Source: Planctomycetota bacterium
GTDB lineage: Bacteria > Planctomycetota > Phycisphaerae > Phycisphaerales > SM1A02
DNA length: 64,000 bases
Assembly: GCA_027618565.1 (NCBI GenBank)
Contig: JAQCEQ010000006.1
Span: 1 to 64,000, forward strand
Reading direction: 5' to 3'
The number at the start of each line of letters is the position of its first letter. Position 1 is the stretch's first letter. The position numbers and the translations under genes are program-made. Positions 1-64,000 of this stretch are shown here, one piece after another. Under the pieces are notes generated by a model that was not told the origin of the DNA, searched no databases, and saw only the letters and a program-made list of their open reading frames with translations.

Positions 1-163
1 ATCGCCTTCTGCCGCCCGCGCCCCTGTGAACACGACAAGGACGCAACACGCCTGCTACGGACTACGGACTTTCTGTGCACCCGATGCAACACTCGGAACC
101 GATGAAGTATCGCTGTGTGCGTTAGAAGCGAGCTAGGCACTTGCTTCGCTAGCGGGAAGGGCG
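1..163. other. left-edge sequence without recognisable gene
   Basis: No coding frame with a recognisable product is visible here. The end of this stretch (about 123-153) can fold into a stem of about 8 bp built from GAAGCGAG and CTTGCTTC. It abuts the tRNA-Gly half that starts at 164. If that half is an attachment-site remnant, this stretch would be the tip of an integrated element that continues to the left of the window. That is inference. Confidence 0.3.
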
Positions 164-205
164 TTCCCAAGCTGAATGTCGAGGGTTCAAATCCCTTTGC
201 CCGCT
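164..205 (+). tRNA. 3' half of tRNA-Gly(CCC), 5' half absent
   Basis: From 164 onward the sequence has exact canonical tRNA spacing: a 7-nt anticodon loop TTCCCAA (164-170, anticodon CCC), the 3' anticodon-stem strand GCTGA (171-175), a 5-nt variable loop, a T arm with stem GAGGG/CCCTT around loop TTCAAAT (181-197), the 3' acceptor strand TGCCCGC (198-204) and discriminator T (205), as in glycine tRNAs. No CCA is encoded. The 5' partner strands (GCGGGCA acceptor, TCAGC anticodon stem) are missing from all visible upstream sequence, so the gene breaks at the anticodon loop. This fits an attachment-site duplication left by an integrase. A tRNA interrupted by an intron reaching past the window edge is less likely. 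The fragment is not a functional tRNA on its own. Confidence 0.6.
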
Positions 206-220
206 TTCATCCGTAAGTGC

Positions 221-263
221 TTAGGGGACCCGCAATTGCCCCTAACCCGCCGATGGTCGGCGG
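221..263. other. two consecutive hairpins downstream of the tRNA half
   Basis: TTAGGGG (221-227) is complementary to CCCCTAA (239-245) around an 11-nt loop. CCGCCGA (247-253) is complementary to TCGGCGG (257-263) around a 3-nt loop. Both stems are perfect 7 bp. Neither is followed by a T run, so an ordinary intrinsic terminator is not shown. They could be transcript-end structures of the former tRNA transcription unit. Confidence 0.4.
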
Positions 264-283
264 AGTGAGCCTTCCTCGAAAGT

Positions 284-303
284 GTGTACCAAGCGTGTAC
301 CAA
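284..303. repeat. 9-bp direct repeat, 11-bp period
   Basis: GTGTACCAA occurs at 284-292 and again at 295-303, so the copies start 11 bp apart, about one helical turn. The position between a tRNA half and a short ORF with a good ribosome-binding site (338-427) would suit arm-type or accessory-protein sites of an integrase. That role is a guess. Confidence 0.4.
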
Positions 304-337
304 ACGGTGCAGAGCTTGATGCACGGAGGCCACTCCG

Positions 338-427
338 ATGCCACGCATCCCAGTTCTCAGGGTTCACCGCGCCATGGGGGTCCTATCTGTGAGGGTTTCC
401 ACGCCGCGCATTCGACGCAGCGGTTGA
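338..427 (+). pseudogene. possible integrase N-terminal remnant, 29 codons
   Basis: ATG at 338 is preceded by a clear GGAGG (325-329) at usual spacing. The reading frame begins MPRIPVLRVHRA and ends after 29 codons at a TGA at 425. As I recall them, many planctomycete tyrosine recombinases start with a similar MPR-x-P-x-x-R-x-H-(K/R) stretch, so this may be the stub of an integrase gene degraded after the first dozen codons. The similarity is short and from memory. It could equally be a chance ORF. From 428 to 506 I see nothing. Confidence 0.22.
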
Positions 428-506
428 AAACGAATCGGTCTACCGAGTCCCTCGAGGTGGATGGCTGCCGCCTTCTGCCCCCGTGACATCCACGCCGGCG
501 ATGTAG

Positions 507-857
507 TCACGCGCTGGCTGTTTCATCCATATCCACCAGCATCCCCCGCTTCAGCGCCCAGCGTTCAAATGGCCAGGTGGTCAGTGGCGGGATCGCCGCG
601 ATGAGCGCGACAAGTCTCGTGGTCCGGCTCCAGCGCAGTTCCGCCGCAACCTGAATCGTTGCGATGACATAGAGGAGGAAGAGCACGCCGTGAATCGGCC
701 CCATGATCTGCACGCCGAGTGGATTGTGGACCACGAGGTACTTGAGGCACATCCCCGCGAGCAGCCCAGCCCACGACCACGCCTCGGCGATCGCTGCGAG
801 TCGGAACCTGCCGCCCGTCGAGCGGGCCATGTTGATGAGCGTGTTGACTGCGCGCAT
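507..857 (-). CDS. DUF3817 family small membrane protein
   Basis: The 116-residue product has an RxxAxxEAWSWAGLLAGMxxKY segment, a central motif with PIHGVLFLLYV, and a C-terminal FERWALKRG. This is the layout of the DUF3817 family of roughly 100-residue inner-membrane proteins with three hydrophobic segments. No biochemical role is established for the family. The start was set at an internal ATG (857) because upstream codons are low-complexity Arg-rich sequence not found in the family and would run back into the desaturase gene. ATG at 830 is an equally possible start. It follows the desaturase gene on the same strand with about 146 nt between them, so the two may be co-transcribed. Confidence 0.75.
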   Translation of the reverse strand: MRAVNTLINMARSTGGRFRLAAIAEAWSWAGLLAGMCLKYLVVHNPLGVQIMGPIHGVLFLLYVIATIQVAAELRWSRTTRLVALIAAIPPLTTWPFERWALKRGMLVDMDETASA

Positions 858-1003
858 GCGTGGTCTTGGGGCGGCGATCGTAGGCTGGCGGCGGCGTCGG
901 CGATGGCGGCGTACTTGTCGCGGGCGGCGGGATGCACCAACCTGATAGTGCGGATGAGACTGCTCCCTTTCGGTGAGCGTCATCTGACACACAGAGCAGG
1001 CGG

Positions 1004-1993
1004 TCACCCGCGTCGGCGGGAGTTCAGACGGAGCACGGACGGCAGCCGGACATGCGTGGCCAGTCCGCACGCTTGCAATGATCGAATCACTATCCAACTG
1101 ATATCCAATTGCCACCACTTCAGTCCGTGCCGCGCACTCGCGGGAAATGCATGGTGATTGTTGTGCCAACCTTCACCGAAAGTGAGAATCCCCATCACTG
1201 GGTTGTTTCGGCTGTGATCGTCCGATCGATAGTCGCGCGATCCCCACACATGACACACTGAATTGATGCTCCATGTCGCGTGATGCAACAGGAACATGCG
1301 AATCAGTCCGCCCCACAACACGCCAAGCGCCGCACCAGTCCAACTCATCGTGACCAGCCCGCACACAATGCCGGGAAGGACGAGACCCGCGGCCACCCAG
1401 AGGGGGAATAATCGATTGACTGTCATGATCGTCGGATTGCCGAGCAGATCCGGCACGTAACGATGATGGCTGTCTCGGGTGCTCGTGAAGAGCCATCCGA
1501 CGTGTGCGTGAAGAAATCCCTTCGTCCACCCGATGACCCCGCGACCGCGAGTGGCATGTGGGGAGTGCGGATCCTCTTCATGGTCGGAGAATCGGTGATG
1601 GCGGCGATGCATGCCGACCCACCACACGAGTGGCCCCTGCGCCGACATCCCGCCCAGAATCATCAGGAACACCTTGATCGGGGTCGTGGTGACGAATGCC
1701 CTGTGCGCGAAGAGCCTGTGATAGCCAATGGTCACACCCAACCCGGTTGCGATGTACATCACGACAAGCGAGATCAGACCTGACCATTCAAACCATCCAC
1801 CCCACAGCAGGTACATCGCGCACATCAATCCCAACGGAGGGAGGACCACTGCAGCCAGCATCGCCAGGTGCATTTGCGTTCGGGTGAGTAGAGCCTCGGT
1901 CATCGCGGCAGTCCCACACTCAGGAGCGCCGTCACCATCGATGGACGAATCCGACTCGAGCACTGTTATGTTCTCTGATGTGGTACTGAGCAC
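1004..1993 (-). CDS. acyl-CoA/acyl-lipid desaturase (stearoyl delta-9 type)
   Basis: The 329-residue integral membrane di-iron desaturase introduces a double bond into saturated acyl chains, adjusting membrane fluidity. All three histidine boxes are present: HRLFAH (about 92-97), HRRHH (about 129-133) and HNNHH (about 277-281, in an EGWHNNHH context). There are hydrophobic hairpins before the first box and between the second and third. This layout is typical of the class that uses acyl-CoA or lipid-bound acyl groups. The first 30 residues are polar and poorly family-like; Met31 (codon at 1903) is an alternative start. No electron-donor gene is adjacent, so ferredoxin or cytochrome b5 partners are unknown. 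Confidence 0.9.
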   Translation of the reverse strand: MLSTTSENITVLESDSSIDGDGAPECGTAAMTEALLTRTQMHLAMLAAVVLPPLGLMCAMYLLWGGWFEWSGLISLVVMYIATGLGVTIGYHRLFAHRAFVTTTPIKVFLMILGGMSAQGPLVWWVGMHRRHHRFSDHEEDPHSPHATRGRGVIGWTKGFLHAHVGWLFTSTRDSHHRYVPDLLGNPTIMTVNRLFPLWVAAGLVLPGIVCGLVTMSWTGAALGVLWGGLIRMFLLHHATWSINSVCHVWGSRDYRSDDHSRNNPVMGILTFGEGWHNNHHAFPASARHGLKWWQLDISWIVIRSLQACGLATHVRLPSVLRLNSRRRG

Positions 1994-2047
1994 TTTCCTG
2001 ACCGCCCTCTCTGGGTATGGAACACTGTGATCAAAGGACCTGGGACT

Positions 2048-2061
2048 GACGGGAGCCCGTC
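2048..2061. terminator. terminator-like hairpin between minus-strand genes
   Basis: GACGG (2048-2052) and CCGTC (2057-2061) form a short perfect stem around GAGC. It lies between the Pmp3-like fragment and the desaturase gene. No T run follows on either strand, so termination is only suggested. Confidence 0.25.
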
Positions 2062-2065
2062 TGGG

Positions 2066-2149
2066 CTATCGGCCACGCGCACTGAACAAGATCGCCGCGA
2101 TCACGCCGGGGACCCATCCAACGCAGGTCAGGACCGCCGTGAGCACAAT
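2066..2149 (-). pseudogene. C-terminal fragment of a Pmp3/UPF0057 (YqaE-like) membrane peptide
   Basis: Read on the minus strand, the frame ending at the TAG at 2066-2068 gives TAVLTCVGWVPGVIAAILF, followed by SARGR. This matches the second half of Pmp3/UPF0057 proteins, in which a hydrophobic helix contains the L-x-x-x-GW-(I/V)-PG-(V/I)-I motif. The first transmembrane half is missing: upstream codons run into the 3' end of the isocitrate dehydrogenase gene without a Pmp3 N-terminus. It is most likely a decayed remnant. A GTG at 2146 could start a 26-residue peptide. Confidence 0.5.
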
Positions 2150-2150
2150 T

Positions 2151-4442
2151 CTAGGCGAGGACGGGCGCACTCGTGATCGACCCCACGATTCCGTTCAGGA
2201 GCGGACTCGGCCGCATCGCCGCCGCGGCCTTGCGAACATCGGGCTGGAAGTAGCCGCCAAGATCCACTGGCTCCCCGGCGCCGCTGGCCAGCTCGGCGAG
2301 GATGGAGGATTCATTCGAAGCCAACGATTGCGCGACCGGCGCAAAGAGCGCGGCAAGCGCGGTGTCGTCCTTCTGCGCCGCCAGGGCCTGCGCCCAGAAA
2401 CGCGCGACAAAGTAGTGGGTGGCACGATTGTCGGGCTCCCCCGCCTTGCGACCTGGCGCCTTGTTCTGGAGGAGGTACTGCTCGGTCGCAGCATCAAGCG
2501 TCTTGGCGAGGATGGCCGCGCCCGCATGCCCGAAGGTGGCGGAGATGTGCTCGAAGGAGACTGAGAGCGCCATGAATTCGCCCAGGCTGTCCCAGCGGAG
2601 GTGATTCTCGGCCACGAACTGCTGCACATGCTTGGGCGCCGAGCCTCCGGCACCCGTCTCAAACATGCCGCCACCCGCCATGAGCGGGACGATGGAGAGC
2701 ATCTTTGCGCTGGTGCCAAGCTCCAGGATCGGGAACAAGTCCGTGAGGTAATCGCGCAGCACATTTCCGGTGACGGAGATCGTGTCCTTGCCTTCCTTCA
2801 TTCGAGCGAGCGAGAACGCGCACGCCGCCGCAGGCGCCAGCGTGTGGAACTCCAGTCCCGTGGTGTCGTGCTTGGGCAGTTCCGCCTGCACCTTCTTGAT
2901 CACTTCGCGGTCGTGGGCTCGATGCTCATCCAGCCAGAAGACCGCCGGCGTGGCGCTGGCTCGCGCGCGGCTGACAGCCAGCTTGACCCAGTCGCGAATC
3001 GGCGCATCCTTGGTCTGGCAAGCGCGCCAGATGTCGCCCTCCTCCACACGATGCTCCATGAGCATGGTGCCTGAGCCATTGACCACACGCACGGTCCCCG
3101 CGGCGGACATGAGAAAGGTCTTGTCGTGCGAGCCGTATTCCTCGGCCTTTTGCGCCATCAGGCCAACATTGGGAACGCTCCCCATCGTGCGGGGATCGAA
3201 GGCGCCGTGCTCGCGGCAGAAGTCCAGGACCGCGGAATACACGCCCGCGTAGCAGCGATCAGGAATCACGCACAGCGCCGGCTGCAGTTTGCCCTGCGCA
3301 TTCCACATCTGCCCCGAGTCGCGCACCACCACCGGCATCGAGGCATCAATGATGATGTCGCTGGGCACATGCAGGTTGGTGATGCCACGGTCCGAGTCCA
3401 CCATCGCGATGGCAGGACCGGCGTCGTAGACACCCTGGATGTCCGCCTCGATCGCGGCGCGCTGCGCTGGCGGCAGCGTCGAAACCTTGGCCAGCACATC
3501 GCCGAGGCCGTTGTTGGCGTCCACGCCAAGTTGCGACAGCGTGGCGGCATGCTTCGCGAAGACTGGCTTGAAGAACGCCCGCACCGCGTGGCCAAAGAGA
3601 ATCGGGTCCGAGACCTTCATCATCGTGGCCTTGAGGTGGATCGACCACAGGAGCCCCTTCGTGCGTGCGTCTGCGACGGTGTGCTCAAGGAACGAAACCA
3701 GCGCGCGGCGGCTGAGGAACGTGCCGTCCAGGATTTCGCCCGCCTGGAGCGTGAGGGTGTCCTTGAGGATCGTGACGGTGCCGTCGTTGCGATGGAGTTC
3801 GATGCGCGCGGCCGTGACGGCCGTGATGGTGACAGATTTCTCGTTGCCAAAGAAGTCGCCGGAGTCCATGTGGGACACGCACGCGGGAGAACTGGGAGAC
3901 CACGCGCCCAACCGGTGCGGGTTCTTGCGCGCGTACTCCTTGACGCTCTTGGCGGCTCGACGATCGGAATTGCCCTCGCGCAGGACCGGGTTCACGGCGC
4001 TCCCCTTGATCGCGTCGTACCGGGCGCGCGTTGCGCGATCTTCTTCGGAATGCGGGTTCTCCGGGTACTCCGGGAGCGCGTATCCATGCGACTTTAGTTC
4101 CGCGATCGCGGCCTTCAACTGCGGGACGGAGGCCGAGATGTTCGGCAACTTGATGATGTTGGCTTCGGGCTTCTGGGCCAGTTGCCCCAGCTCGGCGAGC
4201 GCGTCACCGATGCGCTGGTCTGACTTGAGCCGCTCGGGGAACGCCGCGATGATCCGCCCCGCCAGCGAGATGTCCCGAGTCTCCACCTTGATGCCCGCCG
4301 GCGCGGTGAACGCCTGCACGATCGGCAGGAACGAGTAGGTGGCCAGGGCCGGCGCCTCGTCGGTGAGCGTGTAGATGATGGTGGGCGCGGCGTGGGCCGA
4401 GGAGGCGGCGGAGGCGGAGGCTGGCTGCGTGGAAGTCGGCAT
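2151..4442 (-). CDS. icd: NADP-dependent isocitrate dehydrogenase, monomeric type
   Basis: This cytosolic TCA-cycle enzyme oxidises isocitrate to 2-oxoglutarate with NADP+. The 763-residue product matches the large single-subunit family (about 740 residues), unrelated in size to the dimeric Icd. Family landmarks include [20 protein letters not shown] near the N-terminus, [13 protein letters not shown], a central [13 protein letters not shown] stretch that binds isocitrate, and a C-terminal [16 protein letters not shown]. The start was placed at ATG 4442, giving [10 protein letters not shown] before the conserved region. Upstream in-frame codons are Pro/Asp repeats produced by a DNA tandem repeat (4465-4493). 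Citrate synthase is encoded about 50 kb away (54118-55257). The gene is divergent from the oxidoreductase at 4605. Confidence 0.93.
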
Positions 4443-4464
4443 CTGGGAACTCGTTGAGGGGTCT

Positions 4465-4493
4465 GCGTCGGGCGGGGCGTCGGGCGGGGCGTC
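4465..4493. repeat. 12-bp tandem repeat in the divergent intergenic region
   Basis: GCGTCGGGCGGG is present twice in tandem (4465-4476 and 4477-4488), followed by a partial third copy (4489-4493). It lies just upstream of the chosen icd start, inside the 162-bp region between two divergent genes. It could be a slippage repeat in the icd leader or a repeated binding site. Confidence 0.6.
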
Positions 4494-4604
4494 AGACTCT
4501 GAATGAGAGCGCCGAAGTGTAACGGGCGGAATACTGGCGGGCACGGGCTCCACACCCCAGCGCCGCGTACCACTCAGTCTCCCCCACCGGACTACATTCC
4601 CCCC

Positions 4605-6023
4605 ATGCCCGACATCACCCGGCGATCTGCAATCCAACGGTCCGCTCTCGCAGTTGGTGGAGCCGCGCTCTCAGGAGTTGGAATGGCCGCGCTCGCTCGC
4701 GAAGCCTGGGGCGCGTCACGCGCACTATCCCCTGCCCCCCGCGCCCGACCCGGCCGCCTGGGCAAGCTGCGCATCTACCAGATCGGCGTCGGCGGCACGA
4801 TCGCACCGCATGACCGACACGAACTGACGCAGCATCCGGATGTGGAGATCGCGGGACTGTGCGATGTGGATTCCGACGCGCTGGCCAAGGCCTCTTCGGA
4901 GTTCCCCTCGGCCTTCACCTGCAAGGACTTCCGCGATGGCTTCACGAAGCACGCGGACACCTTCGATGCGGTCATCGTGTGCACACCGGATCACAACCAT
5001 TGCGTACCGATGCAGTGGTCGCTTCGTGCGGGCAAGCACACCTACGGGCAGAAGCCGCTCGTGCAGCAGCTCTCGGAAGTCAAGTCGATGCAGAACGCGA
5101 TCGCCGCGAATCCGTCGTTGGTGACGCAGGTGGGCAACCAGCGCATGGGTCCCGAAGGTCGACAGCACGCGGTCAACATCGTGCGCGATGGGCTCCTTGG
5201 TCCGGCTCGCGAGGCCTATGTCTGGGTCGACGGCCCGCCCGACGACGGCAGTTTCTACTTCTACTACGGTGGACTCAAGGAACCGTCGCCGCCGCCGGCC
5301 AACCTGGACTGGGAACTCTGGCTCGGCTGCACTCTGGACGCGCCGTTTCGCGAGGGGCTTGGTCCGATCCGCTGGCGCAGCTCGTGGGACTACGGCACCG
5401 GGCAACTTGGCGATTGGTGCACGCACCTCCTTGATGTTCCCTACTACGCGCTGGAGCTTCCGTCACCCATCGCGGTCCAGGCGCAAACGCACTGGCCCAG
5501 CGACTTCTATCACGCGCAGCATGTGGCATCGACCCTCACGTATCCGGTGAGCGGGCCCCGGTTCGCCACTGATCGCTTCGTCATGCACTATTGCGACAAG
5601 GGGCAGTACCCCTCGCGCGCGGCGCTTGGCCTGCCGGCTGGGAACTTCGGCGGCACCGGCACGCTGATCGCATGCGAGGGTGGCGTCATGCATGTGACGC
5701 CCGAGGGCAATGTCACCGTCTGGATCGACGGCAAGGAAGTGGACTGGAAGAAGCTCTCAGGCCTGCGGGCGGTGCAGGCTCGCAACCACTGGCACTCGTG
5801 GGTGGACAAGATCCTGGGTCGCGAGGCGTTTGTGCAGACCCCATTCTCGGTGGGGGTGCAACTCGCGGAGGCTGGGCTGCTCTGCGCGAAGGCGGCGCGG
5901 TATCCAGGTCAGGAGCTGCGATGGGACCTGCCGTCGCTCAGCTTCACCAACAATGAAGAGGCCACGAAGTCCATCGTGCGCAGGGAATACCGCTCGGGCT
6001 TTGAGCCGCCGTACCCGGCGTGA
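4605..6023 (+). CDS. Gfo/Idh/MocA family oxidoreductase, Tat-exported
   Basis: The 472-residue protein starts with a twin-arginine signal ([20 protein letters not shown]) followed by a hydrophobic stretch, so it is expected to be folded before export. The Rossmann-fold NAD(P)-binding domain follows ([20 protein letters not shown], then AGLCDVD and [10 protein letters not shown]). The usual catalytic EKP motif appears as GQKP (in [13 protein letters not shown]), as in many planctomycete members, so ordinary sugar dehydrogenase chemistry is uncertain. The C-terminal half is the bacterial-type Gfo/Idh/MocA substrate domain ([18 protein letters not shown]). The start codon ATG 4605 was chosen because the signal peptide begins there. 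Substrate unknown; carbohydrate processing is likely for this group, and a ThuA gene follows downstream. Confidence 0.9.
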
Positions 6024-6142
6024 GGTGATCGCCACGGGGAGTTGCCTCATGCGATGGAGTCGCCGCGCGAGTGGAGGTGCAGTGATCCTCGCGGATCCCA
6101 CCGCCAGGACGCGCGAACGGCCGGGAAGTAGATTCGTCGGGA

Positions 6143-7171
6143 ATGGTTGACGATTCATCCAACGAGACACCGCCAGTGACCACCCCGCCGCGCGCAGCAG
6201 CACCCGTCTGGACTCACGCCGCTGCCGTGCTGGCCGCTCTTGCCGCCACCATCGGCATCTTCTGGTGGATCGGGAGCATGGAGTTCCCGGAGGAGCCCGC
6301 TGCCGAACTGGAGGCGGTGGCGACAGCCGAGCCCGCTCCAGCCCCTGCCGAGGCAACCCGCAATGAACTTCTCATTTTCAGCAAGACCGCTGGTTTCCGG
6401 CACGACTCGATTCCCGAAGGCATCGCCGCTGTGAGTGCGATCGGCGAGTCCCTTGACCTCACCGTGACCGCCACCGAGGACGCCGCGTACTTCACCCAGG
6501 AACACCTCGCTCCCTGCGCCGCAGTGGTATTCCTGAATACCACCGGCGATGTGCTGGACGACGCGCAGCAGAAGGTGTTCGAGGACTACATCGCTTCGGG
6601 GGGCGCGTATGTCGGCGTTCATTCTGCCGCCGACACGGAATACGACTGGGCCTTCTATGGAAACCTGGTCGGTGCGTACTTCCAGAAGCATCCACGAATC
6701 CAAGAGGCGATCGTCGAGATCAAGGTGGACGACCACCCCGCGACGCGAGGCATTGATCGATTCTGGACGCGCACCGACGAGTGGTACGACTACCGCGCCG
6801 CGCCGCGAGTGGGGGTAACGGTGCTTGCGACGCTGGATGAGTCGTCCTACGAGGGCGGTTCGATGTTCGGCAATCACCCCATCGTCTGGTGTCACGAGAT
6901 CCCGCGCACGGACACCGGTAACGCCACGGTCACACCAATCGCCACCGGCGCACCAATCGCCTCCGGCAACCCCGCCCGCGCCATCTATACCGGCGGCGGC
7001 CACACCAAGGAGTCGTATTCGGAGCCAGCGTTTCTGCAGCATCTCACCGGCGCGATCGCGTGGGCAACGCGGCGCGAAGTTCAGGTCGAGGCCCCAGCCG
7101 CGGAACAAAATTCCGAAGCGTCATCCGCGGTGGCTCCAGCGCCCACCAGTGCTCCGGTGCCATCTGAATAA
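6143..7171 (+). CDS. membrane-anchored ThuA domain protein
   Basis: The 342-residue protein has a single N-terminal transmembrane segment (about residues 23-45), an Ala/Pro-rich linker, and a ThuA domain from about residue 70. The domain is a glutamine-amidotransferase-like fold without a known reaction, linked to sugar use. Visible family motifs are ILIFSKTAGFRHDSIPEG-like (here LLIFSKTAGFRHDSIPEG), AVVFLNTTGDVL, GGAYVGVHSAADTEYDW and a terminal GGHTKESYSEPAF. The C-terminal tail (about 40 residues) is Ala/Glu/Pro-rich. It lies 119 nt after the oxidoreductase gene on the same strand, and ThuA/oxidoreductase neighbours are common in planctomycete carbohydrate clusters. Confidence 0.87.
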   Translation: MVDDSSNETPPVTTPPRAAAPVWTHAAAVLAALAATIGIFWWIGSMEFPEEPAAELEAVATAEPAPAPAEATRNELLIFSKTAGFRHDSIPEGIAAVSAIGESLDLTVTATEDAAYFTQEHLAPCAAVVFLNTTGDVLDDAQQKVFEDYIASGGAYVGVHSAADTEYDWAFYGNLVGAYFQKHPRIQEAIVEIKVDDHPATRGIDRFWTRTDEWYDYRAAPRVGVTVLATLDESSYEGGSMFGNHPIVWCHEIPRTDTGNATVTPIATGAPIASGNPARAIYTGGGHTKESYSEPAFLQHLTGAIAWATRREVQVEAPAAEQNSEASSAVAPAPTSAPVPSE

Positions 7172-7196
7172 CCGGTATTGTGGTATTGTGTCCGGA

Positions 7197-7598
7197 ATGA
7201 CCACCAAATACAAGGAAGTCCTCCAGCAGATCGACCAATTGAAATCCGAAGCGGCCGCGCTTCGCCAGACGGCGATCGTTGAAGCCAAAGAACGCATCAA
7301 GGTGCTCATGGAGGGGCACAACCTCAACTGGGAGGAGGTTGGAGCCCCTGTCACCAATGCCACGCAGGGCCGTGCGGTGGCGCGGAAGGCCGGCAGGAAG
7401 CGCCAGAGCGCATCCGCAGCCAAGCCGAAGACCGGTGGCAAGAGGCAAGGCGCCAAGGACGGACGCTCCGTAGTCACGCCCAAGTATCGCGATCCGAAGT
7501 CCGGCGCGACCTGGAGCGGTCGCGGCAAGACGCCGCGCTGGATCGCTGCGGAACTCAAGAAGGGCAAGACTCGCGAGCATTTTGCGATAGCACGCTGA
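7197..7598 (+). CDS. H-NS-like histone family nucleoid protein
   Basis: The 133-residue product combines an N-terminal coiled coil (KEVLQQIDQLKSEAAALRQ, residues about 5-40), a basic Ala/Lys/Arg/Gly linker, and a C-terminal H-NS DNA-binding module: PKYRDPKSGATWSGRGKTPRWI, then ELKKGKTREHFAI. The T-W-S-G-R-G-K-x-P core is the H-NS loop that contacts the minor groove of AT-rich DNA. Such proteins bridge DNA and silence foreign genes in proteobacteria. The linker resembles histone H1-like tails, so general compaction is also possible. The start ATG 7197 is just after a repeated TATTGTGG stretch. H-NS domains are not typical of planctomycetes, so acquisition is possible. Confidence 0.85.
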   Translation: MTTKYKEVLQQIDQLKSEAAALRQTAIVEAKERIKVLMEGHNLNWEEVGAPVTNATQGRAVARKAGRKRQSASAAKPKTGGKRQGAKDGRSVVTPKYRDPKSGATWSGRGKTPRWIAAELKKGKTREHFAIAR

Positions 7599-7655
7599 GG
7601 CACGCGAAGCTCGGGGAGTTCGTCCCGACACTCGCGCGCACGGTCAACTGTGTCC

Positions 7656-8693
7656 ATGAATCAGTTCAGGTTTGCGATTGCCGTCGCGCTGATTGCCCTT
7701 GCGTCACTGGGTGGGAGGTGTGCCCAACGCGAGTCAGATCAGCCGACGACGACCTCCACGGTCAAAGCGCGCGACGACACCGCCAGTGCCGGCGCACCCA
7801 CGGTCGCTTCGGCACCAACCACGCCGCCACAAGACCGCTCCCCCACCACCCGCACATGGACAGTGGACGGACTTGAGCGCGCCGCGATCGTGGTGCCTGC
7901 CGTCTCCGTTGCCACCACGGTCGCCGCCGCCGACTCCGCGCCCACCGTCACAGCCGACGCCAGCACGCCACACCCCATCGTCTTTGTCTTCCACGGCCAC
8001 GGCGGCAATGCCCGGCAGGTCCGTAGGAGTTACGACATTGAAGAACACTGGCCCGAAGCGATGTTCGTATATCCGCAGGGGCTTCGGACTCCCGGGCGGC
8101 TCACCGATCCCGAGGGACAACGAAGTGGATGGCAGTCAACCCCCGGCCACATGGATGACCGCGACCTGCACTTCTACGACGCGATGCTTGAGTCGCTCCT
8201 GGGCGAGGGTGGCGACCGCGCACGCGTCTACTCCACCGGGCACAGCAATGGAGGCGGATTCAGTTATCTGCTGTGGAGCCAACGCGGCCACACGCTTGCG
8301 GCCATCGCACCAAGTTCCGCCGCCGCCGTACGGCTCGGTCGCGACGACAACCTGGGCGACCCGATGCCCATGATGCACATCGGCGCCACCAATGATCCAC
8401 TGGTCAAGTGGGAGTGGCAGGCAGCGACGATCGATGGCGCCAAGGTCCTCAACGGCTGCACCGGCGAAGGCGTGCCGTTCCCGAACGGAACCACCGGCGG
8501 CCGCGGCCTCATCTATCGATCCGAGACCGACACTCCCGTCGTGACCTACATCTCCGATGGCAACCACTCGTTCGATCGATCGTCGTCGCCGGTCATCGTG
8601 GAGTTTTTCAAGAAGTGTCGGAGGGCGGGTCGGGAAGCGCCGGGGTCCTTGGACCCTCACACCTCCTCCGTGAACTCCAGGTCCGTCCCATAG
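7656..8693 (+). CDS. secreted PHB-depolymerase-type esterase (alpha/beta hydrolase)
   Basis: The 345-residue protein begins with a signal peptide (MNQFRFAIAVALIALASLGG, then RCAQ), so it is exported. After a Thr/Ala/Pro-rich linker the hydrolase domain has the oxyanion-region motif VFVFHGHGGNA and the nucleophile elbow GHSNGG (in YSTGHSNGGGFSYLLW). A later His in SDGNHSFDRS is the probable catalytic histidine. This is the layout of the polyhydroxybutyrate depolymerase/feruloyl esterase (LpqC-like) family. The actual substrate is unknown. A GTG at 7650 is an alternative start. The 3' end overlaps the end of the convergent MFS gene by 37 bp. Confidence 0.85.
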   Translation: MNQFRFAIAVALIALASLGGRCAQRESDQPTTTSTVKARDDTASAGAPTVASAPTTPPQDRSPTTRTWTVDGLERAAIVVPAVSVATTVAAADSAPTVTADASTPHPIVFVFHGHGGNARQVRRSYDIEEHWPEAMFVYPQGLRTPGRLTDPEGQRSGWQSTPGHMDDRDLHFYDAMLESLLGEGGDRARVYSTGHSNGGGFSYLLWSQRGHTLAAIAPSSAAAVRLGRDDNLGDPMPMMHIGATNDPLVKWEWQAATIDGAKVLNGCTGEGVPFPNGTTGGRGLIYRSETDTPVVTYISDGNHSFDRSSSPVIVEFFKKCRRAGREAPGSLDPHTSSVNSRSVP

Positions 8694-10030
8694 GTCTCCC
8701 GCAGGCAGGCCAGCGCGATCGCGGCCACCGCCATCGTGACCAGGCCAACCCACGCCGCGGCCGCGACGGGACCGATTCCGGCGGTGGTGCCGTCCGATGC
8801 GATCTCCCCCGTCCCCTTGAGCCAGATCCATGCCGTGGTGACCAGTGGGACGCTGCCGCGCACGAAGTTTGGTGCGCTTGTGGCCGCGGTCGCACGCAAG
8901 TTGGTGCCAAACTGCTCCGCGCTGACCGTGACAAACACGGCCCAGTAGCCGATGCCAATGCCCATGATGCCGCTCCACAGGTAATAGGTCTGCGGATCCG
9001 GATTGGCCTTGATCGCGAAGTAGGACGCGACGAAGGTCGCGGCGGTCACCGCTTGGTACAGCGCCAGGGCCTTCTTGCGACTTCGCAACCACTGGCTCAA
9101 CAGGCCACTGCTCAGGTCACCGATCGCCAGTCCTCCGTAGCACCACGCCACCGCCGTGCCCGCATTGACCAACGCGGCGCCGGTGATTGGGTCCACGATG
9201 CCCATCGCCTTCCCGATTTCCGGAGCAAACACCACGGGAATCGCCACGATGAACCAGATCGGCAATGCCATGAGAACCACCGCCGCGTAGCGCAAGAGTC
9301 GCCGCGGCGGCCAGAGCAGCATGAGCGGGTTGCCCAGGTGCACGCCGGCGGCATGCACCTTCTTGAAGATGCCACTCTCCACGACACCGATGCGAAGCCC
9401 CAGCAGCACCAGCCCCATGCCTCCGCCGATGAAGTAGCTCACACGCCAGTCCGTCGCTTTGGCGATCAGGACCGCCAACAGCGCACCGCAGATGCCAAAC
9501 GATGCCACGATCGTGGTGCCGTAGCCCCGTGCGTGCTTGCCCAAGAGTTCAGAGACAAGCGTGATGCCCGCGCCCAGCTCGCCTGCAAGCCCCAGTCCCG
9601 CGAGGAATCGGCACGCTGAATACTGGCCCACCGCGGTCTGAAGCCCAAGCGACGCCAGCAGGCCATGCCAGCCGCTCTCCGCCGGGACATCCGCCACGAA
9701 TCCATTCAGGATGTTGGCGATGGAGTAGAGGGTGATCGATCCAAACAGCACGCTGATGCGGCCGCGCCGATCGCCCAGAACGCCCCACGCGACGCCGCCC
9801 GCCAGCATCCCCCACATCTGGTCGTTGAGGAGGCTCACGCCAACATGGGTGAGCTGGTCGCCGGTGAGTCCCAGCGACTTCAGACTGTCCACACGCAGGA
9901 CGCTGAAGAGCACAAGGTCGTAGATATCCACGAAATACCCAAGGGCTGCCACGATCACCGCCATCACCACGGCACGATTGGCATGGGCCGCCTTGGTCGC
10001 GGGGATCTGCTGCGTCGGAGTCTCAGCCAT
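8657..10030 (-). CDS. MFS transporter, metabolite:H+ symporter type
   Basis: The 457-residue inner-membrane protein has about 12 hydrophobic segments. Landmarks include FVDIYDLVLFSVLR in helix 1, DQMWGMLAGGVAWGVLGDRRGRISVLF (the MFS signature between helices 2 and 3, G-D-R-x-G-R), and FLAGLGLAGELGAGITLVSEL in helices 4-5. The last pattern is shared with the sugar/metabolite:H+ symporter (MHS) branch and suggests organic-acid or amino-acid uptake. The substrate cannot be read from sequence. ATG 10030 gives MAETPTQQIPATKAAHANRA before helix 1. The gene is divergent from a methyltransferase gene starting at 10061, with only 30 bp between the starts. Confidence 0.9.
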   Translation of the reverse strand: MAETPTQQIPATKAAHANRAVVMAVIVAALGYFVDIYDLVLFSVLRVDSLKSLGLTGDQLTHVGVSLLNDQMWGMLAGGVAWGVLGDRRGRISVLFGSITLYSIANILNGFVADVPAESGWHGLLASLGLQTAVGQYSACRFLAGLGLAGELGAGITLVSELLGKHARGYGTTIVASFGICGALLAVLIAKATDWRVSYFIGGGMGLVLLGLRIGVVESGIFKKVHAAGVHLGNPLMLLWPPRRLLRYAAVVLMALPIWFIVAIPVVFAPEIGKAMGIVDPITGAALVNAGTAVAWCYGGLAIGDLSSGLLSQWLRSRKKALALYQAVTAATFVASYFAIKANPDPQTYYLWSGIMGIGIGYWAVFVTVSAEQFGTNLRATAATSAPNFVRGSVPLVTTAWIWLKGTGEIASDGTTAGIGPVAAAAWVGLVTMAVAAIALACLRETYGTDLEFTEEV

Positions 10031-10060
10031 CTCAGTATTCAACCACACAGGCGATCGTGG

Positions 10061-10927
10061 ATGGACCCGGCGGCTACAGTCCCGCACGTGCATGTCGGCG
10101 CCACCAGCGACCTGATTCTCACCCTTGCCGGGGACGAGGCGGCGTTCACGCCGGAGGGACGCGCGCTGGTGCGAGTAATGCTCACGGGGACCGACCCACA
10201 ATGGGCGCAGGCGATGGCCCGAACCCACCGACACGCCGTCCCGCATGCGCGATTGCGCAAATGGTCGGTGTGGCAGTTCCTGTTGCGCCTGGCGGACGAA
10301 GAGCCCCGCACCGTGAGGCAACTGATCGTGCCAGGTGCCGGCTGGTCGCCGCTGGCGATCGACTGGCTCGCCACCAACCCGCATGCTCGCGCCTGGGAGT
10401 TGGACATCGAGAATGTCGAGGCCAAGCGCGCACTCGTCCAGAAGCACGCGCGTGGCGTGGCACCTCGCTGGCGCAATCGCCCCTGCGACGCGGCGGATCC
10501 TGGCGCGGTTTCCTCCGCACTCTCTGGCTCCGGCTGGGACGCCACGCAGCCGACCACATGGGTGATGGAGGGCCTGCTGTACTACATCGCCCCCGCCGCC
10601 GCCATTTCGCTGATCCGCACCGCGCTGGCTTCGCACCCAGACTCTCGCATGATCGCGGAGGTGGGACTTCCTTACGACTCCATTCACCAGCCCGCGGGCG
10701 ACGCCTGCCGCGACTATCACGACCAGATCGCGCGCGCGATTGGTCGCGACCACCTGCACACCCACCAACCCACCGAGTTGGCGGCGGCGTGCGGGGCACG
10801 CGTGGAAGCGATCATGGACCCGGCGACGGCCTCACGATTGCGGGGCGACTCCCCGCCGGCCTTTGTGCATCCCCTGGACTCCACGCAGCGCGTGGTGCTG
10901 CTGGCACCGGCAATCAGTCTTGGGTGA
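10061..10927 (+). CDS. class I SAM-dependent methyltransferase, leucine carboxyl methyltransferase family
   Basis: The 288-residue protein has a family-typical acidic SAM-binding region, QLIVPGAGWSPLAIDWL followed by AWELDIENVEAKRALV, and a WVMEGLLYYIAPAAAISLI motif. The latter corresponds to the (V/L)-x-E-G-(L/V)-x-x-Y-L block of leucine carboxyl methyltransferases and their polyketide/secondary-metabolite relatives. Bacterial members methylate small-molecule carboxylates or unknown acceptors; eukaryotic PP2A methylation is not implied. ATG at 10061 is used; a GTG 3 nt upstream is possible. Its last 14 bp overlap the 3' end of the convergent lipoprotein gene. Confidence 0.8.
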   Translation: MDPAATVPHVHVGATSDLILTLAGDEAAFTPEGRALVRVMLTGTDPQWAQAMARTHRHAVPHARLRKWSVWQFLLRLADEEPRTVRQLIVPGAGWSPLAIDWLATNPHARAWELDIENVEAKRALVQKHARGVAPRWRNRPCDAADPGAVSSALSGSGWDATQPTTWVMEGLLYYIAPAAAISLIRTALASHPDSRMIAEVGLPYDSIHQPAGDACRDYHDQIARAIGRDHLHTHQPTELAAACGARVEAIMDPATASRLRGDSPPAFVHPLDSTQRVVLLAPAISLG

Positions 10928-12212
10928 CGGTGGCGGTATCGGTGGCGGTGGCGGTATCGGTGGCGGTGGACCGCGACGCGGTCTCGGTGCTCGACTCCAG
11001 CTTCTGCAGTTGCTGCATCGTCAAGAGCCCGAAGCCGGTGCCATACGCATGGCCGTATCCGTAGAGCGGATAGTCGAACCACGATCCATCCGTGAACTGG
11101 ATCCGTCGCATGAGGTCATCCAGCCACGCGCGGTATGACTCGCGCGTATCGGGGGCGGTCAATGCAGCGATCACGCGCGACGCGTAGTAGTGGCCGAAAA
11201 AGTAGTAGTAGCCACTGTTGGAGTAGAACGCTTCGTGCGGAATCGGGCGTCCGCGACCGATCTCGATGTAGTGGTGGCGGTCCCGCAGGTGCCCAAGCCC
11301 CTGCGCCAGCTCCGCCTGCCCCACGCCACCGGCGTGATTGTCGTAGAGCGCGAGGTGACAGACCTGAAGTCGCCCCGAAGTCCCGCTTGGTCGATTGAAC
11401 CCCGTGCCAGGCCGATACTTCGCGTAGGTCCCGTAGACGAACGCGCCGTCGGGGAGCCGGAAGAGTTCCAGCCGCTTGATCGCGCGTTGCACCCGCGCCT
11501 CGTCCACCGTGATGCCCACGCGCCTGGCGCCATCGAACGAGACGATCATCGCACCGGTGTTGAAGCTGGTGGTCTCGTGGCCGGTCGGGCGTTCAAAGGA
11601 GCCCTGGAAGTCGTAGTAGCCCCAACCCCCATCCAGCGATTGGCGCGCGAAAGAGAAGTCCACTTCCCGCTGCACCATCACGCGGATGGGCACTTCTCGA
11701 TCCTCGAATCCGGGCTCCTCCAGCAGGCGCACGCCGAGGTCGATGAGGTAGGTGTGCGCCCAGACATCGTAAAAAGTCCCGCCGGACGCCGCCCCGATCG
11801 GCTTGGACGCCAACACCCACGCCACGGCACGATCAAGCGCCCGACGAGCGCGTTCATCGGTGCGCGCTGGCTCGATCAGTGCCTGCGTGCACAGCGCCGT
11901 CGTGGCGCCGTGGAACGCACGGTGGCTGGCCGAGGTGTCCAGATAGATCTCCCTCGTCCGCATCGTGTGGAAGGTTCCCCACGACCCATCCGGGTTCTGG
12001 TTCGTGAGGAGCCACTCCAGTGCCCGCGCACGCGCGTCATCGGATGACCACTCCGGTGCGTCGGGGATGACACGCGGAGGACTGGAAGCCACCGCAGCGT
12101 TGGACTCACCGGGCTGTGTTGCCGCAGCAGGCGCGCGCGTCGTCGAAGCGGATTGGCAGCCCACAACGGCTGCCGCCAGGAGCACTGCCGCGAGCGTGAG
12201 CCGTCCGCTCAT
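10914..12212 (-). CDS. lipoprotein with prenyltransferase/squalene-cyclase-like repeats
   Basis: The 432-residue product has a lipoprotein signal (MSGRLTLAAVLLAAAVVGC), so it should be membrane-anchored outside the cytoplasm. The body shows alpha/alpha-barrel repeats of the prenyltransferase/squalene oxidase fold: ALEWLLTNQNPDGSWGTF, QSLDGGWGYYDF, and FTDGSWFDYPLYGYG. These are QW-like motifs. The catalytic DxDD of squalene-hopene cyclases is not seen, so a binding or structural role is likelier than cyclisation. The C-terminus is a short Thr/Asp repeat (TATDTATATDTATV) encoded by a DNA repeat. It overlaps the upstream adaptor gene by 4 nt (ATGA), so the two are translationally coupled. Confidence 0.78.
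   Translation of the reverse strand: MSGRLTLAAVLLAAAVVGCQSASTTRAPAAATQPGESNAAVASSPPRVIPDAPEWSSDDARARALEWLLTNQNPDGSWGTFHTMRTREIYLDTSASHRAFHGATTALCTQALIEPARTDERARRALDRAVAWVLASKPIGAASGGTFYDVWAHTYLIDLGVRLLEEPGFEDREVPIRVMVQREVDFSFARQSLDGGWGYYDFQGSFERPTGHETTSFNTGAMIVSFDGARRVGITVDEARVQRAIKRLELFRLPDGAFVYGTYAKYRPGTGFNRPSGTSGRLQVCHLALYDNHAGGVGQAELAQGLGHLRDRHHYIEIGRGRPIPHEAFYSNSGYYYFFGHYYASRVIAALTAPDTRESYRAWLDDLMRRIQFTDGSWFDYPLYGYGHAYGTGFGLLTMQQLQKLESSTETASRSTATDTATATDTATVTQD
10929..10969. repeat. imperfect 18-bp tandem repeat inside a gene 3' end
   Basis: A GGTGGCGGTATC-containing unit is repeated about every 18 bp here and encodes the Thr-Ala-Asp repeat at the C-terminus of the lipoprotein on the minus strand. 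It is a likely slippage site where tail length could vary between strains. Confidence 0.55.
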
Positions 12213-13615
12213 TGCTCACCCATGAAGACCAGCTCGCCCGGGGCCAGCCCACTGATGATTTCCACCATGTCGCCCTGCGACAGTCCGGTGACGACCGCCA
12301 CTTCCACCGTGACTTCACCTCGCTGCACTCGGACGACTTGGTCGCCGTCATCGTTTTTCTGCAGCGCCTTCTTGGGAACCTGGAGCGCGGACTGAAGCGT
12401 GCCTCTCGCCTCGACTGAGGCCGCGAGGCCGACCGGCGGCGGCTGGGGCCCAGGCGCCAGCGTGACCACGGCATCAAAGACCGTCCCCTCGCCTTCGGCT
12501 CGACCGATCGGGCTGATCTGCGTGATCGTCCCGGCGCAGTCTCGGTCCGGAAGGTCGGCAAAGTGCAACGAAACTGGCGCTCCGACCGAGATCACGCGAG
12601 TCATGTCGGCTGGAAGGGAGATCTTGACCTGCAGCGCGGTCGGATTGACCACTTCCGCGAGTGGCGCATTGGGGCCGACCTTGTCCTGGGGTTGCTGACC
12701 AATGGGACCCATGATGCCGGATTGCGGGGCTTTCACAGTGAGAGAATCGCGATCGGCGCGCAACTTGGCGAACTGACGCTCCGCATTCTCCACCTGTTCC
12801 GCCGCCTCGATGGACGCCATGCCGGCGCGTGCCGTGGCAATCTCCAGGTTCTCGCCGGCGTGCCGCGCATCCACTTCCGCATCCTGCGCAGCCTCGCGCA
12901 CGCGGCGGTCCTGCTCCTGGTGCTCCACGGCCCGGTAGTAGTCGCCGTCGGCGATGTTGTAGTGGGTGTATCGCACCGACCGCGTGAGGCTGCGCCGCGC
13001 GCGCTCCAAGACGATGTCGCGCGTCTGGCCATCGAGGGTGGCGCCCTCGTAAAGCTTCTCCAGCTGCGAGAGTTCTTCCGCCTGGTCCGCCAAGTTGTCG
13101 ACCGCGCCTTGGGTCCCCAGTTGGCTGAACTCCAGAGTCTTTGCGTTGCCGTATTCGACCCACCGTGCAAGGCCACGCTGCGACAACTCCAGGTTGTGCT
13201 GAGTTCGAAGGATATGGGTGGCCGCGCGCTCCGCCTGCATCGCCTGCTCGCGGGCCTGCAAGTCCTGGCGCTGGCGTGCGTGATCGAGGCCACGCTCAGC
13301 GTCCTCCAGCTGCCGTTCCAGTTCGCCGTCCGTCGCCTCCAGGAGGAGGATCGTCTCTCCCTCTGTCACAGGTCCAACGGACTTGACGATCTGGGCTACC
13401 ACGACCTCCCCACGGAACACCTCTGGCTCCCACATGACGCTCTCGGTCTGCGCGCTCTCCACTCGACCTGAGCGCTTCATCCGAATTCCCATTTCGCCAC
13501 GAAGCACCGGCACGGGCGGCGGAGGAACCGATGACGCCGCGGCGCCGGTCTCGGCAGCGGGCGCGTCCTGAATCGGGGCACAGCAGAGGAGTGCGATGGC
13601 AATTGTCGGAAGCAT
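12209..13615 (-). CDS. HlyD/RND-type membrane fusion (periplasmic adaptor) protein
   Basis: The 468-residue exported protein has an N-terminal signal-like segment (MLPTIAIALLCCAPI). It then shows the adaptor layout: a beta-barrel/lipoyl half (RSGRVESAQTESVMWEPEV; GPVTEGETILLLEATDGEL), a long coiled-coil hairpin (about 115-285, rich in Gln/Glu/Arg/Ala), the second lipoyl half (SLTVKAPQSGIMGPIGQQP), and a barrel domain ending in GLSQGDMVEIISGLAPGELVFMG. Such adaptors join inner-membrane pumps to outer-membrane channels. No pump or channel gene is adjacent. The only partner is the overlapping lipoprotein gene downstream (4-nt overlap). Confidence 0.85.
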   Translation of the reverse strand: MLPTIAIALLCCAPIQDAPAAETGAAASSVPPPPVPVLRGEMGIRMKRSGRVESAQTESVMWEPEVFRGEVVVAQIVKSVGPVTEGETILLLEATDGELERQLEDAERGLDHARQRQDLQAREQAMQAERAATHILRTQHNLELSQRGLARWVEYGNAKTLEFSQLGTQGAVDNLADQAEELSQLEKLYEGATLDGQTRDIVLERARRSLTRSVRYTHYNIADGDYYRAVEHQEQDRRVREAAQDAEVDARHAGENLEIATARAGMASIEAAEQVENAERQFAKLRADRDSLTVKAPQSGIMGPIGQQPQDKVGPNAPLAEVVNPTALQVKISLPADMTRVISVGAPVSLHFADLPDRDCAGTITQISPIGRAEGEGTVFDAVVTLAPGPQPPPVGLAASVEARGTLQSALQVPKKALQKNDDGDQVVRVQRGEVTVEVAVVTGLSQGDMVEIISGLAPGELVFMGEQ

Positions 13616-13650
13616 GGACGGATGCTAACCCGTGCCGCTACGCTGCGACC

Positions 13651-13809
13651 ATGGTGGACACCTTCCTCTTCGCCCTCATGCTGGGGTCGCTTGGCTGTTT
13701 CTGGAAGGGTCGCCGGACGCTTGGGCAGTGTCTCTTCCTGGTCGCCCTCGTCGGTGTGGCACTTCTCCTCAAGCACCACATGACCGACCCGCTCCAGATC
13801 AGCCTCTGA
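13651..13809 (+). CDS. DUF5993 family small membrane protein
   Basis: This 52-residue peptide begins at ATG 13651 and is essentially two short hydrophobic helices: VDTFLFALMLGSLGC, then a basic loop (WKGRRTLG), then LFLVALVGVALLLKHHMTDPLQISL. Small proteins of this type (DUF5993) are found next to DsbB/DsbI genes. The dsbB-like gene follows 36 nt downstream on the same strand, and co-function in thiol oxidation is plausible. No catalytic residues are evident. The one cysteine lies at the end of helix 1. Confidence 0.75.
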   Translation: MVDTFLFALMLGSLGCFWKGRRTLGQCLFLVALVGVALLLKHHMTDPLQISL

Positions 13810-13845
13810 CCGGAGCCCCTGCCCGACAGGATCGGCTAGAGCACC

Positions 13846-14484
13846 ATGAACGACTTCCTCCAACGGCTCGGTTTCTGGACCTGCCACTTCAACATCCTCG
13901 CCGTCGGCGCTGTGCTGACCAGCGCATTCGTCGTGCAGTTTGGCGCCGGCGAGCTCCCCTGCCCACTCTGCATCGTCCAGCGCATGGGAATGCTCCTTGC
14001 GATCCTCGGCACCGCGGCCATCCTCCTGGCGGCGCGCAAGGGAAATGTCACGCCAAGCGAGTACGCCACTGGGTATGGCATGAGCATCCTTGGTGCCATT
14101 GTCGGTGGCGCGGGTTCGCTCCGGCAGATCGCTCTCCATGTCTGCGACTCCGGACCGGGCGCGGGGTATGGGAGCCCCATCATGGGTTACCACCTCTACA
14201 CCTGGGCTCTCGTTGTCTTCACCGTGGTGGTGGCGGTGTCAGGGTTCAACCTCTTCTCATGCCGATGGCTGGACCCTCACCGGATCCAGTTTGGGCTATT
14301 CAGCAAGCTCACCGTCTGGTTCGTGGCCCTCTTGCTTGCCGCCAACATGGTCGCGGTCTTCGTGGAGGCAGGGTTCCACGCGTTCCTCCCCGACAACCCG
14401 ACCTCGTACCGGCTCCTGGACGATCTCGGGTTGGGAGCCTCCTCGGGCTCCGACGAAGCGAATTCCATACTTTCTGCCCCTTGA
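13846..14484 (+). CDS. dsbB: disulfide bond formation protein DsbB family
   Basis: The 212-residue inner-membrane protein has four or five hydrophobic helices. It carries the DsbB redox pair CPLC (residues 39-42) followed by IVQRMGM, the family's quinone-side signature C-x-x-C-x-x-x-R. DsbB passes electrons from periplasmic DsbA-type oxidases to quinones. In the second periplasmic loop only one cysteine is visible (HVCDSGPGAG, about 104), where E. coli DsbB has two, so electron relay may differ. Another Cys lies near the start of the fourth helix. No dsbA-like gene is adjacent. It follows the DUF5993 gene. Confidence 0.87.
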   Translation: MNDFLQRLGFWTCHFNILAVGAVLTSAFVVQFGAGELPCPLCIVQRMGMLLAILGTAAILLAARKGNVTPSEYATGYGMSILGAIVGGAGSLRQIALHVCDSGPGAGYGSPIMGYHLYTWALVVFTVVVAVSGFNLFSCRWLDPHRIQFGLFSKLTVWFVALLLAANMVAVFVEAGFHAFLPDNPTSYRLLDDLGLGASSGSDEANSILSAP

Positions 14485-14535
14485 TTCTCCGGAATTCTGG
14501 TCCGCAGTGCTGGCAATCTCGACAATACTGGAGCC

Positions 14536-17091
14536 ATGCCACGATCGTCTGAAGCCGTGCACGACCTGTTTGTCCTTTCCGCGGCCGCGGTGTTCGCGCT
14601 CTCGGCAGCGGCGCCCGCCTCCCCCCAATCCGAGGCTGACCGAGTCGCGGGCCTCAAGCTCTACGAGGGGAAGATCCTTCCCATCCTGGAGCGCGAGTGC
14701 TTCAAGTGCCACAGCGCCGACGGCAAGGTGAAGGGTGGCCTTCGACTGGACTCCGAGGCGGACATCCTGGGTGGCGGATCGAGCGGACCCGCGCTGATCC
14801 CCGGCAAGCCAAGCGAGAGCCTGATCATCCGAGCCCTGCACTACAAGGACCCCGACATTGAGATGCCGCCATCCAAGCCGCTCCCGGCCTCGGTGGTGAA
14901 GGACTTCGAGGAGTGGGTGCGGCTCGGCGCTCCGATGCCGTCCGCCGCCGGCGAGATGATGGGCGATGCCATGGTGCCAATGGGAATGGCGCCCGCGGTG
15001 GGCGAGGTTGTCACGGTCGCCGACGCCCCCAACATCCGCACCGACGGCTATGTCGACTGGGGCAAGGCGCGGGCGCACTGGTCGTACAAGCCCGTGCTCC
15101 TCTACCCCGTTCCTGCGGCGGACTCCAAGGGCTGGTGCTGGGGAGAGATTGATCGATTCCTGCTTGACGACATGACCAAGGCCGGACTCAGGCCGGTTGC
15201 CGATGCCGACAAGACTTCGTGGCTGCGCCGCGTCACCTTCGACCTGACGGGACTTCCGCCGACGATCGAAGAGCAAGACGGCTTCGCGCGAGACCGGACA
15301 CCCGCTGCCTTCGAGAAGGTGGTGGATCGATTGCTCGCCAGCGATGCCTTTGGAGAGCGATGGGGCCGGCACTGGCTGGATGTCGCGCGCTATGCGGAAT
15401 CCAGCGGCAAGGAAACGAACATCGCCTACCCCTTCGCCTGGCGGTACCGCGACTATGTCATCGATTCCTTCAACGCCGATAAGCCCTTCGACGAGTTCCT
15501 TTCGGAGCAGTTGGCCGGAGACCTCCTCCCCGCCGCGACGCCGCAGGAGAGGGCCGAGAACCTCATTGCCACCGGATTCCTGGCCATCGGTTCCAAAGGC
15601 CACAACACGCGCGGTCGCGCACAGTTCACCGCCGATGTCATCGATGAGCAGATCGACGCGATGGGTCAGTCGATGCTGGGGCTCACCATCGCGTGCGCGC
15701 GCTGCCACGACCACAAGTTTGACCCGATCCCGCAGTCGGACTATTACCGCGTCGCGGGGATCTTCCTGAGCACCAAGACGCTGTATGGAACTTCGCCCAG
15801 CCCGGGCAACAATTTCCCCGCAGACCTCGCTGCGCTTCCCCGCGGGACGGTCCCGGTCGGGGCGCCGGTCGGCGCGGCCCAGCTTCAGATTGGCGAGCGC
15901 GCCAGACAGGAATTGGAAAACCGCATCACGCGCCTGGAGGAGGAGGCGCAGAAGAACGGGACGCAAGTCGACCGAGGGCAGATTCGAAACTTCCGGCAGG
16001 CCATCACAGCGCTCGACGAGGTGACGGCTCGCTACGACGAGAACGGCGCACCCAATGACGCCAACTATGTGTGCATGGCGGTGGAAGAGGGCGCGGGCCG
16101 GAACGCCCCAGTCCTCCAACGCGGCGAGGTGGAGAAGCCCGGCGAGACGGTGGTGCGTGGCTTCCCGCAGCTGTTCGAGGGTGACTGGGTGCCCACCATC
16201 GAACGCGGCTCCGGCCGCCTTGAACTGGCGGAATGGGTCACCTCCCACGAGAATCCTCTCACGGCACGAGTCGCCGTCAATCGCATCTGGGGCCACATGT
16301 TCGGCAAGGGCATCGTCCCGACGCCAGACAACTTTGGGATGAGTGGGCTGCCACCATCCCACCCGGAATTGCTGGATTACCTCGCGGCTCGGTTCGTGGA
16401 GCTGGAGTGGTCCACCAAGGCGATGATTCGCGAGGTCGCGTTGAGCCACGCATACCGGCTGTCCAGCAAGACCGACGCCAAGGGCATGCGCGAAGATCCA
16501 GATGCCGACCACTACTGGCGCATGCCGCAGCGCAGACTGGAGGGAGAGGCAATCCGAGATGCGATGCTGGTCGCGTCTGGGACTCTCATGGATGCGCCGC
16601 CCCCGGGGAGTCAGGTCCAGTCCTTCGAGGGGCCCGTCCGCGACGGCGGTCGGGCCGACTTGCTCCTGGATGATTCGGTGCCGATCCGGAGCATCTATCT
16701 GCCCATACTCCGCGACAAGGTGCCCGAGATGCTGGATGTCTTTGACTTCTGCGATCCGGCACTTCCCTGCGGCAATCGCACCGAGACGACTGTCGCCACC
16801 CAAGCGCTCTACCTCATGAACGACCCCTCGGCTGTGGCGGTTGCCGCTGACTTTGCCAGCCGACTGGAGAAGTCTGGCCTTAAGGACAACGACAAGATCG
16901 ACCTTGCCTTCCGCTTGGCGCTTGGCCGCGAGCCGACCTCCACCGAGAAGGCCGCCAGCCGAAAGTTCTTCGACGCGTTTGCCTCCGCCGAGCAGCGCAG
17001 CGGGTTTGCCAATAACCCGCTTCGCAACCGCGCCTGGACAGCGTTTTGCCAATCCCTCTTTATGACCGCCGAGTTCCGAACCCTGGACTGA
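14536..17091 (+). CDS. PSCyt1-DUF1549-DUF1553 planctomycete cytochrome protein
   Basis: The 851-residue exported protein is typical of planctomycetes and verrucomicrobia. After a signal peptide (about 1-30) comes a PSCyt1 haem domain with CFKCH (55-59) and GLRLDSE. A DUF1549 (PSCyt2) region follows (WGEIDRFLLDDMTKAGL, then VTFDLTGLPPT, and the WGRHWLDVARYAES core). A DUF1553 (PSD1) domain is C-terminal (ENPLTARVAVNRIWGHMFGKGIVPTPDNFG and PQRRLEGEAIRDAMLVASG). The CxxCH implies covalent haem c binding. These proteins are thought to act in degradation of complex polysaccharides, but no reaction is proven. The DUF1501 gene follows at 17147 in the same orientation, the usual pairing. Confidence 0.92.
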   Translation: MPRSSEAVHDLFVLSAAAVFALSAAAPASPQSEADRVAGLKLYEGKILPILERECFKCHSADGKVKGGLRLDSEADILGGGSSGPALIPGKPSESLIIRALHYKDPDIEMPPSKPLPASVVKDFEEWVRLGAPMPSAAGEMMGDAMVPMGMAPAVGEVVTVADAPNIRTDGYVDWGKARAHWSYKPVLLYPVPAADSKGWCWGEIDRFLLDDMTKAGLRPVADADKTSWLRRVTFDLTGLPPTIEEQDGFARDRTPAAFEKVVDRLLASDAFGERWGRHWLDVARYAESSGKETNIAYPFAWRYRDYVIDSFNADKPFDEFLSEQLAGDLLPAATPQERAENLIATGFLAIGSKGHNTRGRAQFTADVIDEQIDAMGQSMLGLTIACARCHDHKFDPIPQSDYYRVAGIFLSTKTLYGTSPSPGNNFPADLAALPRGTVPVGAPVGAAQLQIGERARQELENRITRLEEEAQKNGTQVDRGQIRNFRQAITALDEVTARYDENGAPNDANYVCMAVEEGAGRNAPVLQRGEVEKPGETVVRGFPQLFEGDWVPTIERGSGRLELAEWVTSHENPLTARVAVNRIWGHMFGKGIVPTPDNFGMSGLPPSHPELLDYLAARFVELEWSTKAMIREVALSHAYRLSSKTDAKGMREDPDADHYWRMPQRRLEGEAIRDAMLVASGTLMDAPPPGSQVQSFEGPVRDGGRADLLLDDSVPIRSIYLPILRDKVPEMLDVFDFCDPALPCGNRTETTVATQALYLMNDPSAVAVAADFASRLEKSGLKDNDKIDLAFRLALGREPTSTEKAASRKFFDAFASAEQRSGFANNPLRNRAWTAFCQSLFMTAEFRTLD

Positions 17092-17146
17092 GTTGACCTG
17101 TAGGAATCGGTTGCGGCACTTCCCGCAACGATCGAGGACGAATCAC

Positions 17147-18598
17147 ATGGACTGCTGCAACAACCGCGTCACCGTCCACAACCGCCGCGACATGCTCAAG
17201 TCGCTCTCCGCAGGGTTTGGCTACATCGCGTTCGCCAGCCTGGCGGCCCAGGCGGCCGCGGCTTCGGGTCCTCGATCGATCCTCGCTCCGCAGGACACCA
17301 GCAATCCGCTCGCCCCCAGGAGCGGGCACTTCTCCGGCAAGGCCAAGCGCGTGATCTTTCTCTGCATGGATGGCGGCCCCAGCCATGTGGACACCTTTGA
17401 CTACAAGCCCAAGTTGCAGGCCGATACCGGCAAGGAACTCTCGAGCGGGTTCAGGCGCGGTGCCAAGTTGCTTGGGAGCCCCTGGACCTTCCGCAAGAGT
17501 GGGAAGTCTGGTCTCTATATCAGCGACCTCTTCAGCGAGACCGCCAAGCACGCGGACGAGATGTGCCTGCTGCGCGGCATGCACACCACCGTCCCCGCGC
17601 ACGCACAGGCGCAGTTGCAAATGCACACGGGGTCGTTCCAGTTCGTGCGACCCAGCCTTGGCGCGTGGTCGCTCTACGGACTGGGAACCGTCAACGAGAA
17701 CCTTCCCGGTTTCGTCACCGTCAATCCCAGCCGAAGCGCGCAGACCTACGGCAGCGCGTTCCTCCCTGCGTACTACCAGGGGTCGCCGATGCGCATGTCC
17801 GGCGGCGGCAATCGCCAGGCCCAGGGTCGGCGCCAGAGACCCTCCACCCAGGGCGACGCGGTCCCCAACCTGACGAACACTTCGTACGGCGTGGAAGGGC
17901 AGCGCGAGCAACTGGACCTGGTTCAGATACTCAATTCAGAACGCGAGAAGCGCCTCAAGGGCGACGACCAGGTGGAGGGCATCATCGAGAGCTACGAGCT
18001 GGCCTTCCGTATGCAGTCCGAGGTACCAGGCCTGGTCGACATCAGCGGCGAGAACCAGCGCACGCTGGAGATGTACGGCATCGGTTCGCAGCCGACCGAC
18101 GGCTTCGGGCGCCAGTGCCTCCTGGCCCGGCGACTGGCAGAGACTGGCGTGCGCTTTGTCGAAGTCACGGTGGGCGGATGGGATCACCACCGCAACCTCA
18201 AGGCCGAGTTGGAGAACAAGTGCCAGTCGATCGACCAACCAATCGCGGCGCTGCTCACGGACCTCAAGCAACGCGGCATGCTCAAGGACACCTTGGTCCT
18301 CTGGGGCGGTGAGTTTGGACGCACCCCCTACGCGCAGGGCAACGACGGCCGCGATCACAACAACAAGGGCTTCGCGATGTGGGCTGCCGGCGGCGGCATC
18401 AAGGGCGGGCTCTCGTACGGTTCCACCGACGACTACGGTTTGGAGGCCGTCGATGGCAAGATGCACATCCACGATTGGCACGCCACGATCCTGCACCTCC
18501 TGGGTCTTGACCACGAGCGGCTCACCTACAACTACGCGGGCCGTGATTTCCGCCTGACGGATGTCCACGGCATCGTTGCGAAGGACATCGTCGCCTGA
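17147..18598 (+). CDS. DUF1501 domain protein (sulfatase-like fold)
   Basis: The 483-residue product begins with MDCCNNRVTVHNRRDMLKSLSAG, whose RR leads a hydrophobic stretch, so Tat export is likely. The start ATG 17147 is preceded by a GAGGA ribosome-binding site. DUF1501 motifs are visible: KRVIFLCMDGGPSHVDTFDYKPKL, GRQCLLARRLAETGVRFVEV, VGGWDHH, LKQRGMLKDTLVLWGGEFGRTP and GRDHNNKGFAMWAAGGGIKGG. The D, H and N positions resemble metal ligands of the alkaline phosphatase/sulfatase superfamily, though the catalytic role is unproven. It sits 55 nt after the PSCyt1/DUF1553 gene, and the two products are believed to work together outside the cytoplasm. Confidence 0.92.
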   Translation: MDCCNNRVTVHNRRDMLKSLSAGFGYIAFASLAAQAAAASGPRSILAPQDTSNPLAPRSGHFSGKAKRVIFLCMDGGPSHVDTFDYKPKLQADTGKELSSGFRRGAKLLGSPWTFRKSGKSGLYISDLFSETAKHADEMCLLRGMHTTVPAHAQAQLQMHTGSFQFVRPSLGAWSLYGLGTVNENLPGFVTVNPSRSAQTYGSAFLPAYYQGSPMRMSGGGNRQAQGRRQRPSTQGDAVPNLTNTSYGVEGQREQLDLVQILNSEREKRLKGDDQVEGIIESYELAFRMQSEVPGLVDISGENQRTLEMYGIGSQPTDGFGRQCLLARRLAETGVRFVEVTVGGWDHHRNLKAELENKCQSIDQPIAALLTDLKQRGMLKDTLVLWGGEFGRTPYAQGNDGRDHNNKGFAMWAAGGGIKGGLSYGSTDDYGLEAVDGKMHIHDWHATILHLLGLDHERLTYNYAGRDFRLTDVHGIVAKDIVA

Positions 18599-18654
18599 CC
18601 TCGCGAGTGATGTCGTCAAGTAACACCGTCGCGCATGCGGCGTAGCCTGCGCGC

Positions 18655-19566
18655 ATGACGCTTCGCTCGTTCCTTGAGACTGACCGATTCCGACGGATGG
18701 TCGGCGGCGCTCGTCGCGCAGCCGATGCGCTGTCGGAGAATCGTGCGCCCACGATGGCTGCGGCGCTCACCTACAGGACACTCTTCAGCCTCCCGCCCGT
18801 GATCGTGCTCGCTGGCGTGACCGCACGCGCCTTCCTCGGAAGGGATCGGATCATGGATCTCACGGGGCGTGCGCTTGAGGGTGCCGGCGCGGGGCACGTG
18901 AGCGTTGTCGGGAGCGTTGCCACGGTCTCTGCGGGCCCGCCAGCCGAAGGCACGCTCAGTTCCTGGATCCTGGACCTGGTCAGCCATGCGCTGGACATGA
19001 ACCTCACGGCCCTGACCTGGATCGGCGTCGGACTCCTCATCTACAGCGGTTACGCGCTTGCGACTCAGATCGAGGTCAGTTTTGATGACATCACCGGACG
19101 TCGGCGCCCGCGGTCCTTCCTCAAGCGTCTGGCGGCCTACTGGGTGGCGCTCACCGCCGGTCCGATCCTCATCGCGTTGGGCGTGCTGTGCGGCGCCTGG
19201 CTCTGGGGAGCGATCGAGTCTGTGGCGGGAACCGGCGCGATGATCAGGGTGGTGCGGGACTTCTTGGTCACCGGCATGGCGCTCTTCTGGGCCTACGCCG
19301 TGCTGCCAACCGTCCCGCTCGCTTGGCGCGCCAACCTCACGGGGGCCATCGTTGGGGCCATCATTCTCTTGAGTGCGAAGTGGGCGTTCTCCAATGCGAT
19401 CATCGGAATCGGAGCGGTGAACCTGCTGTACGGTTCCGCCGGAGCGATCACGCTCTTCATGCTGTGGGTGTATGTGATGTGGCTGGGCGCGCTGTACGGG
19501 CTCCAGGTGGCGTCGTTCTTGCCCAAGACAGCGTCGGAGCCTGCGCCCAAGAACCCCCACGCGTGA
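18655..19566 (+). CDS. YihY/virulence factor BrkB family membrane protein
   Basis: This 303-residue protein has about six hydrophobic segments and the family core: an N-terminal AAALTYRTLFSLPPVIVLA (first helix after an Asn-Arg-Ala-Pro stretch), FDDITGRRRPRSFLKRLAAYWVALTAGPILIALG, and the C-terminal GSAGAITLFMLWVYVMWLGALYGLQVA. Members were once called ribonuclease BN by mistake; no transport substrate or reaction is settled. It starts 56 nt after the DUF1501 gene and is convergent with the oxidoreductase gene, with 18 bp between the stops. Confidence 0.88.
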   Translation: MTLRSFLETDRFRRMVGGARRAADALSENRAPTMAAALTYRTLFSLPPVIVLAGVTARAFLGRDRIMDLTGRALEGAGAGHVSVVGSVATVSAGPPAEGTLSSWILDLVSHALDMNLTALTWIGVGLLIYSGYALATQIEVSFDDITGRRRPRSFLKRLAAYWVALTAGPILIALGVLCGAWLWGAIESVAGTGAMIRVVRDFLVTGMALFWAYAVLPTVPLAWRANLTGAIVGAIILLSAKWAFSNAIIGIGAVNLLYGSAGAITLFMLWVYVMWLGALYGLQVASFLPKTASEPAPKNPHA

Positions 19567-19584
19567 CGCCAACGCAATCTTCGA

Positions 19585-20913
19585 TCACACCATCATGTAG
19601 GTGCCAGGCACCCGGACGAAGGGCAACGGCAACTCGCCGCCAAGCGTGAGTTCCTGCGGGAACAGGTCCAGTTGCGAGGTGTCCGAGATGAACTCCCAGG
19701 TGAGCTTCTGGCCGCTGTAGCCGGACTCGCGCGCCATCACCGCCATGAGCGAGCTCTCCGCGGTTTGCCGCAACTCCACGATCGGCTTCCCGGCGAGGAT
19801 GGAGTCCACCAGGTCCTTGTGCTCCTGCTTGTAGGCGGCTCCGATGTCGCCCTTCATGCTGAAGAGTTCCTTGCCAGAGCGGTCGTAGATCTGTGTTCCG
19901 CTGTTGAAGGCGCGCAGGTACGCGGTCCCCTTGCTGCCAAAGACGATATTGTCAAAGTCCGTCGCAGACTGCGGGAGCTGGCGGGACTTGTAGTCGCATT
20001 GCCGACCATCCTTCCAGGCGAACGACGCACTGCATGAGTCCCACATTTCGCTGTCCTCGGGCTTGGTGAATCGCCCGCCCGACGCAAAACACGATTCCGG
20101 CGGCCCGCCCATCACCCAGTGCACGACATCCAGGTTGTGGACCGCTTGCTCGGCCGGCTGGTCGCCTGAGAGCCAGATGAAGTGCATCCAGTTGTGGATC
20201 TGGTACTGCGCGTCGGACATGCCGCCCTCGCGCCCTCGGTACCAGATCGGTCCGCCGCAGTAGCGAGCCGTCATCTCCACGATGTCGCCGATCATGCCAT
20301 CGTGGATGCGCTTCACGCCCTCGACGAACGAAGTCTGGCGCCGATACTGCGTCCCGGTGACGATGGCCGTCCCCTGCTTGAGGGCCTGGTCATTGGCGGT
20401 GCAGCAGATCTTGTAGCCAGCTGGGTCAACGCATGTTGGCTTCTCGGCGAACACATGCTTCTTCGCGGCCACTGCTTCGGCGATGTGACGGGGGCGAAAT
20501 CCCGGGCTGGTGGCAAAAAGCACGATGTCCACATTCGAGTCCGCGATCACCTGCTTGTAGCCGTCCAAGCCGCCGTAGATCGAGGAGTCCGACACGTCCA
20601 CTCGGCCGGCGTGCTCCTTGGCCAGGGCGTATCGGGCGGAGCGCGCCTTCTCGGGGACCACATCCGCCATCGCCACCAGCCGGACATTGGGGTTCGCCGA
20701 GAGCGAGTCATTGGCGGCGCCCGAACCGCGTCCGCCACACCCGACCAGCCCCAGATTGAGCGTCCTGGTTCCAGACTGCGCGCGGGGAGCACCGATGGCG
20801 AATGGTGCCACCAGCCCGGCCGCGCCGACCGCTGCCGTGGCGGCGATGAAGGTGCGGCGAGTGGTGCTGTCGTCGGCAGCGTGTGGCGTTGACGCAGAGG
20901 TTGGCGTTGACAT
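19585..20913 (-). CDS. Gfo/Idh/MocA family oxidoreductase, Tat-exported
   Basis: The 442-residue protein starts at ATG 20913 with MSTPTSASTPHAADDSTTRR followed by a hydrophobic region, a Tat-type signal. The nucleotide-binding motif is LNLGLVGCGGRGSGAANDSL. Unlike the protein encoded at 4605, the catalytic EKP motif is intact (HVFAEKPTCVDPAGY). The C-terminal domain includes HNWMHFIWLSGDQPAEQAVHNLDVVHWVMGGPP, typical of exported planctomycete members. The substrate is unknown, probably a sugar or sugar acid. The gene is divergent from cdsA with 57 bp between them, holding a perfect inverted repeat (20920-20939). Confidence 0.9.
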   Translation of the reverse strand: MSTPTSASTPHAADDSTTRRTFIAATAAVGAAGLVAPFAIGAPRAQSGTRTLNLGLVGCGGRGSGAANDSLSANPNVRLVAMADVVPEKARSARYALAKEHAGRVDVSDSSIYGGLDGYKQVIADSNVDIVLFATSPGFRPRHIAEAVAAKKHVFAEKPTCVDPAGYKICCTANDQALKQGTAIVTGTQYRRQTSFVEGVKRIHDGMIGDIVEMTARYCGGPIWYRGREGGMSDAQYQIHNWMHFIWLSGDQPAEQAVHNLDVVHWVMGGPPESCFASGGRFTKPEDSEMWDSCSASFAWKDGRQCDYKSRQLPQSATDFDNIVFGSKGTAYLRAFNSGTQIYDRSGKELFSMKGDIGAAYKQEHKDLVDSILAGKPIVELRQTAESSLMAVMARESGYSGQKLTWEFISDTSQLDLFPQELTLGGELPLPFVRVPGTYMMV

Positions 20914-20919
20914 GATTCC

Positions 20920-20939
20920 GCAGCCTATCACCAGGCTGC
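20920..20939. promoter_or_regulatory. 7-bp inverted repeat in a divergent promoter region
   Basis: GCAGCCT (20920-20926) is perfectly complementary to AGGCTGC (20933-20939) around a 6-bp spacer. It is 7 bp upstream of the oxidoreductase start and about 30 bp upstream of cdsA. The placement suits an operator for a dimeric regulator or a leader hairpin. No regulator is encoded beside it. Confidence 0.4.
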
Positions 20940-20970
20940 GCGAATGAGCCGTACGGATTAGCATTTTCGG

Positions 20971-21840
20971 ATGCTTCGCTACCGCATCCTGACCGGCGGC
21001 GTCCTCATCGGGCTCCTCGTGGCACTGGTCTTCCTCGACCGGCTGTGGCCACAGGTTGCGCTTGGGGCGCTGATGGTGCGCGCACCCGCGTGGTGGATCG
21101 CCGGGACGGTGGTGGCGATCATTGGCGGCGCGGAAGTGGGACGATTGGTGGGGAGAGGCTCGGCTCCATCGTGGGTGGGACCGCTCGGTGCGGCGGCGGG
21201 AGTGGCCACCGTGCTGGGGCTCAGCGGTGGCGATCTCTCGTGGGGCGCGGCGGGCGTGTTCGTGGCATTGATGATTGCCGCGCTGGCCGCGATCACGAGC
21301 GGTGAGAGCGATCGCGGCACTAAGGCATCGGTCACCGCCTTCGTGTCATTCCTTTGGCTTGGAGTGTCCCTTGGTTGTTGGGCATCGCTCGTCGGATCAC
21401 AGGGTGCCGCCACCGCCGCGTACGCCATCATGGTGGTGAAGGCAACGGACATTGGCGCCTACGTCACGGGGACAGCGATCGGTCGACACAAGCTGGCGCC
21501 GTGGCTGAGCCCGGGGAAGACCTGGGAGGGATTGGCTGGCGGTGCCGTATTCGCTGCAGTCGGCGCCGTGGCGATCAGCCAGTGTTCGCTGGCGACTCCA
21601 CTCGCTGCGCTGACATGGCAGCACTGGTTGCTCTTCGCAGCATTGGCGGCAATCGCAGGACCGGCCGGCGACCTCTTCGAGAGCCTTCTCAAGCGCTCCG
21701 CTGGCGCCAAGGACTCGGGTCGATGCTTCCCCGGCATGGGTGGCATCCTGGATGTGGTCGATTCACTCACGATCACCGGTCCATTGGCGCTGGCCGTGCT
21801 GAGGCAGGCGTGTGATTGCCATGTGCCGCTTCTTGGGTGA
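20971..21840 (+). CDS. cdsA: phosphatidate cytidylyltransferase
   Basis: This 289-residue polytopic enzyme makes CDP-diacylglycerol from phosphatidate and CTP, the branch point of phospholipid synthesis. The signature is near the C-terminus: SLLKRSAGAKDSGRCFPGMGGILDVVDSL. The S-x-x-KR-x(4)-KD and final D residues are present. The usual H of PGHGG is Met and the R of DR is Val, a variation I associate with planctomycete enzymes. TDIGAYVTGTAIGRHKLAPWLSPGKTWEG is the other conserved block. Eight or so hydrophobic segments precede it. It is followed on the same strand, 31 nt later, by the zinc-ribbon coiled-coil gene. Confidence 0.92.
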   Translation: MLRYRILTGGVLIGLLVALVFLDRLWPQVALGALMVRAPAWWIAGTVVAIIGGAEVGRLVGRGSAPSWVGPLGAAAGVATVLGLSGGDLSWGAAGVFVALMIAALAAITSGESDRGTKASVTAFVSFLWLGVSLGCWASLVGSQGAATAAYAIMVVKATDIGAYVTGTAIGRHKLAPWLSPGKTWEGLAGGAVFAAVGAVAISQCSLATPLAALTWQHWLLFAALAAIAGPAGDLFESLLKRSAGAKDSGRCFPGMGGILDVVDSLTITGPLALAVLRQACDCHVPLLG

Positions 21841-21871
21841 GAGCACCTCACCTGCTACGATCACGGTCCCG

Positions 21872-22624
21872 ATGTCGCTCATTGCCAACCTGCTCACCCT
21901 CCACCACGCCGACCGACAGCTTCGTGCACTCCGGACGCGGCTCGATGGGGCGGAAGCGGCGCTGGCGAAGTCGAAGCATGCGGAGGTTGACGCCGGGATC
22001 CGCGCACGCGAACTCAAGGTCCAGGCGATGCAGTTGCGCGCCGCTGCGGCCAACATCGAGGCGGAATCGGGTTCCGTCCAGTCCCGCATCGAGCGCCACC
22101 GCGAGGAGCTCAACAAGAGCACCAACATGCGCCAGTACGAGACCCTGCTGGCCGACATGAAACTCCAACAGGACAAGCGCGGCGAGCTGGACAGCAGCGC
22201 CCTGAACTTCATGGAGAAGGCCGACCAGCTGGACACCCAAGTGCAAGCCGCCGCCGCCGAGGTCTCCCGTCGGCACCATGCCATGGAACTGGCGGAGACG
22301 GAACTGATCGAGCGCCGCGCCGACATCGGCGAACGACTCACGGAACTGGAGGTCGCGCGTGACCGTGCCGCGGCCGATGTGCCAGCCGTCGAGTTGGCGC
22401 TCTTCAACCAGCTGGCGGATGCCACCGATGGCGAGACGATGGCCGAGGTCGTGACCGTCGATGCCAAGCGCCGGGAATTCGCCTGCGCGGAATGCAACAT
22501 GGAGCTCCCCACGGCAATCTTCTCCGCGGTAGCGACGCATGCCGATGCCGTCTTCCAGTGTTCCACCTGCCGTCGGATCCTGTGGCTGGCCGCCGAGCCA
22601 GAACAGGCCGAAGCGACGGTCTGA
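21872..22624 (+). CDS. C4-type zinc ribbon coiled-coil protein
   Basis: The 250-residue product is a long antiparallel coiled coil (about residues 10-185, rich in Ala/Glu/Arg/Leu, with NMRQYETLLADMKLQQDKRGEL in the middle) ending in a zinc ribbon: C-x-x-C (FACAECNMELP) and C-x-x-C (FQCSTCRRILW). This is the conserved bacterial family with a C4 zinc ribbon and N-terminal helical hairpin. Function is not firmly known; nucleic acid or ribosome-related roles have been suggested for relatives. ATG 21872 gives MSLIANLLTLHHADRQLRAL, the usual beginning. It is convergent with the metallopeptidase gene, 51 bp away. Confidence 0.85.
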   Translation: MSLIANLLTLHHADRQLRALRTRLDGAEAALAKSKHAEVDAGIRARELKVQAMQLRAAAANIEAESGSVQSRIERHREELNKSTNMRQYETLLADMKLQQDKRGELDSSALNFMEKADQLDTQVQAAAAEVSRRHHAMELAETELIERRADIGERLTELEVARDRAAADVPAVELALFNQLADATDGETMAEVVTVDAKRREFACAECNMELPTAIFSAVATHADAVFQCSTCRRILWLAAEPEQAEATV

Positions 22625-22675
22625 GCGCGCCGGCCTGTCACATTGCCGTGTCGTCCATCGGGTGTCCGCGGAGCA

Positions 22676-23113
22676 TCAGGCGTATCCCAAGCGGTCCAGG
22701 TCATCCTCGCCAAGGCCGAAGTGATGGCCGATCTCGTGGAGGACCGTGATCCGGATCTCCTCGCTCACGGCATCGCGCCCGCCCAATGGCTCGCCCGTGT
22801 CGTCATCCACCAACGGCTCGAAGCCGCCGGCCTGGTCGATGATCCCCCGGCGAAAGATGAGGAGCGTGTCCTCCACCACCCCTGAGGCCTGGTTGGTGCG
22901 CTCCGTCAGCGGGACGCCAGTGTGCAGCCCGCAGAGGTCATCGTCCTCGGGATCCAGACCCATCTCTTCGTAGATCGCGCGAGAGGGGTGGTCTTCCACG
23001 GCCAGTGGACACTCCTCCAGGAGCGCGTGCAGTGCCGCGGGAAGCGATGCCAACACTTCCTCGAGGAGCTCATCGAACGCGACTCGCTCTTCCTTGGTGA
23101 TCGACGGCAGCAT
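22676..23113 (-). CDS. zincin-like metallopeptidase family protein
   Basis: The 145-residue cytosolic protein has the zinc site HEIGHHFG near its C-terminus (HExxH, then a further His and the GLGEDDLDRLG tail). It matches the small metallopeptidase family with an N-terminal F-x-x-L-(L/V)-x-E-(V/A)-L-x-x-LP and a central LCGLHTGVPLTER. Substrates are unknown. Its ATG overlaps the stop of pyrD by one base (TGATG), so it is translated from the same message. Confidence 0.85.
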   Translation of the reverse strand: MLPSITKEERVAFDELLEEVLASLPAALHALLEECPLAVEDHPSRAIYEEMGLDPEDDDLCGLHTGVPLTERTNQASGVVEDTLLIFRRGIIDQAGGFEPLVDDDTGEPLGGRDAVSEEIRITVLHEIGHHFGLGEDDLDRLGYA

Positions 23114-24048
23114 CAGGAACCGACTTGCCCCACCAGCGAAGCGATGGATTCGACGCCTTGCGAGGTGAGCCAGGACTCCAGCCCCTGACGGATGCGACGA
23201 GGCGCGGAGGGATCAGCGAGCAAGATCGTCCCCAGCCCAACGGCGTCAGCACCGGCAAGAATCAGTTCCGCGGCATCGTCCCACGCCACGACGCCGCCCA
23301 GGCCAATGATGGGAAGCCGGCCCTGCGTGACCTGGCACCGCACATCGTGGACGACGCGGACGGCGACAGCGTGCAACGCCGGCCCGCTGAGGCCTCCGCG
23401 CCGGTTGGCCAACTTGTAGCGCCGCGACACCACATCGATCGCCATCGCCGGAAGGGTGTTGCAGAGCGTCAGCCCGTCCACCCCCGCTTCCACCGCGCCG
23501 CCGGCGAGCGCCACGGTATCGCCATCCGGCGGCAACTTGGCAAACAGTTTCGCGCGCGTGACGACGGCGCGAACCTGCGAGACCATCTCGTTCAGTGCCG
23601 ATGGATCTGCCGTGAAGGTGCGGCCATCGACGGTGTTGGGGCACGAGACATTGAGCTCGATGAGCGGGACCTCCGTCTCGCGGTCCAGCCGCGCCGCCAC
23701 TTGCACGAAGTCGTCGACGCAATGGCCTGCGACGGACGCGAAGAGTCGGCACGGCATCGCGCTTGCGTCGCCGGCGCGCTCAGCGATGAACTGATCGATC
23801 CCCATGTTGGCCAGGCCGATCGCGTTGAGCATGCCCGCCCTCAGGGGAATCACGCGTGGGAGCTCGTTCCCTTCGCGAGGGTGCAGCGTGAGGCTCTTGC
23901 TGGTGACGGCGCCAAGCGAGCGGAGCGCGCCCGCGTCTGAAAGTTCCGTGGTGTATCCCGCGGTTCCGGCGGCGCCGATCAGCGGCGAGTGGAGGTCGAT
24001 GCCGGCGAGGGAAGTGCGCAGAGCGCTCACGTGGGCATTGTGACACAT
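23113..24048 (-). CDS. pyrD: dihydroorotate dehydrogenase, class 1
   Basis: The 311-residue flavoenzyme oxidises dihydroorotate to orotate, the fourth step of pyrimidine synthesis. Class 1 features: start of the barrel at TSLAGIDLHSPLIGAAGTAG, KSLTLHPREGN, the active-site ELNVSCPNTVDGRTF (the Cys of NVSCPN is the catalytic base in class 1), KLPPDGDTVALA, LPIIGLGGVVAWDDAAELILAGADAVGLGT. No PyrK gene is adjacent, so the electron acceptor is open. The start is uncertain: ATG 24048 gives MCHNAHVSALRTSLAG. ATG 24072 would make its start codon overlap the divergent gene's start (CATG), and GTG 24031 is also possible. Confidence 0.88.
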   Translation of the reverse strand: MCHNAHVSALRTSLAGIDLHSPLIGAAGTAGYTTELSDAGALRSLGAVTSKSLTLHPREGNELPRVIPLRAGMLNAIGLANMGIDQFIAERAGDASAMPCRLFASVAGHCVDDFVQVAARLDRETEVPLIELNVSCPNTVDGRTFTADPSALNEMVSQVRAVVTRAKLFAKLPPDGDTVALAGGAVEAGVDGLTLCNTLPAMAIDVVSRRYKLANRRGGLSGPALHAVAVRVVHDVRCQVTQGRLPIIGLGGVVAWDDAAELILAGADAVGLGTILLADPSAPRRIRQGLESWLTSQGVESIASLVGQVGS

Positions 24049-24070
24049 TCGGGCGTACGATGGTTGGTTC

Positions 24071-24748
24071 ATGACGGCACCCAATGGCATTGACCGGATC
24101 GCCCAGTTCGAGAAGATGGCCTCGGCCGATCCCACCAACGAGATGGCGCACTTCTCGCTGGGGAACGCCTACCTTCAGGCGGGTCGCCACGCCGAAGCCG
24201 CGCAGTCCTTCGTGCGATGCACGGAGATTGTCCCCGACATGAGCAAGGCCTACCAACTGGCTGGCCAGGCGATGCTTGGAGCCGGGTGGGAAGACAAGGC
24301 CGTGGAATTGCTCGGCAAGGGCTACGAGATCGCCTCAAGCCGAGGCGACCGCATGCCCGCCGAAGCGATGGCGAAGATGCTTCGCTCGATCGGACGGGAG
24401 CCTCCTCAGGTTGCGGTGCCGGTCGATGCCGCAGCGGAGGCGCTGCGCGCGTCGGGCACCTTCGTGTGCCAGCGAACAGGCAGGCCGGGAACCAAGCTGG
24501 CCGCGCCGCCCTTCCGCGGACCCGTCGGGCTGTGGATCGGCGACAACATCTCCGCGGAGACCTGGCGCGACTGGATCGGCCAAGGCACCAAGGTGATCAA
24601 TGAACTTCGCCTGGATTTTTCGCGTGACGAGCACCAGGCGATCTTCGACCAGCACATGCGCGAGTACCTGGGGATTGACGAGGCTGCGATCCGACGCGGG
24701 GATGCGTCCCCGCCAGCGGCGGCTGACGGCATCGCATCCCAGGGTTGA
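24071..24748 (+). CDS. TPR protein fused to a YggX-like Fe(II)-trafficking domain
   Basis: The 225-residue protein has two parts. Residues about 8-105 form TPR-like helical repeats (NEMAHFSLGNAYLQAGRHAEAAQSF; SKAYQLAGQAMLGAGWEDKAVELLGKGY). Residues about 129-201 match YggX: TFVCQRTGRPG, a G-x-x-I block (GLWIGDNISAETWRDWIGQG), TKVINELRLDF and HMREYLGI. In E. coli YggX, the corresponding Cys near the N-terminus is needed for protection of Fe-S enzymes against oxidants. Here it is Cys133. YggX is normally a free protein of about 90 residues; the TPR part suggests docking to client proteins. It is head-to-head with pyrD. Confidence 0.82.
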   Translation: MTAPNGIDRIAQFEKMASADPTNEMAHFSLGNAYLQAGRHAEAAQSFVRCTEIVPDMSKAYQLAGQAMLGAGWEDKAVELLGKGYEIASSRGDRMPAEAMAKMLRSIGREPPQVAVPVDAAAEALRASGTFVCQRTGRPGTKLAAPPFRGPVGLWIGDNISAETWRDWIGQGTKVINELRLDFSRDEHQAIFDQHMREYLGIDEAAIRRGDASPPAAADGIASQG

Positions 24749-24760
24749 GTCGCGAGCGCG

Positions 24761-26746
24761 TCACACCTGCCGCAAGTACCACCACCACTCCAGCGCCAGC
24801 ATCGCCAGCGCCGCCAGGAGCAGCCACGACCAGATCGCACGGCGACCGCCGCCGCTGCCGCTCGCCGACACGGCCTGCCCGTTGGGGCTGGAGACCTGCA
24901 GCTCGTTGGCAACATCCAGGCGCGACTCGTCTTCGCCGGGACCCTCTACTGCGATGCGGCTGGTGGTGACGCCGCCGACTTCGATCGACCAGATTCCCAG
25001 GAGATCCAACGGTCCCACCACCGCCAGCCCGTCGGCGCCAGACATGGCCGACCGCACGCGCCCTGACGCATGCGTGGCCTGGACCGTGCGCCCCGCGCCT
25101 CCAGCCTCCACTCGGTGCGACTGACCCAGCGCACGAGGTTCCGCGGCGATCGGCCGGGCAAATCCAGCCAGCCACTGGACGGCGTTGCTGGAAAAGTTCA
25201 GGAACCCGCGCTGGAACGGCCAGTTGGAGTCGAGCGGGTCAAACGGCACGATCACCAGCTGCAGGGAGGGCGCCACGCTGGCGATGGCGAGCGGTCCCTC
25301 GGATCCCTCGATCACCACTTCGCCTCGAGCGGTGGGGACCACCGCAGCGTGTAATCGAACCACCAATTCATCCAGTGCGACATACCGCAAGAGGGCGTGG
25401 TCACTGCGCGAGCCAACCACGACGGCACCTTCCTTGGTGCCAAAGACCTCCACGCCGGGAAGCCCTTCGGGGTTGCCGAAGCAGAGGTATCGACCCGGAG
25501 GAAGCGGCAGAGGCAGCGTCCCTCGCACGATGATGGCATCGAATGAGCGGCTGAACGCCTCGTCCTGCTGGCTTCGCTCCAGAAACTCCTTCGCCGAGAA
25601 CTCAACCAGTTCCGCTGGCTCCAGGCTCTCCAGCACCGAGCGGAGGACGAAGTCATCCGCGCCCAGCAGCGCCAGGCGAAGTTCACGAGGGGGCGGCACG
25701 ATGATGCCCGCCACATCGTCGCGGGGCAACATGTCTGGCTCCGAGAACGCCACCTCCACCAAGCCACCTTGCGGCAAGGCGATGGCCGGGAACGCGACTT
25801 CCACCTCGCCGGGGCGGAGGACACCGTCCACCGAGACCCGCGCCGGCAGCCGGGTCGGCACCGGAAGCACGGCACGCGGGCGGCCGTCCACGCGCAGCTC
25901 CACATCAGCCTCCTGGTCAACGTCGCCCCAGTGGACCAATCGAGCCAGCGTCTTGACCAGGGACGGTTCGTCAGGGTCGCGAGTCATGCCAAGCGACACC
26001 ACTCCCCTGTTCGCTGCCGCGGGATCACCGATGGAATGAAAGATGATCGACTCTTCCGGGCGAAGCGCCACGCCAGAGAGGTCGTCGATCCGCCCGTCGC
26101 TGAAGATCTCCAGCACCACTTCCTCCGGCGCGGCAGCCTCCTGGTCGTCGGGATTGACCGTGGCGAGCGCGGATCGCACCAGTTCGATCGCCTCCAGGAT
26201 CTCTGAGCTGCCATCGACCGGCTCCACCGTCTCCACGGCATCGGACGACTGCTGTTCGCCGTCCGTGAAGCCCGACAGCACTTGCGCGCTCCCACCAAAC
26301 GCCACCACCATGACACTGGCGGAATCGCCCATCCAGAAGCTACCCGAATGCAGCGACGCGATCCGGTCGGTGGCCTGGCGCTTCGCTTCCGCGAGCCGCG
26401 TCGCCTGGGCACCAGTCGCACCACCGTCGCCATCCTGTGCCTGCATCGAGAGCGATCGGTCGATCAGCATCGCGTGCTTTCCGGCTCGTGCGCCGCCCTG
26501 GACTTCCGGCTGCGACAGCGCGAGCGCGAGGAGCGCCAGGACCAGGAACTGCAGCAGCAAGAGCAGGCTGAACCGCAGCCGCTGGAATGGGACATTGGCG
26601 CGAAGGTCCGCGGTCGCGGTCCGCCACAGGAGCGTGCTGGGCACCTCGCGCGTGCGCCGGCGCAACTTCAGGATGTAGAGCGCGATGAGGGGTGGCAGGA
26701 GGCCTCCCGCCACCAACAGTCCGGTCCACGGGTCCAGCCAGGTCAC
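24761..26746 (-). CDS. BatA-type VWA membrane protein
   Basis: The 661-residue protein starts with the BatA (aerotolerance regulator) N-terminal module: two transmembrane helices (about 8-27 and 58-79) around KLRRRTREVPSTLLWR. A VWA domain follows with a MIDAS-like DRSLS (96-100; consensus DxSxS). The rest is a long extracytoplasmic region with beta-rich segments and a final transmembrane helix near the end (AIWSWLLLAALAMLALEWWWYL). It is the last of seven minus-strand genes starting at 36891, and its ATG overlaps the DUF58 stop by 4 nt. In related MoxR clusters such proteins are thought to present metal-dependent protein-binding surfaces acted on by the MoxR ATPase. Confidence 0.88.
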   Translation of the reverse strand: MTWLDPWTGLLVAGGLLPPLIALYILKLRRRTREVPSTLLWRTATADLRANVPFQRLRFSLLLLLQFLVLALLALALSQPEVQGGARAGKHAMLIDRSLSMQAQDGDGGATGAQATRLAEAKRQATDRIASLHSGSFWMGDSASVMVVAFGGSAQVLSGFTDGEQQSSDAVETVEPVDGSSEILEAIELVRSALATVNPDDQEAAAPEEVVLEIFSDGRIDDLSGVALRPEESIIFHSIGDPAAANRGVVSLGMTRDPDEPSLVKTLARLVHWGDVDQEADVELRVDGRPRAVLPVPTRLPARVSVDGVLRPGEVEVAFPAIALPQGGLVEVAFSEPDMLPRDDVAGIIVPPPRELRLALLGADDFVLRSVLESLEPAELVEFSAKEFLERSQQDEAFSRSFDAIIVRGTLPLPLPPGRYLCFGNPEGLPGVEVFGTKEGAVVVGSRSDHALLRYVALDELVVRLHAAVVPTARGEVVIEGSEGPLAIASVAPSLQLVIVPFDPLDSNWPFQRGFLNFSSNAVQWLAGFARPIAAEPRALGQSHRVEAGGAGRTVQATHASGRVRSAMSGADGLAVVGPLDLLGIWSIEVGGVTTSRIAVEGPGEDESRLDVANELQVSSPNGQAVSASGSGGGRRAIWSWLLLAALAMLALEWWWYLRQV

Positions 26747-27635
26747 TTGAGGAGCCCCCGTCGGCGCAGGTAGTCCAGCAAGAGGTCATCCATCGGCATG
26801 TCGGTGCGCACTTGCATGTGCGTGATCCCGCGACGGATGCAGGCTTCGCGCAGATCCTCGGTGTGTTCGCGAAGCCGATCCTTGTACGCATCGACGGTGC
26901 GTGTGGTGATGCTCACTTCCACCGGAGTGCCGCGCTCGCTGTCCACCAATCTCATATCGCCAGTGAGGGCCGTGGATGGGTCGATCTCCTCGGGGGCCAG
27001 GCACTGGATCGCGAAGACATCGAAGCCGCGACCGGCGATCGCCTTCAGCCCAGTTTCCGCCCCCTCGGGGAACAGGAAGTCCGACACGACGACCAGTACG
27101 CCGCGACCCTGGCCGCCCAGGGCGATCGACCGCATGGCGTCGGGGAACTGGAATTCGCCACCTGCCTCGCGCGCCAGGATCCATTGCCCAAGGTCTCGGA
27201 TGCGACGCCGACCTCGCAGCCCGGTCAGCCGCTCCGTGCGGTCGCCGCCAAAGGCAAAGCACCCCACGCGCGACTGGTTCACCAAGCCGATGTAGCCAAG
27301 CGACATCGCCAGGCGTCGTACAAAGTCAAACTTGGATGGCTCGCCTCCCTTCATCGACCCACTGCAGTCCAGCGCGAGGATGAGCGAGAGGTCTTCCTCC
27401 TCCATGAACATCTTGAGGAAGAGGCGATCCAGGCGGCCGTAGATGTTCCAGTCCACGAAGCGGAGGTCGTCACCCTCGGCATAGGGGCGGTAGTCGGCAA
27501 ACTCCACGCTCTGCCCTCGGCGGCGTGACCGGCGTTCGCCCTGGACCTTGCCCATGAAGACCTTGCGGCTGACCACGTCCAGCGTGTCCAGCCGCGCCAT
27601 GAGCCGGGAATCCAGGAGTTCGTCGACGCGGGTGA

Positions 27636-27639
<4 letters not shown>
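26743..27639 (-). CDS. DUF58 domain protein with VWA-type MIDAS
   Basis: The 298-residue cytosolic protein has the DUF58 hallmark RSRRRGQSVEFADYRPYAEGDDLRFVDWNIYGRLDRLFLKMFMEE (about 38-82), followed by a VWA-like domain with DCSGS (91-95). DUF58 proteins nearly always accompany MoxR ATPases. The start is GTG 27639, overlapping the moxR stop by 4 nt (GTGA); an ATG 13 codons further in is the alternative. The 3' end overlaps the BatA-type gene by 4 nt. Tight coupling argues that the three products act as one unit, with MoxR remodelling or inserting metal into VWA clients. Confidence 0.9.
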
Positions 27640-28665
<1,026 letters not shown>

Positions 28666-28676
<11 letters not shown>

Positions 28677-31600
28677 CGTCCACCTCCCGTCGTGCGCGCT
28701 CGCGGGCGCGGCGCAGTCGCTCCAGGGGGGAGAGCGAGGCATCCGAGGCACCGTCGGTGGGCTCCGACTCTGTGCCGGTCACCGCCTCGTCTCGCCGGTG
28801 CGCGGATTCGCCGTCGCTGGGCGAGGCAACGCTCGCGGGAGCCGCTGAAGCCGTCCGGCGCGAGCCTGGGTCCTTGCGCGGCATCGCGGTGGTTGCAGGT
28901 GTCGAGGTTTCTGCGCCCACGTCCCGAGTCGCCTCGCCTTCGCGCACACGCCTCAGCGCATCCAGCCCCCCGCGCGAACCGGATGCCGTGGCACCCACGA
29001 CGCGCTGCGCCAGTGAGGTCGCCCCGGATCGGTCGAACACCAGCCGCCGCGCGGCGATGTCGATGATGAGCGCGATCGCTGCAATGAGCGCGAGCAGGTC
29101 CCAGATCCGGCGCTGCGCAGTTGGGATCTTGAGCCCTTCGGCGAGGAACAGGTTGCTGCTGGCTGCGCCCTGGAGCGAAAGCACACGACCACCCGTGAGC
29201 TCAGCGACTTCACGAAGGAGCGGCGCGTTGTCGCGCGTGGCCAGGTACTCGCGAGGGTACGGAGAGCTGACCGCCGCGTGCAGGACTCCCCCGCCGCCAC
29301 CCGCTGGGCCCACGAGCGGCACCTGAACCAAGTAGGCACCGCGCGCGGACACCGGGTGCTCTCCGTGCCATCGGCCCGGCGCCACTTGCTCCAGTCGAAC
29401 AGCCTCGGCCGTGCCATCGGGACGCAGGATGGTCGCCGTACGCCCCGCCACCCGTGATTCGCCCGTGCCGGTCTCGATCTCGATCTGGATGGACTCGCCC
29501 TCCAGCGTCATTCGCATCGCCACATCCTGCGGAGAGGGCGGGCGCATCAGCCATCGCACCGTCCGCTCCACAAATCCCTGCAGCCCCGACCATGAAGCCC
29601 ACGCCGCGCCCCATCGACCTGCCAAGTCCGTGGTGAGCGCGGCCGCACGCCCGGTGCCATGGTTCCACCACGCAAAGATCGGGTCGTCGTAGGAACTCCC
29701 CGGCCGACGCGCGTCCGCCGCCATGTTGAGGACACCAATCTCCGCCAGTCCGCCGCGGGGGACGGTGACGACATACCCCTGGATCGGCGGCACCGTTGAG
29801 AGCCCGGTCATGGGCCCAGAGTTGGACTGCAGGACTGTCGGCTGGAAGTCGCCTTCCACGATGAGCGAACGAGACACCATCGTCGCTTCCTTGGTCACCA
29901 CCTTGGGGAGCAGCTTGGGGTTGATGACATTGTGGAAGGTGCCGCCCGTCTGCTCGGCAACGGCGCGCATGTTCTGGAGGTCGGTGGCCGTGCCGTGCCC
30001 AGCGACCATGACCGTCGTGATGGAGATCCCCTCCGCGCGGCAACTGTCCAGGAGTAACTGCTGCGGCGGGCTGGGGTCGCCATCGGAAATGATGATGATG
30101 TGGCGCTGCCCCGCCTTGACGCCCATCAGCCCCTCGTAGGCCAGCTTGAGCGACGACTCAAAGTCCGGCATGTCGCCGACGCTCATCGTGCGCGCAACGA
30201 CACGGGCCTTGACCTTGTCGCCGGCCAGCTGCATCGGGTACTGCCAGCTGGAGCCGGAACCGGCGTTGTTCCAGGCAAACGACACGATGCCCAGGTAGTC
30301 CTGCGCGCTCAGCGTCTCGATGGCCGCCAACGCAATTTTCTCTGCCCAGTAATTGCCCTCCGGCAACTCGCACGAGTGCATGATGAGCGCCAGCGCGCCG
30401 CGCGGCAGTTCACGCGTGGCGGGCGGGTCCATCTTCACGGGAAGGACGGCCGCCGCCTCGCTCCCGATCCAGCCGCCGGCGCCAAACGCGTGGTCGCCAC
30501 CCAACATCCACAGCCCTCCGCCAAGGTCCGCGACATAGGACTTGAGCGCGCGGTCCAGCTGGTTGGAGATGTCAAACCTCGCCACGTTTGCCAGGATCAC
30601 GGCGTCGTAGGAGGCCAGCGCGAGAGGGTCGTTGAGGGAGGACGGGTCAGCGATGTCGACGCCGATCTGCGCGGCCCGCAGCGCACGCGCGACGATCGCA
30701 CTCTCCGCCCCGCCCTGCCCGATGGATGGATCGATGATGAGCACGCGCCCCTCCCCTCCCGCGAACACGATGGCCTCGCCCGAATTGTTCTGGACCAGCG
30801 CATCGCCACTGCCCTCCACGGGAACAAACGAGACACGGTATCGCGAGGCACCGGCGTGGAAGAGCTCGACGGGCAGCCGGATCGTGTTGCTGCCGGGATC
30901 CAGCCTGACCGCGACCCCGTCGCCGGCGTCGCTTGGCGAGAGATCCACCTGGACACTGTCTTGCCAGAGGAAGAGCTTCCCCGAGGTTTCCTTGGGTGAC
31001 TTGACCACCACCTTGAGGTCGACCGGCTGACCAACTCGACCGCGTGCAGGCGCCTGCACAGACTCCAGCACCACCTCCGCATCGCGCCGGTACTCCAGAG
31101 GGATCACGTCGATCGGCACGCCGGCGGCACGAGCCGCCATGGCCGCCTCCCGCAACGAACCCGTGGTCTCGTTTCCATCGCTCACCAAGAGCAGCCGATG
31201 GCTGGTGTCGGGCGGGAGGAGCGCCAGCGACCGGCGCACCGCACCCTCCAGGTCCGTCGCGTCGCGCTCGGTGATGCCGACATCGTCCAGGTTGCCCGGT
31301 GCGGTGCTTGGCATGCTCAGGGTCACCGCGTCGCGCCCGGCGGTCACCAGCCCGAGGCGGTCGATGGGCCGCTCGCGAGTCGCCAGTGCTTCCTCCACAA
31401 CCTTGAATGCGGCCTCCTGCAACTCAAGCGGCACGGACTCGCTGACATCCACCACCACCATCGTGCTCACGCCTTCTCCTTGGCGCTTGGCGGTGGGCTG
31501 GGCCAGGCTCAGCGCCAGGAGCGCGATGAGAAGGCCGCGAATCGTGATCGCAACCGATGCTCGCACAGTTCCAATCGCCGCGCGCCGTCGCCATGCGAGG

Positions 31601-31677
31601 ATCGCAAAGATCGGAATCAGCCCCAACAGGAGGAGGGCGACCGGGCGCTCCAGCGTGAACTCGAGGCCTTCACCCAT
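28666..31677 (-). CDS. large membrane protein with VWA and glutamine-amidotransferase-like domains
   Basis: The 1003-residue protein has two N-terminal transmembrane helices (about 12-29, 41-60), a VWA domain with intact MIDAS DVSES (77-81), a beta-rich segment, and a GATase1-like segment starting near RVLIIDPSIGQGG (with GGGLWMLGGDHAFGAGGW). A second VWA-like domain follows in which the MIDAS is degenerate (LALIMHSCELPEG) but HIIIISDGDPSPP remains. A transmembrane helix lies near 860-880, then a charged Ala/Ser/Glu/Arg tail that would be cytosolic, where MoxR could act. This architecture recurs in planctomycete MoxR clusters. Its function is unproven. It is 12 nt downstream of the permease-NHL gene. 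Confidence 0.87.
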
Positions 31678-31689
31678 GGGATGGCCAGT

Positions 31690-34059
31690 CTACGGTTCCA
31701 GGACTTGGACGCGACCGTTGCGAGAGTCGCACACATGGACTCGTCCCCCACGAACCGCCACCGCCCATGGGGCCGCGAACTGCCCGACATCGCTCCCGCC
31801 CGAGCCGATGCTGCGCGTGATGGCCGCACTCTCCAGGTCGATCACCTGAAGCCGGTTGGCGCCAAACTCCGACACCACCAGTTCCCCATCGCCCAGTCGA
31901 TCCACGCCGTACGGGTACCAGAGGTGGCCGTGTTCCATGCCGGCCGACCCGATCGCCCGAATGAACCGCCCGTCCAGGTCAAGCTCCACGATTCTGTGGT
32001 GGCACGCATCTGCGACGAAGAGGCGACCTGCCGCCTCATCCAGCACGATGGCCTGCGGGCGGTCAAGGTGCGGGATCCCGGTGAGGCGTTCCTCCTCGAT
32101 GCCAGAATCGTCCAGCGGCCCGCGAACGCCGAAGCACCTCAGCCACGATCCATCGGCGGCAAACTCGTGGATGCGGTCATTCCCGCCGTACTCGCTCACC
32201 AGGATTCGCCCGTCGCTGCGGATGGCCACATCCGTTGGATAGATGAACTGTCCCGGACCCGTGCCGCCCTCTCCCACCACCTGGAGCAGGTTCCCCTCTC
32301 GATCGAACCGGACCACCCGATGCTCATGAGTGTCGGCGACCCAGATCGACCCATCGGGGCCGATGCTCACGCCGGTCGGCTTGCCCCGCTCTACCGCGGG
32401 CATCTTCCATGTGTTGAGCAACGTCCCGTCACCACTGAATCGTTGCACACGACCGGTCTTGTCGATGACCACGATCGAGCCGTCGGCGGGATCGACCGAA
32501 AGCGCCCGCGGCATCTCGAAGCAACCGGGCGATCGGCCAGGCGAGCCGATGACGAGCCTGACGCTGGGGTTCTCGGTCGAGACTTCGTGCTCGTTGGCAA
32601 GCACCTGGTCGCACCCGGCGAGCGAGCAGCCGAGTGCCATGGCCAGCACCACCGAGGCGATGGCCTTCCCACGCACTCGCCACCATCGCACCGCGCACCA
32701 CCCCACGACCGCGATCCCGACGATCGGCAGCACCAGCACGATGGGTCCCGGCCGTTGGTAGTGCAGCGCATCGACCAATCGCGTCGCCAGTCGATCCGCA
32801 CCCACAGGCTCAAGGAGCGACGAAAGCGAGACATCCGTGAATGCCAGGAGCGTTCCGATCGCCAGGGTGGTCCCGGCCAGTCGCCTGAGCATCGGGGACT
32901 GTGCCATCAACAACGGTCGTCCGCGTCCGGTGAGGCGCGCGGCATCCACCAGTGCTGGGTCCACGCCTGACCACGCCACCAGCGCGCCGATCCATGCGAC
33001 GGGGGCCAATCGCACCGCATGCCCCAGGAGGAGCGCAGGCCATCCGTCGGACACTTCGCGCACGAGCGTCGCCACCAGTGCCGGAGGCATCGCGGCAGCC
33101 ACCAGCGTGAGCGACGTGGCCGAGGCGATGGCCCACCGCCCGCGCCGGCGCACCGCCAGCCACCACCATGCGCCGACGGCGCACGCACTCAACGCCACGC
33201 CGACCGCGAGGGCCTCGGCGATCGATCGCAAGGCGCCGGCGATGTGCTCGATGCGCAGGGACTCGTCACCCGCGATGAACCAAGGGACCACGGTCACGCA
33301 CAGGAGCGCAAGCGCGCCGCTCGCGGGGAGGAGTCCGGCCAGAACACGCGCCCCGGTTCCCAGCGGCACATCGACCTCTCGCTCGGAGGTCTCGCTTGCC
33401 CGTCGCTGCAGCCTTCGCGCGAGTGCGCACGATCCAATCCCCGCCAGGACAACCGCCGAGGCGAACATCGGTGCGCTCAGCCAAAGCACCTCGGCGGTGG
33501 GAGTGCCCAGCGCCACCAAGGACCTCAACTCGAAGGCCACGGTCCGGACCTGCGCCAGGTCAAACACCGTCGACTCACCACTGAGCACCAGCGCGACCGC
33601 CATGCCTCCAGCGGCAGCGCCCGGCGCGCGTCGGTGCCACTCGATCCGGAATCGCTGCAAGAAAGTTGCACCGTCCAGCCGCACCAATGCATCGGATGGG
33701 CGCGCCTCTCGCCAGGCCACGCACGCCAGCGTCGCCATCGCACCTCCCCACACCAGGAGTGAGCATGCCAGTGCCACCAGTCGCCAGCCCTCCACCGTGA
33801 CGCCAGCACCACTCCCGAGGAACATGCCGAGCGGCCTGTCCGGGGCCACGATGCTCCACAGGCAGAACCATGTCGTGAACGGCGGCGTGATCGCCGCGGC
33901 CACAAGGACCCAGAAGCGCGCGGACCCCACTCGCACAGCTGGTGCCGTCACCAGCGCGGCAGCCGCCGACGCCACGGCGATCACCAACACCCAGGCGACC
34001 GTGCGCCACTCTGTCGTGGACCACGGCTCAAGCAGCGATGCTTCACCCATCGGTCCCAC
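31690..34059 (-). CDS. ABC-type (iron-like) permease fused to an NHL-repeat propeller
   Basis: The 789-residue protein has about eleven hydrophobic segments (1-460) and an EAA-like loop that contacts an ABC ATPase (VDAARLTGRGRPLLMAQSPML, about 371-391), resembling Fe(III)/thiamine permeases of the FbpB/ThiP type. The last hydrophobic segment reads like a lipoprotein signal (VRGKAIASVVLAMALGCSL then AGC, Cys483). From about 495 it is a six-bladed NHL propeller: PRALSVDPADGSIVVID, GVSIGPDGSIWVADTHEHRV, DVAIRSDGRILVSEYGG, and more. A GTG codon at 32676 could independently start the propeller as a 328-residue lipoprotein. The 5' end overlaps the binding-protein gene by 17 nt (or 8 nt from the second ATG). 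No ATPase gene is nearby. Confidence 0.85.
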   Translation of the reverse strand: MGPMGEASLLEPWSTTEWRTVAWVLVIAVASAAAALVTAPAVRVGSARFWVLVAAAITPPFTTWFCLWSIVAPDRPLGMFLGSGAGVTVEGWRLVALACSLLVWGGAMATLACVAWREARPSDALVRLDGATFLQRFRIEWHRRAPGAAAGGMAVALVLSGESTVFDLAQVRTVAFELRSLVALGTPTAEVLWLSAPMFASAVVLAGIGSCALARRLQRRASETSEREVDVPLGTGARVLAGLLPASGALALLCVTVVPWFIAGDESLRIEHIAGALRSIAEALAVGVALSACAVGAWWWLAVRRRGRWAIASATSLTLVAAAMPPALVATLVREVSDGWPALLLGHAVRLAPVAWIGALVAWSGVDPALVDAARLTGRGRPLLMAQSPMLRRLAGTTLAIGTLLAFTDVSLSSLLEPVGADRLATRLVDALHYQRPGPIVLVLPIVGIAVVGWCAVRWWRVRGKAIASVVLAMALGCSLAGCDQVLANEHEVSTENPSVRLVIGSPGRSPGCFEMPRALSVDPADGSIVVIDKTGRVQRFSGDGTLLNTWKMPAVERGKPTGVSIGPDGSIWVADTHEHRVVRFDREGNLLQVVGEGGTGPGQFIYPTDVAIRSDGRILVSEYGGNDRIHEFAADGSWLRCFGVRGPLDDSGIEEERLTGIPHLDRPQAIVLDEAAGRLFVADACHHRIVELDLDGRFIRAIGSAGMEHGHLWYPYGVDRLGDGELVVSEFGANRLQVIDLESAAITRSIGSGGSDVGQFAAPWAVAVRGGRVHVCDSRNGRVQVLEP

Positions 34060-35119
34060 TCGCGTCTCGGAGCGCCGCCTGCAGCACGCTCAGCGGGTCG
34101 ATCGCCGCACTGGCGAGTGCCGCTCGCGTTGCAGACGGCGAGAGAAGGCACGGCATTCCCAGTGCCAGCCCAGCGGGAGGCGTGGCACCGGATCCGAGCG
34201 GGATGTTGGCACTGGCGCTCTGGGCCAGCATGGTCTCGACGGATTCGCCCAGGAGGAATCGGGCAAATGCTTCCGCGTCGCGGGGGCTGTCGTTGCCACG
34301 CACGATTCCCACCGTGTTGGGGATGATGAACGCGCTGCCCGCGCCGCACGGCCCTTCTCCATCGAGGAGCGCGATCACCTGGAATTGGATCTTCCGTCCG
34401 CCGGCGATCGCGGCCAAGGCATCGTCGGTGTCCGTGATGCCAAGCGCGGCATCACCGCTGGCGACGGCATCCACCACCGCGGCATTGCCGCCGGTGAGGA
34501 TGAGCGGATTCGTCCCGGCGAGTCGTTCGCACCACGAATTCCAGGCGTCCACGCCGCGAGCCTGCACCAACTCCCCGGCAAGCGCCATCAGGTGGCCACG
34601 TGTCGTTCCAAAACGCGGATCAGCCAGCGCCAGCCGCTCACCGCTGCGCAGGGCAAGCATGATCGACTCCATCGATGCCGCCGGTGGCGGCGCTGCATCT
34701 GCCGGGAACACCAGGACTCGACAACGCCCCGCAAATCCAGCCCACCGACCACCGCCTCCAATCAAGTCAGCCGGCCACGCGTCCGGCACGGCCAGCCCAA
34801 GCGGCGCGAGCAGGTCCTCTGCCGCGAGCTGATCCATCACCGTGTGCTCGCTGCTCCAGAACACGTCCGCCACGGGATGAGTGGCCTCTCGCCGAATGCG
34901 CTCCGCAAGCCCGGTCGTCTTGGAAGCCTCGGTGTCCAGATGGAGGACGACTGGAATGTCCGTCTGCGCCGTGAATGCATCCACGACGGCGCGGGCTACG
35001 GGTTCATCTGCGGAGGCATACACGATGAACTCGCTTGAAGGCTTCACTCCGGCATCGCCGCAGCCGGCAAGCATGGCGACGACGAACACGAGGCCCACCA
35101 CGAGGCCGCCCCGAATCAC
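34043..35119 (-). CDS. lipoprotein substrate-binding protein, iron-type ABC importer family
   Basis: The 358-residue protein starts at GTG 35119 with a signal that ends in a lipobox (MIRGGLVVGLVFVVAMLAGC), anchoring it outside the cytoplasm. The mature part resembles FutA/FbpA-class binding proteins: FIVYASADEPVARAVVDAFTAQTDIPVVL, VADVFWSSEHTVMDQLAAEDLLAPL, ERLALADPRFGTTRGHLMAL, and GSAFIIPNTVGIVRG. Such proteins bind Fe(III) or small anions. The ligand here is not certain, since the tyrosine ligands of FbpA cannot be placed without an alignment. It overlaps the permease-NHL gene. No ATPase gene is adjacent, so import would need a shared ATPase. Confidence 0.85.
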   Translation of the reverse strand: MIRGGLVVGLVFVVAMLAGCGDAGVKPSSEFIVYASADEPVARAVVDAFTAQTDIPVVLHLDTEASKTTGLAERIRREATHPVADVFWSSEHTVMDQLAAEDLLAPLGLAVPDAWPADLIGGGGRWAGFAGRCRVLVFPADAAPPPAASMESIMLALRSGERLALADPRFGTTRGHLMALAGELVQARGVDAWNSWCERLAGTNPLILTGGNAAVVDAVASGDAALGITDTDDALAAIAGGRKIQFQVIALLDGEGPCGAGSAFIIPNTVGIVRGNDSPRDAEAFARFLLGESVETMLAQSASANIPLGSGATPPAGLALGMPCLLSPSATRAALASAAIDPLSVLQAALRDASGTDG

Positions 35120-35184
35120 TCGTTCAGTCCAACCGGGGCCGTGAATGCGGACACTCGCTCGTCGCCACGCGCCCCCCCGCGGCG

Positions 35185-36891
35185 TCACGAATCCCCCGCC
35201 TTGCGCGCCTTCTCCTCCAGTTTGCGCTTCAACTCGCCGAAGTACCGCTGGTGCGCGTCGCGCAGGTGCGGGGGAATCGGGTCCTCCGGCGTGGCACCCT
35301 CGGCTCCGCGCTCCACTTCGCGAGTCACATCGCTCAGGACGCTGCTCACCTGTCCCGCTTCCGGATTGGGGTTGTCGATGAGCTGCCTCGCAATGACTTC
35401 TCCTCCCCGATTCTCCACCTTGACCTTGCGAGTCCGGAGCCCTGTGGCCGTCGATGTCTTGTCCGCCTCGCCTCCAGCGCCGATCCCCGGCCCCTGCATT
35501 CCCGGCCCCACCTGGCCCTGACTTGCGCCCAGCCCTGCCAACGCAGTCGGGGAACCGCCCTGGCACTGCCCTTGTGCGTCGCGCGCTGCCGCCAACATTT
35601 CATCCAACTTGGCAAACTCGTCCATCGCCCCCTTGCCGGAACCGGCCCCGGAGGCGGCACCTTCGCCGGCACCCGGATTGTCGCACGCACCCCGACACTC
35701 AGACGCCATCTTCTGTGCCGCATCCGATGCCTTTGCTTGCGCGTTCACCGCATTCTGGAGCGCTTGGCGCTGTGCTTGGGTCAGTCCCTTGGCTGCCTCC
35801 ATGGCCTGTCGAAGCGCGCCCGGGTTGGAGGCGAGGTCTGGATCAAGTCCGGCGCTGGCCAGTGCATCGCGAAGCCCTTGCTGGCGTTGCGCCGCGTTCT
35901 CCAGTGCCTTGGCCAATTGCTCCAGCTGCTCCTGCATACGCTCGCGCGCCTGGGCATCCATGTCGCCGGAGGCCGCCGCCTGCTCCAATTTCCGGAGTTC
36001 CTCCGCCGCCTTCGCAAAGTCGCCTCGCTTGAGGGCCTCGGCGAGTGGCTTGACCGAGGCATCATCGGGGATGGGCAACGACGCCGTGGCTCGCTCCAGC
36101 GCCGCCAGTTCCTGCGCCTGCTCTCCCTTGAGGAGGCTCTCGAGCCGCTGGCTCATCTCCGTGATTCGCCTGGATGCCTCTCTTCGGATGTCTTCCGGCG
36201 TCCGGGCACCGTCCATCGCGTCCTGTGCAAACTGGGCACCTTCGCCCTCCATCAACTTGGCCAGGTCTTCGTTGGCGTCGATCGCTTCGGTGATCGCCGT
36301 GACCTCTGCTTCGCTGGCTTCGCGTACTTCCGCCAGCAGTGCGGGGTCGATGGTCGGCGCCGCCGGTGCCGGCGTCCATGCCGGCACGAAGAAGAGCACG
36401 AGGCACCCGACGACGAAGGACGCCGCACCCACCTTGGAGGGGAGCATCCAGGGCTCGTCAAAGGCGCGCTTCACTCGCGAGCGAAGCGTGGGGTCACCCG
36501 CGCACGACACGCCATCAGCCACCGCAGCGCGGGCAAACGGATCGTCGGACCCCGCCAGTGCCAGGGCCGACGACAATCGGCTGTCCAGCTTGAGTCGTTC
36601 ATCCACCTCGGCAGCGGCCACCAGTCGCGACACCCTGGAGCGACGCCGTCCGATGGCCAGCGCAGTGAACATGGCCACGCCAGCAGTGGCCATGACCGCA
36701 CCCGAGACTGCCGGCGACGCCGAACCCTCGACCCAATGCGAGAGAACACGCGAGAGGAGGGCCAGCCCCAAGAGGGAGAATCCGACGACCGGCAATACGC
36801 GCCTGGCCAGCCGCAGGGCGCCCGCCAATGACATGGCACGGCGCGCGTCGTCCGCCAATCGCTCAACCGATGCCGTGCCGTGGTGTGCCAC
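35185..36891 (-). CDS. DUF4175-like membrane protein with long coiled coil
   Basis: The 568-residue protein opens with hydrophobic helices (about 28-48, 60-77), a basic cytosolic loop (GRRRSRVSRLVAAAEVDERLKLDSRLSSALAL), a further helix (VGAASFVVGCLVLFFVPAW), then long charged Ala/Glu/Gln-rich helices (about 185-420) and a Gly-rich segment. This is the layout of the large proteins (DUF4175-like) that head MoxR clusters in planctomycetes. The start is GTG 36891, supported by AGGAG seven bases upstream. Length and order make it the first gene of the run, 65 nt ahead of the binding-protein gene. Function unknown; a scaffold in the membrane complex is the simplest idea. Confidence 0.75.
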   Translation of the reverse strand: MAHHGTASVERLADDARRAMSLAGALRLARRVLPVVGFSLLGLALLSRVLSHWVEGSASPAVSGAVMATAGVAMFTALAIGRRRSRVSRLVAAAEVDERLKLDSRLSSALALAGSDDPFARAAVADGVSCAGDPTLRSRVKRAFDEPWMLPSKVGAASFVVGCLVLFFVPAWTPAPAAPTIDPALLAEVREASEAEVTAITEAIDANEDLAKLMEGEGAQFAQDAMDGARTPEDIRREASRRITEMSQRLESLLKGEQAQELAALERATASLPIPDDASVKPLAEALKRGDFAKAAEELRKLEQAAASGDMDAQARERMQEQLEQLAKALENAAQRQQGLRDALASAGLDPDLASNPGALRQAMEAAKGLTQAQRQALQNAVNAQAKASDAAQKMASECRGACDNPGAGEGAASGAGSGKGAMDEFAKLDEMLAAARDAQGQCQGGSPTALAGLGASQGQVGPGMQGPGIGAGGEADKTSTATGLRTRKVKVENRGGEVIARQLIDNPNPEAGQVSSVLSDVTREVERGAEGATPEDPIPPHLRDAHQRYFGELKRKLEEKARKAGDS

Positions 36892-36946
36892 CGATAGACT
36901 CCTGCGTAAAGGATAGCCCCGAGTGCGATTCCCACCCTTGATCGCC

Positions 36947-37798
36947 ATGCATTTGGCTTCGGAACGCGCGGCAGCCGCCCTGCTCGCGGCGATGCTGCTC
37001 CTCGTGACGGGGACCGGGGCCCACGCGCAGAGCGATGCGGAGCTCCGTCGCGAGAATGAGCAGCTCCGAGAGCGGCTCCTGGCGCTGGAACAAGAACTGG
37101 AGGCACTGAAGGCGCGCATCGCGGCGTTGGAGGGCGCTCCCACACGCGACCCGGGTGCCGCTCCGGACCCGGTTCCTGAGGCGCCCGGCACGCCCGCGGG
37201 GCAAGATCCGGGCCCATCGACACCGCCCATCTCCAAAGACCCCGCGCACCAGATCGAGGATGCCACCGTCATTCCGTCCATCGCCGCATCCCCTGACGAG
37301 ATCATCGCCTATGAACGCCTGCGGTATGTCGCTCGGTTCGGGACCAACCCGTACAACGTCACCGACGAACCCGCACAGCTGAAGCGAGTCCTTCGCGAGA
37401 TCGATGCGTGGTCGATCTCCGAGGCCAAGGCGTGGCAACGCACGACGGTGCAGTGGCGGCTCCGTGTGGATCGCGCGACTCGCGCACGCGACGGGCAGTG
37501 GAGCGTGATGGCCTCGGAGCCTCTTTCGGATGGCGATCGACAGGCGCGGGACGCCAGGGGCGAGACCGTGATCCCCATCACCTTCACCTTGAATCGGCGG
37601 ATCGGTGACCGACTCCGCGACACGCTTGAAGCCGGCGGCGAGGTCATCGTTGAGGGAAAGGTCCGGCTCAATGTCCGGCTGGATCCCGACCGACCCGCTG
37701 CGGGCATCTTCAGGCAGAATCTGCGGCCATACATCGGCCCGTTTTGCGATGCCGTCGTCGGGCTTGAAGTGGATGTCATCGAACCGGCGCCGGCATAA
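36947..37798 (+). CDS. exported coiled-coil protein of unknown function
   Basis: The 283-residue product starts with a signal peptide (MHLASERAAAALLAAMLLLV to about GAHAQ). A leucine-zipper-like coiled coil follows (about 30-65, ELRRENEQLRERLLALEQEL), then a Pro/Gly/Asp-rich linker and a C-terminal domain of about 170 residues that I do not recognise (ERLRYVARFGTNPYNVTDEP; ETVIPITFTLNRRIGDRLRD). ATG 36947 fits the signal peptide; a GTG at 36923 is possible but would leave only 31 bp to the divergent gene. It is separated from the BFD-FeoA gene by 2 nt, so it leads the ferrous-iron operon. Confidence 0.7.
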   Translation: MHLASERAAAALLAAMLLLVTGTGAHAQSDAELRRENEQLRERLLALEQELEALKARIAALEGAPTRDPGAAPDPVPEAPGTPAGQDPGPSTPPISKDPAHQIEDATVIPSIAASPDEIIAYERLRYVARFGTNPYNVTDEPAQLKRVLREIDAWSISEAKAWQRTTVQWRLRVDRATRARDGQWSVMASEPLSDGDRQARDARGETVIPITFTLNRRIGDRLRDTLEAGGEVIVEGKVRLNVRLDPDRPAAGIFRQNLRPYIGPFCDAVVGLEVDVIEPAPA

Positions 37799-37800
37799 CC

Positions 37801-38373
37801 ATGGGTCCTGACGAACATGTGTGCGTCTGCCACCGCGTGAGCCTCCGCAAGCTTCAGGGATTCCTTGCGAGAGAGCAGCCGCGTGTTCCATCGCAACTCA
37901 GCGAGTGCCTCGGCGCGGGGACCGGGTGCGGATGGTGCCGTTCGGAACTGGAGCGGCTCTGGACACGCTGGAGCGAGGGGTCCGAGCCAACGATCGATGA
38001 AGATTGGTCGAGGTACCTGGGAAGGCGTGAAATGGACAAGAAGAGGAAGAACTCCGTCCCTCTTGCCATTGCGAACCAGTCTCAATATGATGGTTCGATG
38101 CCAGCCGTGAAGGCACCAGAACCGATCCGAATCCCCTTGAGCCAGCTCAAGCCGGGCCAGCGCGCGCGCGTGGACTGCACGACGCTTGACGACCTGCCTT
38201 CGGGTGACCGTTGCCTGCTCGCCGCCATGGGGCTTGGAGACCAGTGCGAACTCAAGCGCTGCTCCGGCCATGCGTGCATCATCGCGGTGGACCGCACGAA
38301 AATCGCCATCGGACCTTGGCTCGCCGACCGCGTGTTCGTGGAACCCATCGACGACCCCACGACACGGCCATGA
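37801..38373 (+). CDS. BFD-like [2Fe-2S] domain fused to FeoA
   Basis: The 190-residue cytosolic protein joins two iron modules. Residues about 6-55 form a bacterioferritin-associated ferredoxin-like domain with cysteines 8, 10, 43 and 46 in the BFD pattern CxC...CxxC (CVCHRVSLRK; GTGCGWCRSEL), which would hold a [2Fe-2S] cluster. Residues about 105-185 are FeoA: IPLSQLKPGQRARVDC, LAAMGLGDQCELKRCSGHACIIAVDRTKIAIGPWLADRVFV, an SH3-like fold that assists FeoB. The fused order suggests the cluster reports iron status to the transporter or feeds FeoB function. The gene overlaps feoB by 4 nt (ATGA). Confidence 0.82.
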   Translation: MGPDEHVCVCHRVSLRKLQGFLAREQPRVPSQLSECLGAGTGCGWCRSELERLWTRWSEGSEPTIDEDWSRYLGRREMDKKRKNSVPLAIANQSQYDGSMPAVKAPEPIRIPLSQLKPGQRARVDCTTLDDLPSGDRCLLAAMGLGDQCELKRCSGHACIIAVDRTKIAIGPWLADRVFVEPIDDPTTRP

Positions 38374-40355
38374 CCGCGGTTCCCATCTCGCCGGTCACCA
38401 CGGTGCTCGTGGGAAACCCGAATGTCGGGAAGACCACGCTCTTCAATCGACTCTGTGGCCTTCGCGCACGAACGGCCAACTACCCAGGCTCCACCGTCGA
38501 AGAGCACTTGGGAAGGTCGTGGGCCAACGACGGCACCGCGATCGACATCGTGGACCTGCCCGGCATGTATGGCCTCCACCTGGAATCCCCGGAGGCACGC
38601 GTCGTGGTTCGTGCGCTGGAGGGCGACGACGGCCCAGCGCCCGACGTCGTCACGATCGTCCTGGATGCGACCAACCTCGGGCGCAACCTCCAGTTTGCGG
38701 CCACGGTCCTGCGGCGGAGCACTCGCGCGGTCGTCGCGCTCAATCTTTCCGATGAGGCGTCTCGGCAGGGGCTCACCATCGACACCGCCACGCTGGGCAC
38801 ACTCCTGCGATGCCCGGTCGTGGCCATCTCCGCCCGCACCGGATCAGGGTGCCTGGACCTGGTCGAGACTGTGGCTGGCACGGCGCGAGGCCCCGTGAGG
38901 CTGCGCCAAGTGGATGGACCACACGCCCCACCCGCGCTTGCGGAGCCGGGAGACCGCGCGCTCGTGGAGTGGGCGGGAATGGTGTTCGCGGCCTGTGGCG
39001 GCGGCAGCACCACGGACAGCAGCGACTCCGACACCTTTGCAGAGCGCCTCGACATGGCGTTCACGCACCCCATCGCCGGCCTGGCGATCTTTGCGATCGT
39101 GATGGCCGGGCTGTTCGCAAGCATCTACTGGCTCGCGCAGTACCCGATGGAGTGGATCGACATGGCCTTCGGAACCCTTGGCGGGTTGGCACACGAACTC
39201 CTTCCGGCCGGGTTCCTGGCCGATCTCGTCTCGGAGGGAGTGGTCGGAGGGATTGCCGGCACGGTGGTGTTCTTGCCGCAGATCTGCCTTCTGTTCTTCT
39301 TGCTGGCGCTCCTGGAGGACTGCGGGTACCTCGCGCGGGCATCCTTTGCGATGGATCGCGTGATGCGACGGTTCGGCCTGCCCGGGCAATCCTTCATCCC
39401 ACTGCTCTCCAGCCATGCGTGCGCGCTCCCCGGGATCATGGCCACGCGCCTGATCCCCAACACGCGCGACCGGCTGGCGACGATCTTTGTTGCACCGTTC
39501 CTCTCCTGCAGCGCACGAGTCCCGGTCTATGTTCTGGTGATCTCGCTCCTGTTGGCTGACCACCCACTCTGGGCGGGTGCCGCGTTTGTCGGCTGCTACG
39601 CACTCGGGGCCACCGCGGCGCTGTTCACGGCGTGGATCCTGGGCAAGACGGCCTTGCCGGGACGCGCGGCGCCGATGGTCCTGGAACTTCCCGCGTACCG
39701 TCGCCCCGACCTGGGCGTGGCGATCTCGATTGCGGCATCGCGCGGCGGCATTTTCCTCCGGCAAGCCGGCTCGATCATTCTGGCAATCTGCATCGCGATG
39801 TGGTGGCTCAGTGCGTTCCCACAGGTTGGGGAAACGGCCCAGGTGAGCGCACTTCGCCTGGAGGCCGCCGCCCTGGTCCAGGTCGATGCCGAGGGGGCCG
39901 CAGGGATGGAGGCGAATGCCGACCGGTTGCAGGCTCGCGCACAGCGTGCGGGGAGTTTCGCGGGACAGTTGGGCGCCGTCTTCGAGCCCGCGTTCAGGCC
40001 GCTTGGCATGGACCGCGAGGTGGTGGTCGCCGTCCTGAGCAGTTTCCTCGCGCGCGAGGTCTTCGTCTCCAGCCTGAAGGTCCTCGTCGGTGCGGGTGAC
40101 GACTCAGAAGTCGATGAGAGCACGATGGCGATGGTCCGCCAGTCCACGCGCGCTGACGGGACTCCCCTCCTCGACCACCCATCGGCGATCGCACTCCTGG
40201 TCTTCTATGTGCTCGCGCTGCAGTGTCTCCCCACGCTGGCCGTCGTCCGGCGGGAGACGGGGTCCTGGAAGTGGCCGCTCCTCCAGTTCTCCTACATGAG
40301 CGGGCTTGCTTGGTGCGCGGGGGCACTGGCGTACTTCATCGCGGGACAATTCTGA
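38370..40355 (+). CDS. feoB: ferrous iron transporter FeoB
   Basis: This 661-residue inner-membrane protein imports Fe2+. The N-terminal GTPase domain shows G1 GNPNVGKT (about 15-22), G2/G3 (TVEEHLG; DLPGMYGL) and G4 NLSD. The gate domain follows, with FLPQICLLFFLLALLEDCGYLARASFAMDRVMRRFGLPGQSFIPLLSSHACALPGIMATR, in which the family usually has SSFACAIPG; here Phe is His. A second gate repeat is near CSARVPVYVLVISLLL. The protein is shorter than E. coli FeoB, so the regulatory helical region or C-terminal tail is reduced. It is preceded by BFD-FeoA and followed, one-base overlap, by a small Cys-rich protein. Confidence 0.93.
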   Translation: MTAVPISPVTTVLVGNPNVGKTTLFNRLCGLRARTANYPGSTVEEHLGRSWANDGTAIDIVDLPGMYGLHLESPEARVVVRALEGDDGPAPDVVTIVLDATNLGRNLQFAATVLRRSTRAVVALNLSDEASRQGLTIDTATLGTLLRCPVVAISARTGSGCLDLVETVAGTARGPVRLRQVDGPHAPPALAEPGDRALVEWAGMVFAACGGGSTTDSSDSDTFAERLDMAFTHPIAGLAIFAIVMAGLFASIYWLAQYPMEWIDMAFGTLGGLAHELLPAGFLADLVSEGVVGGIAGTVVFLPQICLLFFLLALLEDCGYLARASFAMDRVMRRFGLPGQSFIPLLSSHACALPGIMATRLIPNTRDRLATIFVAPFLSCSARVPVYVLVISLLLADHPLWAGAAFVGCYALGATAALFTAWILGKTALPGRAAPMVLELPAYRRPDLGVAISIAASRGGIFLRQAGSIILAICIAMWWLSAFPQVGETAQVSALRLEAAALVQVDAEGAAGMEANADRLQARAQRAGSFAGQLGAVFEPAFRPLGMDREVVVAVLSSFLAREVFVSSLKVLVGAGDDSEVDESTMAMVRQSTRADGTPLLDHPSAIALLVFYVLALQCLPTLAVVRRETGSWKWPLLQFSYMSGLAWCAGALAYFIAGQF

Positions 40356-40561
40356 TGCCAGCTGACGACTGGCAATTCTGGCTCGTGTCCGCGATGGCGC
40401 TCGGCGCGCTGCTGGTCGTCGCGTGGCCGCTCCTGCCCCGGCGGCGCAAGGATGCTGCCTGCTGCGGAGGCGGCGCCTCCAAGAAGCGCGGCGGCACGAA
40501 AGCGCGCCTCACGGTGTCCGCATCCTCGATGGACCGACAGTCGCCGAGCCAGTCGCCCTAG
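40355..40561 (+). CDS. FeoB-associated small Cys-rich membrane protein
   Basis: This 68-residue protein starts at the ATG that overlaps the feoB stop by one base (TGATG). It has one transmembrane helix (WQFWLVSAMALGALLVVAW), a basic stretch, then CCGGGASKKRGGTKAR. It resembles the short Cys-containing membrane proteins found after feoB that take the place of FeoC. Its stop codon overlaps the stop of the convergent ispD gene in a shared CTAG. Confidence 0.72.
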   Translation: MPADDWQFWLVSAMALGALLVVAWPLLPRRRKDAACCGGGASKKRGGTKARLTVSASSMDRQSPSQSP

Positions 40562-41361
40562 AAGCGAAGATGATCGGCACGGTCCGTCGCGGCGGGCGCC
40601 CTGGCATTGGAGAAGATCCGTGCCAGCGCCAGGTCAGCCTTGGTGGTGACCTTGATGTTTCGCGGGTCGCCGTCCACCACCATCACCGCGTGCCCGGCGC
40701 GCTCCACCACCGATGCGTCGTCGGTCGCACCATGCAGGTCGACACTGGAGTAGGCCGCACACAGCACCCCACGCGCGAACACCTGCGGCGTCTGCACCAG
40801 GACCAGGCCGTCCCGGGGGAGCGTCGCCTCCACCAATCGACCCTGCGCCGCCTCACAGCCCGCATCGCCCAAGATCGCGTCGGCCAGCGCGTCATCCTCG
40901 GCAGCGGCCACGCGCTCGGCGCCGACGCGTTTGACAGTGTCGCTGACCTCCAGTCCGGGGACCACCGCGGCGGCGATCGCGGCGGCGGCGAAGAGACGGT
41001 CCAGGAGTTCATTGGAGACGCACGGCCGCGCGCCGTCATGGATAGCGACATGGGTGCAGTCCTCGGGGACATAGGCCAGCGCCGCCTTCACCGTCTCCCA
41101 CCGCGCCGTGCGTCCGCCGGGCACGATCCGTACGCCGTGGAACAGAAGCGTGGGGCCGAACCGGGTGGTGAATGCATCGATGGAGTCCGGCGGCGCGGCG
41201 ACCAGGATCGTGGTGACCTCGGTCCTCTTCGTGAATGGCTCGACCGCCCGGAGCAGGACCGGCCGGCCACCCAGGTCCTCGCCCAGCTTGTCGGCGCCGA
41301 ATCGCTGGCTGCTTCCGGCGGCGGTCACGATGAGACAGATCTTCATGTCGGGGTCGCTCAT
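40558..41361 (-). CDS. ispD: 2-C-methyl-D-erythritol 4-phosphate cytidylyltransferase
   Basis: The 267-residue enzyme transfers CMP from CTP to methylerythritol 4-phosphate in the non-mevalonate isoprenoid pathway. Signature motifs: IVTAAGSSQRFGADK at the N-terminus (CTP binding), GGRTARWETVKAAL, VAIHDGARPCVSNEL, LVQTPQVFARG and TDDASVVERAGHAVMVVDGDPRNIKVTTKADLALA. The start at 41361 overlaps the stop of the hsp70 gene by 4 nt (ATGA); Met6 (MKICLIVT) is an alternative start. It is cotranscribed, by spacing, with the Hsp70 gene and probably the ECF sigma gene. Confidence 0.94.
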   Translation of the reverse strand: MSDPDMKICLIVTAAGSSQRFGADKLGEDLGGRPVLLRAVEPFTKRTEVTTILVAAPPDSIDAFTTRFGPTLLFHGVRIVPGGRTARWETVKAALAYVPEDCTHVAIHDGARPCVSNELLDRLFAAAAIAAAVVPGLEVSDTVKRVGAERVAAAEDDALADAILGDAGCEAAQGRLVEATLPRDGLVLVQTPQVFARGVLCAAYSSVDLHGATDDASVVERAGHAVMVVDGDPRNIKVTTKADLALARIFSNARAPAATDRADHLRF

Positions 41362-43235
41362 GGTGCGGTTCCTCGGGTCTGGACCTCAAGGTCTTTGAGG
41401 CTTTGCACGATGCTCAATTCGTGCACGGGCACGCTGGCCCGGTCCAGGGCCTCCTTGGCGCGAAAGAACTCATCGGGATCGACCGCGTCAAGATCGGCGC
41501 GCGCGGCATCGATATGCGCCTGGAGTGCAACGGCGGCCGCCTGGATGGTCTCACGCACATGGGCCGGAAGCGTGCCGCCCACGCGCGCCGTCGCCGACTC
41601 CACCCACCGAAGGTCCAGCGAGGCGTTGGCTATGAGGTCGATCACGCGATGCCGCCTCATGTCGTCCCGCGCGTGCAGGATCGAGTCGCGCTCCATCGCC
41701 TCCACCTCGTCACGCGAGAGTCCGTAGGACGGAATCACTTGCACGCCCGCACGGATCCCCGTGCGCCGCTCCATGGCGTGCACCGAAAGGAGCCCGCTGG
41801 CGTCCACCGTGAAGGTGACTTCGACCTGTGGGATGCCGGCAGGCATCGACGGCACCGTCAGCTCGCATTGCGCGAGCGAGCGGCAGTCACGGGCCAGCTC
41901 GCGCTCGCCCTGAAGGACATGGAGGGCGATGCGCCGCTGTCCATCGACCCCGGTGGAGAACATCTCCGACGCGCGCGTGGGGATGGTCGAGTTGCGCATG
42001 ATGAGCTTGGCGAACGCCCCGCCGGCGGTCTCGATCCCCAGCGAGAGCGGCACCACGTCCAGGAGGAGGATGTCCGTGCGTCGCCCCGACAGGACGGCCG
42101 CCTGGATGCTTGCCCCGAGCGCCACCACCTGGTCTGGGTCTAGCGCCGTCGACGGCTCCACGCCGAAGAACGCCCCGGCGGCCACTCGCACGAACGGCGA
42201 GCGCGTGGATCCACCCACCATGAGCAGACGGTCGATCGCGGGCCGGCCCGCATCGCTCCACGCGCGGTCGCACGCGGCGATGGCACGAGAGACCCAGGGT
42301 GCGGCGAGCTCGGCGAGTCGTGCCGCGGTCAAGGCATGCTCCACTCCACGGAACGGGATTGTTGCCGACGCAGCATCGCTGAGCCGGTGCTTTGCCCGCG
42401 TGCAGGCCAGGAGGAGTGCGTGCCGATCCTCAGGAGGGAGATCGTGCGCACCTGGGCACACCTCGCGCGCCATCGCGATGTCCAGGTCATCGCCGCCCAG
42501 CTGCGTGTCGCCCGCCGTGGACAGCACCCGAAACAGGCCCGCATCCAGGTCCGCCCCCGCTCCTCCCTTTGCCGGTGGCGTGACCTGCAGGATCGAGATG
42601 TCAAAGGTGCCGCCGCCGAGGTCGAAGACCGCGATCGTCTCGGTGGAGCCTCCCTCGCGGCCGATGCCGTAGGCGAGCGCGGCAGCGGTGGGTTCGTTGA
42701 TGATCCGGACGGCCTCAATCCCGGCAAGGCGTGCGGCATCGCGAGTGGCCTGCCGCTGGGCGTCGTCGAAATAGGCTGGAACCGTGATGACGGCGCGCGC
42801 CGTTCCCTCGCCAGTCCCTCCCAACTGGGCTTGAGCGAAATCCATGAGGTGGCGAAGGATCGCCGCGGCGACCTGCTCGGGACTTCGCCGGGCATGAGGC
42901 ATCTCGTAGGAAGGGCGCCCGCGACCGTCATCGACCACCTGCCCCATGCCGCGCAGCGCCCACCCGCCTCCATCGACGGAGACCTCGGCCAGACTCCGTC
43001 CCAACGCGCGCTTGGAGCCCGACACCGTCCGAGCCAGGAACTCGCGATCCTGAGCCGCCAACGCCACCGCACCCACGCCTACTTCCTCAACGCTGCCATC
43101 CGCCGAGAATCGCACGACGCTTGGCACCAGCGCCCCGCCGCGTGCGTCACGGAGCACGCGGGGGCCACGCTCGTCGCACACGGCAACCAGCGAATTGGTC
43201 GTGCCAAGATCGATGCCCACGATCGGACCGTGCAT
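41358..43235 (-). CDS. Hsp70 family chaperone, HscA-like
   Basis: The 625-residue protein has the Hsp70 nucleotide-binding domain: VGIDLGTTNSLVAVCDERG at the N-terminus, VITVPAYFDDAQRQATRDAARLAGIEAVRIINEPTAAALAYG, IAVFDLGGGTFDISIL and LLMVGGSTRSPFVR. A shorter substrate domain follows (LLDVVPLSLGIETAGGAFAKLIMRNSTIPTRASEMFSTGVDGQ). Lack of the acidic DnaK tail and the RDCRSLAQCEL and GLLSVHAMERRTGI wording resemble HscA, the Fe-S assembly chaperone, but no isc genes are adjacent. It lies between ispD and an ECF sigma gene, 55 nt after the latter. Confidence 0.85.
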   Translation of the reverse strand: MHGPIVGIDLGTTNSLVAVCDERGPRVLRDARGGALVPSVVRFSADGSVEEVGVGAVALAAQDREFLARTVSGSKRALGRSLAEVSVDGGGWALRGMGQVVDDGRGRPSYEMPHARRSPEQVAAAILRHLMDFAQAQLGGTGEGTARAVITVPAYFDDAQRQATRDAARLAGIEAVRIINEPTAAALAYGIGREGGSTETIAVFDLGGGTFDISILQVTPPAKGGAGADLDAGLFRVLSTAGDTQLGGDDLDIAMAREVCPGAHDLPPEDRHALLLACTRAKHRLSDAASATIPFRGVEHALTAARLAELAAPWVSRAIAACDRAWSDAGRPAIDRLLMVGGSTRSPFVRVAAGAFFGVEPSTALDPDQVVALGASIQAAVLSGRRTDILLLDVVPLSLGIETAGGAFAKLIMRNSTIPTRASEMFSTGVDGQRRIALHVLQGERELARDCRSLAQCELTVPSMPAGIPQVEVTFTVDASGLLSVHAMERRTGIRAGVQVIPSYGLSRDEVEAMERDSILHARDDMRRHRVIDLIANASLDLRWVESATARVGGTLPAHVRETIQAAAVALQAHIDAARADLDAVDPDEFFRAKEALDRASVPVHELSIVQSLKDLEVQTRGTAP

Positions 43236-43279
43236 GGGATGTCGATTCTAGGGAATCACGCCCGCGCCCCCTTGCACTC

Positions 43280-43298
43280 CCGCCTGCGGGTCAGGCGG
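43280..43298. terminator. 7-bp hairpin at the end of the ECF sigma gene
   Basis: CCGCCTG (43280-43286) pairs with CAGGCGG (43292-43298) around a 5-base loop, overlapping the sigma-gene stop. There is no T run, so it may attenuate or stabilise the message between the sigma and hsp70 genes rather than terminate it. Confidence 0.3.
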
Positions 43299-43839
43299 CG
43301 TGCACTTGCCTGGCCGTGAACTGCTCCCGAATGCGCGCCATCGCGCGCTGGCGCAGCCCACGGACCGTGCTCGCCGGGAGGCCAAGCGACTCCGCCGCCT
43401 GCTCGTTGGTCAAGCTGCCCAACACCGTCAGTTGCACGACATCCCACTCTCGCCGAGAGAGCCCGCGAAGCATCTCAAACACGAGGCACGCTTCCTGGCT
43501 CTCCCCCTGCGGCTCCATGAAGTCGAGTACGGGGAGCTCCGGCGCAGCCGATTCGGCAATGCGGCGTCGCGCGTCATCGCGTTGCGCCATCCGAGCCGCA
43601 ATTCTCCGTGCGCACACGAACAAGTACGAAAAGGTGAGCCGACTGGCGTCGCCGGGCCCCGTGCGAAGCAGCCGCATGAAGAGCTCCTGCACTGCATCCT
43701 CGGCGCGCGCACCGCCCACCATCCGTCGCAGCCGGTCAACGAGCGCATTGTGGAGCGCGTCGTACGAACGCGCGACAGCATCAATCGTCGCCTGAGGCTC
43801 CACCGTCGGGGTCGGTCGTTCGTCAACTGTTGCGCTCAT
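43291..43839 (-). CDS. ECF RNA polymerase sigma factor
   Basis: The 182-residue product has sigma region 2 (YDALHNALVDRLRRMVGGARAEDAVQELFMRLLR, then TFSYLFVCARRIAARM) and region 4 (LSRREWDVVQLTVLGSLTNEQAAESLGLPASTVRGLRQRAMARIREQF). The start ATG 43839 has a near-perfect AAGGAGGT eight bases upstream. There is no anti-sigma gene beside it. It precedes the hsp70 gene by 55 nt on the same strand, so it may regulate, or be coregulated with, the chaperone and ispD. Upstream, four phased CCTGCR boxes (44013-44049) may regulate it. Confidence 0.9.
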   Translation of the reverse strand: MSATVDERPTPTVEPQATIDAVARSYDALHNALVDRLRRMVGGARAEDAVQELFMRLLRTGPGDASRLTFSYLFVCARRIAARMAQRDDARRRIAESAAPELPVLDFMEPQGESQEACLVFEMLRGLSRREWDVVQLTVLGSLTNEQAAESLGLPASTVRGLRQRAMARIREQFTARQVHAA

Positions 43840-44012
43840 GCGGACCTCCTTGGCAAGGTCCCACACAACTCGGGCTCATCGAAGCCTAGCCCTCGGTTCA
43901 TGGGCTGTGTCAAGTCGCCTCGAGAGATTCACAATTCATCCACCGCTCGATTCCGCGGCGCCGCGGACGCGCCCGAAGTTGTCGCCTCCTTGTGAAGGAA
44001 TGCACAAGCCAC

Positions 44013-44049
44013 CCTGCGTCAACCTGCAGGGTTCCTGCATTCGCCTGCA
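44013..44049. repeat. four CCTGCR boxes phased at one helical turn
   Basis: On the plus strand CCTGCG (44013-44018), CCTGCA (44023-44028), CCTGCA (44034-44039) and CCTGCA (44044-44049) start 10, 11 and 10 bp apart. They fall in the 210-bp region between the lipoprotein gene and the ECF sigma gene, about 175 bp upstream of the sigma start. Nothing else recognisable was seen in 43840-44012. Confidence 0.55.
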
Positions 44050-44559
44050 TCACTCCAACTTCTGCCCCGCGGTAGGCAACTTGTCCAGTGCGGGCGTGAG
44101 TCGCTGCCGAGCGAGGTCCGCCAGGAGCGCGTGAACCGGCTCCAGTGCCGAGCACGGCCATGGCGCGATCACCCTCTTGGATTTCCCGTCGCACCAGAGG
44201 ACGAGGTCGAACTGATCCTGGTCAGACCCCGCCTCTTCCTTCACGGGCGGATCGGCACACAGGGCCGCCAGCGAGTCGCTGATGGACTCACATGCCGCCG
44301 GGGTCAGTCCTGACTTCCATGTCGATCCTCCCTGCAGCGCTGCCGCTCCGCCACCCCACGCCAAGATCCCTCGATGGACCTCAAACCGCTCGGCCTTCCC
44401 CTGCGAGGGCCAGGTGACCAAAAGTTCAACGCGTGCAGCGCAGGGGATGGCGGCATCCCGAAGCGCGGCGTCCGCGTTGAGCGCCGGAGGGTCCGTGCAG
44501 CCGGCGATGAGCGACATCGCCGTGGCACCCGCCAGGATCGCACACGCGCAATCTCTCAT
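44050..44559 (-). CDS. lipoprotein of unknown function
   Basis: The 169-residue product has a lipoprotein signal (MRDCACAILAGATAMSLIAG then Cys at about 21). I do not recognise the mature domain. It has several cysteines (for example AIPCAARVELLV, AACESISDSLAALC, LVLWCDGKSKRVIAPWPC) that could form disulfides, consistent with an extracytoplasmic location. It overlaps the upstream lipoprotein gene by 4 nt and is probably made with it. Confidence 0.65.
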   Translation of the reverse strand: MRDCACAILAGATAMSLIAGCTDPPALNADAALRDAAIPCAARVELLVTWPSQGKAERFEVHRGILAWGGGAAALQGGSTWKSGLTPAACESISDSLAALCADPPVKEEAGSDQDQFDLVLWCDGKSKRVIAPWPCSALEPVHALLADLARQRLTPALDKLPTAGQKLE

Positions 44560-45266
44560 GGTGACTTCCCCGGTGGCACGCTGGCGCTTGCCGGCGGCTC
44601 GCGGAATGAGGCGTACGGGTCGGGACCAAAGTCAAAGCGTGGCGGCGCGGTGCGTGGGGGAATGCCATCGGTGGCCCACGCGAGGGCCGCGCACTGGCGG
44701 GCCACGCGGGTGGCCGCTGGGGACGCAGCCTCACCGTCGATCGGCAGGTGCCACCAACGCGCAGAGCCATCCCCTCGAACCCAGATCGCCACCATGCAGG
44801 ACTGCGTCCCGTTCGTCATTCCCGGGCGCTGTCCGGCGGCGACGGGTGCGGTCGATCGCCGTGGGTCGAACCCCAATCCCACCAGCAGTTCCCACATCGC
44901 ATCGACTTGCGACGGGTCCAAGTGCCGCATGGGTGCCGGACGCACGACGGATGGATCAGGGATCCCCATGGCCGCGGAGTATTCACCGCCCGGCTGCAGC
45001 AAGTACACCGCGGGGCGACGCTCGGCGAGTGCCTCTGGCGTCGCCGGGTTCGCCGGCTGGACGACCACTTCGACGGCGAAGTCGCTCGGCGCAGCTCCCT
45101 CCGCTGGAACCGTCCGGAGCGAGCAGCCGCCACTGAAGAGGACAACCGCGAGAGCCGCCGTGGGTGCCAAGGCTCGTCCCAGCGGGCACCTCGCGACCCA
45201 TGCATCGATCAGTCGTCGGCAGGACCTTGCATCCGCACCATCCATCATCGGGGCTGACTCTACCAA
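44556..45266 (-). CDS. lipoprotein of unknown function
   Basis: The 236-residue product has an unusually long N-terminal region before a lipobox-like FSGGC (about 47), so the true start may be internal; the ATG pair at 45248-45243 is possible. The mature part contains AVYLLQPGGEYSAAMGIPDPS and a PRRSTAPVAAGQRPG stretch with no family I know. It is divergent from pheT, with only 26 bp between the annotated starts, and overlaps the next lipoprotein gene by 4 nt. Confidence 0.6.
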   Translation of the reverse strand: MVESAPMMDGADARSCRRLIDAWVARCPLGRALAPTAALAVVLFSGGCSLRTVPAEGAAPSDFAVEVVVQPANPATPEALAERRPAVYLLQPGGEYSAAMGIPDPSVVRPAPMRHLDPSQVDAMWELLVGLGFDPRRSTAPVAAGQRPGMTNGTQSCMVAIWVRGDGSARWWHLPIDGEAASPAATRVARQCAALAWATDGIPPRTAPPRFDFGPDPYASFREPPASASVPPGKSP

Positions 45267-45292
45267 CGCTCCATCGACTACCTTCCCATCCC

Positions 45293-47317
45293 ATGCGTGC
45301 CAGCCTGCAGTGGCTCAACGATCTGCTCGACCGGCCTGTCAGCCTCGCCGAGGCCGCGGAGCGCCTCACGCTGGCAGGCTTCCCCGTGGAAGTGTGGGGC
45401 GACACGCCCGACGGCGACACTTGGCTGGAGGTGGAACTGACCAGCAACCGGGGGGACTGCCTCTCCCATCTGGGGCTGGCTCGGGAGATCGCGGCGGCGA
45501 CCGGACGGCAGGCGCGCGACCCCTCGGGTTCCACCGGGCGGGTGGCCCGCACCGCCGGAGGCCTGATCCCGGTCACCGTCCAGGACACCGAGGCCTGTCC
45601 CTTCTACTCCGCGCGAGTGATCCGCGGCGTGACGGCGGGACCCAGCCCGGAGTGGATGCAGTCTCGACTCAGGACCATCGGGCAGATTCCCCGAAACAAC
45701 CTTGTTGACTGCACCAACTACGTGCTCTTCGAGCTCGGGCAGCCAACACATGTCTTTGACCTGCAGAAGCTCAAGGGGCCGTCGATCACCGTCCGGCACG
45801 CGAGGGCCGGCGAGACGCTGCTTCCCATCGGCGATGGTGCCAAGCCAATCGCACTGCGCGCGGGCGACCTGGTCATCGCCGACGCAGCCAGCCCGGTGGC
45901 CATCGCCGGCGTGAAGGGCGGCGCCGCTTCGGCGATCACCGAGTCCACGAAGGACATCGTGCTGGAGGCGGCCACATTTGCACCACGCGCCGTGCGGAGC
46001 GCCAGCCGCGGGCTGGGTATCACCAGTGACTCTTCGTACCGGTTCGAGCGCGGCGTGGATCCCGCACAGGTCGCCGCCGCGTCGGCGCGGCTGGCGGAGC
46101 TCATCGTGCAGACGGCGGGCGGAACGCCTGAGGAGGGGCTCTCTGTGGGCGGCAAGCCCGTCGCCCCCGAACGCACGGTCACCGTGCGGGTCAATCGCTG
46201 TGCCGCGCTCCTGGGGTGCGATGTCAGCGCCAAGGACATGGTCGACCTGCTCGCGCCCCTGGGACTGCGACCCACCGTCGATTCGGGTGGAGCGAACATC
46301 GAGACCACGATCCCTCCCGGCCGCATCGACCTTGAGCGTGAGGTGGACCTAATCGAGGAAGTGGCACGGCTGCGAGGGATGGATCGCATCCCGATGCGCG
46401 ACACGATCGCGGTGCGCGCCCACCCGCCCTCCGCTCAGGTGCAGGCGACGCGTGCGGCCAAGGACCTGCTTGCGGGACTGGGGTACTTGGAAGCCGTGAC
46501 GCACACGCTCATCTCCGAGCGCGCGGCCGCATCGCATTCCGGCGGCGCCGGGTCGGTCCTCCGGCTGGATGACGAACGCGCGCTTGCCCCCGTGCTTCGC
46601 CCAAGCCTCGTGCCCAGCCTGCTGGAGGTCTTGGCCACCAACACGGACCGAGCCGGCGAGCGGCCATCCATCTTCGAGGTGGCGCGTGCGTTCACCGTCA
46701 CGGGCACCGACCATCGCGAGCCAACGCTCATCGGCGCGATCTGCCCCGGCGACGGGACTGGCGAGTCGTGCTACCGCACGCTTCGCGGAGCCGTCGAACG
46801 CTTGGTGCGAATGCTCACTGGGTCACGCCCCAGCTTCACTTCATCCTCCGCGACCGGGCTGGCACCGTCCGCCGATGTGGCCGTGTCGGGGCGAAGGATC
46901 GGGTCCATCGGGCTGGTGACCTCGGGCGCACTGAAGGCAGCCGGGGTGGATGGCCCGGTCGCCGCCGTGGAACTGGACCTGCTGGAGTCGATCCGGGTCT
47001 TTCCCCCCGAGGTGAGAGTGCATGCACTCCCCTCCTTCCCGTCGACCGAGCGAGACCTCTCGCTGGTGGTGGACAATGCGGTGTCGTGGAAGAGCCTGGA
47101 GGGCGCCGTGCAATCGCTGGGGCTCCCGTCCCTGGTGGATCTCCGGTTTGTCACCACCTTCCGCGGCAAGCAGGTCGGTGCCAACCGCAAGTCCGTGACG
47201 ATGAGGCTCACCTTCCGGGCCGATGACCGGACGCTCCGGCGCGAGGAAGCCGATGCGGCGACGGCAGAGGCCCTGAAGTCCCTCAAGAGCTCCTTCGGCG
47301 CCGAGGTTCGATCATGA
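45293..47317 (+). CDS. pheT: phenylalanine-tRNA ligase beta subunit, short form
   Basis: The 674-residue beta subunit works with PheS to charge tRNA-Phe. Seen in order: B1-type N-terminus (MRASLQWLNDLLDRPVSLAE; VELTSNRGDCLSHLGLAREIAAATGR), B3/B4 editing region (GQIPRNNLVDCTNYVLFELGQPTHVFDLQKLKG, AIAGVKGGAASAI), B5 (PPGRIDLERE VDLIEEVARLRGMDRIP region), catalytic-like core (LVPSLLEVLATNT), and FDX-ACB anticodon domain at the end. The EMAP/OB tRNA-binding domain normally inserted after the first about 40 residues is absent, giving about 120 residues less than the usual 790-800. PheS is not nearby. ATG 45293 fits the conserved N-terminus. Confidence 0.92.
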   Translation: MRASLQWLNDLLDRPVSLAEAAERLTLAGFPVEVWGDTPDGDTWLEVELTSNRGDCLSHLGLAREIAAATGRQARDPSGSTGRVARTAGGLIPVTVQDTEACPFYSARVIRGVTAGPSPEWMQSRLRTIGQIPRNNLVDCTNYVLFELGQPTHVFDLQKLKGPSITVRHARAGETLLPIGDGAKPIALRAGDLVIADAASPVAIAGVKGGAASAITESTKDIVLEAATFAPRAVRSASRGLGITSDSSYRFERGVDPAQVAAASARLAELIVQTAGGTPEEGLSVGGKPVAPERTVTVRVNRCAALLGCDVSAKDMVDLLAPLGLRPTVDSGGANIETTIPPGRIDLEREVDLIEEVARLRGMDRIPMRDTIAVRAHPPSAQVQATRAAKDLLAGLGYLEAVTHTLISERAAASHSGGAGSVLRLDDERALAPVLRPSLVPSLLEVLATNTDRAGERPSIFEVARAFTVTGTDHREPTLIGAICPGDGTGESCYRTLRGAVERLVRMLTGSRPSFTSSSATGLAPSADVAVSGRRIGSIGLVTSGALKAAGVDGPVAAVELDLLESIRVFPPEVRVHALPSFPSTERDLSLVVDNAVSWKSLEGAVQSLGLPSLVDLRFVTTFRGKQVGANRKSVTMRLTFRADDRTLRREEADAATAEALKSLKSSFGAEVRS

Positions 47318-47931
47318 GCGATCCTGGCGCGAGGCCCCCCGCGGCGGACTCTGTCGCGGAGTACCTGGCCGCTCTCGCCTCCAAGACGCCCGCGCCCGGC
47401 GGAGGCGCGGCAGCGGCGATCACGCTGGCCCAGGCCGCAGCGCTGGCGGGCATGGTCTTGGAGTACACGGTCGGCAAGACGAAGTTCCTGGAGCACGAGG
47501 CCGCGAATCGCGCTCGATTGCTTGATGCCACTCGGATCCGTGAGGCGGCACTCCGGCTGGCTCACGACGATGCGATCGCCTACCAATCGCTCAATGCGCT
47601 GCAGCGCCAGCCTGGCGTTGACGCGGAGGCGCTGGCCGTGGCAACGGCGCGTGCCATCAGCGTGCCACATGATGTGGTGACGCTGTCCGCGCTCCTGCTG
47701 GCGGCGCTCTCGGAGTATCCGGGTGTCACCACGCGGATGCTGGTCAGCGATGTACGGGTTGCCACGATCCTGGCCCACGCCGCGTTGCAGGCTGGGCTTG
47801 CCAATGTCGAAGTGAACCTCCTGGCGATTCCCGACGGAGAGCGCGAGGTCCTCCGCCAGCGACTCGGGCTGGCCGGCCTCGCCGACAGTGCCGCGAAATT
47901 CCTCCAGCGCGTTGAGTCAGCGTGTTGCTAA
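47314..47931 (+). CDS. cyclodeaminase/cyclohydrolase family protein
   Basis: The 205-residue protein matches the FTCD C-terminal/methenyl-THF cyclohydrolase-type family (helical, FchA-like). Motifs: SVAEYLAALASKTPAPGGGAAAAITLAQAAALAGMV at the N-terminus, LAHDDAIAYQSLNAL, and DVRVATILAHAALQAGLANVEVNL. Family members act in folate one-carbon metabolism on formimino- or methenyl-tetrahydrofolate. It overlaps pheT by 4 nt (ATGA) and the hydrolase gene by 10 nt. The GTG start of the latter lies inside its final codons. Confidence 0.85.
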   Translation: MSDPGARPPAADSVAEYLAALASKTPAPGGGAAAAITLAQAAALAGMVLEYTVGKTKFLEHEAANRARLLDATRIREAALRLAHDDAIAYQSLNALQRQPGVDAEALAVATARAISVPHDVVTLSALLLAALSEYPGVTTRMLVSDVRVATILAHAALQAGLANVEVNLLAIPDGEREVLRQRLGLAGLADSAAKFLQRVESACC

Positions 47932-48887
47932 CTCAGTTCGCCGTGGACATCATCGCGCCAGCGTTGACCCTCCTCGGATTCGTCCTGCTTGGGGCGGGCA
48001 TCGCCTTCTCCCTGGCGGCGGCCATGATCGCCTGGGGAGCCCGTCGCCCGCGCCGCGCCACCGCTGGATGGGCCCTTGCGCATGGATTCCCCCCGGATCC
48101 TGCGGCGTGCGGGCTGGAATTCACGGAGGTCGGCAATGCCCGAATGCCCGTCTGGCGGGTGCGATGCCACGGCGGCGATTCCGCACCGGATCTCGTTCTC
48201 CTCCACGGATGGGGCCGATCACGGATCGACAGCCTTCGACGCCTCCAACCCTGGCTTGGCCAGTGTCGCGTGGCGTACCTCCCCGACCTTCCTGGGCACG
48301 GCGACAGTGAGGCCAGGACTGGTGTGGGCGCCTTCGAGACACGCGATGTGATCACGCTTGTCCACTCCATCGGTTCCAAGAGTTCCGATGGCGACGCCCG
48401 GCGACAGGGCGTCATCCTCGCGGGACACTCGATGGGTGGCTCGATCGCGATCCGTGCGGCGGCAGCGCTGGCGCGAGAGAGGCTCATTGCGTCGACGGTC
48501 GCGTGGGCGCCCTATGAGACCGCCCGGCACCCGATCCAGTCACGGCTGGCGACCCATGGAATCCGCATCCCCGGACTGGCGCGCGCTGCAGAGTGGGTGC
48601 TGCGGGCGCGCACCGGGAGCGAGCCGTCGACCGACGCCGCGCTCCGTTCGCTCACCAAGCAGGGTGAGCGGGTGATCTTGGTGGCTGGCGCCGCAGACCG
48701 CATCGTCCCGCAGCAGCAGGTGAATGACCTTCTGGCGCTGGACCGCGGTGGGCACTCGATTGTTGCCTCAACCGCGGATCACGCGATGCTGGGGACGCCC
48801 GACGACCCCACCTCGGATGAAGTGGTGCTCAAGGCGATCGCCGCCGCCCACGGCGACTCCCGCTCGCCACGCTCGCTCACGGAGTGA
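47922..48887 (+). CDS. alpha/beta hydrolase, membrane-anchored
   Basis: The 321-residue protein has an N-terminal transmembrane segment (VDIIAPALTLLGFVLLGAGIAFSLAAAM) then an alpha/beta hydrolase: DLVLLHGWGRSRIDSLRRL, PDLPGHGDSE, nucleophile elbow GHSMGG (in VILAGHSMGGSIAIRA), and a late Asp (AGAADRIVP) and His (TADHAMLG) completing the triad. Substrate unknown. The start is GTG 47922 (TTG 47925 possible), overlapping the cyclodeaminase gene by 10 nt. The 3' end overlaps the convergent gene by 11 bp. Confidence 0.82.
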   Translation: MLLTQFAVDIIAPALTLLGFVLLGAGIAFSLAAAMIAWGARRPRRATAGWALAHGFPPDPAACGLEFTEVGNARMPVWRVRCHGGDSAPDLVLLHGWGRSRIDSLRRLQPWLGQCRVAYLPDLPGHGDSEARTGVGAFETRDVITLVHSIGSKSSDGDARRQGVILAGHSMGGSIAIRAAAALARERLIASTVAWAPYETARHPIQSRLATHGIRIPGLARAAEWVLRARTGSEPSTDAALRSLTKQGERVILVAGAADRIVPQQQVNDLLALDRGGHSIVASTADHAMLGTPDDPTSDEVVLKAIAAAHGDSRSPRSLTE

Positions 48888-50637
48888 GCAGCATCCAACG
48901 GGACGTCAGTCGCTCGCGAGACTGGGTCACCGCGAACACCTTGGGGCCGACAAACTCCCGCAGGGCCTTGAAGTCGATCTTTGCAAATCCCTCGCCAAGG
49001 GAGGCCAATGCATCGTCGCCCATGAACGCCTCCGCCACTCCAACCTGTAAGAGCATGTCCAGCCGCTCGAAGGCCGCCGACTCCTGGGCCTCCATCATCC
49101 CCACGGTGTCCTCGACGCTCCATCCGACGAAGGGACCGGTGCCGATCGCTTCGACCGCCCGAGCGTAGAGCGCCTGCTGCCCAATCGAGCTCGCATCAGC
49201 ATTGCCAGCAGCGCGAAGGGCGCCCTCCACGGCACCCCGAGACCCCATGAACAGCGCCGTTGGCGAGATTCCCAGCGCAGGCGAGTCCGGCTCGTTCGAG
49301 GCGAACACCTGGGCGCCCTGAAACTCAGTGGGGACCAAGCCAAGTTGCGGGCCCCACAACTGGACCAGCGGAAGCGCGGCTCGCTCATCCTTGCAGGCGA
49401 TTCGGGTCAGGCTGGCGAGACCGCCCATCTCCGCGTCGTCGGCGCGGCTGGCCATCTCGATCCGCGGCCCCATGGCGCTAAACGCCTTGTTGATGGCGGG
49501 CATGTAGCCACGGATGAGCGGATCGACTTCGTCCGCGATCTCCTCTGGAACCGCCGCAAGAATCTCTTCGATCAAGCGCGGGACTCCAGAGAGGTCAATG
49601 TTCCAGATGCCGTAGTTGATGCAATCGTCCCCCATCGCCTTGGACGGCTCGGTGACGGCTGCGGGGACTTCGAGCAGCTTGAAGAGGCCTTCGGGACCGC
49701 CGGGATGCACGACGCTGGCGCTGAGTTCCAGTTGACGATCGCCCTGTCCGGCACTCACCCCGACCGTGACCGTCGTGATGTCGCCAAGGAGTGCCTGCAG
49801 GACACCCTGCGCCCCCGCGGCCTCACCCGCCATGAGGGGCTGCGAGATCTTGGCGAGGGGCGCGATGAACGCGGCAACCGCCAGCTGGCTTCCGCCAATG
49901 CTCCCTTGCGCATCGCGCCAGCCGTCGGTTCCGGAGAGGCGACCGGTCGCGGGAGGCGCACCGAGGTGGACGGCCAGGTCCTCCGCGATGTGGAGCGCAC
50001 TCGCGCCGATCAGGGTGGAGCCGCTGCGCGTGATGACGAATCCGTCGGCGGGGAGCACCACTTGGCTCACCATCGCCATCGGCCCCATGTCGAAGTCGCC
50101 TGCATCCAGGTCCTCCTCCGGGAACGTGGCGACGAGCGCGGGTTGCCCGTCGATCTCCTCTTCCTCGAGCACCCACTTCGACTCCTCCGCCGCCAGCCTG
50201 AAGGCCCGCGCAAGGAGTTCCCACGCCTTGTCGGCGCGATCTCCAAAATCGGCGTAGAGGAAGTACGCCAACTGGTCGGCGTCCATCTCGGCGTCAAAGT
50301 CGGTGAACACCGAGGCACCGACGGCGGACGGCCAGCCCACGGCATCAAAATCATTACCGCCGTCGTCTCCCCCCCCAGCCAGTTCCTTCTTGCGGTCCTC
50401 CATCGCCTTGCGGACCTGACCGAGCGATTCCTTCAGCCGCTCGTCGTCCAGCGCCCGGTACATCGGGGTGCCCTTCCACGACTCCACGAAGCTCGCCAGG
50501 TCGGCACACCACAGCGAAGCCAGTGCGTTGTCGGGCGCCACCTGCTCGATGGGCGGCGGTGCGCTCGCGCCGAGGACGGCGACCCCGGATGAGAGCGAGA
50601 GAAAAAGCGCTGCGTACAGTGATGGAAGAGTCTTCAT
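48877..50637 (-). CDS. exported DUF3352-like protein of unknown function
   Basis: The 586-residue product has a signal peptide (MKTLPSLYAALFLSLSSGVAVLGASA). The mature protein begins IEQVAPDNALASLWCADLASFVESWKGTPMYRAL, followed by long alternating helical and beta segments. Fragments such as DGFVITRSGSTLIGAS, a repeated domain half (ASLTRIACKDERAALPLVQLWG), and a C-terminal EFVGPKVFAVTQSRERLTSRWMLLTP fit the DUF3352-like/secreted planctomycete family. No catalytic residues or metal sites are evident. ATG 50637 has the signal peptide directly after it. It follows the protease gene by 11 nt, so both are in one unit. Confidence 0.7.
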   Translation of the reverse strand: MKTLPSLYAALFLSLSSGVAVLGASAPPPIEQVAPDNALASLWCADLASFVESWKGTPMYRALDDERLKESLGQVRKAMEDRKKELAGGGDDGGNDFDAVGWPSAVGASVFTDFDAEMDADQLAYFLYADFGDRADKAWELLARAFRLAAEESKWVLEEEEIDGQPALVATFPEEDLDAGDFDMGPMAMVSQVVLPADGFVITRSGSTLIGASALHIAEDLAVHLGAPPATGRLSGTDGWRDAQGSIGGSQLAVAAFIAPLAKISQPLMAGEAAGAQGVLQALLGDITTVTVGVSAGQGDRQLELSASVVHPGGPEGLFKLLEVPAAVTEPSKAMGDDCINYGIWNIDLSGVPRLIEEILAAVPEEIADEVDPLIRGYMPAINKAFSAMGPRIEMASRADDAEMGGLASLTRIACKDERAALPLVQLWGPQLGLVPTEFQGAQVFASNEPDSPALGISPTALFMGSRGAVEGALRAAGNADASSIGQQALYARAVEAIGTGPFVGWSVEDTVGMMEAQESAAFERLDMLLQVGVAEAFMGDDALASLGEGFAKIDFKALREFVGPKVFAVTQSRERLTSRWMLLTP

Positions 50638-50648
50638 GGCGGGAAAGT

Positions 50649-51626
50649 TCACGGCGTGGCGGAAGAACCGTCGCGCACTTCGGGCGGCGGCGTGAAGTCG
50701 GCACGGGTCGGGGGCTGGTGGTAGTTGTGCCCCGAATTGGGGTTCCGGTGGTCGTAGGCGAACGCCTCTCGATTGCGGACAAAGTCCTTCACATACCGGC
50801 TTGGAATGGCGAATCCGAGTGCCTCGCCACCGCGGATGCCCATGTTGGTGATCCCGATCACCTCGCCGCTGGTGTTGAAGAGCGGCCCACCGGAATTCCC
50901 GGGATTGATCGGCGTGTCCGTCTGGATGTAGGTGAGGCCGTCGAAGTCCCGCTGCGTCGTGGAGATGACCCCCTGCGTCAGCGTGCGCTCCAGCCCGAGT
51001 GGGTTTCCGATCGCGAACACCTGCTGGCCGATCTCGAACTTCTCCTCCTTCACGATTGGCGCAGCCTCGAAGGACCCGTTCTCGGGATGCTCCATCTTGA
51101 GGAGCGCCAGGTCCAGGTGGTTGTTCACGCCGACGATTTCCACGTCGTCCACCTCCGTCCGCTTGAGCGTGCCGTCGGGCTGGGGGAACCAGACGGTGCA
51201 TCGAATCGCGCTCTCACCCTGCACGACATGGGCGTTGGTGATGGCGTATCCCTCGGGACTGATGATGACCCCGGATCCCAGCCCACCGGGGGTGGAGACC
51301 TTGATGACCGCAGGACCGATCCGCTTGGCATGCTCCTTGGGAGAGAGCTGCGGGGGATCCACCGCGTGCCGGAAGAGATCGTCAGCCACCACGCGCGAGG
51401 GTCCCTCGGCGGCGCCTTCCAGCACTTCCGTGACATCTTCCATCTCGAACACGATCACGTCTGGACCGACATCAACCCAGACCCGGCGGTCCGAGCGCTT
51501 GATGACCGTGCCTTCCACCCGGGAACCGCTCTTGAGGACCACCACATCCATTCCCGGCGCCGATGCCCCCTGAGCCGTGACGGGTGACGCAAAAAGCATC
51601 GTGGCAAGGACGAGGGAGCAGATCAT
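50649..51626 (-). CDS. exported trypsin-like serine protease, HtrA/S1C type
   Basis: The 325-residue protein has a signal peptide (MICSLVLATMLFASPVTAQ), a short beta domain (about 27-70, VVVLKSGSRVEGTVIKRSDRRVWVD), and a trypsin-like domain with catalytic His133 (TNAHVV), Asp172 (HLDLALL) and Ser245 (GNSGGPLF). IGNPLGLERTLTQGVIS is the HtrA-style substrate pocket. There is no PDZ domain; the C-terminal 60 residues are Pro/Asn/Arg-rich. It would degrade misfolded or specific extracytoplasmic proteins. The start is ATG 51626. The gene is divergent from the FG-GAP gene with 57 bp between. Confidence 0.87.
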   Translation of the reverse strand: MICSLVLATMLFASPVTAQGASAPGMDVVVLKSGSRVEGTVIKRSDRRVWVDVGPDVIVFEMEDVTEVLEGAAEGPSRVVADDLFRHAVDPPQLSPKEHAKRIGPAVIKVSTPGGLGSGVIISPEGYAITNAHVVQGESAIRCTVWFPQPDGTLKRTEVDDVEIVGVNNHLDLALLKMEHPENGSFEAAPIVKEEKFEIGQQVFAIGNPLGLERTLTQGVISTTQRDFDGLTYIQTDTPINPGNSGGPLFNTSGEVIGITNMGIRGGEALGFAIPSRYVKDFVRNREAFAYDHRNPNSGHNYHQPPTRADFTPPPEVRDGSSATP

Positions 51627-51683
51627 GGTGCGTGGAATCTCCGGGGCGACGCGAATGGCGTGGGGTCCTAGCATAGGCGCTCC

Positions 51684-54065
51684 ATGACACGCTCCGGACG
51701 ACCGATCCTCTCCCTCCGCGCCCCGCTCCAGCTCCTCGCCGGCACTTGGCTGGCCCTGTCGGTCGCGCTCCCATCCTGGGCCGACGACGCACTCGCGCCG
51801 CACTACGGCTTTGAGGGACTGGAGGTCATCAAGATCGACTCCAACGCCGGCCCGCTGGAGGTCGCCGACATGAACGGCGATGGCCTGAGCGATGTCATCG
51901 TCGCCAACGACCGCCGCAGCCGGATCGAAGTCCACCTGCAGAAGCGAGACGCGTCGCCCGCCGACGAGGTCGCACCGTCCAAGGTCAATGAGTTCCCGGA
52001 ACACTGGCGCTATCGCCGGGTGGAAGTGCCGGTGAGCGAGGCCGTCGCGGCGATTGTCCCCTTCGACTTTGACGGCGACGGCCGCATGGACCTGATCCAC
52101 ATCGGGCATCCTGAGAAGATCGTCTTCACCCGGCAGTCCGCTCCCGGCGTGTTCGAGGTGGCGCAACGGCACAAGGTCAAGAAGCTCCTCCCCGGACGGG
52201 GCGCGCTGGCCGTTGCCGATGTCACGGGCGACGCCACGCCCGAAGTGCTGGCGATCGCGGACGGACGCATCCAAGTGTTCCCGATGGATGGCGCCAAGCT
52301 TGGCGCGCCGACGGAACTCTCCGCCGGCGGTCCGGCGATCGTGGCGATGGAGCTGGAGGACTTCAATGGCGATGGGCTGGTCGATGTCTTGGGGCTGGTG
52401 CCAGACGACGCCGCTCCGGTCCGCGCCTGGTTTGGCTCGCGCGAGGGTGAAGGCAAGGTGCTGGGACCGCAGAGCCGCTTCGAGATGCCGGCGCTGCACG
52501 ATGCCTCCGTGGTCCGTGTGCCCGGACGCGACGCGGCCCTGTTGGCGTGCATCGAACGCCCGAGCAAGCGCATGATCCTCTACTCCGTCGGCGAGGCGAC
52601 CGTCGCACCGGGAGGAGAGGCCGATGGGTCGATGCGCACCTGGGCCTTCACCGACCCAAGCAACCGGAAGAGACAGCTGGCGATTGCCGACATCAATGGA
52701 GATGGGCTCCCCGAGGTGCTCGCCACCAACACGGAGCGCAATGCGGTGTCCATCTTCCCGCAGCGACCGGGGGTCGGCCTCGGCGCCGCGCTTGATGCTC
52801 CCAGCTACGCCGACCTTGACTCGCTGGCGGTGGCCGACCTGGACGGCGACGGCAAGGCGGAGGTCCTGGTGGCCAGCGAGAAGGAAGGCGTTGCCGGCGT
52901 GGCGCGCACCGACGCGGCCGGCCACCTTGGGTTCCCCGAGTCGCTGCCCCTGGCCAAGGGTCGCGTTCCCAGCACCCTTGGCGTGGTGACGATTCGCGGC
53001 GAGCCGTGGGTCGCGGTGGTTACCAAGGATGGACGCAACTACTCCCTGGAGCTCCTCCCCGCGAAGGACCCATCAGCGGGCCGCACCAGCGTTGACCTCG
53101 GCTCGCTCAGCCGCGCCCCCTCCACGATCCTCAGCATTGACGCCGACCAGGACGGCCGCAAGGACATCCTGCTCTTCACTCCAGAGAAGCCGATGATGAT
53201 GGTGCGACAGGTGACTGAAGGCGACGCCGCGGAGGCGGCGGACGGCGCCGGCCAGGCCGCTGCCGCAGAGACTGCCCCCACCTTCGCGTTGGTCGAGTCC
53301 AAGGACATGGCCCAGTTCGGGCTTGCGCAGGCCGCGGGTGCCGACAACTCCGTGGCGCTGGACCTTGACGGCGATGGCAAGGAAGAACTGGTGATCGCCG
53401 ATCGCAACTACCTCCGCGCACTCCGATACAACCCGACCTCTGGCTGGACGGTGGTCACGCAGGTGAATGCGCCCCGCGGGGACGCCAAGTTGGTCGCGCT
53501 CGATCGAATTGGGTCGCGCCTTGCAGCCCTGGACAAGGAGAACTCCGCGATCCTGCTGTTTGACCGCGGTCCCGACGGTGCTTGGTCCACGACGGAGTCC
53601 CTGCCCACCGGCGATGGCACCTTCCTCAGCATGCGCGCGGGCCAGCTGTCCGGTGCCGACGGCGATGCGCTGCTGCTGGTGGGCAGCGATGCGTTCGGCG
53701 TCATGGCCTTCGGCGGCTCGCGCCCGAAACTGGACACGGTGGCCTCGTGGCGAAGCGATTCCACGGCGCGTGTCCCCCACGAGCTCATCTCCGGTGACAT
53801 CAATGCCGACGGGTTCACCGACCTCGTGGCGCTGGATGCCGCGGAGCAGATGGCTGACATCATCGCGGTGACCGAGGCGCTCAACCTCCGGCACGCGATG
53901 GGCTTCGAGCTCTACGAAACGAAGATGTTCAGCGCCGGCGACCGGCGCGAATTCGAGCCCAGCCAAGGGGTGATCGCGGATGTCACGGGCGATGGCGCAC
54001 CGGACCTGGTCCTCATGTGCCACGACCGCGTGCTCATCTACCCGCAGATGGTGAAGCCCGACTGA
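51684..54065 (+). CDS. exported FG-GAP/VCBS repeat protein
   Basis: The 793-residue protein has a signal peptide (LSLRAPLQLLAGTWLALSVA then ALPSWA) and a repeated beta-propeller. At least nine Ca2+-binding loops of the DxDxDG type are seen: DMNGDGLSD, DFDGDGRMD, DFNGDGLVD, DINGDGLPE, DLDGDGKAE, DADQDGRKD, DLDGDGKEE, DINADGFTD, DVTGDGAPD. Such FG-GAP (VCBS) proteins are secreted or surface-bound in planctomycetes, with adhesion or ligand-binding roles. No enzyme domain is visible. The stop is 52 nt from the convergent citrate synthase gene. Confidence 0.87.
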   Translation: MTRSGRPILSLRAPLQLLAGTWLALSVALPSWADDALAPHYGFEGLEVIKIDSNAGPLEVADMNGDGLSDVIVANDRRSRIEVHLQKRDASPADEVAPSKVNEFPEHWRYRRVEVPVSEAVAAIVPFDFDGDGRMDLIHIGHPEKIVFTRQSAPGVFEVAQRHKVKKLLPGRGALAVADVTGDATPEVLAIADGRIQVFPMDGAKLGAPTELSAGGPAIVAMELEDFNGDGLVDVLGLVPDDAAPVRAWFGSREGEGKVLGPQSRFEMPALHDASVVRVPGRDAALLACIERPSKRMILYSVGEATVAPGGEADGSMRTWAFTDPSNRKRQLAIADINGDGLPEVLATNTERNAVSIFPQRPGVGLGAALDAPSYADLDSLAVADLDGDGKAEVLVASEKEGVAGVARTDAAGHLGFPESLPLAKGRVPSTLGVVTIRGEPWVAVVTKDGRNYSLELLPAKDPSAGRTSVDLGSLSRAPSTILSIDADQDGRKDILLFTPEKPMMMVRQVTEGDAAEAADGAGQAAAAETAPTFALVESKDMAQFGLAQAAGADNSVALDLDGDGKEELVIADRNYLRALRYNPTSGWTVVTQVNAPRGDAKLVALDRIGSRLAALDKENSAILLFDRGPDGAWSTTESLPTGDGTFLSMRAGQLSGADGDALLLVGSDAFGVMAFGGSRPKLDTVASWRSDSTARVPHELISGDINADGFTDLVALDAAEQMADIIAVTEALNLRHAMGFELYETKMFSAGDRREFEPSQGVIADVTGDGAPDLVLMCHDRVLIYPQMVKPD

Positions 54066-54075
54066 GCGCCGGCGA

Positions 54076-54115
54076 ATGTGCGCGCCGTGCAGCGGCACCG
54101 GCCGCGAACGCACAT
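54076..54115. terminator. bidirectional terminator-like hairpin between convergent genes
   Basis: ATGTGCG (54076-54082) pairs with CGCACAT (54109-54115), enclosing an inner stem GCGGC (54092-54096)/GCCGC (54101-54105). It lies between the FG-GAP gene and the citrate synthase gene. There is no T run on either side, so it would be a hairpin-only or Rho-assisted end. Confidence 0.4.
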
Positions 54116-54117
54116 GC

Positions 54118-55257
54118 CTACCGCCTGTCGATCGTCGTGTACGCCACGCCGTGCGGGCCCGTGTACTCGGCGTGCGGCCGGATGAGCCTGTTGCCGTCCA
54201 GTTGCTCGATGCAGTGCCCGGTCCAGCCCGCCATGCGGCTCATCGCAAAGATGCACGTGAAGAGGTCCAGGTCCAGGCCGAGCGAGGCGTAGGTGGTGGC
54301 GCTGTAGAAATCGACGTTGGGATAGATCCCCTTGGCGGCCACCGCCTCGTGCATGATCGACTCGATCCGCTTGCTCATCTCGAAGAGGCGCTCGTTCCCC
54401 GTGTCGCGGGCGATCTTCTCAGCGAAGGTCTTCAGGTAGGTCGCGCGCGGGTCATACGCCTTGTAGACCCGGTGGCCAAAGCCCATCACCTTGTCCTTGT
54501 TCGCCAGCTTCTCCCGCATGTAGCCATCGACCGCATCGATGGAGCCGATCTCCTCCAGCATCTGCATGACGCCCTCGTTGGCGCCGCCATGCAGCGGTCC
54601 CTTGAGCGTGCCCACCGCGGTGGCCATCGCCGAGTACATGTCGCTGAGCGTGGCAATCGTCACGCGAGCGCCGAAGGTGCTGGCATTGAGCCCGTGGTCC
54701 GCGTGCAAGATGAGGCAGACATCCAGCGCCTGTGCCATCGCGGCCGTCGGCTCCGCGCCGTTGAGCATCCGAAGGAAGTCGCGAGCCAGTCCCGCCGAGG
54801 GGTCAGCCTCGAGGATTGGCTTGCCCTTGCGATGCCGGTCAAACGCGGCGATCAGTCCGGGTGTCCGGGCGATCAGCCGCATCGACTTACGCTCGTTCGC
54901 GGCCGGCGACGAATCGTCCGCCTCGGCGTCGAAGAGCGCCAGCGCGGAGACCAGCGTCCGGAGCGCATGCATCGGGGGCGCGGACCGCGGGAACAACCGG
55001 ACCAGGTCCAGCATGCCGTGCGGCAGCGGCGCGTGGGCGTGGAGTTCGCGCTCAAAGGCGGACAACTCGCCCGAGGTGGGGAGCCGGCGACGCCACAGGA
55101 GGAAGGTCGTCTCCTCGAAGGTGGACTGACGGGCGAGGGAGTCGATGTCGATCCCCACATATTCCAGCACGCCCTTCTCGCCATCGATGAACGAGAGGCT
55201 GGTCTCCGCGGCGATCGTGTTGGCGAGACCCTTGTCAAAATGAAGCGCGGCTGGCAT
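54118..55257 (-). CDS. gltA: citrate synthase
   Basis: The 379-residue cytosolic enzyme condenses acetyl-CoA and oxaloacetate. Motifs: an N-terminal LEYVGIDIDSLARQSTFEETTFLLW, LILHADHGLNASTF (one catalytic His), GTLKGPLHGGANEGVMQML (His of the G-G-A-N motif), DKVMGFGHRVYKAYDPRA (His/Asp), and the C-terminal YSATTYASLGLDLDLFTCIFAMSRMAGWTGHCIEQL. Length fits the short type that also includes 2-methylcitrate synthases; neither methylcitrate dehydratase nor lyase is nearby, so citrate synthase is preferred. ATG 55257 is used. It is divergent from the rhomboid gene with 31 bp between starts, in which a symmetric CTATAG is found. Confidence 0.92.
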   Translation of the reverse strand: MPAALHFDKGLANTIAAETSLSFIDGEKGVLEYVGIDIDSLARQSTFEETTFLLWRRRLPTSGELSAFERELHAHAPLPHGMLDLVRLFPRSAPPMHALRTLVSALALFDAEADDSSPAANERKSMRLIARTPGLIAAFDRHRKGKPILEADPSAGLARDFLRMLNGAEPTAAMAQALDVCLILHADHGLNASTFGARVTIATLSDMYSAMATAVGTLKGPLHGGANEGVMQMLEEIGSIDAVDGYMREKLANKDKVMGFGHRVYKAYDPRATYLKTFAEKIARDTGNERLFEMSKRIESIMHEAVAAKGIYPNVDFYSATTYASLGLDLDLFTCIFAMSRMAGWTGHCIEQLDGNRLIRPHAEYTGPHGVAYTTIDRR

Positions 55258-55267
55258 GGGGCGAAAC

Positions 55268-55275
55268 TCTATAGT
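55268..55275. promoter_or_regulatory. symmetric -10-like element in the 31-bp divergent gap
   Basis: TCTATAGT reads as TATAGT on the plus strand (55270-55275) and TATAGA on the minus strand (55273-55268), so a shared -10 element could fire both ways. No matching -35 box is evident on either strand. Predicted leaders would be only a few nucleotides long, implying near-leaderless messages for citrate synthase and rhomboid. Confidence 0.3.
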
Positions 55276-55288
55276 AAGGCGACCACCC

Positions 55289-56461
55289 ATGATTCCACTC
55301 GGCACCGACAGGGACCCCAACCGCCCGACTCCGGCGACTTTTTCGATCGCTGCTCTGTGCGTGGCCGTTGCCGTGACCGCCGCCTTCCAGCTTGGACGCG
55401 GCGACACGACCCTGGTCGGCAGCAACCCCATGCCCAGGATCATCGGCGCACTCGCCGTGCTCCCAGGCCACGGCTGGGAGGTCTGGCGATGGGTGACCTA
55501 CGCCCTCACGCACGACTGGCTCAGCATCTGGCACCTGATCGGCAACATGATCTTCCTGCTCGCCTTCGGCCGCGCCGTCGAGCGCCGACTCGGCTCATGG
55601 GGATTCATTGGGCTCTTCGTGGCGGCGTCGATCCTGAGCGGGCTCACCCAGGAGTGGCTGGAGCCTCGGGGCATCCTGGTGGGCGCCAGCGGCGCGATCT
55701 GCGGCGTGACCGGCGCCTTCCTGGCGCTCTTCCCACGTGCCCGGGTTCGGTTTCTCAACCTCTTCATCCTCTTGGGAGTCTTCAGCCTCCCGGCACCAAT
55801 CGCGGTGGGCATCCAAGTCTTCTTTGACCTCTACGGATTGATGGGTGCCAACGCGGGCGTGGCGTACGGCGCGCACCTCGCGGGGTATGTGGCAGGGTTT
55901 GGCGCGATGGTGGTGCTCCTCAAGGTGGGATGGCTCTCGCGGACGGAGTGGGATGTCGTGTACGCCTGGAAACAGCGATCGCGACGCAAGGCCATGCGCG
56001 ATGCCGTTGACGCGTCACAGCGAGGCGGCCTATGGCAGGCCCCGGCACGCGATTCGACTCCGTCCCCCGCCGAGCCCACGCCACCGCCAGTCGCCCCGCC
56101 CGACGCCACGGCCCGCCGCGCGCTTGCCCTCCAGGACGACAACACGGCGGCTGCGGAATGGGCGCACCTCCCTCCGGAGCTGCAATCCAAGTTCACCAGC
56201 GCCGAATTGCTGCGCATGGGCAACATGCTGGCCTCCCACCAATTGTGGAAGGAGGCGGTGCGGGCATGGACCGTGGCGATTCCAAAGTTGGATGGCGGCG
56301 CACAGGCCGACGATGTCCGGCTCCTCGCGGCTGTCGTGAGTTGGAAGCGCATCGGCGACGGCGCCGGCGCCCTCGCGTTCCTGGACGGCCTGTGCGAGCG
56401 AGCAAGCCAGCAAGCCAAGCAGGCCGCAGCCACGCTGCGAGCCGAGGTCGCCAGCGCATGA
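55289..56461 (+). CDS. rhomboid family intramembrane serine protease
   Basis: The 390-residue product has about six transmembrane helices in residues 20-215. Rhomboid motifs are present: HLIGNMIFLLAFGRAVERRLGS (HxxxN in helix 2), GASGAICGVTGAFLALFPRARV (catalytic Ser in helix 4), and GVAYGAHLAGYVAGFGAMV (catalytic His in helix 6). The C-terminal 170 residues are a Pro/Ala-rich linker and an extra helical domain (LQSKFTSAELLRMGNMLASHQLWKEAVRAW). Substrates are unknown. The 3' end overlaps trpF by 4 nt (ATGA). Confidence 0.9.
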   Translation: MIPLGTDRDPNRPTPATFSIAALCVAVAVTAAFQLGRGDTTLVGSNPMPRIIGALAVLPGHGWEVWRWVTYALTHDWLSIWHLIGNMIFLLAFGRAVERRLGSWGFIGLFVAASILSGLTQEWLEPRGILVGASGAICGVTGAFLALFPRARVRFLNLFILLGVFSLPAPIAVGIQVFFDLYGLMGANAGVAYGAHLAGYVAGFGAMVVLLKVGWLSRTEWDVVYAWKQRSRRKAMRDAVDASQRGGLWQAPARDSTPSPAEPTPPPVAPPDATARRALALQDDNTAAAEWAHLPPELQSKFTSAELLRMGNMLASHQLWKEAVRAWTVAIPKLDGGAQADDVRLLAAVVSWKRIGDGAGALAFLDGLCERASQQAKQAAATLRAEVASA

Positions 56462-57132
56462 CCACCACGCCAGCACGGCTCGCCGGCGTTGCCGCACCCT
56501 GGATCAAGGCGTGCGGGCTGCGCGAGGCCGAGCACGGAATCGCGGCGGTGGAGGCGGGCGCCAATCTCCTTGGATGTGTCCTCGCAGAGGGTTCGCCGCG
56601 CACGGTCTCGTTGAATCACGCCCTGGGACTGGCCCAGCGCTGGGCCGGGCTCCCTTGCGCAGTCATTGCTGTGGTGGTCGATCTCGTCCAAGGTGATCCC
56701 CTGCTTTCAGAGTGGTCGGGACCCATCCAGGTACACGGCTCGATCTCGGACGAAGCGGCGCGCACGATTCGGGATCGGGGGATCGACCTCATCCTCGCTG
56801 GACCCGATGCGATGGATCTCTCCGGCCGCGCGGCCCGGGTCGGTCTTGCGCCGAAAGCGCGGCTCTACGACCACGCCTCCCCCGGCTCCGGGACTGAACA
56901 CGACTGGGCATCCGCCCACGACGCCATCGCACCCTTCAGGTCGATCGCCATCGTGGCCGGTGGAGTGGACCCCTCCAATGTCGCCCGCGTCGTTGGTTTG
57001 ACCCGCGGCGCGGGCGTTGATGCATCCAGCGGGCTGGAACGAACGCGCGGCACCAAAGACCTGGAGCTCCTGACCGCGTACTGCCGTGCTGCACGACAAG
57101 CATTTCAGGAATGGCCATCCCTCACGGGCTGA
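56458..57132 (+). CDS. trpF: phosphoribosylanthranilate isomerase
   Basis: The 224-residue TIM-barrel enzyme performs the Amadori rearrangement in tryptophan synthesis. The catalytic Cys appears in the first strand, PWIKACGLREAE; the phosphate loop and acid follow at IVAGGVDPSNVARVVGLTRGAGVDASSGLE (catalytic Asp in GVDASSG). The N-terminus is about 15 residues longer than usual. Other trp genes are not in the window. It is translationally coupled to the rhomboid gene upstream. Confidence 0.92.
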   Translation: MTTTPARLAGVAAPWIKACGLREAEHGIAAVEAGANLLGCVLAEGSPRTVSLNHALGLAQRWAGLPCAVIAVVVDLVQGDPLLSEWSGPIQVHGSISDEAARTIRDRGIDLILAGPDAMDLSGRAARVGLAPKARLYDHASPGSGTEHDWASAHDAIAPFRSIAIVAGGVDPSNVARVVGLTRGAGVDASSGLERTRGTKDLELLTAYCRAARQAFQEWPSLTG

Positions 57133-57156
57133 CGTGTTCCGGGTAAAACACGCGCC

Positions 57157-57744
57157 ATGAAGAGTCTCACCCAATCCAGAACTGCCACTGCCTTGCTCGC
57201 TTGCGTTCTCGGCAGCATGGTCATGATGAACCTCTCCGCCTGCCAGACGGCTCCGAACACCCGCGGTAAGCAGCTCTCCCTGAAGGACGCAGTGTCGTCC
57301 ACGATTCGGAAGTCCCAGGACACGGACACCAGCCTCACCACCTTCTTTGAGCGGTCGTATGGGTATGTCGTGTTTCCGGAAGTTGGCACAGGGGCGTTCA
57401 TCGTGGGCGGCGCGTACGGACGCGGCATCGTGTTTGAGGGGCGAAATCCCGTCGGGTACGCCGACCTCTCCCAGGGCTCGATCGGGTTCCAGATTGGCGG
57501 CGCGGCGTACGACGAACTGATCTTCTTCAAGGACAAGGCGGCCTTTGACAAGTTCACGGCTGGCCAGTGGGCCCCAAGCGCAAGTGCCAGCGTCACGGCA
57601 CTCTCTGCCGGCGCCGCAGCAGCGGCCAACTATTCAGACGGGGTCGCCGTGTTTGTCCTGGACCACAAGGGGCTGATGGCCTCCGCGGCACTGGGTGCCC
57701 AGAAGTTCAACTTCGTCGCGGCCGACGCGGACACCTTCAACTAG
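57157..57744 (+). CDS. SYLF (Ysc84-like) lipid-binding lipoprotein
   Basis: The 195-residue lipoprotein has a signal ending LSAC (about 28) and a SYLF domain: YGYVVFPEVGTGAFIVGGAYGRGIVFEG, GSIGFQIGGAAYDELIFFKDKAAFDKF, and SAGAAAAANYSDGVAVFVLDHKGLMASAALGAQKFNFVA. SYLF domains bind phosphoinositides in eukaryotes and lipids in bacteria; the bacterial role is open. The stop codon overlaps the convergent RdgC-like gene in a CTAG. Confidence 0.88.
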   Translation: MKSLTQSRTATALLACVLGSMVMMNLSACQTAPNTRGKQLSLKDAVSSTIRKSQDTDTSLTTFFERSYGYVVFPEVGTGAFIVGGAYGRGIVFEGRNPVGYADLSQGSIGFQIGGAAYDELIFFKDKAAFDKFTAGQWAPSASASVTALSAGAAAAANYSDGVAVFVLDHKGLMASAALGAQKFNFVAADADTFN

Positions 57745-58988
57745 CGAGCGGCGCCGGCCGTCTCGGTGTGGTGTGCGACGGCGACGGCGTCGATGGTGCC
57801 CGCAGCTCGCCCCAGTGGATGATCCCGGTGAACCCACGCCGCGATCTCACGCTCGGCACTGTCCCACCCGGCACCGAGCCGAACCCGCACGAACGACTCA
57901 AAGAGCCGACGGACCGTCCTCTCGAAGGAGAGGATCTTGTCGATGCGGCGCTCCGTGGATTCTCGATCGGTCTTCGGCGCGTCCTCGTCCCTGGGCAACG
58001 CGAGCCCGGCGATGGCCAGGTTTTCGCCGCGAATGGTGGCCCGGAAGGAATCGCCGCCGCACTCCATCGTGAACCCCATCCGGCGAGGCCACTTGCCGCT
58101 GGCCAGCGCACGGCGCGCCTCGCGCAGGCGCGTGGGGAAATCCGTGCGCAGCGCGGTCGTTCCCGTGGTGTCCCACGCACACGACAGGTCCAGCACGCGC
58201 TCGGGAAGGAAGGTGACCGCATCAGCGTCCACCTGGAGCGACTCCCCCGCTTCCGCGTGCCACCAGAGCCAGATGAGGAACTCATTGCCAAGAATGTCCC
58301 CGATATCTCCGGCGGACCACGACGGACGCGGCATGGGTGAACCGGGATCGACGGGATCCACGCCAAAGGTTGCGGCGCTCATGTCGTCCACCGCCCGCCT
58401 TCCGCCCTGATGAGACTGTGCCGCCAACTCACCGGCACCAAGTGGAGCGAGGGATATGCCGAACGACTCACGGAACAGCATGTTCAGGTGCGATCGTGAC
58501 TCGTCACTGCCTCCCGGAGCCAGCACCATCGCGCCTGGGATATCCCATAGCACGGGCACCTGCCTGATCGTCCGGTGGTGGCCTCGGGCCACCTCGTCCA
58601 TGCCCTGCCGGTCAGCAACGGTCTTCGCCTCGGTTCGTTCTCGGTGCGAAAGCGGCCGAGCCCGCTCATCAACCGGGAGCGTGGTGCGGTACGCGTCTTC
58701 GGCCAGTGCCTGGTAGGCGTGACGGAGCTCATGGGGAACGCGCACGGCATCACGGCGCATCGCGACAAGGATCGAACCCCCAAAGGAGTTGGTTTCCCAG
58801 CCAAAGGTCAGATCCAGCACATGCCTGCCCCCGATCCAGCCGATGGCGGGCTGCCCCCCCTTTCCCAGCGACTCGGCGCTGATCTTGTTCCGCCGAAACG
58901 CCTCCCAGATCGCCTCCGACCCAGCCTGCGGCGCTGGTCCCGTCGGACGAAAACGGAGGTAGGACACGGACGACTTGCGAAAGGACAT
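57741..58988 (-). CDS. RdgC-like recombination-associated protein
   Basis: The 415-residue product begins MSFRKSSVSYLRFRPTG and has GWIGGRHVLDLTFGWETNSFGG and NEFLIWLWWHAEAGES, which resemble RdgC family proteins of the longer type seen outside proteobacteria. The rest is mostly beta structure and charged helices (TMECGGDSFRATIRGENLAIAGL; ERTVRRLFESFVRVRL). RdgC of E. coli encircles DNA and modulates RecA. The match is from pattern memory, so confidence is moderate. The start ATG 58988 was chosen because the family opening begins there. Its stop overlaps the SYLF gene's stop in a shared CTAG. Confidence 0.62.
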   Translation of the reverse strand: MSFRKSSVSYLRFRPTGPAPQAGSEAIWEAFRRNKISAESLGKGGQPAIGWIGGRHVLDLTFGWETNSFGGSILVAMRRDAVRVPHELRHAYQALAEDAYRTTLPVDERARPLSHRERTEAKTVADRQGMDEVARGHHRTIRQVPVLWDIPGAMVLAPGGSDESRSHLNMLFRESFGISLAPLGAGELAAQSHQGGRRAVDDMSAATFGVDPVDPGSPMPRPSWSAGDIGDILGNEFLIWLWWHAEAGESLQVDADAVTFLPERVLDLSCAWDTTGTTALRTDFPTRLREARRALASGKWPRRMGFTMECGGDSFRATIRGENLAIAGLALPRDEDAPKTDRESTERRIDKILSFERTVRRLFESFVRVRLGAGWDSAEREIAAWVHRDHPLGRAAGTIDAVAVAHHTETAGAAR

Positions 58989-59238
58989 GCTCGGGAGTCT
59001 CTCGGAATGGCACTTCCGGGGATCGAACCGGACAATTTGCACACATCGGTGATGGCTGCCTCCCAATTCGGTTCCCTCCGAATGAACCCAGGGGCCGGTT
59101 TGCTCCATAGCAGTCGGTATGGCCATCGTGGGCACCATCACGCTGTCATCGTTGAGCGGCATCGCCGACCTTGCGTCGATAGCCGGCACGGCTGGTGGGC
59201 GCTCGCGGCGGGGACGAGCCCAGGAAAACGCCCCTACG

Positions 59239-59868
59239 ATGGAATCGATGGCGGCCCCCGCGATGCACGAACTGGAGGACATGGATGACACCACGCTCCT
59301 CCTGGCGCATCAGAGCGGCGCGGAACACGCACTCCGAGTGCTCATCCAGCGTTATCGGAATGAGGTCTACGGTTACCTCTTCCGCTACATGGGGAACGCC
59401 GCGCTCGCCGAAGACGCGTTTCAGGAGACCTTCGTGCAGATCCATCTGGCCGGTCACACCTTCGACCCCACGAGACCCTTCCGACCTTGGCTCTTCACGA
59501 TCGCCACCAACAAGGCTCGCGACCTCCACCGGAGGACCAAGAAGCACCGCATGCCAAGCCTTGACGCGCCAATGGGGGAGGACGGCGACGCGACGGTGGC
59601 CACGCTGATCCCCGATGGCAGCGAAGCGGTGGAGTCGCAGGTGCAGAAGGCCGAAGTGGCGCAGCGCGTCAGGAGTGTCGTGGATGCGCTCCCAGAACTG
59701 CATCGAGAAATCCTGCTCCTGGGCTATTTTCAGCGCATGAGTTACCAACAGGTCGCCGAGGTGCTGAACATCCCGCTTGGAACGGTCAAGAGCAGGCTTC
59801 ACGCCGCCGTGGCGCGGTTCTCCGAGGCATGGATGCGAAAGAACGGCGAGGGCAACGACCCATCATGA
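59239..59868 (+). CDS. ECF RNA polymerase sigma factor
   Basis: The 209-residue protein has region 2 (LIQRYRNEVYGYLFRYMGNAALAEDAFQETFVQIH; RPWLFTIATNKARDLHR) and region 4 (VDALPELHREILLLGYFQRMSYQQVAEVLNIPLGTVKSRLHAAVARF). The start could be ATG 59239 or 59248; upstream codons are not sigma-like. It overlaps the next gene by 4 nt (ATGA), the arrangement expected of a sigma factor and its membrane regulator. The 250-bp region before it (58989-59238), shared with the divergent RdgC-like gene, holds no other recognisable feature. Confidence 0.9.
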   Translation: MESMAAPAMHELEDMDDTTLLLAHQSGAEHALRVLIQRYRNEVYGYLFRYMGNAALAEDAFQETFVQIHLAGHTFDPTRPFRPWLFTIATNKARDLHRRTKKHRMPSLDAPMGEDGDATVATLIPDGSEAVESQVQKAEVAQRVRSVVDALPELHREILLLGYFQRMSYQQVAEVLNIPLGTVKSRLHAAVARFSEAWMRKNGEGNDPS

Positions 59869-60965
59869 CGACACCACGCGACGCACACTCAGACCCCTCG
59901 CCTCACGACGAACCCGCACTCGCCGGCCCGGATGCCGAAGCGCTTGACGCCTTGGTCCAGGCGGAGTGGGACCTCTCACGGATCAAGGATCCCGAGGTTC
60001 GGGCACTCGTCAAGGTCTGGATGGAACGCCACCTCGGGCCTATCGCCGCACTCTCCAAGATGGAGCCATGCCCGCAACCCGACGCCTCCTTGGTCGATGC
60101 AACGCTCGCTCGGATCGACCGTGAGGAGTCAGCGCGTTGTGAGCGGCTCCGCGCGGACGGCGATGCGACGAAGGGACGATCCGGCGGCCGGGGCATCCGC
60201 ATCCCGGATTTCATCACGGTCGCGGCGCTCCTGCTCATTGGTATCGCCATCTTCTTCCCGGTCGCCAGCCGCGTGCGCCACAGCGCCGACCTCACGGCCT
60301 GTGCCGCCAACTTTGGCGATCTCTTCCAGGGCATGGACTGCTACGCCGACGATCACAATGGGTACGCGCCCCAGGCGGCATTCGTCGGCTCACTCTTCGA
60401 TCGACCGCGCACCGAGGGGCTGACCGCCTCCGACGAGGCGATGGAATCCACCGCCGAAGGCTGCCTCCACACGCTGGAGTCGCGCGGCTACTGCCACGGT
60501 GCCTGCACCAAGTGCTGCGGCAAGAACCCGATCTCCATCCGGATCCCGATGCACCGGACCCACCTCATCTTGGCGTACCAGCAGGAGACGCCGCTGGCCT
60601 CGGATGCCAATCCCTTCATCTGCCGGCTTCGGCAGGGACAACGGATCTGCGCGGAGTCGAGTGGCTACCGGATGAGGAGCGAGGACGGCGCCGTCACCGG
60701 AGGTGCGCAGCCCGCCTGCGGACAAGTGTTGGACGGCGGGTTCTTGGTGGTCGATCCCCTCACCAATTCCCCCAACCACGATGCTCGGGGGCAAAATGTC
60801 CTCGGCGGCGATGGCTCGGTCCGCTGGTTCACCACGCCCGTGATGGTGGGGCTCGGACATGCCGAGAGCGACAACATCTGGCTCCCGCGTGCGATGGACG
60901 GGGTGGAGCGATTCCAGTTCTCTGAACTCCGCGAGGACCCCTTCGAGATCGTTCTGGCTCACTGA
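59865..60965 (+). CDS. membrane protein cotranscribed with an ECF sigma factor, DUF1559-like C-terminus
   Basis: The 366-residue protein has an acidic N-terminal cytosolic region (about 1-110, with DEPALAGPDAEALDALVQAEWDL), one transmembrane helix (DFITVAALLLIGIAIFFPVAS, about 118-138), and an extracytoplasmic domain starting CAANFGDLFQGMDCYADDHNGYAPQAAF, like the pseudopilin-type domain (DUF1559) of planctomycetes. A Cys cluster (GYCHGACTKCCGK, about 206-218) and GQNVLGGDGSVRWFTTP follow. Overlap with the sigma gene suggests it senses an external cue and controls the sigma. The anti-sigma role is inference. Confidence 0.7.
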   Translation: MTTPRDAHSDPSPHDEPALAGPDAEALDALVQAEWDLSRIKDPEVRALVKVWMERHLGPIAALSKMEPCPQPDASLVDATLARIDREESARCERLRADGDATKGRSGGRGIRIPDFITVAALLLIGIAIFFPVASRVRHSADLTACAANFGDLFQGMDCYADDHNGYAPQAAFVGSLFDRPRTEGLTASDEAMESTAEGCLHTLESRGYCHGACTKCCGKNPISIRIPMHRTHLILAYQQETPLASDANPFICRLRQGQRICAESSGYRMRSEDGAVTGGAQPACGQVLDGGFLVVDPLTNSPNHDARGQNVLGGDGSVRWFTTPVMVGLGHAESDNIWLPRAMDGVERFQFSELREDPFEIVLAH

Positions 60966-61051
60966 GCCGGCCTGCAACAGTGTGCCCGCGCTGCGACCGA
61001 CGGCTGGGAAGCCCTTGCCGGAGCAGGTGGCTTGTGGTACCTTGCCCGGCT

Positions 61052-61064
61052 CCCCTCGCAGGGG
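61052..61064 (+). promoter_or_regulatory. hairpin covering the rpmI ribosome-binding site
   Basis: CCCCT (61052-61056) pairs with AGGGG (61060-61064) around CGC. AGGGG is also the only Shine-Dalgarno candidate for rpmI, ending 7 bases before its ATG at 61072. The stem would hide the site, suggesting translational control. Confidence 0.4.
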
Positions 61065-61071
61065 TCCAGCC

Positions 61072-61344
61072 ATGCCCAAGAACAAGTCGCACAAGGGCCT
61101 GCTCAAGCGGGTCAAGATCACCAAGAGCGGCAAGGTCCGATTCAAGGCGCCCCACGGGCGACACTTGAAGAGCAACAAGACCGGCACGCAGATCCAGTCG
61201 TACCGTAAGAGCCGATACGCCCGTGGCGGCAACCTGAAGGAACTCAAGAAGCTCCTGTTCCGGCCGCTCCGGTCCCAAGAGCAGCACGAGGCCGCCGATG
61301 CCGCCCGCGAACGCGCGGCGTCCAAGGCGCAAGCCGCCAGCTGA
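61072..61344 (+). CDS. rpmI: 50S ribosomal protein L35
   Basis: The 90-residue basic protein starts MPKNKSHKGLLKRVKITKSG, the conserved L35 beginning, with GKVRFKAPHGRHLKSNKTG following. It is longer than most L35 proteins (about 65 residues) by an Ala/Arg-rich C-terminal tail (EQHEAADAARERAASKAQAAS). It binds 23S rRNA near L20-type proteins. rplT is 112 nt downstream; infC is not in front of it. Confidence 0.94.
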   Translation: MPKNKSHKGLLKRVKITKSGKVRFKAPHGRHLKSNKTGTQIQSYRKSRYARGGNLKELKKLLFRPLRSQEQHEAADAARERAASKAQAAS

Positions 61345-61456
61345 GCCAAGCGCCGGTCGATTCGTTTCCCGTCTCTCGCATCCGCCTGTCGGGCCCAAAG
61401 CGTTCCCTGACGCGTGTCAGGAACCCCCGCCAAGGCAACCATGAAGGAGTGCCACC

Positions 61457-61816
61457 ATGGCACGAGCACGCAAGGGCGCAGCCCGCACCCAAGCCCGCCG
61501 CAAGTTGCTTCGCGAAGCACGCGGCTATTTCGGAACCAAGAGCCGCCACAAGCAACAGGCCAAGGTGGCGCTCATGCGCGCCGGCCGGTTTGCCTGGCGT
61601 GACCGACGCTCTCGTCGCCGCGAGATGCGCAGTCTCTGGATCACCCGAATCACCGCGGCTTGCCGGATGAACGGGACGCGCTACAGCGTGTTCATCAATG
61701 GCCTCAACAAGGCGTGCTGCGCCCTCAACCGCAAGATGCTCTCGCAGATTGCGATCGAGGATCCGACAACCTTCGAGACACTGGTGAAGACGGCCACGGC
61801 CGCCCGCGCGGCCTGA
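61457..61816 (+). CDS. rplT: 50S ribosomal protein L20
   Basis: The 119-residue basic protein shows the L20 core: MARARKGAARTQARRKLLRE, GYFGTKSRHKQQAKVALMRAGRFAWRDRRSRRREMRSLWITRI, and YSVFINGLNKACCALNRKML. AAGGAG (61443-61448) lies just before the ATG at 61457. L20 represses rpmI-rplT translation in E. coli by binding the leader mRNA. The gene is followed by a strong intrinsic terminator at 61901. Confidence 0.96.
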   Translation: MARARKGAARTQARRKLLREARGYFGTKSRHKQQAKVALMRAGRFAWRDRRSRRREMRSLWITRITAACRMNGTRYSVFINGLNKACCALNRKMLSQIAIEDPTTFETLVKTATAARAA

Positions 61817-61900
61817 CCAGCCACTCCTCTTTGGGCGCGCAGACGAGGTGTAGCCTCCGGCGCCGATGCCCGTCGAACCGAAGAGCCGCGCCAACCCGCC

Positions 61901-61936
61901 AACCCGCACGCCGAGCGATCGGCCTGCGGGTTTTTT
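61901..61936 (+). terminator. intrinsic terminator downstream of rplT
   Basis: AACCCGCA (61901-61908) pairs with TGCGGGTT (61925-61932), with an inner stem GCCGA/TCGGC around GCGA. A run of six T follows (61931-61936). This is the clearest Rho-independent terminator in the window and closes the rpmI-rplT unit. Confidence 0.85.
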
Positions 61937-62022
61937 CTTCGGGCGAGCCACGCTCAGGGGCTGGCTCAGTGGCCGGGTCGATGGCTGGGTGGCTCGTGCC
62001 CTAGTCCTGGCTCCACCCCGCG

Positions 62023-62130
62023 ATGACTCCCGACGCGATGAAGTGGCTGCTGCTGGAGCTGCAGCCGATCGCCAAGACACGCAATGGCTCGATCTACCAC
62101 GTCCCGGCCGTCGATCGGGTGGAACCATGA
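62023..62130 (+). CDS. possible 35-residue ORF coupled to the PPIase gene
   Basis: ATG at 62023 opens MTPDAMKWLLLELQPIAKTR and ends VDRVEP with a TGA (62128-62130) that overlaps the next gene's ATG (62127) in ATGA. No ribosome-binding site or family is evident. The overlap makes a leader peptide or small coupled gene possible. Confidence 0.3.
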   Translation: MTPDAMKWLLLELQPIAKTRNGSIYHVPAVDRVEP

Positions 62131-63074
62131 GCCACCCCACGAGATGGTCCTTGCTCGCACCGGCACTCGTGGGGCTTGCCTCCGCGATGATGCATGGATG
62201 CGAGAGTGGATCGACAACCTCTCGTGGGCGCGGGGGTGTCCTCGCAAGCGTCGCCGCCCCGCCAATATCGCCCGTGCGACCGGTCGCCCTGGCCAACGGC
62301 GAGGCGATCATGCCCTCGGACCTCGAGACCCGCCTGCGCGAACGGGCGGGCGTCGAAGTGCTGGAGGAGATCGTGCTGGAAACCGCTCTGCGGGAGGTGC
62401 TGCGCGAACGCGGCATGCAGGTGACCCAAGCCCAATGCACGGCGGAGGAGTCGCTCTTCCTGGAACTCCTCGGCGGAGACGGATCGGCCGTCGTCGTGTC
62501 GGAATTCCGGTCCCGCCGTGGGCTTGGGGAGGTTCGATGGAAGGCACTCCTGTGGCGCAACGCCGCACTTCGTGCGCTCACGGCTCCAGATGTCCGGGTG
62601 CCCGAGGGCGCGGTCGAACAACTGCACGCGATCCGGCATGGGGAGCGGCGGGTGGTGCGGCTGATCGCGGTGCGAACGCCCGAGGAATTGTCGGGCGTCC
62701 GCGACGCCTTGGAGGCGGGCGACCGGTTCGAGTCGGTCGCCCTGGCGATGAGCATCGACCCGAGCGCATCACTGGGTGGCTTGATCGGGCCAGTCAGCCG
62801 CGCGGACCCCGCCCTCCCGGCGGCGTTGCGTGAAGCCGTCTCCTCGCTGGACACAGGCGCGATGACGCAGCCGATCCTGCTCCCGGGGAGCATCGTCCTG
62901 GCACGAGTGGAGCGGGTGCTCCCCCCGGATGGAACCGCCCTTGACCAGGTTCGAGAGGCGCTCTCGCGCGAGGCGCTCCTTCGCGCGCAGCGATCCGCGA
63001 TGGATGCCATGGCGGCCCGGCTCCGCGCAGGCAGCCGTGTCACGGTGATCGACCCAACGCTCTCTGAGCGCTAG
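62127..63074 (+). CDS. peptidylprolyl isomerase (parvulin/SurA-like) lipoprotein
   Basis: The 315-residue product starts with a lipoprotein signal (MSHPTRWSLLAPALVGLASA; Cys at about 24, MMHGC), then VALANGEAIMPSDLETRLRE, the typical opening of SurA/PpiD-like chaperones (N-G-x-x-I), an N-terminal helical chaperone region, and a parvulin-like domain (GERRVVRLIAVRTPEEL, FESVALAMSIDPSASLGGLIGPVSRADPALPAALREAVSSLDTGAMTQPILLPGSIVLARV). It would fold outer-membrane or exported proteins. Start at ATG 62127 is set by the lipoprotein signal. Confidence 0.85.
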   Translation: MSHPTRWSLLAPALVGLASAMMHGCESGSTTSRGRGGVLASVAAPPISPVRPVALANGEAIMPSDLETRLRERAGVEVLEEIVLETALREVLRERGMQVTQAQCTAEESLFLELLGGDGSAVVVSEFRSRRGLGEVRWKALLWRNAALRALTAPDVRVPEGAVEQLHAIRHGERRVVRLIAVRTPEELSGVRDALEAGDRFESVALAMSIDPSASLGGLIGPVSRADPALPAALREAVSSLDTGAMTQPILLPGSIVLARVERVLPPDGTALDQVREALSREALLRAQRSAMDAMAARLRAGSRVTVIDPTLSER

Positions 63075-63088
63075 CTCGCGTCGACGGG

Positions 63089-64000
63089 TCAGGTCTTCAT
63101 TGCAGCGAGTCGCCACGCCGCCAGCGGGACGAGCACCGCGACGGGGAGCATGAGGCCGACCGCAGGACCCAGCCACGGGTTGGGAACCGCCAACGCACCG
63201 AGCGAGAGAATCCCCAGCGGCACCATCACCGCGGCGGACTCGATGGCCGGCTTGAGGAGCCCCACGGGCTCGCGCCGCAGCAGGAATGGCAAACTGATGG
63301 CGAGAAGCGCGAGGTTCACGACGAGCACCGCGATGCGCGAACCGACCAGGTGGCGATAGGCGACGGGTCCGATCGAGCCCGCGCTGCGCATCTGGCGGAG
63401 CGTCATCGTGGGGATCAAGTGCGCCGCCAGCGCACTTTGCCGCAACGAGAGGGCCGTTGGTCCAAGGTCGCTGGGGATGGAGGCGAGCGGCACCGCCGTG
63501 GTGGTTTCGCGAGCCGTCCCGGGAGCGGCAGCCCCTCGAGCGTCCGCCACGCCTCCTTCCAGGATCCAGGCTTGCTCCGCTTGGGACCACCTGGCGCGAG
63601 GCGCGGAAATCCGCTGCTTGAGTTGTCCGTCGGGGCCCCTTCTGTAGATCACGACACGTTCCAGGACTCCCGCCGACGGGTCGAACGACGCGGCGCGGAA
63701 CAGGTTTCCTCGCGCGTCCACCTCCAGCGGGATCGCCCACTTCGTGTTCCGACCTCCAATCTCCTTCAAGTCACTCGCCAGGTGCGGGGACAGCACGGGA
63801 AGGATCACTTCCTGGTTGACCACCTGCAGCCCGCACAGAAGCGCGGTGCCGACCAGGATGGGCGCCGCCACTCGCGGGAGCGAGATGCCCGCCGAGAGCA
63901 TGGCGATGAGCTCGCGGTCCTTCTGCATGCGGGCCACGGTGAATCCGGCCGCGGCGACGGCTACCAGCCCGAAGAGGTATTGATAGAACTGGAAGACGCG
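63089..64000 (-). CDS. LptF/LptG family LPS-export permease, cut by the window edge
   Basis: The visible 303 residues run from RVFQFYQYLFGLVAVAAAGF at the right edge (N-terminus lies outside) through MQKDRELIAMLSAGISLPRVAAPILVGTALLCGLQVVNQEVILPV. A beta-jellyroll (ALSLRQSALAAHLIPTMTLRQM) and the C-terminal helices (GSRIAVLVVNLALLAISLPFLLRR; VMVPLGILSLGALA; WLGPAVGLMLPVAVLVPLAAWRL) follow. The family transports LPS from the inner membrane with LptB. The partner permease and lptB are not in the window. Confidence 0.85.
   Translation of the reverse strand, partial: RVFQFYQYLFGLVAVAAAGFTVARMQKDRELIAMLSAGISLPRVAAPILVGTALLCGLQVVNQEVILPVLSPHLASDLKEIGGRNTKWAIPLEVDARGNLFRAASFDPSAGVLERVVIYRRGPDGQLKQRISAPRARWSQAEQAWILEGGVADARGAAAPGTARETTTAVPLASIPSDLGPTALSLRQSALAAHLIPTMTLRQMRSAGSIGPVAYRHLVGSRIAVLVVNLALLAISLPFLLRREPVGLLKPAIESAAVMVPLGILSLGALAVPNPWLGPAVGLMLPVAVLVPLAAWRLAAMKT

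Follow-up and report, generated by a model that had tools for sequence, protein, structure and literature searches.

Both teaching and searches treat the lipoprotein signal as a feature of the N-terminus, and predictors that read no further than this end would overlook an internal lipobox. Lipoproteins pass through the lipidating and cleaving enzymes Lgt and LspA. A membrane protein and an exported protein can also share one translation product: the cytochrome b/c1 polyprotein FbcH of Bradyrhizobium is reported to be cut in two by signal peptidase I, with no lipid involved. In OpuABC (PMC8199443), an importer permease and an extracytoplasmic binding domain lie together in one chain, and the lipobox itself is given in PMC8689077 as the pattern [LV][ASTVI][GAS]C. 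We found no account of an internal lipobox, or of a polyprotein cut by LspA, in the open-access literature, a scope that most subscription papers fall outside. Here we describe a gene in which a permease and an NHL beta-propeller are joined, in one open frame, through a conserved internal lipobox. It was identified in a stretch of 64,000 nucleotides (hereafter the window) from the Planctomycetota bacterium contig JAQCEQ010000006.1, and its relatives were followed through the family, order, class and phylum.

The fused gene and its neighbourhood

The gene is a single open reading frame (ORF) running from 34059 to 31690 (Table 1), in which the junction between permease and propeller reads ...VRGKAIASVVLAMALGCSLAGC (residues 462–483). 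At this junction an in-frame GTG (32676-32674) is followed by CGT GGG AAG GCC, giving the reading V/M-RGKAIASVVLAMALGCSLAGC with the Cys as residue 483, and the tetrapeptide LAGC matches the published lipobox pattern. The fusion and the embedded lipobox with a GTG at 32676 had been proposed in a first-pass annotation of the same DNA, and the ORF and its coordinates check out; the annotation was otherwise correct in its description and lacked only the strand, which is minus. The lipoprotein signal occupies residues 462-482 of 789 and is hence not N-terminal.

The propeller half was recognized in a Pfam search of the window's ORFs, and its model superimposes on the NHL domain of Thin (6xg7) with a Z of 40.9 and an rmsd of 1.8 across 276 residues. 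The identity of the permease half comes from a sequence profile, the match lists of the structure searches (Foldseek, VIA-align) having been filled by the propeller half. This membrane-half profile aligned to an iron ABC transporter permease of solved structure, PDB 9j4r_A (E 8e-19; profile 14-477, chain 32-492), and the match stops at the terminal Arg-Arg of the chain, which is aligned to the Arg-rich loop directly before the signal. A single-sequence search with the permease half returned nothing relevant, and Pfam BPD_transp_1 did not match the window protein; even with E values up to 0.1 accepted, it was present in three of the 54 relatives. In the predicted structure (mean pLDDT 87.8) the last permease helix (437–463) is followed by a short loop, a 14-residue helix (467–480), a disordered segment (478–494) and then the propeller, which begins at residue 499. 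Because FbpB/iron-type ABC permeases end in the cytoplasm, the junction signal helix is predicted to run from inside to outside, as a signal peptide does. In the same genome there is one clear match to LspA (PF01252, E 3.9e-29) and one to Lgt (PF01790, E 7.4e-50).

Table 1 Features of the fused gene and of its neighbours in the window.
Feature	Position	Strand	Basis or remark
ORF without Pfam match	35185–37305	-	First in the conserved row
Upstream ORF, solute-binding lipoprotein	34043..35566	-	SBP_bac_11/8/1; N-terminal VFVVAMLAGC lipobox, true start inside the ORF
Fused ORF: permease, internal lipoprotein signal and NHL propeller	31690..34059	-	789 aa, GTG start
Permease half, residues 1-463, iron-type (FbpB-like) ABC importer permease	32671..34059	-	Profile match to 9j4r_A
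Embedded lipoprotein signal, residues 462-482, VRGKAIASVVLAMALGCSLAG	32614..32676	-	Comparison with free lipoproteins; model helix 467-480
Lipobox Cys, residue 483, codon TGC	32611..32613	-	Predicted site of lipid attachment and N-terminal residue of the predicted mature lipoprotein
Lipoprotein tether: disordered linker behind the Cys (residues 484-497)	32569..32610	-	pLDDT < 50 at 478-494
Six-bladed NHL beta-propeller, residues 498-789	31693..32568	-	PF01436, E 8.2e-27
Downstream ORF for a large membrane protein that contains VWA-type regions	28666..31677	-	PF13519, PF13768
MoxR-type AAA ATPase	27636-28751	-	AAA_3; weaker bpMoxR match

The fused gene stands in a row of genes on the minus strand (24761-37305) that comprises an ORF without Pfam match, the solute-binding lipoprotein, the fused gene, the VWA protein, the MoxR-type AAA ATPase, DUF58 and BatA (Bat-type cluster), with the solute-binding lipoprotein ORF overlapping the fused gene by 17 bases. 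This arrangement recurs among the best 80 of the 492 encoding stretches obtained in a scan of named genomes: wherever there was enough flank, the solute-binding protein lay upstream of the fused gene (64/64 loci) and the VWA gene downstream (66/66), with MoxR present in 65 of 66. The MoxR-type ATPase of the window also matches the Pfam family bpMoxR, described as the MoxR domain of 'MoxR-vWA-beta-propeller ternary systems' (E 3.7e-12, weaker than the AAA_3 match); in the window, likewise, it has a VWA protein and a beta-propeller as neighbours. No ABC ATPase was found by Walker A/LSGGQ pattern in the same 80 named fused loci (817 kb, the best 80 of 492), and the 38 PF00005 (ABC_tran) matches in the genome all lie on contigs other than that of the window. 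The permease may have been turned to another use or be served by a distant ATPase encoded elsewhere in the genome.

Conservation of the junction lipobox

The fused loci that were collected (238) comprise 170 distinct sequences after removal of duplicates, among which the junction Cys was placed automatically in 166 and by eye in four (L117, L124, L261, L266). With 11 more sequences from the class search, the Cys is kept in 181 of 181 distinct fused sequences, and it is invariant in smaller sets too (34/34, 64/64 and 54/54). The residue at position -1 is G in 124 of the 170 sequences and G, A or S in 169 of them. Both Cys codons are used at this position (TGC in 98 genes, TGT in 72), and it is therefore the residue that has been kept and not the DNA.

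The rest of the junction is far more variable. In an alignment of 64 rows, made up of the window and 63 of 76 eligible named loci, C483 is 100% and G482 78% conserved, while every other residue in 441–502 reaches 64% at most. The only invariant columns in the membrane half are P59, P325, H433 and C483, as judged from a 54-row alignment of the window and 53 of 80 references, which are themselves a half sample of 161. Sequence identity between the fused proteins is mostly about 30%, and the residues on either side of the conserved pair, the Cys and its -1 neighbour, have diverged. Elsewhere in the membrane halves, 122 of 60,015 positions (0.2%) hold a Cys that has G, A or S at -1 and is preceded by nine uncharged residues; set against this background, the presence of the Cys in every fused sequence means that the lipobox is not due to chance. 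The embedded lipobox is genuine and has been conserved while the rest of the junction diverged.

The make-up of the signal was compared with that of 56 free NHL lipoproteins, which served as the control set. The uncharged run before the Cys has a median length of 16 in both the 170 fused and the 56 free proteins, and R or K closes the uncharged/hydrophobic run in 158 of the 170 and 50 of the 56, respectively. The tetrapeptide is looser in the fusions, with [LVI][ASTVI][GAS]C found in 63/170 vs. 30/56 free proteins (Fisher p 0.04) and the published pattern also rarer (49/170 vs. 26/56). Pro at -2 is common in the internal lipoboxes (27/170).

Distribution of the fused and separate forms

When the whole genomes of the family were searched, 164 of 181 had a match, most matches covering the full length in one open frame, and the family search together with those of the order, class and phylum placed the fusion in 163 genomes from 60 genus groups and 11 family groups. 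Among the loci read, 143 family genomes have a strong NHL match, and 136 of these genomes are fused; as for the other seven, two have separate genes (G060, G069), four loci run off contig ends (G026, G027, G065, G077) and one holds a paralogue only (G059). The scan of named genomes gave loci whose titles include Phycisphaerales, Phycisphaerae, Sedimentisphaerales and Planctomycetota, and all 80 of the best 80 of its 492 stretches are fused. The first-pass annotation had offered, as one explanation, that two genes were fused here by loss of a stop; this is rejected, the fusion being common to 136 of the 143 family genomes with only two others truly separate.

Separate genes, which the annotation had advised looking for in related genomes, do exist. 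In one family group of the same order (f2), and in some members of the class, the two are adjacent genes: the permease frame closes, and the NHL gene that comes after it has its own start and its own lipoprotein signal. Of the 39 separate NHL ORFs accompanied by a same-strand permease, 38 carry an N-terminal lipobox. Beyond the class, most relatives in the phylum have separate ORFs. A lipobox is absent from 12 of the 68 separate NHL ORFs, all of which come from the phylum-wide search, and one of these (L319) has almost nothing before its domain. Homologues that are always fused and devoid of the lipobox, the pattern that the annotation had named as speaking against its proposal, were not what we observed: all fused homologues keep the lipobox, and the others are separate genes.

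When the label of fused or separate was placed on a tree of NHL domains (quick maximum-likelihood; 108 domains remaining of 220 rows after thinning), eight changes were needed, of which at least five are forced by well-supported branches, 47 of the 105 inner branches being weak and gain and loss being indistinguishable by count. Read from this tree, the fused and separate states have interchanged at least five times.

Several individual loci depart from the general pattern. Locus L298 (G418) has the permease and the NHL lipoprotein in the same frame with a single TGA between them, an intermediate between the separate and fused states. Of the two family members with separate NHL genes (L106 in G060 and L154 in G069), L106 has no permease in the fetched stretch, yet the VWA gene is still next to it. 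Unusually long open frames of 1205-1687 aa surround the fused protein in L087, L091, L093 and L136. Five free NHL paralogues (L149-L151, L155, L156) resemble ordinary secreted proteins without a lipobox, and were excluded from the separate-gene orthologues.

Proposed processing of the fused protein

We propose, with a probability of roughly 0.65, that the gene encodes a polyprotein that is lipidated by Lgt at Cys483 and cut internally by LspA. The permease would be threaded into the inner membrane with its last helix leading back to the cytoplasm, followed by the short Arg-rich loop and by the signal helix, which would point outward; the NHL propeller would be exported through Sec. Lgt would add diacylglycerol to Cys483 and LspA would cut just before this residue. 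Two products would result in a fixed 1:1 ratio, namely a lipid-anchored NHL protein and a permease on which the former signal peptide stays behind as an additional helix at the C-terminus. A wider reading, which we hold to be probable but with slightly less assurance, is that the permease-lipoprotein fusion was gained or lost repeatedly in Phycisphaerae and their relatives, each fused form having a working lipobox, and that such LspA-cut polyproteins would supply the permease and its lipid-anchored partner in a fixed ratio with every translation event.

The looser tetrapeptide of the fusions, compared with free lipoproteins, would also suit a protein that is never cut, in which the helix serves simply as one more membrane anchor and the propeller is held outside as in the OpuABC type, perhaps with a lipid on the Cys. 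The topology would be the same, and OpuABC (PMC8199443) is a precedent for joining an extracytoplasmic domain to a permease. An anchor of that sort has no need of a Cys, however, yet the Cys is present throughout the 181 fused sequences and is preceded by G, A or S in nearly all of them, and we consider this alternative unlikely.

Less likely again is an internal translation start, whereby ribosomes would also begin at GTG 32676 in the window, and at other starts in relatives, and produce a free NHL lipoprotein alongside an uncut fusion. The GTG of the window is well placed and is followed by a good n-region, and an ATG, GTG or TTG occurs within 14-45 codons before the Cys in 165 of the 170 fused genes, with a following K or R in range in 158 (103 with ATG). 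Such codons are nevertheless expected by chance in hydrophobic stretches, GTG coding for Val and TTG for Leu. ATG is found in this range in 114 of the 170 genes and is absent from 56, five of the 167 automatically scored genes have none of the three codons, and Met is not enriched in the candidate-start region (3.1% vs. 3.5% just upstream). Shine-Dalgarno-like sites accompany the candidate starts in 17 of the 170 fused genes, as opposed to 19 of the 38 separate NHL genes with a same-strand permease (Fisher p 1.3e-7, calculated on related sequences that are not independent), and there is none before the window GTG. When usable starts were defined more strictly, 138 of 167 genes have a start of any kind, 60 have an ATG and six have a Shine-Dalgarno-like site. 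Moreover, re-starting alone would not require the junction frame to stay open, as it has in 136 family genomes against two that are truly separate. A second in-frame start, the other explanation raised in the first-pass annotation, is thus not conserved; it is possible in single genomes, but selection has kept something else, namely the open reading frame, the pattern of charges and the Cys. The two products from one frame that the annotation envisaged are still the likeliest outcome, although cutting of the chain would explain them better than two starts.

It is very improbable that the lipobox is a relic, left over from the joining of two genes and now without a role. The signal is indeed shaped like that of a free lipoprotein, and relatives with separate genes exist, but at identities of mostly about 30% the flanking residues have diverged where the Cys and the -1 residue have not, and fused relatives without the Cys were not found among the 181. 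A sequencing or assembly artefact, such as a lost stop or a frameshift in the draft assembly of 62 contigs from which the window comes, is refuted: the open frame recurs across 163 genomes as well as 80 named records (the best 80 of 492, some of them from the same organisms).

If the polyprotein reading is true, this lipobox, lying midway along a membrane protein and conserved over 60 genus groups, would extend what Lgt and LspA accept, and would offer a natural route to a permease and a surface partner in one-to-one proportion.

Comparison with known systems

The fused ORF shares with Lgt/LspA lipoproteins a charged stretch, a hydrophobic helix, a lipobox with an invariant Cys, a disordered tether and a folded domain outside, whereas the signal in those proteins is N-terminal and here it stands ~460 residues in, after a complete membrane permease. 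FbcH reportedly has the same general plan, in which a polytopic membrane protein leads into an internal signal helix and then into a domain with its function on the outside, and like an FbcH-type polyprotein the fused ORF holds a membrane protein and an exported protein in one frame by way of a signal helix and has separate-gene relatives. The two differ in the site, which in FbcH is said to be one for signal peptidase I, whereas the fused ORF has a lipobox and the enzyme would be LspA. OpuABC-type proteins (PMC8199443) carry a substrate-binding domain, while the fused ORF carries an NHL propeller linked through a lipobox signal. The FbpB-type permease 9j4r chain A is similar to the membrane half over its full length, to which the fused ORF adds the propeller, with no ABC ATPase gene found nearby in the 80 named loci. 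On our best reading, the junction would work like a lipoprotein signal and like the FbcH polyprotein, but falls outside the definition of lipoproteins by an N-terminal signal, and would represent a new variant of known lipoprotein processing.
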